Positions 1 to 41,654 of a stretch of 41,654 nt of DNA are shown in pieces. The DNA is from Draconibacterium orientale. GTDB taxonomy: Bacteria; Bacteroidota; Bacteroidia; Bacteroidales; UBA12170. The stretch covers positions 1-41,654 of the forward strand of contig DYSN01000022.1 in assembly GCA_020718205.1 (NCBI GenBank), read 5' to 3'. Each line of letters starts with the position of its first letter. Positions within the stretch are counted from its first letter, which is position 1. The notes beneath the pieces were generated by a model. The model ran no database searches. It was given only the letters and a program-made list of their open reading frames with translations, and was not told the origin of the DNA. A program made the position numbers and the translations under genes.

Positions 1-7
1 CAACGAA

Positions 8-51
8 CACTTCGACTACGCTCAGTGTCCGGAGATTGCTCGATGACCGGA
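8..51. repeat. Repeat-like intergenic element at the left edge
   Basis: The first bases hold a 20-base segment, CACTTCGACTACGCTCAGTG (8-27), of a kind I remember as recurrent between genes in Bacteroidota. It is followed by TCCGG (28-32) and CCGGA (47-51), which can form a 5-bp stem with a 14-base loop. No open frame of interest covers it. Only one copy lies in this window, so calling it a repeat relies on memory of other genomes. Confidence 0.4.
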
Positions 52-197
52 GACGGGACGGAACAAAGAACAATTCAACACGCTCAGAATCTGTTGGCTG
101 AATAATATCCGGAATTTCACTGCACTTGCTACTATTAGAAAAAATAAATCCAAAATCGTTTAGTATCAGGAACATTGCTAATTTTACTAAAAAAACA

Positions 198-1208
198 ATG
201 CGCCCAATATTATTTACAGGCATAATCCTGACTTTCATCTTAATATCCTGCACTAAGCTACCCGTTCAATCAAGTTTTCGATACGAAAAAATTGTTGTTG
301 GCTATGGCCCGGAAGATATCGTGATCGATAGCATTTCGACCCTTGAACCGCGGTTGTTGGTTTCCTGTGGAAACAGACGCGAAATATATAACGACTCCGC
401 CGATGGATTCTATGCCATTGATTTAAGCAGTGAAAAAGTAACCCGGTTGACGAGAAAAAACGAGCCTGCTGGTTTGGTTTTTCATCCTCATGGCTTCGAC
501 GCAGAGGTTGTTGATGGAGTGCCCTATTTATATGTGATTAATCATGACGATGCCAACAGCAAACAAAGTGTTTTGCGTTACTTCATTACCCAAAACGAAG
601 CCATTCTTGATTCAGTTTTTAATCATCCGCTTCTCATCTCGCCCAACGATATTTTTGTTTGTCCCGATGGCAGCTTCTTCATCAGCAACGATGCCGGCAA
701 AAGAGGAAATATTTGGGAACTGATTCTCAGGCAACGAAAAAGCAGTGTTGTCTATTTTCCTGTAAATGAATCACCTGTAATGGTCGACAACAATCTTCGT
801 TATGCCAACGGATTATTCTTCAGTCATGATATGTTCTATGTTACCAATGTGCTTGATAAAGAAATTCCGGGGTATAAAAAAAACGGGACGGCCTTTGAAA
901 AAACAGTTGTTTCGGCAGAAGGTTTTAAAGGATCGGACAATATAAACCCCTATAAAAGCGGGCTTTTAATTGCCATTCACCCCAGGTTTTTCAAATTTTT
1001 TCAACACGCCAAAAACCCATTAAAACCATCACCAACCCTGGTAAAATATTTCGACTTGATGAGCGGAAAATCAGAAGTAATCTTCTTTGATTCGGGGAAA
1101 GCCATCAGTACCGGCAGTACGGCAATTATTTTTAATAACAAGCTTTATATTGCTCAGGTATTCGAAAACTTTATTCTTTCAGTCGATTTAAAATCAAACC
1201 CCCAATAA
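198..1208 (+). CDS. Paraoxonase/arylesterase-like beta-propeller lipoprotein
   Basis: Predicted 336-residue lipoprotein, probably a calcium-dependent lactonase or esterase on the periplasmic side of a membrane. The start is placed at ATG 198, because it gives a signal peptide ending in the lipobox LISC (Cys18); an in-frame TTG at 126 would only add a non-signal extension. Features like paraoxonase 1 are visible: HPHG (His96, His98) and INHDD (His116) match the active-site His pair; SPND (Asn150), SND (Asn164), ANG (Asn204) and a later SDN match the calcium ligands, and GPED near residue 38 matches the calcium-binding Glu. It is shorter and more divergent than animal enzymes, so the substrate is unknown. 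It stands alone, 111 bases before the TPR gene. SMP-30/gluconolactonase is the alternative family. Confidence 0.75.
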   Translation: MRPILFTGIILTFILISCTKLPVQSSFRYEKIVVGYGPEDIVIDSISTLEPRLLVSCGNRREIYNDSADGFYAIDLSSEKVTRLTRKNEPAGLVFHPHGFDAEVVDGVPYLYVINHDDANSKQSVLRYFITQNEAILDSVFNHPLLISPNDIFVCPDGSFFISNDAGKRGNIWELILRQRKSSVVYFPVNESPVMVDNNLRYANGLFFSHDMFYVTNVLDKEIPGYKKNGTAFEKTVVSAEGFKGSDNINPYKSGLLIAIHPRFFKFFQHAKNPLKPSPTLVKYFDLMSGKSEVIFFDSGKAISTGSTAIIFNNKLYIAQVFENFILSVDLKSNPQ

Positions 1209-1319
1209 CATCCTGTTTAGCAGAAGATTCTTTTGTTACCAAAAGTTAAAACTAAAAAAAACATAAATAAACAAGCAGTTTTTATAATTCAGTTAATTTT
1301 GCTGCTCAATACGAAAAAA

Positions 1320-3314
1320 ATGAAACTTTTCAGGCTGCTTATTTTATTATTAATCACATCGGGATATGCTGTGGCTCAAGTGAATACAGAGCGTTTTCTG
1401 GCTATGGGCCGAACAGACCTTTTCAACGATAATTATACCGAATCCATTAAAAATCTAAGCATTGCCATTGAAGCATCACCCGATAAGTTTGAACCCTATT
1501 TTTTCAGGGGATTGGCTAAATACAGCCTGGGCGATTACGAAGGTGCCATTAAAGATTTTAATAAGTCCATCTCCATAAATCCCTATTTCAGCTATAATTA
1601 TCAATACCGTGGAATTTCCCGGTCACAGCTCAAACAATATCCCGAAGCCTTGCAGGATTTTGCATCTGCACTTAGGCGCGGGCCAAACAATGCCGATGTT
1701 TATGTAAACCGCGGAACCACCAAAATACAGCTCGAGATGTACGAAAACAGCCTCGCCGATTTTGACAGTGCTCTTCTGCTTGACCCCAAAAACGAACTGG
1801 CTTATATTAATAAGGCCTATGCGCTCTACGAACTCGATCTATTGGAGAAATCGCTGGACGAAATAAATAAAGCAATCAGAATCAATTATTTAAACAAAAC
1901 AGCCTACGAGCGGCGTGGCATGTTGAAGTTTGAAATGAAATCTTATAAGAATGCTATTTTCGATTTTGAATTGGCCATGAAACTCGACGACGAAGATCCA
2001 CTGCTTTATTTTTTCAGGGGGATGAGTCTGTATCATTTGGGCGATACGCTCGGAACTCTAAACGACTACGATAAAGTTCTGTCTCTCGACCCCGAAAATG
2101 CCTTAACTTACTATAACAGAGCCATTATAAGAACCGAGCAGAAGGATTATAAAAACGCCTTGCGCGACCTAAATCAGGTGGTTCAAATAAACAAGGGAAA
2201 TATCTATGGATGGTATAACCGGGGGATTGTTAAATATTTAAACGAGAACTATAAAAGTGCCATCAAGGATTTTACCGAAGCCATCAATCTATTCCCCGAT
2301 TTTGCCCAGGCCTATTTGAACCGGGCCGCCGCCAAACGCGAATTGAAAGATGAAAAAGGTGCTTACGAAGATTATATGATGGCCGATATGATAAAGCAGA
2401 AGTTTAGCAACATGCCATCGGACAGCATTCCACTCATGTACAAAGACAGTCTTGAATTTACCAAACTCATTGCTTTTCAAAGCGATTTTAACAATGCCAA
2501 TGCTGTGGACGGATATGTTCAGTTTAAAAATGTTTATGTAGAACTGGAATCGAATTTCGTTATCACCATGTTGGCCAAAGATGAACCGCTTTATGTGGAA
2601 GAGAAACGCAATCAATATCATATTCAGGAAATTGCAGATTATAATCAATCGAATTTGATTGCCCAAAAACTGGCTTTCGGGTTGACCAAGGAAGTGAACG
2701 AACTCTCGGCAAAAAAATCGGCTGAAATACTTCTGCGCATGGATTCTACCTTAAAATCGAGTCCCAACAATCCTTATAATTACCTCTACATCGGAATCCT
2801 TAACGAGCGGTTGGGAAATATCGAAGCAGCCGAAAACAGCTATAAACAGGCTGTCAAACTCGATCCCACCTTTGGTTTTGCCTATCTCAATCTGGCCAAT
2901 GTCATCAATCTGAACGTTTTGAAAATTCAGGATGAAACCGTCGATGCGAAACCAAATATCACTACTGGTGACATGGAAGACCTTGAACCATCGGACAATT
3001 ACTTTAAGATTCCCGATTTAAAAGAAGCCATTTCCTATTATAATCAGGCTCTTCAAATCTATCCAAAAATGGGTTTCCTGTATTATAATCGGGCCAATCT
3101 CTATAATAAGAGCCAAAATTATATTGAAGCCATAAACGACTATAATAAAGCCATCGAACTACAACCCAATCTGGCAGAAGCATATTATAATAAAGGATTA
3201 ACTTTGCTGCTTCTTAAAGACAACGAAGCAGCCTGTCCCAACCTGAGCAAAGCCGGAGAATTGGGCATGGTTTCTTCCTATAATCTGATAAAACGATATT
3301 GTACAAAAAATTAA
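1320..3314 (+). CDS. Exported tetratricopeptide-repeat protein
   Basis: A 664-residue protein beginning with a signal peptide (residues 1-20, ending AVAQ), so exported to the periplasm or outer surface. The ATG at 1320 is chosen over an upstream TTG at 1233 because the signal peptide starts there. About ten TPR units follow, recognisable by recurrent YxNRG/YxFRG helix starts and A-x-x-DF-x-x-A helix ends. A non-TPR insert lies at about residues 390-500, then about four more TPR units and a C-terminal Cys-containing tail. TPR arrays are protein-protein scaffolds; no enzymatic domain is visible. It lies 6 bases before the nitroreductase gene, which suggests co-transcription but not a shared function. 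Confidence 0.85.
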   Translation: MKLFRLLILLLITSGYAVAQVNTERFLAMGRTDLFNDNYTESIKNLSIAIEASPDKFEPYFFRGLAKYSLGDYEGAIKDFNKSISINPYFSYNYQYRGISRSQLKQYPEALQDFASALRRGPNNADVYVNRGTTKIQLEMYENSLADFDSALLLDPKNELAYINKAYALYELDLLEKSLDEINKAIRINYLNKTAYERRGMLKFEMKSYKNAIFDFELAMKLDDEDPLLYFFRGMSLYHLGDTLGTLNDYDKVLSLDPENALTYYNRAIIRTEQKDYKNALRDLNQVVQINKGNIYGWYNRGIVKYLNENYKSAIKDFTEAINLFPDFAQAYLNRAAAKRELKDEKGAYEDYMMADMIKQKFSNMPSDSIPLMYKDSLEFTKLIAFQSDFNNANAVDGYVQFKNVYVELESNFVITMLAKDEPLYVEEKRNQYHIQEIADYNQSNLIAQKLAFGLTKEVNELSAKKSAEILLRMDSTLKSSPNNPYNYLYIGILNERLGNIEAAENSYKQAVKLDPTFGFAYLNLANVINLNVLKIQDETVDAKPNITTGDMEDLEPSDNYFKIPDLKEAISYYNQALQIYPKMGFLYYNRANLYNKSQNYIEAINDYNKAIELQPNLAEAYYNKGLTLLLLKDNEAACPNLSKAGELGMVSSYNLIKRYCTKN

Positions 3315-3320
3315 ATTTTT

Positions 3321-3938
3321 ATGGATAAATTCATTCAAATAGTAACTGAAAGTAAGCGAGTTAAAACAAAATATAAGATAAACAAGCTCATGGAATTCCG
3401 GTGGAGTCCCCGTTCCATGTCGCCCGAACCCGTGGATAAAGAAACCATCTTAACTCTTTTGGAATCAGCCCGATGGAGTGCTTCGGCATTTAACGAGCAA
3501 CCCTGGCGTTTTGTGGTGGGTTTTCATGGCGACGAAACCTTTGAAAAGCTATTGAGCACTATGGTAGAATTTAATCAGAAATGGGCGAAAAATGCATCGG
3601 CTCTCGTTCTGAATATTTACAAAAAAACATTTATCCATAATGAAACTCCCAATGCTACTGCGCTTTACGATTTAGGACAAGCGGTTTCTGCCTATGCTCT
3701 GGAAGCTGTAAATCAGGGTTTGGTGGCCCATCAGATGTCGGGTTATGATGCGAAAAAAGCCGATGAGTTGTTCGGGCTTCCCGATGATTTTGCTTCGGTT
3801 ACCATCACTGCCATTGGTCATTTGAACATGCCCGACGCCTTGCCCGAAGAATTGTTTAAAATTGAGCTTCAGAACCGCCTTCGGAAAAATTTGGAAACGC
3901 TGGTATTCACCGATAAGTTCAATGGTCAATCCCTATAA
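3321..3938 (+). CDS. Nitroreductase-family flavoprotein
   Basis: A 205-residue member of the FMN-dependent nitroreductase family, which reduces nitro-aromatics, quinones or similar acceptors with NAD(P)H in the cytoplasm. The KTKYKINKLMEFRWSPRSM stretch (residues 16-34) matches the usual start of this subgroup, in which a KTKY-like lead precedes RWSPRSF. That favours ATG 3321 over ATG 3390. The FMN-phosphate-binding RWSPRS, the SARWSASAFNEQPWRF segment (Asn/Gln contacts to FMN) and the DLGQAVSAYALEA helix are all present. The physiological substrate cannot be deduced. It is tightly linked to the TPR gene upstream and lies 22 bases before the M28 gene. Confidence 0.88.
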   Translation: MDKFIQIVTESKRVKTKYKINKLMEFRWSPRSMSPEPVDKETILTLLESARWSASAFNEQPWRFVVGFHGDETFEKLLSTMVEFNQKWAKNASALVLNIYKKTFIHNETPNATALYDLGQAVSAYALEAVNQGLVAHQMSGYDAKKADELFGLPDDFASVTITAIGHLNMPDALPEELFKIELQNRLRKNLETLVFTDKFNGQSL

Positions 3939-3960
3939 TAAATACCTGAAAACAGCCCCC

Positions 3961-4965
3961 ATGACTTTTAAAAAAATACAAATAATGGTGATCTTGCTCA
4001 GCGTTCCATTGCTATGGAATGGTTGTAAAAATGACCCCAAAAACGCCGAAGATTCACAAGAATCGGATGCCAATAAAAAACAAATCGTTGTACCTCAGTT
4101 CAATGCCGATTCAGCCTACCAGTTTATTAAAAAGCAAGTGGATTTTGGTCCACGCGTTCCCAATACCGAAGCGCATGTTCAGGCAGCCAACTATTTAACA
4201 AAAACACTCCAGCGGTTCAAGGCCAATGTTTTGGTTCAGGAATTTCAACAAAGAGCCTATAACGGAACCGTTCTTAATGGGAAAAACATCATTGGCCAAT
4301 ACAATCCCCAGGCAAAAAAAAGGGTTTTATTAGCCAGCCATTGGGACAGCAGGCCTTACGCCGACCACGATGCCAACGAGGCCAACCACCACACTCCCAT
4401 CGATGGAGCCAATGACGGTGCCAGTGGCGTTGGAGTACTGCTCGAAATGGCTCGTCTCATGGCAGAATCGGCTTCAACAGTGGGAGTTGATATTGTATTT
4501 TTCGATTTGGAAGATTACGGAATTCCTGCATTTGAGAACGAAAGCGATAATTTTAGCTGGGCTTTGGGCTCTCAGTATTGGGCTAAAAATCCACTTCCCA
4601 TGGGTTATTCAGCCAATTATGGAATATTGCTCGATATGGTTGGCGCCAGTGATGCCACATTTAAAATGGAACATTATAGCATGTTCTACGCTCCTGAAAT
4701 AGTGCGAAAAGTTTGGCGACAAGCGGGTATATTGGGTTATGGATCTGCTTTTATTATGGAAGATGGCGGCATGGTTATGGACGACCATATCCCGGTAAAT
4801 GAATTCATGAAAATACCCATGATTGACATTATTCATTATGACCAATCAACCGAATCAGGGTTTTTTCCACATTGGCATACCATTACCGACAATATAGAAC
4901 AAATAGACAAAACCACACTATTGATGGTTGGCGAGACCGTTATGCATGTAGTTTACAACGAATAA
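3961..4965 (+). CDS. M28-family glutaminyl-cyclase-like lipoprotein
   Basis: A 334-residue lipoprotein of peptidase clan M28. ATG 3961 gives a signal peptide with lipid-attachment Cys22 (LLWNGC). The frame is open upstream into the nitroreductase gene, but that extension is not credible. Zinc-site residues are visible: SHWDSRP (His127), DGANDGASGVG (Asp152), DLEDYG (Glu184) and FPHWHTITDN (His306). LLDMVG (Asp225) and DDHIPV (Asp275) match the extra acidic residues of glutaminyl-peptide cyclotransferases, so pyroglutamate formation on exported proteins is the best guess; aminopeptidase activity is the alternative. In Bacteroidota many exported proteins expose N-terminal Gln after signal cleavage, which fits that role. 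It converges on the PhoH-like gene 24 bases away. Confidence 0.82.
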   Translation: MTFKKIQIMVILLSVPLLWNGCKNDPKNAEDSQESDANKKQIVVPQFNADSAYQFIKKQVDFGPRVPNTEAHVQAANYLTKTLQRFKANVLVQEFQQRAYNGTVLNGKNIIGQYNPQAKKRVLLASHWDSRPYADHDANEANHHTPIDGANDGASGVGVLLEMARLMAESASTVGVDIVFFDLEDYGIPAFENESDNFSWALGSQYWAKNPLPMGYSANYGILLDMVGASDATFKMEHYSMFYAPEIVRKVWRQAGILGYGSAFIMEDGGMVMDDHIPVNEFMKIPMIDIIHYDQSTESGFFPHWHTITDNIEQIDKTTLLMVGETVMHVVYNE

Positions 4966-4989
4966 CCCCAGAAAATACTGACTATCAGG

Positions 4990-6327
4990 CTATAACAGCT
5001 CGTTGGCCAAATTAGCTAAATCGCTTCGTTCCCCTTTCTCCAGCTGCACGTGCGAATAAAGCATATGCCCCTGAATTTTATCAATCAAATAGGATAACCC
5101 ATTACTTTGGCTGTCGAGATAAGGCGTATCTATTTGATAAATATCGCCCGTAAAAACTATTTTAGTTCCCTCTCCTGCTCTGGTAATGATGGTTTTAACC
5201 TCGTGTGGGGTCAAATTCTGAGCTTCATCTACAATAAAAAAAACATTTGAAATGCTTCGTCCACGAATATAGGCCAAAGGCGAAATCACAATTTTTTCGT
5301 TCTCCAGCGCTGCCTTAATGTTTTGATATTCCTTATCGCGCTCGCCATATTGGTTTCGGATGAATTTGAGATTGTCGTAAAGCGGTTCCATATATGGATT
5401 TATCTTCTCCTGAGCATCGCCGGGTAAAAAGCCTATATCTTTATTACTCAGCGGTACAATTGGTCGGCTCAGATAAACCTGTTTAAAATCGCGACGTTGT
5501 TCCAAAGCAGCAGCCAAAGCCAGCAAAGTTTTTCCGGTTCCGGCAATCCCTTGCAAACTCACCAATTTCACTTCGGGATTCATGAGGGCGTGTAAGGCAA
5601 AAACCTGCTCAGCATTTCGGGGTAAAATTCTATGAACCGGCTGTTTATCAATTCTTTCAATCCGCTGAAGTATGGGATTATAATAACCCAGAACAGAATT
5701 CTTGGGGCTTTTGAGAATAAAATACTGATGGGGTTTCATATCCTCATAATTCAAGTCTTTTTTATCGCAATAACCTGCTTGATAAATCGTATCAATCACC
5801 GATGGGTCAACCTGTTCGAGTCGGGCTTTTCCGGTATAAAGCGAATCGACATTGAGAATTTTTCCGGTTTGAAAGTCATCGGCAGCTATATTGAGTGCTT
5901 TTGCTTTGATGCGTAGGTTGATGTCTTTGGTAACCATAATTACAGGCCGGTCGGGAAATTCCTGTTGCAAGGTAATGGCCACATTCAAAATTTTATGATC
6001 GGCTTTGTGAGCGCCATAAACCCTCTCAGCATCAATACTGCCTGATGAATGAGTATCCATGACTACTTTAAACTGCCCTTTTTTGGGTCCGCCAATATTT
6101 TGCCATTTGCTCAGGGTTCCTTTTTCCGATAAGGCATCCATGATTCTTATAAACTCGCGGGCTTGAAAATTCTTGGTATCGTTCCCTTTTTTAAAATTAT
6201 CGAGCTCTTCCAAAACGGTGATGGGAATGGCTATATCGTTTTCGTCGAAACTGTTAATGGCATCGTGGTTGTATAGAATGACCGAAGTATCTAAAACGAA
6301 AATCTTTTTTTGCCTGGATTTTGCCAT
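4990..6327 (-). CDS. PIN-PhoH fusion ATPase/ribonuclease (PhoH2 type)
   Basis: A 445-residue cytoplasmic protein joining an N-terminal PIN nuclease fold (about 8-150) to a C-terminal PhoH ATPase (about 230-440). PIN acidic residues are visible: VLDTS (Asp13), LEELD (Glu40, Glu41) and VTKD (Asp134). The ATPase has a Walker A GIAGTGKT (260-267), Walker B VFFIVDEAQ (362-370) and a following FTGD. This architecture is the PhoH2/YlaK class, in which the ATPase acts as an RNA helicase coupled to RNA cleavage. No antitoxin-like small gene lies upstream, unlike mycobacterial PhoAT pairs. A TATTTTTG -7-like element (6391-6398 on the minus strand) lies 64 bases upstream of the start. Confidence 0.92.
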   Translation of the reverse strand: MAKSRQKKIFVLDTSVILYNHDAINSFDENDIAIPITVLEELDNFKKGNDTKNFQAREFIRIMDALSEKGTLSKWQNIGGPKKGQFKVVMDTHSSGSIDAERVYGAHKADHKILNVAITLQQEFPDRPVIMVTKDINLRIKAKALNIAADDFQTGKILNVDSLYTGKARLEQVDPSVIDTIYQAGYCDKKDLNYEDMKPHQYFILKSPKNSVLGYYNPILQRIERIDKQPVHRILPRNAEQVFALHALMNPEVKLVSLQGIAGTGKTLLALAAALEQRRDFKQVYLSRPIVPLSNKDIGFLPGDAQEKINPYMEPLYDNLKFIRNQYGERDKEYQNIKAALENEKIVISPLAYIRGRSISNVFFIVDEAQNLTPHEVKTIITRAGEGTKIVFTGDIYQIDTPYLDSQSNGLSYLIDKIQGHMLYSHVQLEKGERSDLANLANELL

Positions 6328-6441
6328 AGCTTTATTTTTAGTGTTGATGAATAATGAATTGAAGGAATAATTTCATCTTCCTAAAATAGGCAAAAATAAA
6401 ATAGTGCCAATGGAATTTTATTCAAGACTTATTAACCCGCA

Positions 6442-6981
6442 CTAATCGTGTACAGCCTTAAAAATCAAGTCTTTCATGTCTAAAAATTCATCCATTTTAA
6501 ATAGTCGGGTTAAAAAAATGATTTTGCCGTTTTTGTCGATAATTACATTTCTGGTAACTCCGGCACCCTTTTGAGCAAATCGGTGAAATATTTCGCCAAT
6601 AGAATCAATGGCTAAAGGGTAACTAATTTTCATGTCGCTGGCAAATTGCTTCGACTTCAGTTTATCTTCTTTATAATCAACACCAATTACCACAAAATCC
6701 TTGTTTCTGAGTGATTCCCAGATGAGCTTTTGGATATGTGGCATTTCTTCGCGACAAACCCCGCACCAACTGGCAGTGAATTGAAGCATCACTACTTTCC
6801 CCCGGTTTTCACTGAGTTTAAAAAGAGTTCCATCGGTAAGTCGTGCTTCAAAATCAGGAGCCATATCGCCAACTTTCACCAAAAACTGATGTTCCTGAAC
6901 CTCTTGCGCACGGGCAAATTGCAACGAAAAAGCCTGACTCAGAATCAAGAACACAAAAAAAACATTACGGGGAGAATTCAT
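6442..6981 (-). CDS. Exported TlpA/ResA-type thioredoxin-like protein
   Basis: A 179-residue thiol-disulphide oxidoreductase with a signal peptide (about 1-26, ARAQ) and a thioredoxin fold whose active site is WCGVC (residues 72-76). PDF and GKVVMLQFTASWC are typical of the TlpA/ResA/AhpC-TSA branch. It probably reduces or exchanges periplasmic disulphides. Its ATG overlaps the stop of the larger thioredoxin gene upstream by 4 bases (ATGA, 6978-6981), so the two are translationally coupled. Specific clients cannot be read from the sequence. Confidence 0.9.
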   Translation of the reverse strand: MNSPRNVFFVFLILSQAFSLQFARAQEVQEHQFLVKVGDMAPDFEARLTDGTLFKLSENRGKVVMLQFTASWCGVCREEMPHIQKLIWESLRNKDFVVIGVDYKEDKLKSKQFASDMKISYPLAIDSIGEIFHRFAQKGAGVTRNVIIDKNGKIIFLTRLFKMDEFLDMKDLIFKAVHD

Positions 6982-8429
6982 CTTGATTTATCGGGGGGTG
7001 TTGATTTTTCCAGCTCTGAATATTTCCTGTGATTCTCTATAAACTCTTTTAACTGCTCTCCGGCGAGCCTTTTGGCTATAATACGCTTGTTTTTATCCAA
7101 CACAATGATTACTGGGGTTGAGAAAATATTGTACAAATCGTGATAATCGGAAGTGTAGGCTCTGGGGCCGTTCACATTCACAAAATTCATTTTCTTCTGC
7201 TTTATATATTTTTTCATTTCAACCATATTGGTATCTGCACAAACGGCAAACACTTCCACGTTAAGCTCCTTGGCAAAATTGTCGTAAAAATCCACAATTT
7301 TAGGGGTTTCTTTTTTGCAATGCCCACAGTTGGGATCCCAGAAAAACAATACCACATAGTCGTTTTTTAGTTCGTGTAAGCTTCGGGGTTTTTGATTGGT
7401 ATCGAGCATAATCAGATTGGGTGCAAGCTCTCCAAGGAGCGTATTCCTTCGCTTATTTGCTTCTTCCTGAATATTTTTCACCACATCGGCATTGAGCCAC
7501 GATGCTTTTCCTTTTGAAAAATAAGCGTCGGACAGGTGAACCAAAATGGCATCGTGCCCCATAATCTGGCTCTCGTCGAATTTTATTGTAAGATGCCACA
7601 AGGTGAATTTGTACATGTCGCCTGTCTCGTTCATCTTCGAAAGCAGTCTATCTATTTCATAAACAATGGAATCGGGGCTTTTGGCGACCACCTGATCAAA
7701 ATAGGTATCAACCTTTTTATGGAATAAGGGGGTTCTGACCAACCTATCGTCATTCAAATGGGTATAGTCCCAAAAATGGGCTTTATAGTATTTGTAAGGA
7801 TAGGTTGAATCGCGGCTTCCATCGGGTAAAACTGGCAATGTATCGGGGACGGGAATCTCTTTGAGTAGTGCAAAAAAGGCGGCCAAAAAGGTCTGTGGGT
7901 ATTTCTGCATGATATTTTCTTTATAGTCAATCATTTGATTGTTAATTGACTTCACTTCGCTTTTCAGAATTTCAGCGGAATCGGAATTTGCGGGCAACAC
8001 TTTGAGTCGGTCGTTCAGCGGTTTCACTTTTGCATACAAATCGCCCGAAAAATTCAGATATTGAAAGAAAAGCTCATTTTCCCGGCTATTGAAAACACGC
8101 ATATCTTTCACAAAATCGTTGCCATTAATTTCGAATTTCATTTGGCGGCTATCGGACACAAGGAACTCAAACATGCTCTTTTTTTGCTGATTTACAATAA
8201 TATACAACCCGCCTTCCGGTTTCCTGCTTTTTTGAAAAACAAATACGCCATCTCCTTTGGAATATGCTGTATCGGCTAAATAGGTTTTATCGCCATAATA
8301 ATTGGCCATGTATAATATGCTATCGGCTATGTTTTGAAATTTCAATTCAATTCGATAGGAATCCTTTTCCTGTGCCTTTAATTGCAGAAAAAATCCCGCG
8401 ATTAGAGCTATTAAAATCAGTTTTTTCAC
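6978..8429 (-). CDS. Exported TlpA-family protein with N-terminal DUF4369/DUF5106-like region
   Basis: A 483-residue exported protein: signal peptide (1-19, LKAQ), then a beta-rich DUF4369-like segment (about 22-130), a helical DUF5106-like middle (about 150-330) and a C-terminal thioredoxin domain with active site CGHC (368-371) and cis-proline STPV (Pro439). This arrangement is common in Bacteroidota periplasmic disulphide reductases. It is the first gene of a two-gene unit, overlapping the next thioredoxin gene by 4 bases. A well-formed Bacteroidota promoter lies about 70-95 bases upstream. Domain names for the first two regions are from recalled family resemblance and are less certain than the thioredoxin call. 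Confidence 0.88.
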   Translation of the reverse strand: MKKLILIALIAGFFLQLKAQEKDSYRIELKFQNIADSILYMANYYGDKTYLADTAYSKGDGVFVFQKSRKPEGGLYIIVNQQKKSMFEFLVSDSRQMKFEINGNDFVKDMRVFNSRENELFFQYLNFSGDLYAKVKPLNDRLKVLPANSDSAEILKSEVKSINNQMIDYKENIMQKYPQTFLAAFFALLKEIPVPDTLPVLPDGSRDSTYPYKYYKAHFWDYTHLNDDRLVRTPLFHKKVDTYFDQVVAKSPDSIVYEIDRLLSKMNETGDMYKFTLWHLTIKFDESQIMGHDAILVHLSDAYFSKGKASWLNADVVKNIQEEANKRRNTLLGELAPNLIMLDTNQKPRSLHELKNDYVVLFFWDPNCGHCKKETPKIVDFYDNFAKELNVEVFAVCADTNMVEMKKYIKQKKMNFVNVNGPRAYTSDYHDLYNIFSTPVIIVLDKNKRIIAKRLAGEQLKEFIENHRKYSELEKSTPPDKSR

Positions 8430-8494
8430 TTTCCTGTATTTTTTTTAGAATGATAGTATTAGGTTTTAACGAATCGTTTGTGAGAAATAATTTG

Positions 8495-8525
8495 CGAAAT
8501 TAACCTATCCGGGAATATTTTCAAA
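8495..8525 (-). promoter_or_regulatory. Bacteroidota-type promoter of the TlpA pair
   Basis: Read on the minus strand there is TTTG, exactly 19 bases, then TAATTTCG, one base from the TAnnTTTG consensus. The predicted transcript would start near 8489, about 60 bases before the ATG at 8429. The same spacing recurs before yigZ and rpsT in this window. Confidence 0.65.
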
Positions 8526-8532
8526 AAATGAA

Positions 8533-9144
8533 TTACTGAATATCTGAGAAACTTTTCTCGCCCGCATCAATGACCACATTAAGAGCATTCTGAATGGGGG
8601 GTATTACGCAACTCCACCGATGATTATAAGCACAATAGGGATTGTAGGCGCGGTTAAAGTCAAGCTCAAAAGTATCGGATTTCGGAAGGGGAATATCGAG
8701 ATATCTTCCACCACCGTAGGTCAAAGTATTGCTATTATGATCGGTGAAAGGAACAAAAAGCAAATCTTTCAGGCTGCTATCTGTCGAAAGGTTTAAATTC
8801 TGAAATGCAGTGAGTTGATGCTCTTTTCCGTGAAGTGTAAAACGAATCCGGCCATAATTGCGGTAATCGGGCAACCTGTCGGTTGATGTTCTCATTTTAA
8901 CCACTTCCACCGATTCGTTGGGCTCCAATTGAGCCAAAACCCTATATTCCAGATTGATAGGAAAGTATTCGAGCCCCTTGAATCTTTCAATCTGAATTTG
9001 ATTTAAGGGACTCTTACCGATGTCTAAAAAGCTACTATCTTTGGCTATCCGCTCATTTTCAAGAGTTCTTACATACTGTTTTTTAGCTGAATTACAGGCG
9101 GTTGCAATGAATAATATCAATAATAAATAAATAGTATTTTTCAT
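8533..9144 (-). CDS. DUF1684 lipoprotein
   Basis: A 203-residue lipoprotein. ATG 9144 is chosen because it directly precedes a signal peptide ending TAC with lipid Cys; an upstream ATG at 9159 adds five residues. The C-terminal half carries the DUF1684 signature: DFNRAYNPYCAYN, followed by a second Cys (WSC), then PP, N and an AGEKSF ending. Biochemical function of DUF1684 is not established; the conserved Cys, Tyr and Asn residues suggest a binding or catalytic site. It lies 103 bases upstream of the TlpA pair on the same strand and has no close upstream partner. Confidence 0.83.
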   Translation of the reverse strand: MKNTIYLLLILFIATACNSAKKQYVRTLENERIAKDSSFLDIGKSPLNQIQIERFKGLEYFPINLEYRVLAQLEPNESVEVVKMRTSTDRLPDYRNYGRIRFTLHGKEHQLTAFQNLNLSTDSSLKDLLFVPFTDHNSNTLTYGGGRYLDIPLPKSDTFELDFNRAYNPYCAYNHRWSCVIPPIQNALNVVIDAGEKSFSDIQ

Positions 9145-9392
9145 GAAGTCATGCATCAATATCGTGTGTGTTCTTCTCTAAAAAAAGTGTAGATCCTTAT
9201 CATTCAACAACTTATATGTTCAGGAAATAAATACTTTATGTTACTCAATTCATGAACACTGCTGAAAATTCAAAAACTTTTTTTAGAGAAATATTAAATG
9301 TAAAAATAGTAATTACATCAGTTTAATAATCATAAATATTTCAAAAAACAAATCAATGCTTCGAAGACATTACCCCAGAATCTAATGGGGCT

Positions 9393-9950
9393 TTATCTAA
9401 AGAAAACTAAAAAAATAAGGGGGATTAAAATTCCGATGGCCAAATATATTCCGCCGCGTCCAACAATGCCTTTATTTCCTTTATTCATAATTATTCCACT
9501 GATAGCCAGCAATATAAGTGCACCAGCATAAATATCGCTAAACCATTTCCACCAGCTTCCCGGATTATAATGAAGGTAATTGAAGTAAAAGAACAATGGA
9601 CGGCGTTGCAATTTCTCGATACCGGCATCGCCGGTTTCGGTGTTTAAAATCATGCTTCCCTTGCTCAGAAATACCTTTAACAAGTTGGGACGGGGATAGT
9701 AATGCTTTTTGTAATTTCCTTCCTCGTCAACTAATTTAAGAAGTTCCTCTACTTTGGCTTTGTCGGCATTGTTAAAACTTTGCGGATTGGTTATTTCGTA
9801 ATATGAGTTCTCGATGCTATAATTTGGATTCCAATCGTTTATATGATTGATTGCTATTCCGCTAAGAGCATAAATAATGGTCATTCCAAAAAAGAAAAAA
9901 CCAAAATCGCGGTGGATAGCTCTGTTCCATTTGCGCCAATTAAATGCCAT
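9393..9950 (-). CDS. PepSY-associated transmembrane protein
   Basis: A 185-residue inner-membrane protein of the PepSY_TM-like type. It has an N-terminal KWNRAIHRDFG motif leading into a membrane segment (about 16-35), a periplasmic PepSY-like loop (about 36-125), then YLHYNPGSWWKWFSDIYAG and a membrane segment (about 137-153), and a last one (about 165-184). The His residues at helix ends (IHRD, NHIND, YLHYN) resemble metal or haem contacts in related iron-reductase-like proteins. That role is inference. It lies 72 bases downstream of the Cys/His lipoprotein on the same strand; the two are probably co-transcribed. Confidence 0.8.
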   Translation of the reverse strand: MAFNWRKWNRAIHRDFGFFFFGMTIIYALSGIAINHINDWNPNYSIENSYYEITNPQSFNNADKAKVEELLKLVDEEGNYKKHYYPRPNLLKVFLSKGSMILNTETGDAGIEKLQRRPLFFYFNYLHYNPGSWWKWFSDIYAGALILLAISGIIMNKGNKGIVGRGGIYLAIGILIPLIFLVFFR

Positions 9951-10022
9951 AATTCGATAATTAAAAAAACTTGCTTTGGTTTCAAAAAACCGAAAGAAAG
10001 TTATAGGGAATAATTTATTTAC

Positions 10023-10649
10023 CTATTTGTTGATTTGCTTGTAAGATTTGGCATTGATTGACCAAAAAGACAAATGGTCTTTACCACTGGCTACAAGTCT
10101 TTCGCGCAAGGAAGTAATCTGATCCAATTGGTCTTGTTTATCGGCCGCAGCTTGCTCGTCGGCACCATGATCAGCATGTTCGTCTTTGGCTTGACCCTCT
10201 CCTGCACCTTCGCCTTTATGGGTTTTATGCTTCATTTCTTCTTCACCTTTATCACCCGAAAGAATATCGGCTTCTAATTTATCCAGTTCGGCGTTGTCAA
10301 CTTTGTACTCATCCAAAATACCAACCACAGAAAAATCGCTGCCTTCCATCTCTAAATTGAAATTTCCACTCTCGTCGGTGGCCATAATTTTAACTCTGAA
10401 ATCGGGGTCGGTTCCCACAATAAACATTTTGGTTCCACCGTGTTTACAGGTATGAACACAGGTTCCTGTAATCTCAATTAACTGATTGGCCAGGCCTGGA
10501 GCCAAAGAATCGAAATGATTGATATCTAAGGGTTTTGGAGTAGCATCTGCAGCTTCTTCAGTTTGTTCATTTTGAGTTTGTGGAGCCTGATTGTTACAGG
10601 AAACTCCAATAAATGCTAATACGGCAAGACTAAATAATAATTTTTTCAT
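10023..10649 (-). CDS. Lipoprotein with Cys-His motif and His-rich tail (OB-fold-like)
   Basis: A 208-residue lipoprotein (lipobox GVSC, Cys18). After an acidic linker, a small beta-rich region (about 45-130) contains TGTCVHTCKHGGTKMFIVG; its spacing Cys-x3-Cys-Lys-His-Gly-Gly looks like a metal or redox site on an OB-like barrel. A low-complexity segment rich in Glu, Lys and His follows (KHKTHKGEG, DEHADHGADE), then a helical C terminus. I do not recognise a named enzyme family. The neighbour is a PepSY membrane protein, so a role in handling iron, copper or haem in the periplasm is plausible but unproven. Confidence 0.78.
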   Translation of the reverse strand: MKKLLFSLAVLAFIGVSCNNQAPQTQNEQTEEAADATPKPLDINHFDSLAPGLANQLIEITGTCVHTCKHGGTKMFIVGTDPDFRVKIMATDESGNFNLEMEGSDFSVVGILDEYKVDNAELDKLEADILSGDKGEEEMKHKTHKGEGAGEGQAKDEHADHGADEQAAADKQDQLDQITSLRERLVASGKDHLSFWSINAKSYKQINK

Positions 10650-10708
10650 TTGATTATAATTAGATTTTTAAAATAATGTGCATAGTTAAGCATTATCATT
10701 TTTTCCTG

Positions 10709-10716
10709 CAAAAATA
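10709..10716 (-). promoter_or_regulatory. Possible -7 element before the Cys/His lipoprotein
   Basis: On the minus strand this reads TATTTTTG, a full match to the Bacteroidota TAnnTTTG element, 59 bases before the ATG. No TTTG is seen at the expected distance upstream, so only half of the promoter is supported. Confidence 0.35.
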
Positions 10717-10803
10717 TTGGCCGCAAAAAACAGTTTTAACATTTCGTTAACGCCTTTAAACGACTTGGCTCATGGAAAAAATACAAAGCTATATCATTGT
10801 AAT

Positions 10804-11442
10804 TCATTTAATTAAATCAAGTAATTGGTTTTTTACGTTTGGTGTTTTTTCAGTTAAACGCTGAGTGCTTTGATGCCCTGATGCAATTAATAAAACATCG
10901 AAATTGAGCTCCTTTGCCACCTCCAAATCGTGAAGTGTATCGCCAATCATCAAGGTTGTTGTCGGATTTAATTTATGGTGCGCTATGAGTTGGTGTGCCC
11001 GGTCAGTTTTACCGGCTGCCAAATGATTATCAATCCCGTAAACTCCCAAAAAATAGTCTCGGATTCCAAAATCAAAAAGCGATTTTTCAAGAGCATTTTG
11101 CTCCATGGCCGAAAGTATAAACTGATGAATTCCTGCTGACCGGAACACTTTTAAAACTTCCTTTACGCCTGAGTGAAGCTTACAACCTGGAAGCTTTTCA
11201 AAATACAAATCCATAAAATCGTGACCTATGATTTCGAACGATTCGCGGGAAAAATCGATGCCAATTTCACTATAATAATCCTGAACAGGAAAAGTAAATA
11301 CTTCCCTGTATTTGTCAATAGTTAGAATTGGCAGATTTCCGGCAGTTAAAAGTTCATTCATAGCTTCGATGCAAATACCTACATCGTTGAGCAAAGTTCC
11401 GTTCCAGTCCCAAATAATGGTATTGAAATGTTTAAAGTCCAT
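10804..11442 (-). CDS. HAD-superfamily hydrolase, phosphoglycolate-phosphatase-like
   Basis: A 212-residue cytoplasmic phosphatase. ATG 11442 is chosen because MDFKHFNTIIWDWNGTLLND begins right there with HAD motif I (Asp12, Asp14). The open frame continues to 11640, but that part lies inside the aminotransferase gene in another frame. Motif II is FILSAM, the motif III Lys is likely in AAGKTD, and motif IV is MIGDTLHDLE. The helical cap resembles Gph/pyrophosphatase-type HADs; the substrate is unknown. The start overlaps the end of the aminotransferase by 11 bases, so the two are translationally coupled. Confidence 0.88.
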   Translation of the reverse strand: MDFKHFNTIIWDWNGTLLNDVGICIEAMNELLTAGNLPILTIDKYREVFTFPVQDYYSEIGIDFSRESFEIIGHDFMDLYFEKLPGCKLHSGVKEVLKVFRSAGIHQFILSAMEQNALEKSLFDFGIRDYFLGVYGIDNHLAAGKTDRAHQLIAHHKLNPTTTLMIGDTLHDLEVAKELNFDVLLIASGHQSTQRLTEKTPNVKNQLLDLIK

Positions 11443-12229
11443 AGGAGTACAAATAGCGTTGATGATATTGGATATGAAGGGCTTGCAGGATTGGATGATT
11501 GACCTGAAATTGCCATTGGTCCATTTGCCTGATGGGCAAAATGCCGGGGGATGTTCCAGTGATAAAAGCAGCATCGATGCTGTACAAGTCGCTGATTTTA
11601 ATAGTATTGGTAATGACGGGTATTGAAAGTAAACGAGCAAGTTCCATGACCTTTTTACGGGTTATTCCCCCCAAAACCACATCATCGGGTGCGGTGTAAA
11701 GGTTTTTATCTCGAATAAAGAAAATATTGGATTTGCTGCCTTCGGTTATCTCGTTCGACCCGTTGACTAATACAGCTTCGCAAACATTTTTCTCTTTAAT
11801 AAATGCCCCTGTATTCATTCGCAACTGCTTTTGAAACAGCTTATAAGCCGGATTTTGGCGTTCTGCAAAAAAGATGCTTGTTGTTACGCCGGTTCTATAA
11901 TCTTCTATTGACGGATAATGCGATTCAATGGGCATAACCAATCTGTGATTCCTGTTCAGAAGAACTTTTACATTGATTTGATGAGAATTTGTACTTTTTG
12001 AAGCCAATACCACCTCTTCATTCAGTCCTTCCAGAGATATTAAATGCTCCAGACCAAGTTCCCGGGAGCTTTCGCTGAGTCGCTGAAAGTGCTCGGCGAA
12101 ACAAATAGGTGCATTATTTATCACCCGAACCACTTCGTAGGCAAATCCGTCGTTGAATATTGCATCAATCTGTTTATCAGTTATTTTTTCTACTAAACCA
12201 TTTAATAAAACATCAAAAGATTCTACCAT
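11432..12229 (-). CDS. Class IV PLP aminotransferase (BCAT/aminodeoxychorismate-lyase type)
   Basis: A 265-residue fold-type IV PLP enzyme. Visible family marks are the FNDGFAYEVVRV start, the AEHFQRLSESS helix, VNGSNEITEGSKSNIFFI with the conserved Glu, and VVLGGITRKKVMELA, which holds the phosphate-binding Gly-Ile-Thr turn; the PLP lysine is likely in the NPAYKLFQKQ segment. The length fits both branched-chain aminotransferases (usually longer) and 4-amino-4-deoxychorismate lyase PabC; pabB is not nearby, so neither is assigned. It precedes and overlaps the HAD phosphatase. The nqr terminator lies just upstream. Confidence 0.85.
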   Translation of the reverse strand: MVESFDVLLNGLVEKITDKQIDAIFNDGFAYEVVRVINNAPICFAEHFQRLSESSRELGLEHLISLEGLNEEVVLASKSTNSHQINVKVLLNRNHRLVMPIESHYPSIEDYRTGVTTSIFFAERQNPAYKLFQKQLRMNTGAFIKEKNVCEAVLVNGSNEITEGSKSNIFFIRDKNLYTAPDDVVLGGITRKKVMELARLLSIPVITNTIKISDLYSIDAAFITGTSPGILPIRQMDQWQFQVNHPILQALHIQYHQRYLYSYGL

Positions 12230-12292
12230 TTTCTATCAATTACTCATGAAGCTAACAAGGGTACAAATTACAATTAATAGCGGATAACCGAA

Positions 12293-12327
12293 ACCAAAAA
12301 AAAACCCCGAAAGATATTCCGGGGCTT
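12293..12327 (-). terminator. Rho-independent terminator of the nqr operon
   Basis: On the minus strand an 8-bp stem (AAGCCCCG with CGGGGTTT, one G-T pair) encloses a 10-base loop, and more T residues follow. It begins 22 bases past the nqrF stop codon, as expected for an operon end. Confidence 0.85.
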
Positions 12328-12348
12328 GTAATTTTTCATTGTATTTGA

Positions 12349-13608
12349 TTATCCTCCAAAGTCGTCGAAGGCAATCATTTCGGGTGGTACTCCCAAATCG
12401 TCGAGCATTTTAAATACTGCCTGATTCATCATTGGAGGGCCACAGAGATAGTATTCAATTTCTTCTGGCTCAGGATGTTTTACCAAATATTCATCGTGAA
12501 TTACCTGATGAATAAAACCAACATAACCTGTCCACTCGTCGCTCTTCATGGGCTCGGAAAGGGCAATATTGAATTTGAAATTCGGGTTTTCCTTCTCAAT
12601 TTGCTCAAACTGATCCACATAAAACAATTCGCGTTTCGAACGGCCGCCATACCAGAAAGTAGCTTTACGCTTGGTTTTCTGAGTGAGGAACTGGTCGAAG
12701 ATATGCGAGCGCATGGGTGCCATTCCGGCTCCACCACCAATAAACATCATTTCGCGTTCGGTTGGTTTGATGAAGAATTCGCCGTATGGGCCAGAAACCA
12801 TTACTTTATCGCCTGGTTTGCGCGAGAAAATGTAGGATGAGCAAACTCCGGGATTCACTTTCATGAAGGAGTTGATTTTTCTATCCCACGGTGGTGTTGC
12901 AATACGAATATTGAGCATCACGATATTTCCTTCGGCAGGGTGATTGGCCATAGAATAAGCTCTGTATTGGGGTTCGGGGTTTTTCATCACCAAATCCCAC
13001 ATTTTAAATTTATCCCAGTCTTCGTGATAATCTTTCTCAATATTCATGTCTTTGAAGTTCACTGTAATAGTTGGAACATCAATTTGAATATATCCACCGG
13101 AGCGGAAATCGAGGGATTCGCCTTCGGGTAACCGAACCACAAACTCTTTGATAAAGGTTGCCACATTGTGATTGGAAACCACAGTGCACTCCCATTTCTT
13201 GATACCAAATACTTCGGCTGGAATTTCGATTTCCATATTCTCACGCACTTTCACCTGACAGGCTAAGCGGTGATTGGTTTGTTGTTCCTTGCGGGTGAAG
13301 AAAGGTGTTTCGGTGGGCAAAATGGTTCCTCCGCCCGATGTTACCTTACATTCGCACATACCACAGGTTCCACCACCGCCACAGGCAGAAGGCAAAAATA
13401 TTTTTTCGCCCGACAGGGTGCTCAACAAAGATGAGCCAGGAGAAGTAACAACTTTTTTATCACCATTGATGGTAATGGTGACATCGCCCTGGGGCGTTAA
13501 TTTTTTCTTGGCATATAAAAGAACAATAACCAGCAGAAGGATAATCACTAAAAATACAATGATACTCCCTGTTACTATTGTTCCTAATCCTATAGTTAAT
13601 ATTAACAT
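12349..13608 (-). CDS. nqrF: Na+-translocating NADH:quinone reductase subunit F
   Basis: A 419-residue subunit that takes electrons from NADH and passes them through FAD and a 2Fe-2S cluster to the rest of Na+-NQR at the inner membrane. It has one N-terminal membrane helix (about 8-32). The ferredoxin domain has cluster ligands Cys76, Cys82, Cys85 and Cys117, and the flavin site is RAYSMAN (216-222). The nucleotide-binding segment GGGAGMAPMR spans 291-300, and the protein ends in the typical AFDDFGG. It is the last gene of nqrABCDEF, 19 bases after nqrE, and a strong terminator follows. Confidence 0.98.
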   Translation of the reverse strand: MLILTIGLGTIVTGSIIVFLVIILLLVIVLLYAKKKLTPQGDVTITINGDKKVVTSPGSSLLSTLSGEKIFLPSACGGGGTCGMCECKVTSGGGTILPTETPFFTRKEQQTNHRLACQVKVRENMEIEIPAEVFGIKKWECTVVSNHNVATFIKEFVVRLPEGESLDFRSGGYIQIDVPTITVNFKDMNIEKDYHEDWDKFKMWDLVMKNPEPQYRAYSMANHPAEGNIVMLNIRIATPPWDRKINSFMKVNPGVCSSYIFSRKPGDKVMVSGPYGEFFIKPTEREMMFIGGGAGMAPMRSHIFDQFLTQKTKRKATFWYGGRSKRELFYVDQFEQIEKENPNFKFNIALSEPMKSDEWTGYVGFIHQVIHDEYLVKHPEPEEIEYYLCGPPMMNQAVFKMLDDLGVPPEMIAFDDFGG

Positions 13609-13627
13609 AGCTTTTTCGTTTTATGGT

Positions 13628-14245
13628 TTATAATTTAATCCCCAGGAAGCTCATAAACGCAATGCCCATCAATCCGGTGATGATGAAAGTGATACCAATT
13701 CCTTTCAAAGGACCGGGAATATGCGAATATTTGATTTTTTCGCGGATGGCTGCAATACCAACAATGGCTAAAAACCAGCCTATTCCAGAACCAAGAGCAA
13801 AGCTGGTGGCCTGCCCGAGCGATTGATATTCGCGCTCCTGCATAAATAAGGAACCTCCAAGAATGGCACAGTTTACAGCGATTAGCGGAAGGAAAATACC
13901 CAATGAAGAATAGAGGGCTGGAGAAAACTTCTCAACAACCATTTCCACTAATTGCACCATAGAAGCTATGACAGCAATAAACATAATGAAACTCAGGAAG
14001 CTCAGGTCTAACTCAGCAAAATCAGGGTCGAGCCATGCCAAAGCTCCGGGTTTTAATAAATATTCATTCATTAAATAATCAACCGGAACAGTAATCCCAA
14101 GTACAAAAACTACTGCTATACCCAATCCCACTGATGTTTTAACGGTCTTGGAAACGGCAATATAGGAGCACATGCCTAAGAAGTAGGCAAATACCATATT
14201 ATCTATGAATATGGATTTTATAAATATATTAAATATCTCTTGCAT
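13628..14245 (-). CDS. nqrE: Na+-translocating NADH:quinone reductase subunit E
   Basis: A 205-residue integral membrane subunit with about six helices, homologous to NqrD/RnfA. Cys26 in GMCSYIAVSKT and Cys126 in AVNCAILGG are the positions that, with the equivalent NqrD cysteines, hold an intramembrane iron-sulphur centre in known Na+-NQR structures. The length matches the family. Spacing is 24 bases after nqrD and 19 bases before nqrF, within one operon. Confidence 0.97.
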   Translation of the reverse strand: MQEIFNIFIKSIFIDNMVFAYFLGMCSYIAVSKTVKTSVGLGIAVVFVLGITVPVDYLMNEYLLKPGALAWLDPDFAELDLSFLSFIMFIAVIASMVQLVEMVVEKFSPALYSSLGIFLPLIAVNCAILGGSLFMQEREYQSLGQATSFALGSGIGWFLAIVGIAAIREKIKYSHIPGPLKGIGITFIITGLMGIAFMSFLGIKL

Positions 14246-14269
14246 TTCTTTTCGTTTTTTGGGTTACAA

Positions 14270-14926
14270 CTAATCTTTAATAAGCTCAGGGTTTCTGCTG
14301 CGTTGAATCCAGATAATAACGCCCACCAGGATTAACGCCATAGGAGGCAGAATCATCAAACCATTGTTTTTATAGCCCAATTCGTATAAACCAATAGCTT
14401 CAAAAACTTTGATTCCAAATACTGAACCAGATCCTAATAGCTCACGGAAGAAAGCTACAATGACCAGAATCATACCATATCCCAAACCATTCCCCAATCC
14501 ATCGAGGAAAGAAGGCCAGGGTTTGTTCGCCATAGAGAAAGCTTCGAAACGACCCATGATAATACAGTTGGTAATAATTAACCCAACGAACACCGAAAGT
14601 TGCTTGCTCACATCGTAGGCATAAGCTTTAAGTATTTGGTCGACCACAATTACCAGCAAAGAGATAACCACCAGTTGAACAATAATTCTGATTCGTTGAG
14701 GGATTGTATTTCTTAGCATAGAAATGACCACGTTTCCGAAAGCTGTAACCACTGTTACCGAAATACCCATTACTATGGCAGGTTCTAATTTTGCAGTAAC
14801 TGCCAAAGCAGAGCAAATACCTAATATTTGCACTGTAATAGGATTATCCTTTCCTAAAGGATTGGTTAACAGCTTCATATTTTTAGGAGAAAATAACGAC
14901 TCCTTTTGTTTTACCTGTTCGCTCAT
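14270..14926 (-). CDS. nqrD: Na+-translocating NADH:quinone reductase subunit D
   Basis: A 218-residue membrane subunit, paralogous to NqrE. Cys38 (GICSAL) and Cys121 ([12 protein letters not shown]) match the intramembrane iron-sulphur ligands. About six hydrophobic helices follow a short cytoplasmic N terminus. Its ATG shares one base with the nqrC stop (TAATG at 14924-14928), so translation of the two is coupled. Confidence 0.97.
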
Positions 14927-15669
14927 TATCGTGGGATTTTAGAAAATGCAACATAATTACTTAAACAATCTCTCATCATGGCATCAACACCAACCGAAGT
15001 AATTGTACCTCCGGAAATGGCATCAACAGCATGATTTTGCATATTGGCAGGCAATGTGGCGGCTCCGCCTTTTTGTACTTTTACAGAAACGAAATTTCCA
15101 TTCTCGTCAAAAATAGTTTTGCCTACGAATTGCTGTTGAAACATTTCAGTGTTTATTTCTGCACCCAAACCCGGTGTTTCGCCCTTATGGTCGAAAATAA
15201 CACCTTCAATGGTTCTGAAATCGGCCTTTAGAGCAATATTTCCCCAGATTGGGCCCCATAATCCTTTCCCAAGCATGGGAATGATATAGAAAATTTCTCC
15301 TTCTTTATTACAAACGAACAAAGGGGAAAAATAGGGTTTACCGTTGGATTGGTTGAACTGCTCAACTTTAAGGTTGATATCGAAAGCACGCAGATTTCCA
15401 GCGAGCTGATTATTTTCGTAGGTTCCGGCAATATTACCTTCTCCATCAATAGCCAACTCCTTGACGATGTGCTTGCTATACATGTCAACAACATCTTTGG
15501 GGGTAGAGGCAATATGAGCCGAAGCCAATATGCCTGACATTTTTTCATTCTGTATATTCAGGTCTTGTTTGTCTTTCAAAACCGTTGCTGTGATTGATAA
15601 AATTGCTGCAACAATCACAACCATGACCACAGAATATATAAAAATATATGTGTTACTGTTACTATTCAT
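14926..15669 (-). CDS. nqrC: Na+-translocating NADH:quinone reductase subunit C
   Basis: A 247-residue subunit with one N-terminal membrane helix (about 8-30) and a periplasmic FMN-binding domain. The flavin attachment threonine is Thr222 in [10 protein letters not shown], to which the transferase ApbE joins FMN. The usual SGAT is SGGT here. GLGAEI, about fifty residues upstream, is a further family mark. It starts 22 bases after nqrB and overlaps nqrD by one base. Confidence 0.97.
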
Positions 15670-15691
15670 TTTTCATTAGTTTTTATGGTGA

Positions 15692-16849
15692 TTAAGCAGC
15701 TACTTTTTTCAATCTCTTCATCCGTCGCTGAATATTTGAATTCACAACGAAATAATCGATAAGGGGTGCAAAAATATTCATGAGCAGAATGGCCAGCATC
15801 ATTCCTTCGGGGTAGGCTGGATTGAAAACCCGAATTAGAACCGCCAATGCGCCAATAAGCAATCCATAAATATATTTACCATGGTTGGTTTGCGATGCTG
15901 TTACCGGATCGGTAGCCATAAACACTGCGCCAAAGGCAAATCCACCGAGCACAAGGTGCATGTGGGCAGGTACAGTCATATAGACATTTGCTCCGACGAG
16001 ATTAAACAAAAGCCCCATAACGTATCCACCGGCAAAAACGCTGAACATTACACGCCAGCTGACTATGCCGGTGAAAATCAATAATAGCGCACCCAATAAA
16101 ATGGCCAATGTGCTGGTTTCGCCTACTGAGCCCGGAATAATGCCCAGAAAGGCATCCATGGCCGATGGCAGCGCATCTAAATCTTCAGGTTTGGTTGCCG
16201 TGAGCAGGTTTCCGAGCGGTGTGGCACCTGAGGTTCCATCAACCTGTTCCGAAATCCATACTTTGTCGCCAGAGAGTTGTGCAGGATAAGCAAAGAAGAG
16301 GAATGCACGGGCCAGTAATGCGGGGTTTACCACATTCATCCCAGTTCCGCCAAATACTTCTTTACCAATAATTACCGCAAAAATAGTGGCTACAGCCACC
16401 ATCCACAGGGGTGTTGATACCGGAATGATGAGCGGGATGAGAATTCCTGAGACTAAGAAACCTTCGTTAACTTCGTGTCCACGCATTTGGGCAAAAATAA
16501 ATTCAACCCCCAAACCACTCACATAAGAAACTACAATCAAAGGGAGTACCTTGAATAGTCCATAGAAAAACATTTCGAAAAATGTCATGGTCAGTCCGGC
16601 ATTCAGAGCGTGCTGATAGCCAATATTCCACATGCCAAACAGCATGGCTGGAATGGTAGCCAAAACTACCATAAACATTGTTCTTTTTAAATCCACCCCA
16701 TCTCGAATGTGACTACCTTTTTGAGTCACATGCCCGGGCACAAAAAGAAAAGTATCAAAAGCATCAAAAGTTGAATGCAGGTACTGATACTTTCCACCCT
16801 TTTGAAAATTGGGCCGGATTTTATCCATATAATTTTTTAAAGCCTTCAT
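15692..16849 (-). CDS. nqrB: Na+-translocating NADH:quinone reductase subunit B
   Basis: A 385-residue membrane subunit with about ten helices that forms the main Na+ path and binds riboflavin, a covalent FMN and quinone. The flavin attachment site is DGTSGATPLG, with Thr210, fully matching the ApbE consensus. GGTGMNVVNPALLARAFLFFAYP (from residue 168) is the family's conserved helix. It lies 23 bases after nqrA and 22 bases before nqrC. Confidence 0.97.
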   Translation of the reverse strand: MKALKNYMDKIRPNFQKGGKYQYLHSTFDAFDTFLFVPGHVTQKGSHIRDGVDLKRTMFMVVLATIPAMLFGMWNIGYQHALNAGLTMTFFEMFFYGLFKVLPLIVVSYVSGLGVEFIFAQMRGHEVNEGFLVSGILIPLIIPVSTPLWMVAVATIFAVIIGKEVFGGTGMNVVNPALLARAFLFFAYPAQLSGDKVWISEQVDGTSGATPLGNLLTATKPEDLDALPSAMDAFLGIIPGSVGETSTLAILLGALLLIFTGIVSWRVMFSVFAGGYVMGLLFNLVGANVYMTVPAHMHLVLGGFAFGAVFMATDPVTASQTNHGKYIYGLLIGALAVLIRVFNPAYPEGMMLAILLMNIFAPLIDYFVVNSNIQRRMKRLKKVAA

Positions 16850-16872
16850 TTAATTTTTTTGATTTTTTTTGA

Positions 16873-18222
16873 TTAACTCAATTCTTTTCTTAAAAACTCA
16901 AGTCCATTTGCTATAATTGACTGGATTTCAACCTTGGAAGTGCTGATAAACTCTATCAAAGCAAAATCTTCTGCTTCGACTTCGTAAATTCCCAGCTGCT
17001 CCATTTGATCTATATCTTCTGCCAACACAGCTTTAATGAGTTGCATGGGGTAAATATCGAAAGGGAATACCTGCTCAAATTTACCTGTTACTACAAATGC
17101 TCTTAATCCCCCATTCATATTGGTGTTGAGCTTGTATTTTTTTCCGGGGGTTAGCCAGGAGAACATGGTTCTGTAATAACTGAATACATCGAAATTTGGC
17201 AATAACCAACCTAAGAATCGTGATTCTGTTCCTTCGGGAAGCACTGTAATCTGGTGATCGTACATGCCCAGAAAACCGTTCGATTCTATCTGCGTGCCTG
17301 TCAAAGCATTACCACTGATATATCTTTTTTCGGCATCCGAAACATGATCCTTAAGCAATTCGTGGATACAGACGCCGTACTGAGTTTTGATGTAACGAGG
17401 CTTTGTGACTTCCGAGCCGGTTAATGCAATTACTTTATCGCCAACCAACTTTCCGGTGAGGAAAAGATTCCCAATAGTAACTACATCCTGCACATTTACC
17501 ACCCAAACAATTTCTCCTTTGTTCATGGGGTCAAGGGCTGCAATTTGTGGCCCCACCATTCCCGATGGAAATTTCCCCCTAAACATGTTGATTTGCACAT
17601 TCTGGCTGTTTAGCAGCACTTTGGTTTTGGTAAGATCGGCATGTAGGTTTAAATGAACCTTGCCTTTGGTGAGTTTTGCCAGCGCATCGAGACCCGTTTG
17701 AAATGCTTCGCCTTTTCCATGAAGCACAAAATCGTAGTCGGAACCCAGCGGGCCATTATCGAAACCCGATATAAAAATTGCCTTGGGTTCGTGAACCGGA
17801 TTAGCAATAATTGAGTAGGGTCGTTGCCTGATTAATGTCCAGATGCCACTCTGCACCAATTTCTTGGTGATGTCAGACTTATCGAGCTTGGTTGGGTTAG
17901 AAGCGCCAAAATTAATGGCCTCATACTTTTTATCATTTTCAATGATAATTTCAAGAAGCTTACGTTTGGCTCCTCTTTTGACTTCAGATACAATTCCGCT
18001 AACAGGTGAAGTAAAAATTAGTTCGTGACGATTTTTGTCATGAAACAAAGGAGTACCGGCTTTTACCGGATCGCCCTCATTGACCAATATCTTTGGAAAG
18101 CAGCCTGTAAAATCTGTGGGTTTTATAGCCACATGCTTTGCCTGAACCTCGGTTAATGTTTTTTCAGCCTCACCAACCAGCTTAATATCAAGCCCTTTTT
18201 TAATGGTAGTAATTGTTGACAT
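16873..18222 (-). CDS. nqrA: Na+-translocating NADH:quinone reductase subunit A
   Basis: A 449-residue cytoplasmic subunit of Na+-NQR, lying at the quinone side of the complex. It opens with KKGLDIKLVGEA and a biotinyl-lipoyl-like barrel (DKNRHELIFTSPVSGIV), then the central Rossmann-like region with GTQIESNGFLGMYDHQITVLP. It has no membrane helix, as expected. It is the first gene of the operon. The complex couples NADH oxidation to Na+ export and is the usual respiratory entry site in many Bacteroidota. Confidence 0.97.
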   Translation of the reverse strand: MSTITTIKKGLDIKLVGEAEKTLTEVQAKHVAIKPTDFTGCFPKILVNEGDPVKAGTPLFHDKNRHELIFTSPVSGIVSEVKRGAKRKLLEIIIENDKKYEAINFGASNPTKLDKSDITKKLVQSGIWTLIRQRPYSIIANPVHEPKAIFISGFDNGPLGSDYDFVLHGKGEAFQTGLDALAKLTKGKVHLNLHADLTKTKVLLNSQNVQINMFRGKFPSGMVGPQIAALDPMNKGEIVWVVNVQDVVTIGNLFLTGKLVGDKVIALTGSEVTKPRYIKTQYGVCIHELLKDHVSDAEKRYISGNALTGTQIESNGFLGMYDHQITVLPEGTESRFLGWLLPNFDVFSYYRTMFSWLTPGKKYKLNTNMNGGLRAFVVTGKFEQVFPFDIYPMQLIKAVLAEDIDQMEQLGIYEVEAEDFALIEFISTSKVEIQSIIANGLEFLRKELS

Positions 18223-18268
18223 AAATTATGATTGGCTTATAATTATAAATAAAACAGTATTTAGAATG

Positions 18269-18276
18269 CAAAAATA
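18269..18276 (-). promoter_or_regulatory. Possible -7 element of the nqr operon
   Basis: Minus strand TATTTTTG matches TAnnTTTG, 46 bases before the nqrA ATG. A TTTG at the expected 19-base distance is absent; the nearest is about 31 bases away. Support is therefore partial. Confidence 0.4.
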
Positions 18277-18528
18277 AAAATTCAATCCATTAAACTTAGA
18301 TAAAAATCAAATTTGTTTGTAATCTAAATAATTGATACTATTCATTATTTCAAGCAAATACCTATTTTATTCGACCTGTTCCTTATGCGTTGATTTGTGT
18401 ACAAAACTGAACCACCAAACCCGATTTTCAATCAATAGGGATCATAATCTCCGCTCAAGTCAGATTTGTCGCGAAATAGCCAAATCAACCACTCTAAAAT
18501 CACTCCCCATTATTTATTGAATATGTTG

Positions 18529-18536
18529 TAGTTTTG
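18529..18536 (+). promoter_or_regulatory. Possible -7 element of the plug-domain gene
   Basis: TAGTTTTG matches TAnnTTTG and lies 27 bases before the ATG at 18564, giving a short leader of about 20 bases. No clear TTTG stands 19 bases upstream. Confidence 0.45.
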
Positions 18537-18563
18537 CTACCAAACCTCGTTTAAAAAATTCCA

Positions 18564-19835
18564 ATGAGCGGACTTAAATTGTGGCTTATTTTAATACTTT
18601 CTACCGCAGCAACATGCTATTCTTTTTCGCAGAGCAATGGCGATCAGTATTTTAGCGATAGGGTTGAAACAGTGCAGATTTTTCCCCCGGGAGAACCATT
18701 GGGTGAACCTGTTTTATCGCTGGGAGATGGCAGCTCAACGCTGGAGCTTCATTTCGATATTTTTGGCGCAGAACTCGAAAATCTGGAGTATACATTTATT
18801 CACTGCGATGCCGACTGGAAGATTTCGGACCTGATGCCCAACGAATATTTGGATGGCTATACCGAATCGTATATCGAAGACTATCAATTCTCGTTTAACA
18901 CCCGTCAACCCTATATTCATTACATGCTTCAGTTCCCTCAAACCAACATGAATTTCATTAAGTCGGGGAATTATTTGCTCAAAGTCTATCCTGAAGATAA
19001 CCCCGAAAATCCGCTGTTTGTGAAACGATTTTTTGTGGTCGATCCCCGAATTACGATGGCCGGAACGGCTAAACCCGCCACCAGCCCTGCACTCAGAAAT
19101 ACGCATCAGGAAGTTGATTTTGAAATCAATATACAGCCACTGAAAAGCCAGTTTCCATCGCGCGAAATCAGGGTTTTCATTCGTCAAAACGGCAGATTGG
19201 ACAATATGGTTAAAGACCTACAACCCCTGTCGGTAACCAATGGCATCATGAATTTCGATTTGGAAAAGGAGAACATTTTTAAAGGAACGAACAGTTTTAG
19301 ATATTTCGATTTCAGCAGCATGAAATTCAACTCCGAATACCTTGACAGAATAGATGTTTCGGGCGATGTTAATAAGGTTTATCTGCTTGCAGAACAAGTG
19401 CGCCGCTTCAAGGAGTTTAAGCAAGGCCCCGATTTTCATGGGAGATACTATATTGACACCAAAGATTGGTCGAATCCACAAATTGAAGCCGAATACAGCG
19501 ATGTTTTTTTCCGGTTTCAATACGATGCCCCCTTGCTCCATGGAGATGTATATTTGATTGGCGAACTGGCAAACTGGAGTTTTACCCCTTACAATAAAAT
19601 GGTCTATAATTTCGAAACCAAAGCCTACGAAGCAACCTTGTATTTAAAACAGGGATTCTACAGCTATAACTATGGATTCGTGGCAAAAGACTCCGAAATT
19701 GCTGACATCACTTTCTTCGAAAATTCGCATTATCAAACACAAAATCAGTATTTTATATTTGTCTACTTCAGAGCAACAGGCACCACCTTCGATCAGTTGG
19801 TGGGCCTTCATGTTTTATCAACCAACGAATTATAA
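18564..19835 (+). CDS. Type IX secretion plug-domain protein (DUF5103)
   Basis: A 423-residue exported protein with a signal peptide (about 1-22, SFSQ). The N-terminal domain begins DRVETVQIFPPGEPLGEPVL and continues with a beta-sandwich (about 40-165) containing FIHCDADW; this is the DUF5103/T9SS plug first domain. The C-terminal part (about 310-410) with GELANWS looks like a carbohydrate-binding-module-like immunoglobulin fold. In Flavobacterium johnsoniae a protein of this family was found blocking the periplasmic end of the SprA translocon. It points to a type IX system in this organism, though no other T9SS genes lie here. Confidence 0.88.
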   Translation: MSGLKLWLILILSTAATCYSFSQSNGDQYFSDRVETVQIFPPGEPLGEPVLSLGDGSSTLELHFDIFGAELENLEYTFIHCDADWKISDLMPNEYLDGYTESYIEDYQFSFNTRQPYIHYMLQFPQTNMNFIKSGNYLLKVYPEDNPENPLFVKRFFVVDPRITMAGTAKPATSPALRNTHQEVDFEINIQPLKSQFPSREIRVFIRQNGRLDNMVKDLQPLSVTNGIMNFDLEKENIFKGTNSFRYFDFSSMKFNSEYLDRIDVSGDVNKVYLLAEQVRRFKEFKQGPDFHGRYYIDTKDWSNPQIEAEYSDVFFRFQYDAPLLHGDVYLIGELANWSFTPYNKMVYNFETKAYEATLYLKQGFYSYNYGFVAKDSEIADITFFENSHYQTQNQYFIFVYFRATGTTFDQLVGLHVLSTNEL

Positions 19836-19844
19836 TTTAATCCT

Positions 19845-20747
19845 ATGCCAGACCAACTCAAGGGGGTTTTATTTGCCTCCGTTACAGCATTTCTTTGGGG
19901 ATTTTTAGCCATTGCACTAAAAGTTGCCACCCAGCAATTTCCGGTGGTAACCATAGTTTGGTTTCGGTTCGCCTTTGCTTTTCTCGTTTTGTTTATTTAT
20001 TTCTCTCTCACCGATAAAACCAAACTTAAAATACTTATCCGGCCACCGCTTTTATTGGTTATTGCAGGTATAGGACTGGCAGCCAATTATATAGGATATG
20101 CTAAAGGCATAGAATATACTTCGCCCACCACTGCCCAGGTGGTTATTCAACTGGGGCCTATCATGCTGGGATTGGTTGGTTTTTTAATCTTTCGCGAAAA
20201 AATTGGGAAAAAGCAAATGATAGGCTTCGCGGTGGCCCTTATTGGTCTCACTTTTTTCTATCTGAATCAAGTAACTGGACTAATTGAATCAAAATTAAGC
20301 CTTATAAATACTGGATTTGCCTGGATAGTTGCAGCAGCTTTTGCTTGGGCTATCTATGCTTCGCTTCAAAAAATTCTGGTAAAGACAATTGAAACTCAAG
20401 TCTTGAATTTATTTATATTTGGCCTGCCTACATTGGTTTATGCACCTTTTGTTGACTTTTCGCAGCTTTTTCATATTAATGTAAACCAATGGCTGCTGCT
20501 CATATTTCTAGGACTTAATACTCTGGTAGCTTACGGCAGTTTGGCATTTGCTTTTAAATATGCCGATGTGAACAAAGTGTCGGTTATTATTACCCTGAAT
20601 CCCATCATCACTTTCATAGCTATGAGCATCTTATATCAAATGCAGGTGAGCTGGATAGAAACCCAACGAATGGATTTTTTAACCTGGGCAGGAGCCATCA
20701 TGGTGATTGCCGGGGCTGTCATGGTGGTGTATTTTAAAAAAAGATAA
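19845..20747 (+). CDS. EamA/DMT-family transporter
   Basis: A 300-residue inner-membrane protein with ten predicted helices arranged as two EamA repeats (about 6-138 and 152-298). TTAQVVIQLGPIMLGLVGFLIFREK in the fourth and fifth helices and the matching VSVIITLNPIITF in the second half are family features. Members export or import amino acids, purines or other metabolites; the substrate cannot be called. It starts 9 bases after the plug-domain gene and may be co-transcribed with it. Confidence 0.9.
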   Translation: MPDQLKGVLFASVTAFLWGFLAIALKVATQQFPVVTIVWFRFAFAFLVLFIYFSLTDKTKLKILIRPPLLLVIAGIGLAANYIGYAKGIEYTSPTTAQVVIQLGPIMLGLVGFLIFREKIGKKQMIGFAVALIGLTFFYLNQVTGLIESKLSLINTGFAWIVAAAFAWAIYASLQKILVKTIETQVLNLFIFGLPTLVYAPFVDFSQLFHINVNQWLLLIFLGLNTLVAYGSLAFAFKYADVNKVSVIITLNPIITFIAMSILYQMQVSWIETQRMDFLTWAGAIMVIAGAVMVVYFKKR

Positions 20748-20827
20748 ATAATCCAAATAATTCCTGAAAGAATTTGTGAATTTTCAGTATATTAGTTTCC
20801 GTAAAAACAAAACTAATTCACTGAATT

Positions 20828-21634
20828 ATGCCCATCAAATCCGCCCCCGCCAAACTGGTTTTTCTGCTTCTTTTATCAGGCATTTTTGCCTTATATTCTT
20901 GTATAAATAATGGCCATAGTAAAAAAGAAATTCTATTTAAAACCCTTACCCACAGCGATAAAATTCATCTGTTTGGAAACGAAAACTTCCCGGCACTTTC
21001 AATGGATTTAAAAATAAATCAAGCCGCCGACACAGTTACCAACAGCCTTCTCAATCAAGCCATATTGCAGGCCTATTTCGATACCATATATCAGGCCAAT
21101 TCCAGCCCCGAAAGCCTGTTGCAGCTCTATAACAAACTGGCTGCCGATAACTATTTAACCATGGAATCCTTCTATGCTGCCGATAGTGCCGAAATGGGAG
21201 CATCATACAACTGGCAGATTATTAAAAACAATGAAATCAATTTTCAAAAGGGAAACATCGTTTGTTTTTCGGTCGAAAGCTACCTGTTCTCGGGTGGTGC
21301 CCATGGTAATACCATGACACAATACTATATTTTCGACCTGAGCGAACAAAAAATACTACAAGCCAAAGATATTTTCGACCTAAATCAATGTCAGCTCATT
21401 AAAGATTTACAGAAGGAATGGTTGACAAAATCGGGCGAAAATCCGGCATCTTTCTCACTGGAAGGCTTAAAATGCGATTCAAATCTCAGTCTGAACGATT
21501 CAGGATTTATATTCCACTATGATCACTACGAAATTGCAAGTTATGCAGCAGGCTCTATTGATATTTTTATTAGCTTTGGTGACAGCCGCAAATTTTTGCG
21601 TTCGCCCGGATTTTTAGAACAATTTAAAAAATAA
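20828..21634 (+). CDS. DUF3298/DUF4163 (RsiV-like) lipoprotein
   Basis: A 268-residue lipoprotein (signal peptide to about 25; LYSC with the lipid Cys). The central and C-terminal regions carry the DUF4163-DUF3298 pair, recognisable by SVESYLFSGGAHGNTMTQYYIFDL followed by the LSLNDSGFIFHYDHYEIASYAAGSIDIFI segment. The same fold is used by the lysozyme-binding anti-sigma factor RsiV, but here no sigma factor is adjacent and the role is unknown. It precedes the glycosyltransferase by 17 bases, so it may belong to that operon. Confidence 0.82.
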   Translation: MPIKSAPAKLVFLLLLSGIFALYSCINNGHSKKEILFKTLTHSDKIHLFGNENFPALSMDLKINQAADTVTNSLLNQAILQAYFDTIYQANSSPESLLQLYNKLAADNYLTMESFYAADSAEMGASYNWQIIKNNEINFQKGNIVCFSVESYLFSGGAHGNTMTQYYIFDLSEQKILQAKDIFDLNQCQLIKDLQKEWLTKSGENPASFSLEGLKCDSNLSLNDSGFIFHYDHYEIASYAAGSIDIFISFGDSRKFLRSPGFLEQFKK

Positions 21635-21651
21635 ACTAAATACCATTAATT

Positions 21652-22845
21652 ATGCTAACCCTTAAAGTCGTCTTTTGGATATTTCTGTTCATCATCTTCT
21701 ACTCCTATCTGGGATATGGCATTCTTCTCTACTTTTTGGTCAAGATGAAAAGATTGTTCATCGGTCGTCAAAAGCCAATAGATCCGAACTATGAACCAGA
21801 GGTCACCCTGTTTGTGGCTGCCTACAACGAAAAGGATTATGCCGACGAAAAAGTGAAAAACGGTTTTAGCCTCGAATATCCCAAAGAAAAGGTGAAGCAG
21901 CTCTGGATTACCGATGGTTCGAACGATGGCACACCAGATATTTTAAAAAAATACGCTGCACGAGGTGTAGAAGTGTATCACGAAGATGCCCGTGGTGGCA
22001 AAATTGGAGCCATGAACAGGGGGATGCAATTCGTTAAAACTCCCATCGTTATTTTCTCCGATGGGAATACCAATCTGGGTCACGAAAGCATTAGACGTAT
22101 TGTAAACTTGTTCAGCAACCCAAAAGTGGGATGTGTTTCGGGCGAAAAGAGAATCTATCAGAAGGATTCGGACAGCGCAGCCGGCACCGAAGGTATCTAC
22201 TGGAAATACGAATCCACTCTCAAAAAATGGGATGCTGAGCTTTATTCGGTGGTAGGCGCTGCGGGTGAGCTCTTTGCCATCAGAACTGAGCTCTACAAAC
22301 ACGTGGAAAAAGATACCCTCCTCGACGACTTTATGATTTCTTTGCGTGTGGCTATGAAAGGATTTACCATTCAATACGACCCCGAAGCCTATGCCATCGA
22401 AACCTCCTCGGCCAATGTGAAAGAAGAACTCAAACGTAAAATTAGAATCTCTGCGGGGGGAATTCAAAGTATTGTGCGCCTGGCTCCATTGCTCAATTTC
22501 TTTAAATACGGAACCTTAAGCTTTCAATATATTTCGCATCGGGTTTTAAGATGGACCTTAGCACCACTTGGATTGCTAATTATCCTGCTGGCTAATTTTG
22601 CAATCACTCTTCAGGAAGGTTTTACCACCTGGGAAAGCCCTTTTACCTGGTTGTTTTGGGGGCAAATTATTTTTTACATCGCCGCCCTTTTGGGATGGTT
22701 CCTCGAAAATAAAAGCATCAAAATCAAAATATTATTCATTCCCTACTATTTCTTTATCATGAACCTTTCAGTTTATTTGGGATTTGCCCGATATATCAAA
22801 GGAAATCAATCGGTTAAGTGGGAAAGAGCACAACGCGCTAAATAA
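21652..22845 (+). CDS. Membrane glycosyltransferase family 2, cellulose-synthase-like
   Basis: A 397-residue inner-membrane processive-type glycosyltransferase. It has an N-terminal membrane helix (about 4-28), a GT-A domain (about 45-270) with TDGSNDGT, the metal-binding SDGN, GAAGELFAIR and the acidic LLDDF, and three C-terminal helices (about 295-390). The acceptor-binding segment RKIRISAGG stands where cellulose-type enzymes have QxxRW. It would add a nucleotide-sugar unit to a polymer or lipid carrier on the cytoplasmic face; sugar and product are unknown. The methyltransferase gene begins 6 bases later, indicating joint work on a glycan. Confidence 0.9.
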   Translation: MLTLKVVFWIFLFIIFYSYLGYGILLYFLVKMKRLFIGRQKPIDPNYEPEVTLFVAAYNEKDYADEKVKNGFSLEYPKEKVKQLWITDGSNDGTPDILKKYAARGVEVYHEDARGGKIGAMNRGMQFVKTPIVIFSDGNTNLGHESIRRIVNLFSNPKVGCVSGEKRIYQKDSDSAAGTEGIYWKYESTLKKWDAELYSVVGAAGELFAIRTELYKHVEKDTLLDDFMISLRVAMKGFTIQYDPEAYAIETSSANVKEELKRKIRISAGGIQSIVRLAPLLNFFKYGTLSFQYISHRVLRWTLAPLGLLIILLANFAITLQEGFTTWESPFTWLFWGQIIFYIAALLGWFLENKSIKIKILFIPYYFFIMNLSVYLGFARYIKGNQSVKWERAQRAK

Positions 22846-22851
22846 AAAATT

Positions 22852-23688
22852 ATGGGCTTCATCAGACAATTCAGTAAAAAATTAGTCCCATTCTGGATGG
22901 GAGTCAAACTCAGAGGTGGTTATCAAAAATTTCTGGGGGTAGTTTACAAAGGCGACAAATACTATTGTCCCTACTGCAATCACAGCTTTTCGAAAATGCT
23001 TAGCGACGGTTTCGACTTGCCCGTGATTTACGAAAAACATATTGTGGGCAGTGGCAAACGAACCAACTGCACCTGCCCCCGATGTTTTAGCAAGGATCGC
23101 GACCGCCTCATCTACCTTTACCTGAAATACAAAACCAGTGTCTTTTCTACCCACCACAAAATACTTCATATTGCACCGGAAGCCTGGATGAAGGAACTCT
23201 TTCAACGAACCCCACTCATCGATTATACCTGCGGGGTTAAAGATATGAAAGATATGACCTATTACTACGACCGCATGACCTACGAAATGGATATCACCTA
23301 TCTGCAAATGCGTGATAACCTGTACGATGTGGTCATCTGCAATCACGTGCTCGAACATGTTGCCAATGACATTCAAGCCATGTCGGAGATTTATCGGGTT
23401 CTTAAACCAGGCGGCTGGGCCATTCTTCAGATTCCCATCTCACTGGTAATTCCAAAAACCTTTGAAGACTTCGATATTATTTCTAAAAGAGGACGCGAAG
23501 AGCATTTTGGTCAGTTCGATCACGTGAGAATCTATGGAAGCGACTTCTTTACACGCTTGCAATCTGTTGGTTTTCAAACCGAAAGACATCATCCGGTAAA
23601 AGACAACTGGAATATCCCCGATTTGGAAAAATATGCACTCAACAACGAAGAAGAACTTTTTATAGCTCGTAAACCATTTAAATTATGA
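22852..23688 (+). CDS. SAM-dependent methyltransferase with N-terminal zinc ribbon
   Basis: A 278-residue class I methyltransferase. The first part holds two CxxC pairs, CPYC and CTCPRC, separated by about 40 residues; they look like a four-cysteine zinc ribbon. Motif I is degenerate (LHIAPEA instead of GxGxG), as in this subgroup. Post-I acidic TYEMD, DVVICNHVLEHV (motif II), and LKPGGWAILQIPI (motif III) are normal. Because it sits between a glycosyltransferase and two kinases with 6- and -4-base spacing, the target is plausibly a glycan sugar. This is inference. Confidence 0.86.
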   Translation: MGFIRQFSKKLVPFWMGVKLRGGYQKFLGVVYKGDKYYCPYCNHSFSKMLSDGFDLPVIYEKHIVGSGKRTNCTCPRCFSKDRDRLIYLYLKYKTSVFSTHHKILHIAPEAWMKELFQRTPLIDYTCGVKDMKDMTYYYDRMTYEMDITYLQMRDNLYDVVICNHVLEHVANDIQAMSEIYRVLKPGGWAILQIPISLVIPKTFEDFDIISKRGREEHFGQFDHVRIYGSDFFTRLQSVGFQTERHHPVKDNWNIPDLEKYALNNEEELFIARKPFKL

Positions 23689-25136
23689 TGTTACTTTTTT
23701 CTAATATTACCATCATCTGGCTTCTGGCCGCGGCATTGTTTATTGTGAGCCTTGTTGCGTTTTATATGAACTACGGCAAAAAAATCCTGTCCATTTCCAA
23801 TAAAAATCTTCAGGAGCAAATGTCGAAGCTTGTTCACGAAAATAAAGATTATAAAACCCGCATCGATGCCATCGTTTTAGAAAAAACAGTCGACGTGCAT
23901 CAACAGCTCGAAGAAAGGGAAAAACTGATTATCGACCGAAAAATTGCCCTCAAAAAAGCTAAAGATGCCAACTTCCTGAAAAACGCATTTCTGGCCAATA
24001 TGAGTCACGAAATCAGAACACCACTCAACGGAATCATTGGCTTTTCCAATCTTTTACTCAACGAACTGTCGCTTCTCGAACAACAAAATCTCTACGATTA
24101 TGCTCAGGGCATCTCCGAAAGCAGCGAACGACTTCTGCTGCTTCTCGACAATCTTATCGACATAAGCCGGGTGGATGCCAACGATATAGAAGTCAATCTA
24201 CAACCAGCCAATATCAACCCATCTATTGAAAACATTTTCCAAGTATTTAAACATAAAGCCCAGGAAAAACATCTGACCGTAAACCTGGTACTCACTGAAA
24301 TACCCGATTCCATGATAGATAAATCCATCGTGGAGCGGGTAATATCGCTGATTCTCGACAATGCCATTAAATATACCGAAGCCGGTTTTATCAATATGGG
24401 ATCGTTTTACCGCGAGGAGGATCGAAAGATTTTAATCAGAATTAAGGATACAGGTATTGGAATTGACGAAAAGTTTCTCCCCGAAATTTTTTCCCCTTTT
24501 CGTCAGGAGAGCTTAGGCTATAATAAAAGCCATCAGGGTAGCGGTTTGGGTTTGCCCTTGGTTAAAAAACTGATGGAGTTGGTTCAGGGAGAAGTTCAGG
24601 TGAAATCGAAAAAGGGCGAAGGAACTGTGGTGAGTCTGTTTTTTCCGTTTATTGTCCCCGAAAACCAGAATAAACCCATGCCTGGCAAGCCTAAGGAAAA
24701 AATAGCCGGATCGGTGACCAATCTCAATCTGAACTTCGAGCCCACCATTTTGGTGGTGGAAGACGACAAAATGAACCGACTGGTTTTTTCCAAAATGCTC
24801 TCTAAAATATCTAAGCTTCATCTTTGCGTGGATGGAACTGAAGCACTGAGTTTTGTGGAGGAACATTTTAAATCGGACAGCTTCGATTTGGTTCTCATGG
24901 ACATCAACCTGCCAGCTCCCTACAGCGGAATCGATGTGATGAACGAAATGAAATCGCGCTTTCCCAAAGCAAAGACCATTCCATTTGTGGCTCAAACCGC
25001 CTATGCCATGACAGGAGATAAAGAGAAAATGCTCCAGGCAGGCTTCGACGATTATATTTCCAAACCCATTGAAAAATCAGAATTACTTCATATTATTGAA
25101 AATAATATTAAATCATCTACGAAAAATGACAACTAA
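23685..25136 (+). CDS. Hybrid sensor histidine kinase with receiver
   Basis: A 483-residue membrane-anchored kinase with one helix (about 8-28), a coiled-coil linker (about 33-100), dimerization domain with phosphoacceptor His108 in [14 protein letters not shown], ATPase domain (N-box Asn227, DTGIGI 256-261, GSGLGLPL) and C-terminal receiver (acidic pair 361-362, phosphoacceptor Asp407 in LVLMDINLP, Lys461). There is no periplasmic sensor domain, so input must come through the membrane helix or a partner. All catalytic residues look intact. The start overlaps the methyltransferase by 4 bases (ATGA) and the end overlaps the next kinase gene by 11 bases. Confidence 0.94.
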   Translation: MMLLFSNITIIWLLAAALFIVSLVAFYMNYGKKILSISNKNLQEQMSKLVHENKDYKTRIDAIVLEKTVDVHQQLEEREKLIIDRKIALKKAKDANFLKNAFLANMSHEIRTPLNGIIGFSNLLLNELSLLEQQNLYDYAQGISESSERLLLLLDNLIDISRVDANDIEVNLQPANINPSIENIFQVFKHKAQEKHLTVNLVLTEIPDSMIDKSIVERVISLILDNAIKYTEAGFINMGSFYREEDRKILIRIKDTGIGIDEKFLPEIFSPFRQESLGYNKSHQGSGLGLPLVKKLMELVQGEVQVKSKKGEGTVVSLFFPFIVPENQNKPMPGKPKEKIAGSVTNLNLNFEPTILVVEDDKMNRLVFSKMLSKISKLHLCVDGTEALSFVEEHFKSDSFDLVLMDINLPAPYSGIDVMNEMKSRFPKAKTIPFVAQTAYAMTGDKEKMLQAGFDDYISKPIEKSELLHIIENNIKSSTKNDN

Positions 25137-26358
25137 TCAACCACTGAACAACAATTCGTCATCCGACCAAATTAAGGAACTGAACAACAAGTTTTTTGAA
25201 AAGAACAGGCAACTCGAGTGCCTGCAAAACTCCCAGTCTGTTTTTCTCAAAAATCTGAGTCAGAATATCCGAATCCCGCTCAATGGAATCATTGGCATGA
25301 TCGACGTACTCAAGATGACCCAACTTTCGAAGGAACAAAGCGAGTACACCGAAATTATTAATAAATACGGCGACAATCTCATCGTTATTGTTAACGATAT
25401 TCTCGATTATTCCAAAATCATTTCGAACGATTTGGAGCTTGAAGAAAAATATTTCCAGGTCAACAGATTTATCAAAAGCATAGACCAATCGAATCGCCTA
25501 CGCATTGAAGGTAAAGGACTCATATTCAGCCTTACCATTGACGAAAACATCCCTGCTCAGTTGTTCGGCGACGAGTATCGCATCCGCCAGATTATCTCGA
25601 ATCTCATTAATAACTCAGTAAAATTTACCAAAGAAGGCCATATAACCATTTCCGCAAAACTTCTTCAACACGGAAGTGCCATTCAGAAAGGAATCGTTAA
25701 GGTGCGTTTCTCCGTTACTGACAGTGGCTATGGAATTGCAGAAACCAAACAGAATAAAATCAGAGGCGAACTCCAAAAACCAACCATCGATACCAATATT
25801 TCCACCGACGGAATCGGACTTGGGCTCAGTATTAGCCAGGCTCTACTCCGCTTGCTGTTTTCGCAGCTCGAGTTTATATCGAACGAACAAGATGGCAGTA
25901 CTTTCTGGTTCGATTTGGATATGAAATTCAAAAGCTCGCCCATGCTCATGCAGGAAGCTTCGCCCACCTACACAGGAAAAAAACTCAGCATCTTATTGGT
26001 GGAAGATAATATTCTCAACCAAAAATTTGCAGTTGCAACTCTTGTGAGACAAGGCCATCTGGTAGTTGTAGCCGAAAATGGGAAAATAGCCTACGAAAAA
26101 TTTCTGGCAGCTCCTTTCGACCTCATTCTCATGGATGTTCAAATGCCCATAATGGACGGCGTTCAGGCTACGATAAATATCCGTAGCCACGAAAAGACCC
26201 ATCAGGTTGTAAAACCTATAAAAATTGTGGCTGTTACTGCTTATGCCATGGATAGGGACCGTGAAAGATGTTTGGGCGCGGGAATGGACAAGTTCTTGGC
26301 CAAACCCTTCAAACCCGATCAACTGTTGAATATTATCAACAATCTGGATTTTGATTAG
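25126..26358 (+). CDS. Hybrid kinase-like protein lacking the phosphoacceptor histidine
   Basis: A 410-residue soluble protein built like a hybrid kinase. ATG 25126 is chosen over 25069, since the latter lies deep in the upstream gene. The H-box that should read [11 protein letters not shown] reads LSQNIRIPLNG, so His is Gln46 and Glu is Asn47; codon 25261-25263 is CAG. Most of the ATPase site persists (Asn163, Asp199 in DSGYGI, GIGLGL). The receiver is intact (acidic pair 293-294, Asp337 in ILMDVQMPIMDG, Lys393). It may act as a partner or phosphorylation target of the active kinase it overlaps by 11 bases. No membrane segment or signal peptide is seen. Confidence 0.88.
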   Translation: MTTNQPLNNNSSSDQIKELNNKFFEKNRQLECLQNSQSVFLKNLSQNIRIPLNGIIGMIDVLKMTQLSKEQSEYTEIINKYGDNLIVIVNDILDYSKIISNDLELEEKYFQVNRFIKSIDQSNRLRIEGKGLIFSLTIDENIPAQLFGDEYRIRQIISNLINNSVKFTKEGHITISAKLLQHGSAIQKGIVKVRFSVTDSGYGIAETKQNKIRGELQKPTIDTNISTDGIGLGLSISQALLRLLFSQLEFISNEQDGSTFWFDLDMKFKSSPMLMQEASPTYTGKKLSILLVEDNILNQKFAVATLVRQGHLVVVAENGKIAYEKFLAAPFDLILMDVQMPIMDGVQATINIRSHEKTHQVVKPIKIVAVTAYAMDRDRERCLGAGMDKFLAKPFKPDQLLNIINNLDFD

Positions 26359-27641
26359 TCCACCAATGGTAAAAATCCGGTTTCGAAGGCATCCTCTCCC
26401 ATCACCATCTGATAGGTCGACCTGTTTCGCTGTTCAAGCTTGATATTCAATTTATCGTAAATCTTATCAATCAACCCCGAATCATAATGCCGAATGGTGA
26501 TTAAAACCTGATTTAGGTTATACCTGGTTTCGAAATGCTCCGAGAGCTCCGCAAACAATTCGTCGAAGTGGTTATGATTATAATCCATGCAAAGCGAAAA
26601 GCTTATGGCCGAGTTTTGTATGAGATTGATATGATGCTGATGGCGGGCGAGAATTTGAAAAACAAGTCCCATATTGGCCACGTCCATAAAACTAAAATCG
26701 CGCGGAGTAACGCTTAACAGGATTTGATTGCGCTTAAGAATTATAGATGGAAGGGCTTTTACTGCAGAAAACGCCTCCGACACCAGACTCCCCGAATCCT
26801 GAATATCGTAGAACGAACGAACCCGCAAATTGATTCTTCGGATTTGTAGCGGCTGAATGGTTTTGGGGTGAATGATGCTGGCTCCGTAGAACGCCAGTTC
26901 CACCGCTTCTTTGTAGGATAATTGCAGAATAAGCTTTGCGTTTTTAAAAACCTTGGGGTCGGCGCTAAAAACCCCTGGCACATCCTTCCATATAGTAACT
27001 TCAGGAACCCTGAAACTATAGGCCATCAGCGCTGCTGTGTAATCGGATCCTTCGCGGCCCAATGTGGTGGTATAGCCTTGAGAATCATGACCAATAAATC
27101 CCTGAATTATCAGAATTTTAAAATCAGATCCTATGGCTTTCTTCAGAGCATCTTCGGTGGCATCCAGATTTACCCTGGCAGCCCGGTAAGTGCTGTCGGT
27201 GACAATGAGCTTTCTGGCATCGGCCCATTGTGCCGGAAGGCCTGAATGGAGCAAGTATTCATGGATAATGGTGGTTGAAATAATTTCTCCATACGAAACC
27301 ACCTGGTCATAAACAAAATCGTATAAACCGCGGTCGTTTGTCTGAAGAATCAGACTGATATCGCTAAAAAAGCTTTCCAATCTGGCTTGAATCGAGGCTA
27401 TATCCATGCCCAGACTTATACAGATTTCTAAATGGCTGAACTTTATACGATTACATTCCAATTTCCAGTCGCCTTGTTCCGCCCAAAGGTGTAAAACCTT
27501 TTCGAAAGCATTGGTGGTTTTCCCCATGGCCGACACAACCATGATTATGGGGCATTGCATTTCCTGCTTCACAATAGAAACCAGATTTCTGATTCCTTCT
27601 GCATCTTTTACCGATGCGCCGCCGAATTTATAAACTTTCAT
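26355..27641 (-). CDS. Aspartate kinase (monofunctional)
   Basis: A 428-residue aspartokinase, catalysing ATP-dependent phosphorylation of aspartate, the first step to lysine, threonine and methionine. ATG 27641 gives the canonical MKVYKFGGASVKDAEGI start; the frame extends to 27668 but adds nine unlikely residues. The Asp/ATP segments FIGHDSQGYTTTLGREGSDY and GVFSADPKV are typical; GREGSD rather than GRGGSD is found in many family members. The C-terminal ACT region (about 310-425) is present but diverged, so feedback inhibition cannot be predicted. No homoserine dehydrogenase is fused. Its stop codon overlaps the stop region of the pseudokinase by 4 bases, tail to tail. Confidence 0.93.
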   Translation of the reverse strand: MKVYKFGGASVKDAEGIRNLVSIVKQEMQCPIIMVVSAMGKTTNAFEKVLHLWAEQGDWKLECNRIKFSHLEICISLGMDIASIQARLESFFSDISLILQTNDRGLYDFVYDQVVSYGEIISTTIIHEYLLHSGLPAQWADARKLIVTDSTYRAARVNLDATEDALKKAIGSDFKILIIQGFIGHDSQGYTTTLGREGSDYTAALMAYSFRVPEVTIWKDVPGVFSADPKVFKNAKLILQLSYKEAVELAFYGASIIHPKTIQPLQIRRINLRVRSFYDIQDSGSLVSEAFSAVKALPSIILKRNQILLSVTPRDFSFMDVANMGLVFQILARHQHHINLIQNSAISFSLCMDYNHNHFDELFAELSEHFETRYNLNQVLITIRHYDSGLIDKIYDKLNIKLEQRNRSTYQMVMGEDAFETGFLPLVD

Positions 27642-27822
27642 ACCCAACTTTTTAGCAAAAATATTCAATTAATCGTATTGAAAAAACCCGAGATTTATTC
27701 GAACATAAGCTTCATAACGCTGTAAATATGATATTTAGAATTGCACCATAGAATGATAGTGCGGTCACTGTTGTCAAATTTCACTAAGATTCTGCGATAT
27801 TTCTTCAGCTTCATTGTTTTTA

Positions 27823-27830
27823 TATTTTTG
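27823..27830 (+). promoter_or_regulatory. Possible -7 element of the 27849 gene
   Basis: TATTTTTG matches TAnnTTTG, 18 bases before the ATG, implying a leader of only about 12 bases. There is no TTTG at the expected distance, so the support is partial. Confidence 0.35.
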
Positions 27831-27848
27831 CATTTCAAAATATTCTAA

Positions 27849-28487
27849 ATGATAAATTTCTACAATATCACCGACCGTCAAAATCAGGAATACTACGAAG
27901 CCATCGAAGTATATAAAGCTGGAACAGCCGATGAACTGCAATTAAAAACTGAAATCATCGACCAGAAAATGGATTCCGGTAATGCGGTGATTATCATGGG
28001 AAAACAGAATATTATGCCGGCTTTTATGTCGCTTCTTTGGCGGCTCGAAGGTACTCCTTTTATGGTCAACGAGATTGTTTCTGTTATCCCATCGTTCACC
28101 GATGTGCCATTTGCCAAAATGTATTTCGATGTTTTAAAGCATTCAGAGTACTACGAGAAATATCATATTATTTTTGAAGTTGAAGACCCCGAATTCGGAC
28201 AGAAAGACCACAAAATCAATAAGATGAACTTCTATTTTTCGCAAGGCTTTCAGTGGATCAAAGGGGTAAAAACCATCGTTCCACATCCGTTGCACGAATC
28301 GTTCGAAAACACCTTGTTAATGGTACTCACCCAAAACCGGTTCATCGAGTTTAAACGCGAAGATTTGGAAGGTCTGATAGTAAAACTCTATAAAGACTTA
28401 TATCACACCGAAAAAGAATCATATATAGTTCAGGAAATTCTGGCGCACCTTCCCGAAAATATACAACTGACCGGGAAGTATCATTGA
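27849..28487 (+). CDS. Conserved-looking protein, GNAT-like fold suspected
   Basis: A 212-residue soluble protein without a signal peptide or membrane segment. The start YYEAIEVYKAGTADELQLK and the following VIIMGKQNIMPAFMSLLW segment resemble the first strands and helix of GNAT acyltransferases such as phage or siderophore types. The central YYEKYHIIFEVEDP would fit the fourth/fifth strands. The acetyl-CoA-binding QxxGxG/A loop is not obvious. Function is therefore not assigned; acyltransferase-like is a guess from fold pattern. It stands alone and converges on the acyltransferase gene with one intervening base. Confidence 0.7.
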   Translation: MINFYNITDRQNQEYYEAIEVYKAGTADELQLKTEIIDQKMDSGNAVIIMGKQNIMPAFMSLLWRLEGTPFMVNEIVSVIPSFTDVPFAKMYFDVLKHSEYYEKYHIIFEVEDPEFGQKDHKINKMNFYFSQGFQWIKGVKTIVPHPLHESFENTLLMVLTQNRFIEFKREDLEGLIVKLYKDLYHTEKESYIVQEILAHLPENIQLTGKYH

Positions 28488-28488
28488 A

Positions 28489-29628
28489 TCAATCTTTTAA
28501 TTCCTGCAGTTTAGCAATAACCGGGTTGGCATAAATGCCCAGAAACAGATTCTCCAATTCTTGGTTTTCGAAACCCATAAAACTATAGAGCGCCTCCAAT
28601 CTGCGGGTCATCAGCATTTCAGTTTCAATGGAGTACAGATGGCTGTACTGACCCGATTTCGTTAATTTATCGAATGCCCAGTAATTGGCCGGAAATAGCT
28701 TGAAAAGCTTATAAACCTGGTTATCAATATATTCAGCCACCTTTTGATGAATGTTATATGCATTCAGATGATTCGAATTTTCTTCTAAAAACTCGTTTAC
28801 CGGGGTTCCAAAAGCCAGATGTATTCTCCCTTTGGGCTGGGTAATTCCCATGAGAACGCTTTGAATATCTTCGCCGGGAGCTTTGGTATATCCTCCCCGA
28901 TCCAAATAGTACAGCTCCCTGATTTTGAGCAATTCGCAAGGTTCAAACTCATAGCTGATGCTGGTGGGAACTATATTAAGTCTTTTAAAGGCCTCCACCG
29001 GCGATTTCCTGTCGAAGGTAGTCAGCATTTTTAAAACCGCAGAATCCGTCATATCCAAACCATTTTTGGTGCGACCCTTGCGTTGGGCAATCCATATGGA
29101 GAGCTTTTTCTGCTCTATGGTATAAAGAATATAGTCGGACAAGCGTTTTGAGTTTTCGAGCATTTCGCGTGGCGAGCCATCTCTGTAAACAATGAACATG
29201 CGGTTAACTTTCCCAAAATCAATTATAAAATCACTAACCATTAAATTGCTCCCAAAGGTTATCTCACTGGTTTCCAATTCCAAATCAACAAGCAAAACCT
29301 GGAGTATGGCCGAATCGAGTAGAATATCTCTGTGGTTCGAAACAAATACGCATGAACCAATTTCTCTGAGCATTTGCTCGTTTTCCACGGAGAGTCCATC
29401 GCTGCTTTTTTCCAAAATCCTGTTGATGGCGCGATACATAAAGGCCTTCTGAAAATCCAGATTCCCCTTTACTTTTCTAAGTTCTTCCAAAATAAGAGCC
29501 TGCTTCTCTTTTTCAAAAAGATAATCGAGTGCCATTTGAAAATGTGGGTGAGCCATCATTCGTTGCAATGCGGCAGGAACCTCATCGTTATTATAGGGAC
29601 GAATTTTATCGAATTGATCTGTTTTCAT
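28489..29628 (-). CDS. Divergent glycerol-phosphate/lysophospholipid acyltransferase-like protein
   Basis: A 379-residue member of the PlsC-like acyltransferase superfamily, normally moving acyl chains to glycerol-phosphate lipids at the cytoplasmic membrane. The first block is FVSNHRDILLD with His99; the usual HX4D is HX5D here (Asp105), or HxD with Asp101. FGKVNRMFIVYRDG matches block II. Block III is QRKGRTKNG with Lys184 where most enzymes have Glu before Gly. The protein has long helical extensions on both sides. It is the last gene of yigZ - ligase - acyltransferase, 6 bases after the ligase gene, and converges on the gene at 27849. Confidence 0.8.
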   Translation of the reverse strand: MKTDQFDKIRPYNNDEVPAALQRMMAHPHFQMALDYLFEKEKQALILEELRKVKGNLDFQKAFMYRAINRILEKSSDGLSVENEQMLREIGSCVFVSNHRDILLDSAILQVLLVDLELETSEITFGSNLMVSDFIIDFGKVNRMFIVYRDGSPREMLENSKRLSDYILYTIEQKKLSIWIAQRKGRTKNGLDMTDSAVLKMLTTFDRKSPVEAFKRLNIVPTSISYEFEPCELLKIRELYYLDRGGYTKAPGEDIQSVLMGITQPKGRIHLAFGTPVNEFLEENSNHLNAYNIHQKVAEYIDNQVYKLFKLFPANYWAFDKLTKSGQYSHLYSIETEMLMTRRLEALYSFMGFENQELENLFLGIYANPVIAKLQELKD

Positions 29629-29634
29629 TCAGTA

Positions 29635-30930
29635 TTATTTGCGTAAGTCAATAAAAACCAGAGGCTTTCTACTGGCTTCGGGGTATTTCCGTTGTTTTAG
29701 TGTTGCGGAGTCGATGAGTTTAATTTGAGGAGCAACCCGCAATTTTGCCCTGAAATGATCCTGAAGGTTTTTAATAAAACGCTCGGAAGTTTGCTGTGTC
29801 AGTATGTTTATTACTATCTCGTCGGTGCCAATATGATTGGTCGAAACTTCGATAAAATAGTCCACGATATGCGGATAGTCGGCCAGAACATCGTAAAGAG
29901 CAGCCGGATACAAGGTGGTTCCTTTGTACTTAATCATTTGCTTTCTTCGGCCAATTACGGGCCCAATTCTGAGCGATTGCCGTCCGCAACTGCATTTTTC
30001 GGAATAATGATAGGCAATGTCACCGGTTTTAAACCTTAGCAAGGGCATACCTTCAACTCCCAGCGTAGTTACGGTTATTTCTCCGGGCTCGCCCAAACCA
30101 ACAGGCTCATTGTTTTCATCTAGAAATTCAGTGATAATTAAATCCGGGTGCTCATGACCACCCAAACCGGCAACACACTCGTTGTAGGCTGTACTCATCT
30201 CGGTACTGGCATAAGTAGAATAGAGTTCAATATCCCATTTTTCTTTAATTTTCTCCGCCAAAGTTGAGAAGGTAAAATCCTGATTACGAAGCGGTTCTCC
30301 TATACAAACAGCTTTTTTTATTGTGGAATTTCTGTAATCGATTCCATGTTGCTCAGCATATTCAATCACTTTTAGAAAAAAACTGGGAACCGCTACAATA
30401 ACGGTGGGTTTAATCCTTTTAATGGTGTCCCATTGCAACTCTGGAATTCCATTGCCAACCCGCACAATTCCGGCTCCAAGTTTTCTGGCTCCCAGAAAAT
30501 AAGCCAAACCGGCCATAAATCGCCTGTCGATGGTGGTCATCAGTTGAATGATATCGTTTTTGGTGATTCCACAGGTTTTGAACGACATGCACTCGTTATA
30601 GGCCAATCGCTCCAAATCGCTATTGGTCATGGCAAAAGTAACAGGATCGCCCAGGGTTCCGCTGGTAGTAATATAGTCTATAATATGCCCTTTATCAACA
30701 CAAATAAAATCTTCGTTGTTCAAAAACAAATCATCTTTGGTGGTAACGGGCAGCCGTTTCAAATCGTCGAGCGATTGAATTTCGTGTGGTGCTAACGACA
30801 TCCGATCGAAAAGATTTCGGTAAAACCGCGAGTTTGCGTGAACATATTTTATTCCTTCACGCAATTGTTCTTCCTGAAATTGTTTAATTTCAGCAGGGCT
30901 TTTCCACTCCAATTCCGGTAAAAAATTCAT
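29635..30930 (-). CDS. Phenylacetate-CoA-ligase-like adenylating enzyme
   Basis: A 431-residue ANL-superfamily protein of the PaaK branch. It has the nucleotide-binding TTSGTLGDP, YASTEMS (equivalent to YGxTE), the RFKTGDIAY with the ribose-contacting Asp, a short CSCGR turn, and the hinge VIGRRKQMIKYKG. It lacks a carrier-protein domain, so it would activate a free carboxylic acid as an adenylate and then a CoA or carrier thioester. The substrate is not deducible: PaaK-like enzymes take aryl-acetates and others. It is flanked 1 base after yigZ and 6 bases before an acyltransferase, which suggests the acid may be passed on to an acyl acceptor. Confidence 0.88.
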   Translation of the reverse strand: MNFLPELEWKSPAEIKQFQEEQLREGIKYVHANSRFYRNLFDRMSLAPHEIQSLDDLKRLPVTTKDDLFLNNEDFICVDKGHIIDYITTSGTLGDPVTFAMTNSDLERLAYNECMSFKTCGITKNDIIQLMTTIDRRFMAGLAYFLGARKLGAGIVRVGNGIPELQWDTIKRIKPTVIVAVPSFFLKVIEYAEQHGIDYRNSTIKKAVCIGEPLRNQDFTFSTLAEKIKEKWDIELYSTYASTEMSTAYNECVAGLGGHEHPDLIITEFLDENNEPVGLGEPGEITVTTLGVEGMPLLRFKTGDIAYHYSEKCSCGRQSLRIGPVIGRRKQMIKYKGTTLYPAALYDVLADYPHIVDYFIEVSTNHIGTDEIVINILTQQTSERFIKNLQDHFRAKLRVAPQIKLIDSATLKQRKYPEASRKPLVFIDLRK

Positions 30931-30931
30931 A

Positions 30932-31546
30932 TCAAATAGTTTTTTCGTATTTAATGCGGATGGTGTGAATGCTTCGAAACAAATCGAAAATTCTATTGCT
31001 TTCTGTTTTTCTGACAGAAAACTTCAGATAACAGTCCACACCAAAATCATGGTCAAAATTATCCAGATTTTCATCCTTCAGCAATTTCATAACCAAATTC
31101 ATATCGGCATATTGAAAATCAACTCTATACACATCCTTCACAAACAACTCCGTTTTCTCTGCCACGCTCAATGCTTCCTTTGTGGCAGTTTTATAGGCAT
31201 TTATCAACCCGGGAATACCGAGTTTGGTCCCTCCAAAATATCGGATTACAACAACAAGCACATTGGTTAAATCGGCACGCAAAATCTGCCCATAAATAGG
31301 GCGACCCGCGCTACCCGATGGCTCCCCATCGTCGTTGATTCGGTAGGCAGATTTATCGGGATTCAAAATCCAGGCATAGCAATGATGCCGGGCATCAAAA
31401 TACTTCTTCCTCAAAAATTCGAGCCATCCTTTAATTTCTTCTTCATTCTTCACAGGATAGGCATGTGCAAGAAACTTGCTCCCCTTGTCCTTAAATAACC
31501 CATCAGATGGTTCCGAAATTTGATAGTAAGTATCGTTAAAAAGCAT
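30932..31546 (-). CDS. yigZ: YigZ/IMPACT-family protein
   Basis: A 204-residue YigZ-type protein. ATG 31546 gives MLFNDTYYQI, the family's normal beginning; the frame extends upstream to 31600 but the extra residues do not look like a family extension. SKFLAHAYPVKNEEE, YDARHHCYAWILN-like and DDGEPSGSAGRPI and VVVIRYFGGTKLGIPGLINAY are the strongest family marks. Eukaryotic IMPACT regulates GCN2; the bacterial role is not settled. It is first in the operon with the ligase and acyltransferase, with a strong promoter just upstream. That linkage may be only shared transcription. Confidence 0.93.
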   Translation of the reverse strand: MLFNDTYYQISEPSDGLFKDKGSKFLAHAYPVKNEEEIKGWLEFLRKKYFDARHHCYAWILNPDKSAYRINDDGEPSGSAGRPIYGQILRADLTNVLVVVIRYFGGTKLGIPGLINAYKTATKEALSVAEKTELFVKDVYRVDFQYADMNLVMKLLKDENLDNFDHDFGVDCYLKFSVRKTESNRIFDLFRSIHTIRIKYEKTI

Positions 31547-31563
31547 AGTCAATAAACATGTTG

Positions 31564-31594
31564 CGAAAATATAAAAGCTGAACGAGCTTTCAAA
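31564..31594 (-). promoter_or_regulatory. Bacteroidota-type promoter of the yigZ operon
   Basis: On the minus strand: TTTG, 19 bases, TATTTTCG (one mismatch to TAnnTTTG). It lies 18 bases before the yigZ ATG, so the leader would be only about a dozen bases. Confidence 0.65.
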
Positions 31595-31903
31595 GCACAA
31601 TTGCTAAGGTAAAAAACCTATTTCATGCAAGGCTGCGATGGCGTTTCAGGCTACTTAATGCATAAAATATGGCACGAAATACAAAAATTAATACAATAGC
31701 TTAACCAAACGCCTTTTCTTGGAATAAATCTATAATATCCACTCATTCAATTATTTATGGAAGACAGAAAACATCAGTAACACAACACTCCTGCCCAAAA
31801 AAAACTTCAAAACCCTTGTTTGATAACCTAAGCCTAACCAATTTCGAAGGAATACTTGTGCCTATTCCATTTTTTTGTAATTTGGCTTAAACATTTTCAA
31901 AAA
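31595..31903. other. Intergenic region without recognised element
   Basis: These AT-rich bases between the divergent yigZ operon and the large hybrid kinase hold no convincing gene, hairpin or repeat. Upstream of the kinase ATG, a TAATTTGG at 31878-31885 is one base off a promoter -7 element. An alternative TTG start at 31856 for the kinase is less likely than ATG 31904. Confidence 0.45.
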
Positions 31904-34900
31904 ATGACTTTTCCTTCAAAATCAATTAGAGTCCTAATATTTTGGGCTTTTTTAATTGCTTTAACTTTAAATACGAGTTCATTATCGGCACAAAAAATTG
32001 CTGCCAACTATGCAACTCGCCAATGGACCACAGAAAACGGGCTTCCGAGTAGTGCCATTTTAGACATTCATCAATCCAAATCGGGCTATATTTGGCTTGT
32101 AACCTATAATGGCCTTTTGCGCTACGATGGTAACAAGTTTTTCATGTTCGACAGCAATAACCCGCTTTATTTTAAAGCAAACAGCGTGTATTCGATTACC
32201 GAAACGCCCGATTCTACGCTTATTTTTGGCACATCAAATCAGGGAATAGTTAAATACAAAAACAATAAACTCATTAAAGTTTCTACGCCCGACTTCTTTA
32301 TTCAACGAATTTTTGCCGAGGATAATACCAAATTATGGATAGGAACGAAAAATAATGGGGTTTATATTCTCAACATTCTTAAAAATACCCTCACTAAAGT
32401 AGAATCATCATCATTAAACAATACAAGCGTCAATTTTATTGGCAAAGGACTCGATGGCAACATTTGGATTGGTACTGAAAACATGGGCGTTTTTGTTCAT
32501 GACGATGGGAAGCTTATTCAACTTCCCGAGCATAAAAGACCAGAACTATCTCAAATTCAACATATTCTGTTTTTACCAAATGGCAATGTATTCTATTCTA
32601 CCTATACCGGACTCTACCTTCATAAAGGCTCTCAACTCGTTGAGATTCCAGAACTAAAGAACTCAAGCACAAATCATTGTTATTTAACATCCCAAAATCA
32701 AGTCATCGTATCCACCATAAAAGGGCTGTATAAAACCAGCATCAATGGCGATTTTACAAAACCATTTCAGGAATCGAGCCACATCAGAGTTATAAAATCA
32801 ATAGAAGATAATGAAGGAAATATCTGGGTTGGAACCTACCGAAACGGCTTATACCAAATCATTGACAATCAGTTCAAAACCTATACAGCTACCGATGGAT
32901 TAGCCACCGAATCAGTTGGGGGAATCTGTGAACTTTCCGATGGAACCATCCTGATCGGCTCCTCAAATGGACGAATTAATGCGCTCCAAAACAACCTGAT
33001 AACACCTTTTCCAATCAAAACTCCTTTAGCTGACAATAAAATATATGACATCTCGCAGGATAGAGCAGGAAATATCTGGATCAGCACTTATGTGGGTCTT
33101 CTTAAAAGAACACCCGGGGGACAGGAAATGCTGTATACCGAAAAGAATGGCCTAAGTGGTAGCCTTTGCAGATTAACAATCGAAGACAGCAAGGGCAATA
33201 TTTGGGTGGGAACACGCTCAACCGGAATCGATATCCTGTCGCCCAATGGTCAATGGCGCCATTTGGGGAAAGAAAACGGTTTGTCATCAAATTTCATTCT
33301 GGGGGTGGATGAAGATAAAAGCGGTAACATGGTGATTAGCACCGACAACGGTGGTTTAAATATTATTCATCCCAACGGAAGTATTTCTATCATCAACAAC
33401 GAGAGTGGGCTCGATAATAACCTGTGCTTCAATACCACCATCGATAACGACAACAGCTATTGGGTTGCCACCAAACACGGAATCAGCCACATTGCCGGCA
33501 AACAAATTCAAAATTTCGAACTATATAAGCAAATCCCATTAATGGCCATTTTCGATATCATCATCGATAAGCATGATTTTTTATGGCTAACAAGCTCCAA
33601 TGGAATCATTAAAGTGGCAAAAAGTGAACTTCTTAAGCTAAAAGAAGAACCCAGCCACCCTCTGAAATGGGAATTGTTTAATAAAAAAAGTGGTCTGCAT
33701 GATTTTGAATGTGCTGGTGCCACCGCTTCGCTCATTAATAAGCAAGGTATTATATATATTCCTGCTATCGAAGCACTTATTACTGCCAATTCCAACTGGA
33801 AACAGATGAATATTCCGGATCCCAGAGTGGTTATAAATCAAATTAAAGTCGATACTACACTTTACTCTCCCCGCGAAAGAATCATTATGAACTCAGGGAA
33901 ATACCGCTTTACCTTCGATTATGCCAGTTTGAGCTATACTTACCCCGAAAATATTCAATACAGGGTATTGCTGGAAAATTATGACAATAAATGGCTCAAT
34001 ATGGGCAATAGCACTTCCATCAACTATACCAACTTACCTCCAGGCGAATATATTTTCAGGGTAAGAGCCGACAATGGTTCGGGAGAATGGGGCGAAGCAA
34101 AAACCAAAGCACCCATTATCATTCAACCTGTTTTCACTCAAACCATTTGGTTTTACATCATCCTGCTCAGTGTGGCCATACTCATTAGTGTACTGCTCTA
34201 CAAAATCCGTGTCAGAAATATGCATCAGCACGAAGAAGAACTCACCGACCAGGTTCAAAGCAGAACTCTGGAGCTTCAACGAAACATGGATACCCTGCTT
34301 CAAGAGATTGTTGAAAGAAAACGAATTGAAAATGAACTGATTGCCGCCAAAGAAAAAGCCGATTTAGCCAATAAAAGCAAAAGCGAGTTTTTAGCCAATA
34401 TGAGTCACGAAATCAGAACTCCCATGAATGGCATTATTGGCATGACCGATTTGCTGCAACAAACCCATCTCGATGAAAAGCAAAAAGATTTTACCATAAC
34501 CATTCATCAATCAGCCCAAAATCTTCTGGCACTCATCAACGATATTCTTGATTTCTCTAAAATTGAAGCCGGACAAATCGACTTCGAAAATATAGATTTC
34601 AACCTGGCAGATACACTTAGAGAGCTTGACGAGATTTTCCGGTTTAAAATTAAAGAAAACAACCTGAACTTCGAACTAAATATATCTCCGGAGCTACCCG
34701 AGTGGGTTAAAGGCGATCCGTACCGATTGAAACAGGTGCTCATCAATTTGCTGAACAACGCCATAAAATTTACTAAAAAAGGCGGAGTTACCTTAAAAGT
34801 TTACCCTATAAAACTCACAAACTCATTTACCCGGGTTAAATTCGATGTTATTGACACCGGAATAGGAATTCCCCCCGAAGGCATAAAAAAATTGTTTAAA

Positions 34901-35527
34901 TCCTTCTCACAGATCGACAGCAGTACCACAAGAATTTATGGGGGAACCGGCCTTGGGCTTGCCATCTCCAAAAATATTACTAACCTCATGGGCGGCGATA
35001 TTGGAGTAGAAAGTACCGAGGGCTATGGCTCAACCTTCTGGTTTTGGGTAGATTTCGACAAATCCTATCACAAACATTTAATGGCTGTGAACGAAGCTGC
35101 TCAGGAAAAAAAACCCAATGATTTATCTGCCGAAAAAACAACTAAAAAAATGTTCAAAATCCTGCTTGCCGAAGACAATCCCATCAATCAAAAAGTGGCC
35201 AAAATGCACCTCGAAAAACTTGGACACAAAGTAGAAACAGCACTTAATGGAAAAATTGCAGTGGATATGTTTTCTAAAAACAGCTACGATATTATTTTTA
35301 TGGATATTCAAATGCCCGAAATGGACGGATTGGAAGCTACACGCAAAATCAGAGAATTCGAAAAAGATGTAAACAATAAGCCCCTCATCATTATTGCGCT
35401 AACAGCCAATGCCATGAAAGGCGACAAGGAAGCCTGCATCAATGCAGGTATGAACGAGTATATGAGCAAACCTTTCAAACCCGATGAACTGAAACGGGTT
35501 TTAGATATTATTGCTCAAAATGAATAG
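31904..35527 (+). CDS. Propeller-sensor hybrid histidine kinase without output DNA-binding domain
   Basis: A 1207-residue membrane protein. ATG 31904 gives a signal peptide ending near LSAQ (about residue 30). Then come some fourteen two-component propeller repeats (IWLVT, LWIGT, IWVGT, IWIST and similar; about 40-620), a Y_Y_Y domain (about 665-735), one membrane helix (about 746-770), a coiled-coil, the kinase core with His835 in [11 protein letters not shown], the ATPase with DTGIGI and GTGLGL, and a receiver with Asp1134 and a KPFKPDEL end. HTCS relatives that control polysaccharide genes usually end in AraC-type HTH; here the protein stops after the receiver. The ligand is unknown. It converges with the editing-domain gene 2 bases away. 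Confidence 0.93.
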
Positions 35528-35529
35528 CA

Positions 35530-35940
35530 CTAAAAGCTCTTAAATACCCGTGCCATGCTATAGCCTGGCGCTTTCATATTCAAATCGAGAAAATAACCGA
35601 AAGGGGTTTGATGTACTATATAATCGGCATTTTTCATCTTCGATTCCACTTTATCGAATAACCCTTTGGTGAATTCGGGCGATGCTTTGCTTTCTGACAA
35701 ATGCGCAAATGAATGCAAAACGACATTCATAACCCCGTTTTTCTTTGCTGCCCATTTCAAATTTTTCACCAATTTAACCATCACATCCTCTTCGTTTTGC
35801 ATATCCGTCTCTTCAGCATGAATAAAAGCGACCAACTGACCGCTTAAACTGCTGCCATTTTCCACCTCATCGAAGCTTTCCAATACCTTAATGGTGGGCT
35901 GATATTCAAATACATCGGCAAAAATCATGAGTAATTTCAT
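35530..35940 (-). CDS. Free-standing threonyl-tRNA synthetase editing-domain homologue (archaeal-type NTD)
   Basis: A 136-residue protein resembling the editing domain attached to archaeal threonyl-tRNA synthetase, a D-aminoacyl-tRNA-deacylase-like fold. It starts MKLLMIFADVFEY, then VAFIHAEE, VVLHSFAHLS (His80, equivalent to the archaeal catalytic-site His), ASPE and HQTPFGYFLDL. Where archaeal enzymes have PFGWYK, this has PFGYFL, so the usual Tyr-Lys pair becomes Phe117-Leu118. It is not fused to a synthetase. A trans-editing role on mischarged tRNA is possible, but the altered pocket means it may do something else. It converges on the hybrid kinase and is downstream of tRNA-Lys. Confidence 0.82.
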   Translation of the reverse strand: MKLLMIFADVFEYQPTIKVLESFDEVENGSSLSGQLVAFIHAEETDMQNEEDVMVKLVKNLKWAAKKNGVMNVVLHSFAHLSESKASPEFTKGLFDKVESKMKNADYIVHQTPFGYFLDLNMKAPGYSMARVFKSF

Positions 35941-36015
35941 CGCTCTTTAAAATTAATTGGCGCATAACAGGAAATCAAAAACAACAGGATAACCAGTTAA
36001 CAGCCATGGATAAAT

Positions 36016-36047
36016 AAAAAAAACCGTTCCAGAACTAACCGAAACGG
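36016..36047 (-). terminator. Terminator of tRNA-Lys
   Basis: On the minus strand a 7-bp stem (CCGTTTC with GGAACGG, one T-G pair) surrounds a 10-base loop and is followed by eight T residues. It lies 13 bases past the tRNA 3' end. Confidence 0.8.
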
Positions 36048-36060
36048 ATTTAAAAAACTG

Positions 36061-36133
36061 TGATCCCGCTGGGATTCGAACCCAGGACCCACAACTTAAA
36101 AGGCTGTTGCTCTACCTGCTGAGCTACGGAATC
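36061..36133 (-). tRNA. tRNA-Lys (anticodon TTT)
   Basis: On the minus strand the 73 bases fold into a complete cloverleaf. The acceptor stem pairs GATTCCG with CGGGATC (one T-G pair) with an A discriminator. The D stem is GCTC/GAGC, the anticodon loop is CTTTTAA with TTT at positions 34-36, and the T arm is CTGGG/CCCAG with the normal TTCGAAT loop. The 3' CCA is not encoded, so it must be added by nucleotidyltransferase. A 5' leader of about 16 bases follows a TACCTTTG promoter element, and a hairpin terminator follows the gene. Confidence 0.97.
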
Positions 36134-36154
36134 ATTCCCATTAAAATAGGAGCA

Positions 36155-36162
36155 CAAAGGTA
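36155..36162 (-). promoter_or_regulatory. -7 element of tRNA-Lys
   Basis: Minus strand TACCTTTG fully matches TAnnTTTG, 21 bases before the tRNA 5' end. No good TTTG stands at 19 bases. Confidence 0.5.
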
Positions 36163-36218
36163 CGTTTATTTTTTTAAAAACCCATAAAATAATATTCCGG
36201 GAATTTTATATTTAAGTA

Positions 36219-36249
36219 TTTGCGATTTAAATAAAATACACTATCTTTG
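36219..36249 (+). promoter_or_regulatory. Bacteroidota-type promoter of rpsT
   Basis: TTTG (36219-36222), 19 bases, TATCTTTG (36242-36249), which is a full consensus pair. Transcription would start near 36256, giving a leader of about 44 bases before rpsT. It is the best promoter in the window. Confidence 0.8.
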
Positions 36250-36299
36250 CAGCCCGAAATAAAGAAAGAAATAATAGACAATTTAAAAATAATTTCAGA

Positions 36300-36554
36300 A
36301 TGGCTAATCATAAATCAGCTTTAAAAAGAATCAGACAGGCAGAAGTTCGCAAATTGCACAATCGCTACTACGCCAAAACCATGCGTAACGCGATTAAAAA
36401 ACTTAGAGACTTAGATAACAAAAGCGATGCTTCGGCTCAATTGTCTGCTGTTTTATCTTTGATTGACAAAAATGCCAAAAGGTCAATCATTCATAAAAAC
36501 AAAGCTGGAAACCTGAAATCGAAGCTTATGAAGCATGTGAATGCTCTGGCTTAA
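36300..36554 (+). CDS. rpsT: 30S ribosomal protein S20
   Basis: An 84-residue basic helical protein that binds 16S rRNA early in 30S assembly. MANHKSALKRIRQ is the classic S20 start, and NKAGNLKSKLMKHVNAL fits the end of the family. The length is normal. A full-consensus promoter lies upstream and a hairpin terminator follows at once, so it is a single-gene unit. Confidence 0.97.
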   Translation: MANHKSALKRIRQAEVRKLHNRYYAKTMRNAIKKLRDLDNKSDASAQLSAVLSLIDKNAKRSIIHKNKAGNLKSKLMKHVNALA

Positions 36555-36578
36555 TTTGGCTTTCGTTTAAAAACTATC

Positions 36579-36608
36579 AGACCATACCCCAAGTATGGTC
36601 TTTTTTTT
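36579..36608 (+). terminator. Terminator of rpsT
   Basis: A perfect 9-bp stem, AGACCATAC with GTATGGTCT, and a 5-base loop are followed by a run of eight T. It lies 25 bases after the rpsT stop codon. Confidence 0.9.
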
Positions 36609-36615
36609 ATATTTG
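36608..36615 (+). promoter_or_regulatory. Possible -7 element of radC
   Basis: TATATTTG matches TAnnTTTG and overlaps the end of the rpsT terminator, 61 bases before the radC ATG. A second candidate, TATTTTCG at 36654-36661, is closer. Neither has a clear TTTG at the expected spacing. Confidence 0.35.
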
Positions 36616-36675
36616 CCCTACCGATAAAATGACCCCCATTTTTTCAGTACCATTATTTTCGCTTAACCTCTGACT

Positions 36676-37386
36676 ATGAATAACCCATCAAACAATACAA
36701 CTATAAAAAGCTGGGCTGAAGAAGATCGTCCCCGCGAAAAACTCATTCTAAAGGGTAAATCTTCTCTAAGCAATGCCGAACTCATCGCCATTCTCATTGG
36801 ATCGGGCTCCAGAAACGAATCGGCAGTGGAACTTTCGAAAAAAATTCTTGCCCAAACCGACAATAACCTTCAGGAACTGTCTAAATATACCATCGGAGAC
36901 CTAACCAAATTTCAGGGAATAGGCGAAGCCAAAGCCATCAGCATTATTGCTGCCATGGAATTGGGCCGGCGTTACCGCTCAACCGAAGCCATTGCACGCA
37001 AAAAAGTTTCAACTAGCAACGATGCCTTTGATGCTGCCTATTCCTATCTTTCCGATTTAACATATGAGGAGTTCTACATAATACTTCTCACCAGAAACAA
37101 TGAAATTATGGGGGTACAAAAAATCAGTGAGGGCGGCCAGGCCGGAACCGCAGTCGATCCAAAAAAAATCTTTATTACTGCGCTCAACCGACATGCTAAT
37201 TCCATCATCCTATGTCATAATCATCCTTCGGGAAATCTACAACCCAGCCAACAGGATATAGCCATCACAAACAAAATGGTAGAAGTAGGGCATGCTCTGG
37301 AACTTTCTGTACTTGACCATATTATTGTTGGTCAAGGAAAATACTTCAGCTTTGCCGATCAGGGAATGATTAAATCTAAAACCTGA
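36676..37386 (+). CDS. radC: RadC-family JAB-domain protein
   Basis: A 236-residue protein of the RadC/UPF0758 family. The N-terminal helix-hairpin-helix part (about 10-100, with FQGIGEAKAISIIAAMELGRR) precedes a JAB/MPN metalloenzyme-like domain carrying the full motif HNHPSGNLQPSQQD, with the upstream Glu in NNEIMG. The zinc site looks intact. RadC was named for DNA repair, but the biochemical role of the family is not firmly established. Its end overlaps that of the convergent uvrA gene by 11 bases. The gene follows the rpsT terminator. Confidence 0.95.
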   Translation: MNNPSNNTTIKSWAEEDRPREKLILKGKSSLSNAELIAILIGSGSRNESAVELSKKILAQTDNNLQELSKYTIGDLTKFQGIGEAKAISIIAAMELGRRYRSTEAIARKKVSTSNDAFDAAYSYLSDLTYEEFYIILLTRNNEIMGVQKISEGGQAGTAVDPKKIFITALNRHANSIILCHNHPSGNLQPSQQDIAITNKMVEVGHALELSVLDHIIVGQGKYFSFADQGMIKSKT

Positions 37387-40231
37387 GAATCTCTTTGAGA
37401 TAATATGCAGTGAAACTTTCTTTGGAGTTGATGATTTGTTCCGGTGTGCCTTCCACAAGGATTCTTCCACCTCCATTGCCTCCTTCGGGACCTAAATCAA
37501 CAATATGATCGGCCACCTTAATCACCTCCATATTGTGTTCTATAACCAAAACAGTATTTCCTTTATCCACCAATTTATTGATAACATCGAGCAATACCCG
37601 AACATCTTCAAAATGAAGCCCTGTGGTGGGCTCATCGAGGATATAGAATGTTTTTCCGGTGGATTTTTTTGCCAGCTCACCAGCGAGTTTTACACGCTGT
37701 GCCTCTCCCCCGCTTAATGTTGTAGACTGCTGTCCCAAAGTGACATATCCCAAACCCACATCGTTCATGGTTTTGAGCTTGCGCTGAATATTGGGTATGT
37801 TTTCAAAAAATTCAGTTCCCTGCTCAATGGTCATATTAAGAACATCGTTAATAGATTTTCCTTTATATCGCACCTCGAGGGTTTCACGGTTATATCGCTT
37901 TCCCTGACATTCTTCGCATTCCACCATTACATCGGGCAAAAAATTCATTTCCACCACTTTAACCCCTGCTCCCTTACATGTTTCGCACCTTCCACCTTTC
38001 ACGTTGAACGAGAATCGGCCAGGTTGATATCCCCGTATTTTTGCTTCAGGAACCATAACGAACAGATTTCTTATTTCGTCAAAAACTTTGGTATAGGTAG
38101 CTGGATTGGAGCGAGGGGTGCGCCCAATAGGACTCTGGTCAATATCTATAACTTTATCTATATTTTCAATGCCTTCTATAGATGAATAATTCAATGGTTT
38201 TTTTAAGGCATTGTATAAATGATGGTTTAAGATGGGATATAAGGTCTCGTTAATGAGTGTAGATTTTCCACTTCCCGAAACACCTGTCACACATATTAAT
38301 TTACCCAAAGGTAGTTGCAAATCGACATTTTTCAAATTATTGCCCGTGGCTCCTTTCAGCCAAATTTGAAGTCCATTCCCTGGTCTGCGTTTTTTGGGGA
38401 TTGCAATGCTTTTCTCGCCATTGAGATAGGCACAGGTAAGACTATGGCAATTGAGCATCTGTTCGGGGGTTCCCTGAGCCACAATTTTTCCCCCATGAAC
38501 ACCAGCACCAGGACCCATATCAATCACTTCATCGGCACTGCGCATCATTTCTTCGTCGTGCTCCACCACAATCACCGAATTGCCCACATCGCGTAAATCC
38601 ATAAGCGATTTAATGAGCTTTTGGTTGTCGCGCTGATGCAAGCCAATACTGGGCTCATCAAGAATATAGAGCACTCCCTGAAGCTGCGAACCAATTTGGG
38701 TTGCCAGTCGAATGCGTTGCGACTCCCCGCCAGATAAAGAACGAGCACTTCTATCGAGTGATAAATAACCCAGACCCACATCGAGCAAAAACTTCAAACG
38801 AGTTTGTACTTCCCTGAGGATTTCATGAGCTATCTTAGCTCTTTTGCTGTCATCGTCAGTCTGATAGTTCTCTAACCATTCGTAGAGTTGAGAAATGTCC
38901 AAGCAAGCCAGTTCCGAAATATTTTTGTCATCCAACCTGAATGAAAGTGACTCCTGCCGAAGCCTGGTGCCATGGCATGCCGGACAAACCGTATCGTTCA
39001 TAAAACTCTCGGCCCATCGCTTTATGGAATCTGAGTTGGTATTTTGATTCTGATTATTGATAAAATTTACAATACCTTCGAAATTAATGGTATAATGCGA
39101 TGTAACTCCCAGAGTTTCCTTATAAATCTGAATGGTGGCATTGGAACCGTAAAGAATGGTATCTATAGCCTCTTCCGACATCTCCGCAATGGGTGTATCC
39201 AAATCAAAATCGTATTTCTTTCCAATGGCCTCGAGCTGATTGAATATCCACGATGGTTTATAGTCGCCAATGGGCGAAATGGCGCCTTTTTTAATGCTTT
39301 TATTCTTGTCGGGGAAAATTTTGTCGATGTCGATTTCTGCTATGCTTCCAAGTCCGTTACACTTTTTACAAGCCCCATAGGGAGAGTTAAACGAGAAGGT
39401 GTTGGGCTCCGGGTCATCGTAGGCTACTCCTGTGGTTGGACACATAAGTTTCTTGCTCAGAAACGAAGTTTTCTGTGTATCGATGTTTAAAACAAGCAAA
39501 CTGTTTTTACTATGCTTTAAGGCCGTTTCCACCGATTTTTTTATTCTTTGGTCAAACTTCTCTCCAACTACCAGCTTGTCAACTACAATTTCGATATCAT
39601 GAATTTTATAACGATCGAGTTGCATTCCTGGAAATATTTCCTGCAAAATTCCATCCACTCGTACATTCAAAAACCCCAGCCGCTGAACCTTGTCAAAGAG
39701 CTCACGATAATGACCCTTGCGGCCTTTTACCATGGGTGCCAAAAGTGCTATTCGCTGACCGTTGTATTCTTCAAATATTTGTTGAACAATCTGTTGGTCA
39801 TTGTATTTAACCATTTTTTCTCCGGTTTCGTAGCTATAGGCTGTACTAACGCGGGCAAAAAGGAGTCGGAGAAAGTCATAAACTTCGGTGATTGTTCCAA
39901 CGGTGGAGCGGGGATTTTTATTGGTCGATTTCTGTTCAATGGAGATTACCGGGCTTAAACCCTTGATTTCATCCACATCGGGCCTTTCCATATTCCCGAT
40001 AAACTGCCGGGCATAGGTGCTAAAAGTTTCCAAATACCGCCTCTGACCTTCGGCATAAATGGTATCGAAAGCCAGTGAAGACTTACCACTTCCGCTCAAT
40101 CCGGTTAAAACAACCAGTTTATTTCGCGGAATTCTGACGTCGATATTATCCAGATTATGAACCCTGGCACCGTAAACTTCAATGTATTCCTGCTCGTCTA
40201 AATGAGTGTTTTGTGAGGGAGTAAATTCCAT
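37376..40231 (-). CDS. uvrA: UvrA, excinuclease ABC damage-recognition subunit
   Basis: A 951-residue tandem ABC ATPase that binds damaged DNA and loads UvrB in nucleotide excision repair. ATG 40231 is preferred; the frame runs to 40291, but a hydrophobic 20-residue extension is not family-like. Walker A GLSGSGKS (44-51), the second Walker A GVSGSGKST, two LSGGE(S/A)QR signatures and the C-terminal zinc finger CETC...CEEC are present. In the first zinc region the pattern is CPTTG...CKKC, so the second Cys is Thr267. It converges on radC. A terminator-like hairpin of the upstream gene lies 44 bases before its start. Confidence 0.97.
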   Translation of the reverse strand: MEFTPSQNTHLDEQEYIEVYGARVHNLDNIDVRIPRNKLVVLTGLSGSGKSSLAFDTIYAEGQRRYLETFSTYARQFIGNMERPDVDEIKGLSPVISIEQKSTNKNPRSTVGTITEVYDFLRLLFARVSTAYSYETGEKMVKYNDQQIVQQIFEEYNGQRIALLAPMVKGRKGHYRELFDKVQRLGFLNVRVDGILQEIFPGMQLDRYKIHDIEIVVDKLVVGEKFDQRIKKSVETALKHSKNSLLVLNIDTQKTSFLSKKLMCPTTGVAYDDPEPNTFSFNSPYGACKKCNGLGSIAEIDIDKIFPDKNKSIKKGAISPIGDYKPSWIFNQLEAIGKKYDFDLDTPIAEMSEEAIDTILYGSNATIQIYKETLGVTSHYTINFEGIVNFINNQNQNTNSDSIKRWAESFMNDTVCPACHGTRLRQESLSFRLDDKNISELACLDISQLYEWLENYQTDDDSKRAKIAHEILREVQTRLKFLLDVGLGYLSLDRSARSLSGGESQRIRLATQIGSQLQGVLYILDEPSIGLHQRDNQKLIKSLMDLRDVGNSVIVVEHDEEMMRSADEVIDMGPGAGVHGGKIVAQGTPEQMLNCHSLTCAYLNGEKSIAIPKKRRPGNGLQIWLKGATGNNLKNVDLQLPLGKLICVTGVSGSGKSTLINETLYPILNHHLYNALKKPLNYSSIEGIENIDKVIDIDQSPIGRTPRSNPATYTKVFDEIRNLFVMVPEAKIRGYQPGRFSFNVKGGRCETCKGAGVKVVEMNFLPDVMVECEECQGKRYNRETLEVRYKGKSINDVLNMTIEQGTEFFENIPNIQRKLKTMNDVGLGYVTLGQQSTTLSGGEAQRVKLAGELAKKSTGKTFYILDEPTTGLHFEDVRVLLDVINKLVDKGNTVLVIEHNMEVIKVADHIVDLGPEGGNGGGRILVEGTPEQIINSKESFTAYYLKEILRF

Positions 40232-40275
40232 ATGAATGTTAGAATATTGGTTGCAAAAGTGCACAAAAAAAATGA

Positions 40276-40302
40276 AAAAAACGGTTAACAAAGAACCGTT
40301 TT
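40276..40302 (-). terminator. Terminator after the lytic transglycosylase gene
   Basis: A 10-bp stem (AAAAACGGTT with AACCGTTTTT) and a 7-base loop, with T-rich flanks on both sides. It lies about 54 bases past the transglycosylase stop on the minus strand and could also work in the other direction. It separates that gene from uvrA. Confidence 0.82.
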
Positions 40303-40355
40303 TAAATCATTTTGCACTTCAAAATAAAGTTAGAAATTCCAATGCAAAAGTATCC

Positions 40356-41264
40356 TTACTGTTTAACAGGTACTTTGATTTTATATATTTTTCGTGAAAC
40401 ATCGGGCAAATGAGCATCTCTGAGCCAGGGGTTATAAATTTTTAATTCCTTGTAATTCAAACCAAAACGAGATGCAAAAGCTGTCAGGTTGGGGATGGTA
40501 CTATCCACTTCAACTTCGTAGGTTTTAAAAGGCTGGTATAAATCTTCTTTCCTTAAATGAAAGCCATATTGAGTGGGTTTTGATAGAATTTCTTTCAAAG
40601 CCAAAATTCGGTAAACATACCTTCCGGTCTCTTCACCAAAATTCATATCATAATAGTTATCTTCCTTTTGCTTTTCGGTTTCTTTCGAAATTTTTCCCAT
40701 TCCAGCATTATAGGAAGCTGCTGCCAATGTCCAGCTTCCATGCTTTTTATAGGCATTATTCAAATATTTGCAGGCAGCTTCGGTGGCTTTCTCCACATGA
40801 TATCGCTCGTCAACTTCCGAGTTTATCTCCAAACCATATTCCTGACCAGTGGTTTTCATAATCTGCCAGAATCCGGAGGCTCCCGCAGGAGAAACCACAT
40901 TCTTTAGTCCACTCTCGGCAACTGCCAGGTATTTAAAATCGTCGGGAATACCGTTCTTTTTTAAAATGGGTTCAATTACCGGAAACCAACGGTTGGCTTT
41001 TTTAATGAGAAAAATAGTGGATGAATGCCAGTAGGTGTTCACAGTGAGCTCGTTATCCAAGGCTTCCTGAACATAAAACTGGCCCATGGGAACGTTTTCG
41101 CCCGCAAAACTTATTTCTGTGGGGAGAACAACGGAGAATACCTTATTATAATCGCCCAATGCGATTTTGTATTCTTCATCAGATACTATTTTGGGAAGCT
41201 GCGATGAAACCAAAGCAACAAAAACTATGGATAGCAACCATAGCACGATATATTTTCTTTGCAT
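40356..41264 (-). CDS. Membrane-anchored lytic transglycosylase (SLT, MltD-like)
   Basis: A 302-residue exported murein hydrolase that cleaves between MurNAc and GlcNAc. It has an N-terminal signal or anchor segment (about 5-20), no lipobox Cys, and an SLT domain at about 90-225 with catalytic Glu117 in AVAESG, GASGFWQIM (128-136) and AAASYNAG (181-188). The final stretch (about 250-300, IPNLTAFASRFGLNYKELKIYNP) looks like a LysM-type glycan-binding repeat. This resembles MltD without multiple LysM copies. It is a single gene with its own terminator and a possible promoter element upstream. Confidence 0.9.
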   Translation of the reverse strand: MQRKYIVLWLLSIVFVALVSSQLPKIVSDEEYKIALGDYNKVFSVVLPTEISFAGENVPMGQFYVQEALDNELTVNTYWHSSTIFLIKKANRWFPVIEPILKKNGIPDDFKYLAVAESGLKNVVSPAGASGFWQIMKTTGQEYGLEINSEVDERYHVEKATEAACKYLNNAYKKHGSWTLAAASYNAGMGKISKETEKQKEDNYYDMNFGEETGRYVYRILALKEILSKPTQYGFHLRKEDLYQPFKTYEVEVDSTIPNLTAFASRFGLNYKELKIYNPWLRDAHLPDVSRKIYKIKVPVKQ

Positions 41265-41295
41265 AGTATGTCAGTTTATAGAATGCGTACGTCTA

Positions 41296-41303
41296 CAAAG
41301 TTA
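41296..41303 (-). promoter_or_regulatory. Possible -7 element of the transglycosylase gene
   Basis: Minus strand TAACTTTG matches TAnnTTTG, 31 bases before the ATG at 41264. A degenerate TTCG lies 21 bases further upstream. Confidence 0.4.
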
Positions 41304-41428
41304 GCTTAGTTCAACTGCATTTGCCGAATAATCCACAATTATTTCCAACATTTTTATGTTGATAGCCAAATATAAGAGATTTCTCTATAGAACGATTGGA
41401 GCAAGCCATGCAAAACCATTGTTTTGTG

Positions 41429-41445
41429 CGACTCCGCTGGAGTCG
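41429..41445. repeat. Perfect palindrome CGACTCC-GCT-GGAGTCG
   Basis: A 7-bp inverted repeat with a 3-base loop. It stands 33 bases before a second palindrome with a different stem. Together with the TATAAACAT-like spacer it resembles short palindromic elements I recall from Bacteroidota intergenic DNA. Confidence 0.6.
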
Positions 41446-41478
41446 GATTTCCGGTTTATTCCTTTTTTTATAAACATT

Positions 41479-41495
41479 TGACCACTCTGTGGTCA
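41479..41495. repeat. Perfect palindrome TGACCAC-TCT-GTGGTCA
   Basis: A second 7-bp inverted repeat with a 3-base loop, of the same geometry as the one at 41429-41445 but a different stem sequence. It directly follows the spacer TATAAACAT. It has no T run and no gene stop next to it. Confidence 0.6.
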
Positions 41496-41654
41496 TGCAG
41501 ACCTTCGGAAGATTTAATATCAAATGGGGAGTCTGAAACAGCAAGCAGACCACGATTCAATTAAATGTAATCAAGAAAAGTTGAAACACAGTTTTTCCAT
41601 CTGAAACACCGTGGGCAGGCCATGGCACGGCACGGAGCGGCTTGGGAAGTGAAT

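Follow-up and report, generated by a model that had tools for sequence, protein, structure and literature searches.

Loss of the phospho-acceptor histidine from either member of an adjacent hybrid histidine kinase pair in a Bacteroidota order

Why would a hybrid histidine kinase that has lost its phospho-acceptor histidine be kept directly behind a complete kinase, and what might the two do together? The question is raised by two genes, P1 and P2 (Table 1), within a 41,654-nucleotide stretch of Draconibacterium orientale DNA (contig DYSN01000022.1), hereafter the window. Pfam places HisKA, HATPase_c and Response_reg in that order in both proteins, all above cut-offs. P1 has a hydrophobic anchor at its N-terminus and complete kinase motifs. 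A hybrid histidine kinase is recognized by the phospho-acceptor histidine of its H-box, and this P1 possesses (His108, in MSHEIRTP), whereas in P2 Gln46 stands in its place, the next codon (AAT) encodes Asn47 rather than glutamate, and the phosphatase threonine of HExxT is lost as well, with Ile50 at that position. The translated reading frames thus bear out a preliminary description of this DNA, in which a kinase with a canonical His108 was said to overlap a protein carrying glutamine for histidine and asparagine for glutamate. The same description held that ATP-site and receiver residues persist in P2; this is correct for the receiver, where Asp337, the receiver aspartate, and every other such residue are intact, and holds in part for the ATP site, where the N-box, G1 and G2 are retained and the F-box/ATP lid is missing (NKIRGELQKPT where IFxxFxQ is expected). 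An AlphaFold2 model of P2 (mean pLDDT 83.6) keeps the DHp hairpin, the ATPase fold and the receiver; within the lid region, confidence is low for residues 223-228. The P1 model was based on 10 sequences only and decided nothing further. In fold, the predicted P2 core is nearest to ShkA, GacS, RetS and the RetS-GacS co-complex, and DivL is also near.

Table 1. Features of the P1/P2 locus, in window coordinates.
Feature	Position (strand)	Details
c1 glycosyltransferase family 2, conserved neighbour upstream of P1	21652..22845 (+)	Pfam and gene order
c0 SAM methyltransferase, conserved neighbour upstream of P1	22852..23688 (+)	Pfam and gene order
P1 hybrid histidine kinase	23685..25136 (+)	483 aa; HisKA His108, HATPase_c, receiver
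11-nt overlap, P1 stop / P2 start	25126..25136 (+)	
P2 soluble hybrid pseudokinase	25126..26358 (+)	410 aa; coiled coil, HisKA Gln46, degenerate CA domain, intact receiver
Gln46 codon CAG, phospho-acceptor position of P2	25261..25263 (+)	

The most trivial explanation would be that P2 is a decaying pseudogene or that Gln46 is a sequencing error, and the absence of P2 from one congener (L154) could be taken to favour it. However, the assemblies of the window and of six other genomes of its genus, whose P2 proteins are 47-49% identical to that of the window, all agree: every one of the six orthologues carries LSQNIRIP, none has histidine, and the glutamine codon alternates between CAA and CAG. 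Loss of the acceptor histidine is therefore conserved among orthologues in 7/7 members of the genus, as one would expect of a histidine pseudokinase. About a third of the columns are invariant among the seven proteins, Gln46 and Asn47 included, and NLSQNIRIP is the longest invariant run. The dN/dS values are at most about 0.35 for every domain (DHp, ATPase and receiver), ratios that are rough because dS is often saturated, and within the window's genus dN of the P2 DHp domain is lower than that of the P1 DHp domain. Because histidine is found in all of the approximately 90 hybrid-kinase cores outside the P1/P2 family that the same searches retrieved, and glutamine is fixed in the seven P2 proteins of the genus, Gln46 is not there by chance. 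Given the agreement of assemblies, the synonymous codons and the low dN/dS, we reject decay or error, which is scarcely credible. The sequences support the view that P2 is a selected pseudokinase, and the earlier picture of a pseudokinase adjoining a complete kinase stands, with a conserved non-histidine residue and an invariant receiver.

A P1 profile search of 393 genomes of the order returned matches in 33, and a class-wide sample of 395 genomes held no P1 relative at E <= 1e-150 besides the window. Where flanks were examined, P2 was found directly downstream of P1 in 43 genomes, which belong to one Bacteroidota order and to many of its families, and the H-box was scored in 42 of these pairs, the excluded one having a truncated P1. 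Both kinases are intact in 15 of the 42. Thirteen others combine a P1 histidine with a degenerate P2; here the P2 histidine is replaced in 10 (by glutamine in three, namely the window and two congeners, by tyrosine in four, asparagine in one and glutamate in two) and kept in three (L136, L148 and L150), in which the P2 glutamate is lost and the ATPase part is degenerate. The reverse state, serine in P1 with a complete P2, occurs in 11 pairs from two genera of one family, and in three congeners of the window (L132, L164 and L165) arginine in P1 is paired with glutamine in P2, neither protein having the histidine. When the 24 pairs short of a histidine are considered together, the other partner is complete in 21, and 39 of the 42 scorable pairs have a complete kinase in one partner or in both. 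The substituted residues are held across synonymous codons (CAA/CAG for glutamine, AGA/CGC for arginine, TCN for serine). The acidic pair, phosphorylated aspartate, threonine or serine, and lysine of the receiver are intact in 56/56 P1 and 45/45 P2 rows, in which some genomes are counted twice. That either partner, or in a few species both, could lose the histidine while the receivers stay suggests that the two proteins operate as one signalling unit. In the two genera with serine in P1, the P1 ATPase part has drifted separately, reading LLAPFKS in one and GTRLGLP in the other, beside a complete P2; the G2 box of L180-L184, from the genus with GTRLGLP, reads GTRLGLP or GSRLGLP, not GxGLGLP. 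An apparent P1-P2 fusion (G787, a 920-aa open frame) was rejected, as an in-frame TGA lies between the two genes on what is the same contig as that of L027.

Trees of P1 place histidine loss on at least four branches, among them those of an extra P1 copy and of an unpaired relative. The change from histidine to serine arises twice in the best tree, with a single origin marginally disfavoured (p-AU 0.067). In the P2 tree, the degenerate proteins cluster on long branches that meet, and one common origin for these proteins, when tested on the P1 tree, is not rejected (p-AU 0.316); the count of independent P2 degenerations is accordingly uncertain. Since L136, L148 and L150 belong to the degenerate group and keep their histidine, loss of the glutamate and of ATPase motifs may have preceded a later, repeated replacement of the histidine. 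The extra P1 copy lies upstream of an intact P1-P2 pair (L139, 5135-7828; L144, 1946-4639) and carries SQEIRTP, glutamine having replaced histidine; the unpaired gene (L161, 6099-8675) is a distant relative of P1, also with SQEIRTP for SHEIRTP.

We give slightly better than an even chance to the reading that P1 and P2 form one heteromeric signalling unit with two indispensable receivers, to which either protein can contribute the kinase activity. The two would most likely be joined via their DHp helices. In the window, P1, with His108 and a complete ATP domain, would supply the phosphoryl group, and P2, as a dimer partner that cannot be phosphorylated at Gln46, would accept phosphate from P1 His108 on Asp337; in the sister lineages with serine in P1 and a complete P2, the roles would be swapped, and in either arrangement the unit would control the glycan operon. 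Dimerization, the direction of phosphotransfer and operon control are what we infer from the observed residue states, conservation, low dN/dS, adjacency and operon. The preliminary description had proposed a transfer of phosphate from the active kinase to its dead partner's receiver, which fits the window. Such transfer is not the general rule, because 11 genomes have the reverse arrangement, with P1 dead and P2 intact, and three congeners have neither histidine. The existence of a close relative, L154, that keeps P1 and the operon without P2 is counter-evidence to such a unit. In this genome (G002, of the window's genus), no P2 is found after position 7490, and the aspartokinase-like gene lies immediately downstream of P1.

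In the three congeners without either histidine, phosphorylation of histidine within the pair cannot be obligatory, and the unit there must be charged from outside, act independently of phosphorylation, or serve as a phosphatase. One could envision more generally that one or more other kinases load both receivers and that the P1 and P2 cores serve mainly as a dimerization scaffold or a phosphatase. This would account for the arginine-glutamine lineage, in which neither protein has an acceptor although dN/dS is low and P1 keeps its ATP domain intact and its phosphatase threonine; in the window genome, moreover, related stretches of kinase and receiver number in the dozens. However, with a complete kinase in all but three of the scorable pairs, we consider this account unlikely. 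A tentative extension of the heteromeric unit, possible though not probable, is an obligate two-receiver pair in which the catalytic role shifts between partners and the arginine-glutamine sublineage functions without an acceptor histidine, through a nucleotide switch in the ATP domain or as a receiver phosphatase. In L132, L164, L165, L135 and L163, DHp helix 2 of P1 has histidine for asparagine (GHIxDLSR / EHIIDLSR); it is a possible alternative acceptor, and is also found in congeners with the normal histidine.

Amide side chains dephosphorylate receivers in CheZ and in DxxxQ kinases. P2 might by analogy be a phosphatase, the amide of Gln46, with Asn47, dephosphorylating a docked receiver. 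The invariance of both residues in the genus agrees with this, but where P2 is similarly degenerate in other lineages, this position holds tyrosine, asparagine, glutamate or histidine, which makes such a role very improbable. Alternatively, the dead P2 core could sense phosphorylation of a receiver, be it that of P2 itself or of P1, and thereby toggle P1 between kinase and phosphatase, transfer from P1 to P2 being beside the point. In a comparable way, DivL of Caulobacter, which has tyrosine at the histidine site, binds ATP weakly and has neither kinase nor phosphatase activity, controls the true hybrid kinase CckA, through binding of DivK~P (PMC4211667). The joint loss of histidine, glutamate and threonine in P2, and the tyrosine of several P2 proteins, as in DivL, are in keeping with this allosteric account. 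However, DivL-family proteins have PAS domains and no receiver, whereas P2 has no PAS match and always keeps a complete receiver of its own; moreover, P2 is an intact kinase in 11 genomes, whereas in DivL/CckA only one partner is ever the dead one. We thus regard allostery of this kind as doubtful, though it deserves serious attention.

Kinase heteromers and pseudokinases are already known from FasB/FasC, RetS/GacS, DivL/CckA, HrrS/ChrS and RcsC/RcsD; the Fas kinases are not known to carry receivers, and the retS and gacS genes are unlinked. FasB and FasC of group A Streptococcus resemble P1 and P2 in being neighbouring sensor kinases with a reported heterodimer and one proposed pseudokinase (PMC12675982). 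Unlike P2, FasC retains its histidine, and its kinase domain is dispensable; reciprocal loss is not described in the parts of that report consulted. RetS and GacS of Pseudomonas are hybrid kinases that heterodimerize (PMC12189002), as proposed here for P1 and P2, and both rank with the solved structures closest in fold to P2; in contrast, RetS inhibits GacS, each also homodimerizes, and they are not an operon pair with one member dead and one alive. RcsC/RcsD of Enterobacteria likewise joins a hybrid kinase to a partner with a pseudo-histidine-kinase domain, in capsule control (PMC3762810), but RcsD carries an HPt domain whereas P2 ends in a receiver; by Pfam there is no HPt in P1 or P2, and the two HPt matches of the window genome are both on other contigs. 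The ChrS pseudokinase of Corynebacterium is, like P2, a functional dead kinase beside a live paralogue, HrrS, and the native forms heterodimerize (PMC9491836); it differs in being a laboratory-evolved frameshift, neither protein has a receiver, and truncated ChrS showed no two-hybrid heterodimer. In the open-access literature we found no precedent for hybrid kinases paired in an operon such that either one can be dead, and for such pairs in Bacteroidota there was no match in a search that covered open-access papers.

A single gene pair thus offers a natural series (kinase-kinase, kinase-pseudokinase, pseudokinase-kinase and pseudokinase-pseudokinase) that can test how partnered kinases give rise to pseudokinases, which functions of the kinase core outlast loss of the histidine, and whether the conserved output of hybrid kinases can lie in their receivers. 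It is also a candidate regulator of a surface-glycan operon common to many uncultured Bacteroidota. Two further reading frames of the window, 27849-28487 (212 aa) and 28489-29628 (379 aa), have no Pfam match. At most loci, a hexapeptide acyltransferase gene, in some cases with an FkbM methyltransferase gene after it, precedes genes for the family-2 glycosyltransferase, beta-helix protein, SAM methyltransferase, P1 and P2 in that order, and because of this gene order P1 and P2 look like the regulatory end of such an operon. The beta-helix protein of the usual locus is secreted and bears a type IX sorting tail; in the window's genus, its gene is missing from the operon.
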